Source: a bacterium
Lineage (GTDB): Bacteria; T1Sed10-126
DNA length: 7,477 bases
Direction: 5' to 3'
Assembly: GCA_003557545.1 (NCBI GenBank)
Contig: PWOD01000163.1
Location: 1 to 7,477, forward strand
Every line of letters begins with the position of its first letter. Positions within the stretch are counted from its first letter, which is position 1. The notes under the pieces were generated by a model. It was given only the letters and a program-made list of their open reading frames with translations. It had not been told where the DNA came from and did no database searches. Of the stretch, positions 1 through 7,477 are shown one piece after another. The translations under genes were made by a program, and so were the position numbers.

Positions 1-181
1 GACCGTTATCCGCTTTGACACCAAGAATAATGTACCCGCCGTTCAGGTTGGAAAAATCGTTCGCAAAGGCACAGGTGGTTTGCACCACATCGAGTGGATT
101 CCAGCCTTTTTTAAACTCCAGACGTTCCCACTCAACGGCTCGTCCGTGGAGAAGGTCTTTTAAACTGACGGGTAAATTCAT
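1..181 (-). CDS. AlbA_2 (Schlafen-type) domain protein, N-terminal fragment
   Basis: The minus strand opens with ATG at 181 and stays open for 60 codons to the window edge, so the C-terminal part is missing. The translation starts [20 protein letters not shown] and continues with LEFKKGWNP, then [20 protein letters not shown]. This is the E-x-x-x-x-E-F-K-x-x-W followed by a C-A-F-A-N-D-x-x-N-x-x-G-G-x-I-x-x-G pattern of the AlbA_2 domain (Schlafen family, PF04326). Family members usually continue into an ATP-binding or winged-helix C-terminus and are annotated as DNA-binding transcriptional regulators or RecG-like proteins. Schlafen-type proteins are sometimes linked to nucleic-acid processing and defence; the role here is unknown. 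No strong Shine-Dalgarno is seen. The upstream gene ends 45 bp away on the same strand, so co-transcription is plausible. Confidence 0.8.
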
Positions 182-226
182 ATGAAATCACTGTCGTTTT
201 GAAATTTTAATATCCTACGATATTTA

Positions 227-481
227 TCAGAAAATTCGACAATCACCAGTAACTTTTACCATCCGTTCGTGCCAGATGTAATCGTCAACGCTTGGGTAAC
301 CTTCGAGCTGGGTTTGAAGTTCGGGAATGCCGATATCGTAAAGAATAAACCTTTGATCGGAACAGGTACGGGAAATAATATCAGATTCAGCCAGCTCACC
401 AGACACAATAATCTTCTCTTCTGGATATGCTTTATAATTGGAAGCATCCCGATGGCTGTAATCAATCTCTGTATTAACCAT
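227..481 (-). CDS. Small conserved hypothetical protein (84 aa)
   Basis: This gene encodes 84 residues beginning MVNTEIDYSHRDASNYK. I chose ATG at 481 over the ATG at 487: AAGGAG lies immediately against the 487 ATG with no spacing, but six bases before the 481 ATG, which is right for a Shine-Dalgarno. The pattern Y-x-x-R-D-A-S-N-Y-K near the start, then G-I-P-E-L-Q and D-D-Y-I-W-H-E near the end, resembles a widespread family of small uncharacterised cytoplasmic proteins (from memory of the family, not a search). The protein is soluble, acidic, and has no signal peptide or membrane segment. It sits 45 bp upstream of the AlbA_2 gene and may be its operon partner. Function is unknown. Confidence 0.75.
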   Translation of the reverse strand: MVNTEIDYSHRDASNYKAYPEEKIIVSGELAESDIISRTCSDQRFILYDIGIPELQTQLEGYPSVDDYIWHERMVKVTGDCRIF

Positions 482-499
482 TTTCATCTCCTTGAAACC

Positions 500-528
500 A
501 TTCTACCAATAGCACTGTCAAATAACAA
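500..528 (-). promoter_or_regulatory. Possible sigma70-type promoter for the 84-aa gene
   Basis: Read on the minus strand there is TTGTTA (plus positions 523-528), a 17-bp spacer, and TAGAAT (500-505), followed closely by the AAGGAG of the 84-aa gene. The resulting leader would be very short. An exact TTGACA also overlaps the spacer but has no -10 at proper distance. This is a match by eye only. Confidence 0.3.
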
Positions 529-656
529 AGACTCCCAACCCACACCACCCCCCGCGGTTTTAAAACATCCAACTATATCAAGATATACTCTCAAGCATAA
601 CTTCGCCCCAACCATCTGAACTTCTGACAAACGCTAATAAATGGGATCTTTTTACC

Positions 657-1328
657 TCAAAAAGCTCTGAGATGAATTTGAGAACCGGGCCGGAGTTGTT
701 CGAATCCGGTGGGTGGTTTTCCATTTAATTCTATGCCCAATTTGCCGGGTGGATATTTGGATTCGATCTCCGGATAGTATTCAAGCACCGTTTTCATCAC
801 AATCATAAACGGTTCAGGAGTTTCAGTTGGAATTCGATCGTAAGGAACTCCGGTGATTTTTTGTAGAGAAGAATCATAGGTAATCGTAATGGACTCTTTA
901 GTCGAAGGAACATTTTCTTCCACGGTGCTAATAGTTAGTGTCGGGCCAACTCCTTCGGAAAGATTTTTATAAAATTTCTGGCACTCAGATAAAGCAAGTT
1001 CAGCCCAAATTTTTAATTTTAAATTCGGTGGTCCTTTTTTAAGAAATTTTTTCAACGCTTTAATTGACCTGAGTGTCCCGGCATGACCAAGAATCATAAG
1101 TGCTTTTTCATAAGCTTCCTCGTTTGATAAAAAAGTTGTCAAAATACTTTGATATCGTTCAAATTCCACGTCAGACAACAGAACTTCTCCCGACGGTGGT
1201 AGATATTGATGATGCTTTTCTATCCATTCCTTAGCGGCGATCGCTTCCGGCGAGTCGAAATCCTCTACCTCAATAAAATCAATCCCATGAAATATTGGCT
1301 CTGTAGAATCCCCGTTTGACCCTGTCAT
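657..1328 (-). CDS. Hypothetical protein with HEAT-like helices and a possible beta-grasp C-terminus
   Basis: This is a 223-residue protein. The start ATG at 1328 has a good Shine-Dalgarno (GGGAGGG, 7 bp upstream). Residues 1-60 are acidic. Residues about 72-117 form amphipathic helices (AYEKALMILGHAG, then TLRSIKALKKFL, then KLKIWAELALSECQKF) that look like one HEAT-type repeat pair. Residues about 146-223 look beta-rich with one helix: SITITYD, then PFMIVMKTVLEYYPEIES, then KLGIELNGKPP and LRPGSQIHLRAF. The order strand-strand-helix-strand with the phrase IELNGKPP...LRPGSQIHL recalls ThiS/MoaD/ubiquitin-like beta-grasp domains, although there is no terminal Gly-Gly. The protein has no signal peptide or transmembrane segment. 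It is the first gene of the left-hand group and lies 176 bp upstream of the 84-aa gene. The function is not recognised; the fold assignment is inference. Confidence 0.7.
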   Translation of the reverse strand: MTGSNGDSTEPIFHGIDFIEVEDFDSPEAIAAKEWIEKHHQYLPPSGEVLLSDVEFERYQSILTTFLSNEEAYEKALMILGHAGTLRSIKALKKFLKKGPPNLKLKIWAELALSECQKFYKNLSEGVGPTLTISTVEENVPSTKESITITYDSSLQKITGVPYDRIPTETPEPFMIVMKTVLEYYPEIESKYPPGKLGIELNGKPPTGFEQLRPGSQIHLRAF

Positions 1329-1609
1329 ACCCAGTCCCTCCCATTTAAATTTTTGAACCTGCTATCACATTTGCTTATTAGGTCACACGATCAGATAACG
1401 ATTAAAACACTTTTTTCTGTCGTTTGTCTTTTTCACAAACCGGATAGATTTTTATTCTGCTCTTTAGAAACTCGCTGACTTATAATGATTGTCAGCTTGA
1501 TTGTTACTTCATCCTTAGTTTGCAAATCCACAAAACTACCTCCCAGGTCCCAGTTTTTTCTTTCAAGCATCCATCAAAAACTAACTGCTAAAGCAACCTT
1601 CCAATTCAG

Positions 1610-1930
1610 TTATTCCTCCGCCTCAATTAACAACAGCCGTTTACTGAAACCACCTCTATTATCTTTTTTCTTTTTCCGAATGGTTTCAAGAAAATCGATG
1701 TCTTCACAATGCATACTAGCAAGTGCGCGGATCACTTCGAGAATGTCGGCCAGTTCTTCCGGTTTGTTTGACTCCAGGTATTCATCAACCTCTTCCTGTA
1801 ATTTTTCTTTCAGTTTTGCCTGGTATTCTTCATCGTTCAGTTCACGGATTTCATATTCTTTGCCCGCTTCCTCAATGATCTCGGGGATGCGGTCTCGAAT
1901 CAGTTTGTCATATTGAATCTTTTTACTCAT
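1610..1930 (-). CDS. MazG-like nucleoside triphosphate pyrophosphohydrolase
   Basis: This 106-residue protein belongs to the all-alpha NTP pyrophosphohydrolase superfamily, in the subgroup often labelled phosphoribosyl-ATP pyrophosphohydrolase-like (COG4997). The diagnostic N-terminus Y-D-K-L-I-R-D-R-I-P-E-I-I lies at residues 7-19. The Mg2+-binding acidic helices follow as EEVDE (46-50) and EELAD (58-62), matching the family ExxE...ExxD motif, and the usual GGFSKRLLL tail is at 93-101. Such enzymes hydrolyse NTPs or dNTPs to the monophosphate and pyrophosphate; substrate cannot be read from the sequence. ATG at 1930 follows the HNH gene's TGA by three bases, so translation is probably coupled. 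The protein appears intact and is unlikely to act in histidine synthesis, since no his genes are near. Confidence 0.85.
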   Translation of the reverse strand: MSKKIQYDKLIRDRIPEIIEEAGKEYEIRELNDEEYQAKLKEKLQEEVDEYLESNKPEELADILEVIRALASMHCEDIDFLETIRKKKKDNRGGFSKRLLLIEAEE

Positions 1931-1933
1931 AGG

Positions 1934-3121
1934 TCAGGCCACCAGCTCTTCCGGGGTGATTTTTTTCTCAACGGTTACACTGTCAAGGTTATCATAAATT
2001 CGCAAAACCAGCTCCCGGAGTTGTTCAACCTTCTCGGTCTGATTATCCGGGGCAGGTCGTTTATAAAATTTCTGGTAGGTTGCAGTCAAATCAGTTTTGA
2101 TCAACTCGTCATCCGTCGATAGACAGCGGTCCAGATGTTCAGGCAGGCGACGATAGCGAAATTCATCGGTCAGGGATAAGAGTCGGTCCGATTTCTTGCG
2201 ATTAATCGTTGGGCGCGTGGGAACGAGATTCCAGAAACGGTTAACCGGCAGCCGGGACCAGGGTAAAAAATGATCCACGTCAAAGGAAGATGGAAGGCTG
2301 TCGCCGGTGTAAAAATCGATAAAACCGTTTTCCCGGTAAAAACTTTGATATTGATTTAAAGGTTCACGTTCACCGAACCGGGTGGATAGGACACGGAAAA
2401 AAGCGCCGTGATCAAAAGATTCCTCATCACCCTGGTAAGCCAGGCACTGTTCATACCACTGGCGGGTGATGATCGAATCAATCCAGAACCGAAGTTCCTG
2501 CAGCTCTTCGTACACCCGACTGGCAATCAGAATGTGAAAATGCTCTTTCATCTCCAACTGCAGATAACTCTCCGCCCGGCTGTTGGCGATAATCTGGTTG
2601 CTCCCCTTCTGAATAATCGTATCAAACTCACCACGCACAAGCGAATGTCCATCAAGATAAGCGGTAAACAGCGGCGCCACCTCACCTCTAACGTTACGCA
2701 CATGACGCACCGGCATCTCAATCACCGTGCGCCGAATCTGCTGCAGGAGTTTCACATATGGAGTAGGAAGATCGGTTGCCGTTTCAATCCGTTCCAACAT
2801 CTTCAACACCGCTTCCGCTGTATCCAGACTAAAGCCTTCATCATCCAGAGCTGAAAACTCCGCTTCAAAGGCTTCAAAATACCCCTCAATCGCTGTACGC
2901 TCACTGCTCCCCTGCCTGATTCGACTTTTCCAGAGGGGCCAGTAATAACGTAAAAATTTCTTGGCCAGGTAAATACCGGGCACATAGTGAAACCCATTTT
3001 CAGAATCCTCGGTGGGATGTTCAATCACATAATCAATCAAAGCTTTCAGCAGGGCATACTTATACGTGGAAGATTTACTACCAAATTTAAGAATAGCTTC
3101 GATCTGTCTGGGAGATTCCAT
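1934..3121 (-). CDS. HNH endonuclease domain protein (zinc-less type)
   Basis: This 395-residue protein has an all-helical N-terminal region that starts with the phrase GSKSSTYKYALLKALIDYV (14-32), which I recognise from a family of HNH proteins, and a C-terminal HNH domain at about 268-315. Key residues are D283-H284 (in FDVDHFLPWS), N298 (in FWNLVPT) and N307 (in INRKKSD). These correspond to the general-base histidine, the central asparagine and the last metal ligand position of the beta-beta-alpha-metal fold. The four structural zinc cysteines of common HNH proteins are absent (D269, T272, R303, I306), which fits a known cysteine-free variant. The likely activity is metal-dependent cleavage of DNA or RNA; the target is unknown. 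No clear Shine-Dalgarno precedes ATG 3121. The gene is followed three bases later by the MazG-like gene and preceded by the ArsR gene and its repeats. Confidence 0.85.
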   Translation of the reverse strand: MESPRQIEAILKFGSKSSTYKYALLKALIDYVIEHPTEDSENGFHYVPGIYLAKKFLRYYWPLWKSRIRQGSSERTAIEGYFEAFEAEFSALDDEGFSLDTAEAVLKMLERIETATDLPTPYVKLLQQIRRTVIEMPVRHVRNVRGEVAPLFTAYLDGHSLVRGEFDTIIQKGSNQIIANSRAESYLQLEMKEHFHILIASRVYEELQELRFWIDSIITRQWYEQCLAYQGDEESFDHGAFFRVLSTRFGEREPLNQYQSFYRENGFIDFYTGDSLPSSFDVDHFLPWSRLPVNRFWNLVPTRPTINRKKSDRLLSLTDEFRYRRLPEHLDRCLSTDDELIKTDLTATYQKFYKRPAPDNQTEKVEQLRELVLRIYDNLDSVTVEKKITPEELVA

Positions 3122-3255
3122 AATACGGAAAGTCTACAGGCAAAACAGCTTAAATTCAAGCCAACCAAAAACACCACCCTCCACCCCCAACAGGTTCAAA
3201 CCTCTCGAAAACATCTCCATGCTCTCCCGATGGCACTTGCTAATAAAAAAATTCA

Positions 3256-3287
3256 ATCACTTGAAGGTTTGTTCAATTGTTCAAACG
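3256..3287. promoter_or_regulatory. Operator-like site, copy 1 (left repeat)
   Basis: The sequence has ATCACTTGAAGG followed by TTTG, then two tandem 8-bp units TTGTTCAA TTGTTCAA (sharing the TTG) and ACG. The inner part CAATTG plus TTCAAACG matches the right half of the 32-bp palindrome at 3706-3737. It lies 135-166 bp upstream of the HNH start. Binding by the ArsR protein is inferred from sequence identity of the half-site. Confidence 0.5.
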
Positions 3288-3374
3288 TATTAAAACCGCA
3301 TCTATGACCCTCTAAACAGCTCCATATTCCAAAACCGCGCTGATCACTTGAAGGTTTGTTCAATTGTTCAAACG
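3274..3374. repeat. Direct repeat, left copy flanking the ArsR gene
   Basis: The unit begins CAATTGTTCAAACGT, continues with a diverged 18-base block ending ATCTATG (13 of 18 positions match the right copy), then about 34 diverged bases, and ends with GATCACTTGAAGG plus the operator-like half-site. The same order occurs in the right copy at 3719-3807, in the same orientation. The two copies bracket the regulator gene. Confidence 0.65.
3342..3374. promoter_or_regulatory. Operator-like site, copy 2 (left repeat)
   Basis: This site is near-identical to copy 1 over 32 bp (GATCACTTGAAGG, the tandem TTGTTCAA units, then ACG). It ends six bases beyond the 3' end of the ArsR gene, in the gap toward the HNH gene. 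The offset from copy 1 is 87 bp. Confidence 0.5.
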
Positions 3375-3379
3375 CGACC

Positions 3380-3664
3380 TTACATCTGGCGGCGGACTAC
3401 TTCTCGTAATTCCATTACATGCTCGATTATTTCCCGACGTTTTGTAAAATATCTGACGTAAGGTCCTTCCGTTTCAAACCGGGCCAGGTCAGCGTCACGC
3501 AAAGTTTTAAGATGATGCGAAACAGAGGATTCGCTTCGCCTGAGTTTTCGACGCAATTCCTGCACAGTCATTGGTTTTTCTAATAGGAACATTAAAATCT
3601 GAAAGCGAATCCCATTGGCAAGCGCCTTCAAAACCTTAATCAGCCGGTAGTCTTTCTCATCCAT
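3380..3664 (-). CDS. ArsR-family winged-helix transcriptional regulator
   Basis: This 94-residue protein has the typical ArsR/SmtB length and layout: LKALANGIRFQILMFLLEK (12-30), a helix-turn-helix at about 33-56 (MTVQELRRKL, then SESSVSHHLKTLRDADL), and a beta wing at 61-74 ending in PYVRYF. It should bind palindromic DNA as a dimer and repress transcription. There is no cysteine anywhere and no ELCVCDL-type metal site, and the C-terminal helix has a single histidine, so metal sensing of the ArsR/CadC kind is unlikely; the inducer is unknown. The start ATG at 3664 has an AAGGGGG ribosome site about 8 bp upstream. A palindrome overlaps its own promoter, implying autoregulation. The downstream gene on the same strand is the HNH nuclease, 258 bp away. 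Confidence 0.9.
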   Translation of the reverse strand: MDEKDYRLIKVLKALANGIRFQILMFLLEKPMTVQELRRKLRRSESSVSHHLKTLRDADLARFETEGPYVRYFTKRREIIEHVMELREVVRRQM

Positions 3665-3692
3665 TTAAAACACCCCCTTTCTATTGCAAACC

Positions 3693-3721
3693 ATTATACC
3701 TCCCCCAAGACGTTTGAACAA
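3693..3721 (-). promoter_or_regulatory. Promoter of the ArsR gene
   Basis: On the minus strand, TTGTTC (plus 3716-3721) is followed by exactly 17 bases and a perfect TATAAT (3693-3698), 28 bases before the ATG. The -35 box lies inside the 32-bp palindrome, so a bound repressor would block RNA polymerase. Confidence 0.7.
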
Positions 3722-3737
3722 TTGTTCAAACGTCTTG
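3706..3737. promoter_or_regulatory. 32-bp perfect palindromic operator
   Basis: The sequence is a perfect 32-bp palindrome with arm CAAGACGTTTGAACAA meeting its reverse complement at the centre. The core TTTGAACAATTGTTCAAA closely resembles SmtB/ArsR-type operators (TGAACA...TGTTCA). It overlaps the ArsR promoter -35, which points to it as the self-repression site. The palindrome is read directly; binding is inferred. Confidence 0.75.
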
Positions 3738-3807
3738 AAGGCGTATCTATGCTCTCTTTGAGGGGCTTGTTCGGAAAATAATGATCACTTGAAGGTTTGT
3801 TCAAACG
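3719..3807. repeat. Direct repeat, right copy flanking the ArsR gene
   Basis: This has the same order as the left copy: CAATTGTTCAAACGT, a block ending ATCTATG, about 30 diverged bases, then GATCACTTGAAGG and the terminal site. The terminal site has only one TTGTTCAA unit where the left copies have two, so this copy is shorter (75 bp between equivalent CAAACG positions, against 87 bp). Confidence 0.65.
3783..3807. promoter_or_regulatory. Operator-like site, short copy (right repeat)
   Basis: GATCACTTGAAGG is followed by TTTGTTCAAACG. It is identical to copies 1 and 2 except that one 8-bp TTGTTCAA unit is missing. It lies between the ArsR promoter and the end of the broken PIN gene. Confidence 0.45.
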
Positions 3808-3831
3808 TGTTGAGATGAAGGAGTGTGAGGG

Positions 3832-4252
3832 TTATTCTGGGAGTTTTTTTAGATGGAGTTTGGTGCTGCGAGTAGCACGGGATTGGCGATGGGCGACTGT
3901 CAAGAAATAATCGGCATTCCAGGCCAGGGCGGAAGCAATATGTAGGGAATCAAGAGCACACAATTTATTTTTTTCGAGTAAATCGATGCTGGTCTCTATT
4001 ACTTCTGGCCAAAGCTCACAGATAAACATATCCTTTGTCTCTTGAAAAAATTGTGTTTTGATTTTTTTATATTCCACAGCAAAATTTTTTTGGTTGCGTT
4101 TAAGACGGTTTAGAGCAGAAATCATTTCAGGCAAGCAGATAACCACTTATTGCAAGTTGCGAGGCCTGCCGGCAGTGTTCTGCTACCTGCTGACTGCCGG
4201 GTTCCACAATGTAACGTTTTGCAAGTGCGGATGGGTCACAAAAAAGTTTCAA
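3832..4252 (-). pseudogene. PIN-domain (VapC-type) toxin, frameshifted
   Basis: Two frames together make one PIN protein. The first starts at TTG 4252 (KLFCDPSALAKRYIVEPGS), overlaps the antitoxin stop in TTGA, and runs to a stop at 4127-4129. The second starts about 4146 (VICLPEMISALNRLKRN) and ends at 3832 with LCALDSLHIASALAWNADYF. Removing one G of the GG pair at 4143-4144 joins them as ...LAISVICLPEM..., about 139 residues, a normal size. PIN toxins are Mg2+-dependent ribonucleases that use four acidic residues. D6, the E of PEM and the D of ALDSLH are present, but the usual TAD motif reads T-V-A, so the fourth acid is replaced. The toxin is therefore probably inactive. A single-base sequencing error could explain the frameshift but not the missing acid. 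Confidence 0.75.
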
Positions 4253-4476
4253 CGCGCTTCGGAACGTTCTTTGATTATCTCTTCACTAAGCGATCCGGAT
4301 TCCAGGGGGAGACGAACCCCCGGCTGTTTCCAGGCAAGATCTTCATCTTGTCCGGGGGGGATCAGTTTTGCGACAGGCCGACCATAACGGGTTATATTTA
4401 TTTTTTCCCCCTTCTCGACCTGATCAAGGTATTTACTGGCGTTTTGTCTGAATTCTGTAAATGAAGCAATTTTCAT
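4249..4476 (-). CDS. Phd/YefM-family antitoxin
   Basis: This 75-residue protein starts MKIASFTEFRQNASKYLDQV and continues with EKGEKINITRYGRPVAKLIPP, the classic Phd/YefM N-terminal DNA-binding fold. The C-terminal third (LAWKQPG...SLSEEIIKERSEAR) is the expected toxin-binding tail. I chose ATG 4476 rather than the longer frame starting at 4512 because GGAGG sits 5 bp upstream of it and the family begins here. It should neutralise the adjacent PIN toxin and repress their shared promoter. The antitoxin is intact while the toxin is broken, the usual order of decay for such modules. Confidence 0.88.
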   Translation of the reverse strand: MKIASFTEFRQNASKYLDQVEKGEKINITRYGRPVAKLIPPGQDEDLAWKQPGVRLPLESGSLSEEIIKERSEAR

Positions 4477-4617
4477 AATATCCTCCTTTCTGTACAAATA
4501 AGTGTCCAACAATTGAGTAAAAAAAGCAATTTTTCAAAATCGCTGTACCATGTCAAATTACTGTCGATTAATTTTTCGAAGTAAGCTTGGTCATTTCCGC
4601 CAACAAAGTTACAGCCA

Positions 4618-4755
4618 CTACTCTGAATTAATTTCGGATGGAATACTGTTCTGGCGCTGGCGGGGGTTGGCGTTTTTTATTCTAATCAAACTATCATCGA
4701 AGCGATTATCTATGATCATGAAGTGCGTTCACGTTTATAATCCGCGAGGTTCAGA
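4618..4755 (-). pseudogene. Decayed duplicate of the UPF0158 gene 3' end
   Basis: The minus strand reads S-E-P-R-G-L-stop-T-stop-T-H-F, then MIIDNRFDDSLIRIKNANPR and QRQ. It aligns with the C-terminus of the 5559-6265 gene, SDPRGYPG then LSTGTRYRIIDERPDDG and LIRVKDDNIRQRW. After a three-residue gap (YPG), the two stops fall exactly at S and G of LSTG. Nucleotide similarity is obvious, for example TCTAATCAA and ATCTATGATC in both on the plus strand. The gap between 4477 and 4855 holds no other gene that I can see. This is a non-functional relic, probably from an old tandem duplication. Confidence 0.75.
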
Positions 4756-4855
4756 GGAAGATTTATTAGATGATTCTATCAGTTCGTCTTCTAACTCTAT
4801 TAACAGATTCTGGTAAGTGTCCCCCTCATTATGAGTGACAAAATCAATAAAACCA

Positions 4856-5566
4856 TTAATTATTACATTCGTGACATTTATCTAATTGCGCAAACCTGTT
4901 TTTGAGTTCCTCTTCCTCGTATTCTTTCACCAGCGGCCGCGCTTTTTCGTATAACTGCCGGGCTCGGTCGGGATCATGTGGTATTTTTTCATTAGGTCGA
5001 AACACCGAATACATATCGCCCCAACCGATATAAAGCCAGGGTTCGTCAGGATATTCGCTGATAGCCTGTCTAAAACGAGCTTCGCCCTCCTCAATCCGGC
5101 CAAGCTCAAAACAGACTTCAGCCACATAGCGACGGTGCATGATTAAAATTGATTCTTCTGTTTTAGGAAACAATTCATAATACTCGTCAACATACTGAAT
5201 CAATTTTTCCAAATATTCTTCATTTTCCGCAGCGGCACTCCTGATACAGAGGCCAAATTCCTGGGACCAGTTAAGCAGCAAATAATTCAATGAAAATTTT
5301 CTGTCCAGTTCCTGGATACTATTGATTTTTGAGTCTGCATTTTTCTTAATCCACTCCCAGGCCTCTAACCAACAATCTGCTGCAGCAGAAAAATTGTTTT
5401 TTCCAAAATGTTTATATCCTTTTCGCACCAATCCCTTGAGCCTACGGGATTTATACTTATCTTTTAAACTACCTATTATAGAGGTTTTTTTATTGATACA
5501 GCAATATTTATATTTTTTTCCACTAGCGCAAGGGCACGGATCGTTTCGTCCTATTTTTTTACTGAT
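4856..5566 (-). CDS. SEC-C motif protein with TPR-like helices, non-canonical start
   Basis: The open frame encodes 236 residues if begun at ATC 5564-5566. It opens with the SEC-C zinc-binding motif KKIGRNDPCPCASGKKYKYC (residues 3-22, Cys 11, 13, 22, 23). From about residue 46 it is helical and TPR-like (GYKHFGKNNFSAAADCWLEA, later EVCFELGRIEEGEARFRQAI and LYIGWGDMY). SEC-C motifs bind zinc and mediate protein contacts, as in the SecA tail; this protein's partner is unknown. No ATG, GTG or TTG lies in frame upstream of the motif before a TGA. ATC is 7 bp after a good GAGGTG Shine-Dalgarno, exactly where homologues begin M-S-K-K-I-G. Either AUC is used or ATG has mutated. The first ordinary start is TTG at 5431, which would lose the SEC-C motif. 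It overlaps the UPF0158 gene by 8 bp, so the two are probably coupled. Confidence 0.75.
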   Translation of the reverse strand: MSKKIGRNDPCPCASGKKYKYCCINKKTSIIGSLKDKYKSRRLKGLVRKGYKHFGKNNFSAAADCWLEAWEWIKKNADSKINSIQELDRKFSLNYLLLNWSQEFGLCIRSAAAENEEYLEKLIQYVDEYYELFPKTEESILIMHRRYVAEVCFELGRIEEGEARFRQAISEYPDEPWLYIGWGDMYSVFRPNEKIPHDPDRARQLYEKARPLVKEYEEEELKNRFAQLDKCHECNN

Positions 5567-6265
5567 TGCACTTCACCTCGAAAGCTGTTTTTTGATACCA
5601 GCGCTGCCGGATGTTATCGTCTTTAACTCTAATCAATCCATCATCGGGGCGTTCATCTATGATCCTGTAGCGCGTTCCCGTGGACAAACCGGGATAGCCT
5701 CGGGGATCACTGCATTCGACAGTTGCTCCTGGATTCATATTTTTCATATCTCGCTCGCGCCGTTGAAGACGCTGCCAGCAGCGTTTTGCTTCTTCCTCAA
5801 GGTGCTGTTTATATTGCTCCGCTTCCTCTTCAATAATTAATTTTTTGTTTAGAAGCCAATCGAAAACACGTCCACGCATACGCCGGTTTTTAAATTCAAA
5901 CCAGTCCTCGCGAATTTCCATTTCAAAGACAAGGTCCTTGAAACACCTGAACGCACCGCTGCCCTGGATAGCGTTCAACAGGCAATCACGTTTACTTTCA
6001 TCATCAAGTGAAAAAGCGAAATCCTCCATATCCCGCCAGTCCTCGCCGGTATCGCTACCAGGCAGGGGAACAAACCGGCCCTCCGTATCATTCATTATTT
6101 TTAAACGAATCTGCTCATCCTCTGGAAAAGTATCATATTCGCAGAGCACAATCACTTTATTTTCCTTTAGATCCAGGTAAGACAAAAATCAGACGTGTCA
6201 TGCTCAAAAGCATTGCGAAGCATATCAAAATCAACATCTTCAAGAAAAAAATTAAACCTTGCCAT
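5559..6265 (-). pseudogene. UPF0158-family protein, frameshifted near the N-terminus
   Basis: The main frame (stop at 5559, open from 6185) carries UPF0158 features: RFVPLPG, then DWRDMEDFAFSL, GSGAFRCFKD and DWFEFKNRRMRGRVFDWL. A charged helix and a C-terminal beta-rich extension ending FEVKCNQ follow. The missing N-terminus lies in another frame: ATG 6265 gives MARFNFFLEDVDFDMLRNAF, then EHDTSDF. Adding one T to the T5 run at 6184-6188 joins ...TSDFL to SYLDLKENKV, restoring a normal UPF0158 N-terminus of about 236 residues. As it stands the ATG frame stops at 6167-6169. A weak TTG start at 6185 could still give a shortened 208-residue product. Function of UPF0158 is unknown. The gene overlaps the SEC-C gene by 8 bp, so they form one unit. 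Confidence 0.7.
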
Positions 6266-6392
6266 TAGTAATCAGCCTCACTACAGGGATGGTTACCACT
6301 CCGTCCATGACGAAAAATTCAAAACCACTGGATACCAGGTCAAGCCCTAGGACGTTATTCGTTCCCAGTATGACGATAATAGATGTACCCTG
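6252..6392 (-). other. Unidentified open frame lacking a start, overlapping the UPF0158 start
   Basis: A minus-strand frame is open from the codon after a TGA (6393-6395) to TAA at 6252-6254. It reads as protein-like hydrophobic sequence, including GTSIIVILGTNNVLGLDLVS, then FEFFVMDGVVTIPVVRL. Its stop overlaps the UPF0158 ATG by 14 bp, as often seen for operon neighbours. There is no start codon except an internal ATG, and no recognisable N-terminal part upstream in any frame. It may be the tail of a decayed gene or chance. I do not recognise the family. Confidence 0.25.
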
Positions 6393-6419
6393 TCACGATA
6401 ACCCCGTGCATATTATCGT
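6373..6419. repeat. Inverted repeat ACGATAATA / TATTATCGT
   Basis: The 9-bp arms 6373-6381 and 6411-6419 are perfect reverse complements. A third copy, ACGATAA, sits between them at 6395-6401, 22 bp (two helical turns) from the first. It is upstream of the UPF0158/SEC-C pair on the minus strand, so it could be a regulator site, but it also falls within the possible coding trace. Confidence 0.4.
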
Positions 6420-6465
6420 ATCAAAACCAGCTAACCAGATACAACAAAATCGGGAACAATATCAG

Positions 6466-6710
6466 TAACCACAGATTACGCGGATTTTTACAGATTACAA
6501 GCCAATTCAAGATTAGCTTCATTTTTTTGAGCACTTTGACAACAGCAAACTGGATTTCCTTTGATGTTACCCATACACCTATATCCCCTTACACCCATAC
6601 TTTGTATCCCACACTCGCCATTAAAAAAAATATATCCACACAACATCTAACTCGCTTAATCTAACCGTTTTTTTGCCTTGAGCTGTGTAATCTGCTTTAC
6701 TCCGTGGTTC
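6466..6710. repeat. Non-coding segment with diverged inverted ends
   Basis: Left end 6466-6499 (TAACCACAGATTACGCGG...ACAGATTACAA) and right end 6677-6711, when reverse-complemented (GAACCACGGAGTAAAGCAGATTACACAG), share AACCAC, the word CAGATTAC and the same low-complexity style. No convincing gene is seen between 6396 and 6777. The interior is AT-rich with runs such as AAAAAAAATATATCC. It could be an old miniature element or just intergenic repeat matter; identity is partial. Confidence 0.3.
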
Positions 6711-6738
6711 CAACTCCTGAATTTCCTGTTGACTTTAT

Positions 6739-6762
6739 CTGGATTATTTCCAGAAAATCCAG
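6739..6762 (-). terminator. Weak hairpin after the Nudix gene
   Basis: CTGGATT (6739-6745) pairs with AATCCAG (6756-6762) around a 10-base loop, 16 bp past the Nudix stop. There is no clear U-tract on the minus strand, so termination is only a suggestion. Confidence 0.25.
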
Positions 6763-6777
6763 GCAATTGATCGGGTT

Positions 6778-7191
6778 TCAATTATGAAACTTTTCTAACA
6801 TTTTAGTGGCGTTTTGGTAGGTTATTTTTGTTTTTGCCTCCGGGTAAGCCAGCCAGCGATAGTCATCATGCTCAAAGGAAAGAGTAACTTCAGCATCATC
6901 CGGGACCTTACCGGCGAAATAATAGACCGTCTTATCCATCAGCTGATTATCGTGGGTGTATTTGTAGTTAAACTTATATTTAAATTCCTCATCGATTTGA
7001 ACGCTAGCAGACGAAATCGATGTTTCCTCCTCCAGCTCCCTGAGCACGGTCTCCACAAGGTCTTCGCCGGATTCCAGATGCCCTTTAGGAAAACTCCAGT
7101 GCCCGCCGGGATATAACAGCAGCAGATACTCCCGCTTCCCTTCAGACTCCCGATAAGGAATAATCCCCGCCGATGTTTCTTTGACAGCCAT
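6778..7191 (-). CDS. Nudix hydrolase, Ap4A hydrolase-like
   Basis: This intact 137-residue Nudix protein starts MAVKETSAGIIPYR. The Nudix box spans residues 37-59: G37, E43, R51-E52-L53, E55-E56 fit the G-x5-E-x7-R-E-U-x-E-E-x-G-U pattern, but the final glycine is serine (S58). The phrases SAGIIPYR, HWSFPKGHLESGE and EHDDYRWLAYPEA are typical of bacterial bis(5'-nucleosyl)-tetraphosphatase (asymmetrical), which splits Ap4A to ATP and AMP and removes stress dinucleotides; other substrates are possible. ATG 7191 has GAGGAG about 9 bp upstream. It stands apart from its neighbours, with about 510 bp to the UPF0158 gene, so it is probably its own transcription unit. It shows no decay. Confidence 0.88.
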   Translation of the reverse strand: MAVKETSAGIIPYRESEGKREYLLLLYPGGHWSFPKGHLESGEDLVETVLRELEEETSISSASVQIDEEFKYKFNYKYTHDNQLMDKTVYYFAGKVPDDAEVTLSFEHDDYRWLAYPEAKTKITYQNATKMLEKFHN

Positions 7192-7228
7192 TATTAAAAA
7201 CTCCTCGTTAACAGTTTACACTACCAAA

Positions 7229-7364
7229 TATCCACATACCTGCATATCCTCATATACAAATATGTGACCAGGTCAGTGCGAGCTTTTATTCTTCTTTCAC
7301 CCCCCCCTGCCCTTATATTATAACCGATCCCCAACTGGTATCCAGACATGCGGATATGTGGATA
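7229..7364. repeat. Imperfect inverted repeat pair upstream of the Nudix gene
   Basis: TATCCACATACCTGCATATC (7229-7248) matches the reverse complement of 7342-7364 (TATCCACATATCCGCATGTC) at about 17 of 20 positions, around a gap of roughly 95 bp. The 286 bases after 7191 hold no supported gene. Confidence 0.4.
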
Positions 7365-7477
7365 ATTGTTTTTTGGGGACTTTAATTTCGGATGATTTTA
7401 TCGATTTTCACTGTTTATGGTCAGTGCGGCAGAGCGGGATCATCTCCGCCGGCTTTTTTACTATAAAGGATTCCCAC

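Follow-up and report, generated by a model that had tools for sequence, protein, structure and literature searches.

Matched operator-like sites on both sides of a cysteine-free arsR gene and its paralogs suggest a recurring layout

The closest described counterparts of the locus presented here are the operator-promoters of the SmtB/ArsR family of winged-helix dimers (smtO/P with sites S1/S2 and S3/S4, ziaR, czrA, and arsR), whose proteins recognize 12-2-12 inverted-repeat operators that sometimes lie over the −35 box (PMC8790569, PMC6555750); among the operators in Table 2 of PMC8790569 is AATACCTGAACA-GA-TGTTCAAGTATT. In the 7,477-nucleotide stretch of bacterial DNA that was analyzed (the window), an arsR gene resembles these systems in its 12-2-12 palindrome with a TGAA-N6-TTCA core, in the placement of the operator over the promoter, and in having two upstream sites, as some of them do. 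It differs from them in having matched sites immediately past the gene as well, where no promoter is recognizable, and in that its product lacks the classical metal ligands. A second likeness is to the non-metal-sensing ArsR regulators of the HlyU/NolR type, as HlyU and NolR are among the closest structures and the window protein is free of cysteine. HlyU/NolR-type regulators are not known to have their genes bracketed by their own sites, and no instance was found in the open-access literature.

The arsR gene and its flanking repeat units

Assignment of the window protein to the ArsR family rests on matches to Pfam HTH_5 (PF01022; 47.1 bits against a cut-off of 22) and NCBIfam NF033788 (64.5 bits against a cut-off of 55). 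Its closest relatives in the PDB are HlyU, SmtB, CzrA, and NolR, and its recognition helix, SESSVSHHL, aligned with SESAVSHQL of SmtB. The α5 metal ligands of SmtB are D104 and H106; in an ungapped alignment to SmtB residues 37 to 108, these positions are occupied by R76 and E78. Because the protein has no cysteine (α3N) and no α5 Asp/His, metal sensing through the known sites appears unlikely from the residues present. A reading of the protein as Csa3, raised by PADLOC matches, was rejected, as these most likely reflect the common winged helix only.

Past arsR on the same strand lie a gene for a stand-alone HNH protein, with weak similarity to Cas9-type HNH domains, and an open reading frame for a MazG-like protein that begins 3 nt past the HNH gene (Table 1); the two are probably one operon. 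HNH is a possible target of ArsR. Elsewhere in the window, the minus strand at 3832-4512 carries a Phd-type antitoxin (4249-4476) followed by what by eye resembles the C terminus of a PIN toxin (3832-4146), in an open reading frame without a normal N terminus; this is possibly a decayed toxin-antitoxin pair. A Schlafen/AlbA_2 domain fragment occupies the window edge (2-181, minus strand).

The initial annotation had described arsR as flanked by two repeats, each a pair of operator-like sites in the same order, and every block that it quoted was recovered as described. Specifically, CAATTGTTCAAACGT occurs at 3274-3288 and 3719-3733, and GATCACTTGAAGG at 3342-3354 and 3783-3795, with TTTGTTCAA directly after each. 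The left unit reaches back to 3254, earlier than the annotated 3274, and opens with a third CACTTGAAGGTTTGTTCAA, which ends at 3276; its other end lies approximately 6 nt from the arsR stop codon. Of the two motif copies in the right unit, the first is a perfect palindrome and the second is shortened. The four TTGAA-N6-TTCAA sites of the window compare with none in 381 of 400 Markov-simulated windows and one in 19 of the 400, and the longest word common to the left and right units is 23 nt, against 12 nt or fewer in 200 simulations. The repeats are therefore genuine and far above chance.

Table 1. Features of the arsR locus, in window coordinates
Feature	Position	Strand	Description
Small MazG-like protein	1610..1930	minus	judged by eye; no family above cut-off
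HNH protein, stand-alone	1934..3121	minus	HNH_4, 33.2 bits (cut-off 22); next co-directional gene past arsR
Left (downstream) unit	3254..3374		two TTGAAGGTTTGTTCAATTGTTCAAACG copies, 87 bp apart (87-nt internal period)
Site, left unit, distal	3261..3276		TTGAA-N6-TTCAA
Conserved block, left unit	3300..3306		ATCTATG
Site, left unit, beside arsR stop	3348..3363		TTGAA-N6-TTCAA
arsR	3380..3664	minus	94-aa winged-helix repressor, ArsR/SmtB family, zero cysteines
−10 element of arsR promoter	3693..3698	minus	TATAAT (perfect); 17-bp spacer
Right (upstream) unit	3706..3812 (end approximate)		two operator-like sites ~75 bp apart
Perfect 32-bp palindrome (15-2-15)	3706..3737		CAAGACGTTTGAACAATTGTTCAAACGTCTTG; predicted primary operator
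Site, right unit, within palindrome	3714..3729		TTGAA-N6-TTCAA
−35 element of arsR promoter	3716..3721	minus	TTGTTC; within palindrome
Conserved block, right unit	3745..3751		ATCTATG
Second site, right unit	3789..3804		TTGAAGGTTTGTTCAA; TTGAA-N6-TTCAA

Spacing between sites ranges from 75 to 93 bp, and their helical phase is not constant. An Rfam search gave zero matches, and a simple scan detected no terminators. The RNA of the left unit folds no better than shuffles, and that of the right unit folds well, as its palindrome predicts. A CRISPR- or integron-like reading was discarded: there are just two to three repeats, the spacers are partly conserved, and no cas or integrase gene was seen.

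The arsR promoter and matched sites in paralogs

Within the upstream palindrome, GACGTTTGAACA-AT-TGTTCAAACGTC fits the 12-2-12 form of SmtB/ArsR operators, so that a TGAA-N6-TTCA operator of this type lies at the gene's own promoter. Because the palindrome overlaps the −35 box beside a perfect TATAAT, ArsR very likely represses its own promoter, and the earlier proposal that the right unit controls arsR is well supported, as a prediction, by this SmtB/ArsR-type palindrome on the −35 box. The same geometry is found in all three paralogs of one clade in the window genome, where CAATTG, at the center of the upstream palindrome, contributes the TTG of a −35 element exactly 17 bp from a −10 element: TTGTTC-17-TATAAT in the window, TTGTGA-17-TATACT on contig C26, and TTGTCA-17-TATTAT on contig C109. 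The three −10 boxes match the consensus at 5 or 6 of 6 positions. The chance of this geometry is approximately 0.01 per fixed place, for a test devised after the pattern was seen. No −10 element in the upstream geometry was present in the downstream copies or in antisense readings, where matches reached 3 of 6 at most. A plus-strand promoter common to three units (TTCAAA-17-TATGAY or TATGCT) is weak, with 8 to 9 of 12 matches.

Six genes of the window genome match HTH_5, and three of these arsR genes form a clade with two from a sister genome, G001 (support, 98/83). For each arsR gene, the 260 nt upstream was compared with the 260 nt downstream. Against a shuffle mean of approximately 8 nt, the longest words common to both flanks were 23 nt for the window gene (contig C120), 17 nt for C26, 13 nt for C109, where the match amounts to just these 13 exact nucleotides, and 22 nt for the sister-genome gene on G001:C45. 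The fifth clade member, G001:C109, has no recognizable upstream copy and carries a downstream array only. In this array, six TTTTGTCCATGGACGAAA-type palindromes spaced 40 to 41 nt apart follow directly after arsR (L135, ~2465-2690).

Bracketing also occurs outside the clade, in relatives that belong to other families: three loci of genome G106, with common words of 46 nt (C118), 24 nt (C71), and 23 nt (C39), and G105:C34, with 27 nt, which encodes a four-cysteine ArsR. Weaker cases, at 13 to 14 nt, are G050:C23 (an A/T-rich word, p 0.04) and G032:C342 (14 nt), and the remaining ArsR loci tested showed no bracketing. Among control open reading frames, 13 nt was reached by 2 of 271, in a set that is mixed because both of these come from viral contigs, and 15 nt by none. 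When all upstream flanks were compared with all downstream flanks, the long matches fell on the diagonal, and off-diagonal values were 7 to 12 nt, with one of 15 nt. Each bracketed paralog has a different palindrome, which matches its own partner only. On contig C66 of G106, a fourth paralog is present as a divergent ArsR gene with CCCGTATGTTCGTATATACGAACATACGAACATAG on both sides (L239, 1200-1610).

The clade thus retains matched sites both upstream and downstream of the gene while the palindrome itself differs between paralogs, which argues that the downstream site probably has a function and changes in step with the protein. Operators are usually pictured as one or two upstream sites, a picture from which such a site departs, and the protein-palindrome pairs offer ready-made material for working out how ArsR recognition helices read DNA. 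No earlier description of operator-bracketed arsR genes was found in the open-access literature, outside which most subscription journals lie; these data suggest that the layout is a recurring and apparently undescribed design.

Role of the downstream unit

Taken as a whole, the locus is read here, with reasonable though far from full confidence, as that of an ArsR that represses itself and has a co-evolving second anchor downstream of its gene. A dimeric ArsR without classical metal ligands would bind four palindromic sites, two upstream and two downstream of its own gene, and at the upstream palindrome over the −35 box it would repress its own promoter. The co-variation of the two flanks suggests that the downstream sites are bound by the same protein; their most likely role would then be that of a second anchor for autorepression, either through a bridge or loop that spans the ~300-bp gene or through a roadblock placed at the gene's 3′ end. 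Bridging is itself a guess, as SmtB/ArsR proteins normally work as individual dimers and do not loop DNA. The reading also has against it that the spacing of the sites is not helically constant, that G001:C109 lacks a recognizable upstream copy, and that the C109 match is short.

A different assignment of the sites, which we regard as possible but doubtful, assigns the right unit to arsR and the left unit to HNH-MazG as their operators and makes a unit on contig C97 (see below) a third target, with the bracketing following from gene order. It would fit the position of HNH as the next co-directional gene, the possible promoter TTTAGA-16-TTTAAT that lies inside the left unit between its two sites, and the arrangement at G105:C34, where the second site is directly before a co-directional gene that by eye is arsM-like. 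However, the −35/−10 geometry of the upstream copies is absent downstream, a convergent gene comes next at G001:C45, G106:C39, and G106:C71, and over 130 nt separate the end of the left unit from the HNH start. In addition, the sister genome has an HNH orthologue, present as an N terminus (64% identity) at a contig end, and the available sequence upstream of it contains neither the unit nor an arsR gene. The initial annotation was right in position that the left unit faces the HNH gene; given the gap, the lack of an upstream-type promoter, and the convergent genes that paralogs' sites often face, the unit is not simply the HNH operator. More generally, as the downstream copies lack the promoter geometry and several neighbors are convergent, it seems unlikely that a downstream site serves the next gene as its operator and nothing more, and a second anchor for autorepression remains our preferred role for it.

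Dispersed copies and the question of mobility

The window genome (2.15 Mb, 239 contigs) contains 16 TTGAA-N6-TTCAA sites, compared with 3 for a reversed control. Seven of the 16 fall in two loci, 4 in the window and 3 within 190 bp on contig C97, and the others are scattered singles with different centers. This concentration at two loci is not the genome-wide occurrence unlinked to the regulator that the initial annotation had considered contrary to its proposal. In the sister genome, the count does not rise above background (6 sites, and 5 in the reversed control). TGTACAATTGTACA-like palindromes are seen in this genome ~130 to 170 nt before the HNH gene (L161, near 3447-3487).

The unit at positions 484-698 of C97 is genuinely homologous, with 76% identity over 114 nt, the 87-nt period kept, and the ATCTATG block reading AGCTATG. 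No arsR gene is present in this 8.9-kb contig. The contig end is 484 nt from the unit, so a target beyond it is possible; the left end of C97 showed no overlap with other contigs for joining. A search for the unit with and without its gene, as had been proposed, returned one gene-free copy and, in the window genome, no second copy of the cassette with arsR. The C97 unit is either one more target of ArsR or a repeat copy that stands alone. Although a unit lacking arsR in this contig would suit unrelated intergenic repeats with arsR between them by accident, we consider this highly improbable, given the concentration of sites at two loci, the palindrome on the arsR −35 box, and the own-partner matching in several paralogs.

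Matches to the repeat in other genomes (85k scanned) were set aside, as they consisted of three exact 19-mers in unrelated bacteria, at about chance level. The 19-mer did not occur in viral contigs, where 16-mer matches, also dismissed, showed short similarity around the seed only.

The copies in G106, a genome unrelated to the window genome, raise the question of whether such units move. A search of G106 with one of its cassettes found copies at several unrelated places (L216-L229), whose neighborhoods differ. Full copies are at C71, C118 (98%), and C39 (83%); a copy at C84 has an internal deletion that joins query positions 1-217 to 365-483; the copies at C77 and C146 are truncated by contig ends; and short palindromes stand alone at C71:7983, C23, C2, C30, C113, C29, and C118:17332. 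In the window genome, the two-site unit recurs without arsR at C97, and the C26 palindrome recurs with one mismatch at C2:298, C31:12177, C95:3694, and C160:12117 (L171, L172, L173, and L174), in intergenic positions not obviously at promoters. These patterns would be expected if palindrome-arsR-palindrome were a small element, self-copying or moved in trans, that leaves solo palindromes and deletion derivatives and includes autoregulation. A palindrome-bracketed gene whose palindromes also occur alone, and the G106 deletion derivative, likewise recall REP/RAYT elements, MITEs, and mobile insertion cassettes.

Unlike those elements, neither the cassette nor the window holds a transposase (Y1 transposase was absent among the Pfam matches of the searched window and C97 open reading frames), and no target-site duplication was recognized at the G106 boundaries, which are blurred. 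In contrast to REP/RAYT and MITEs, the only gene in the unit encodes a predicted repressor, whose operators the palindromes resemble. Moreover, the C120 cassette has no second copy with its gene, and the solo copies could be regulatory targets; multiple whole-unit copies at unrelated sites were found in G106 only. We therefore judge a mobile element to be an unlikely account of the locus. The suggestion that the cassette moves draws on analogy with G106, and the window genome offers for it a single gene-free recurrence. Together, the G106 copies and the dispersed C26 palindromes indicate by analogy that units of this kind can multiply, whatever the mechanism. It is a speculative and rather improbable extension that arsR genes bracketed by operators amount to selfish elements of a minimal kind, in which a self-repressing protein has its own palindromic sites as ends, spread in distant bacteria as cassettes, deletion derivatives, and solo palindromes, with a matched pair per lineage.

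Several near-copies of the C26 palindrome are part of longer CCCAT...ATGGGTTTTT hairpins. Near the C97 unit, positions 1800-3641 (L009) encode a 613-aa protein of unusual length with a match to the DNA polymerase III beta-clamp C-terminal domain in its middle, and the minus strand at 834-1315 holds an HTH fragment and a short open reading frame that by eye resemble the broken C terminus of a gene related to the Schlafen/AlbA_2 fragment of the window.
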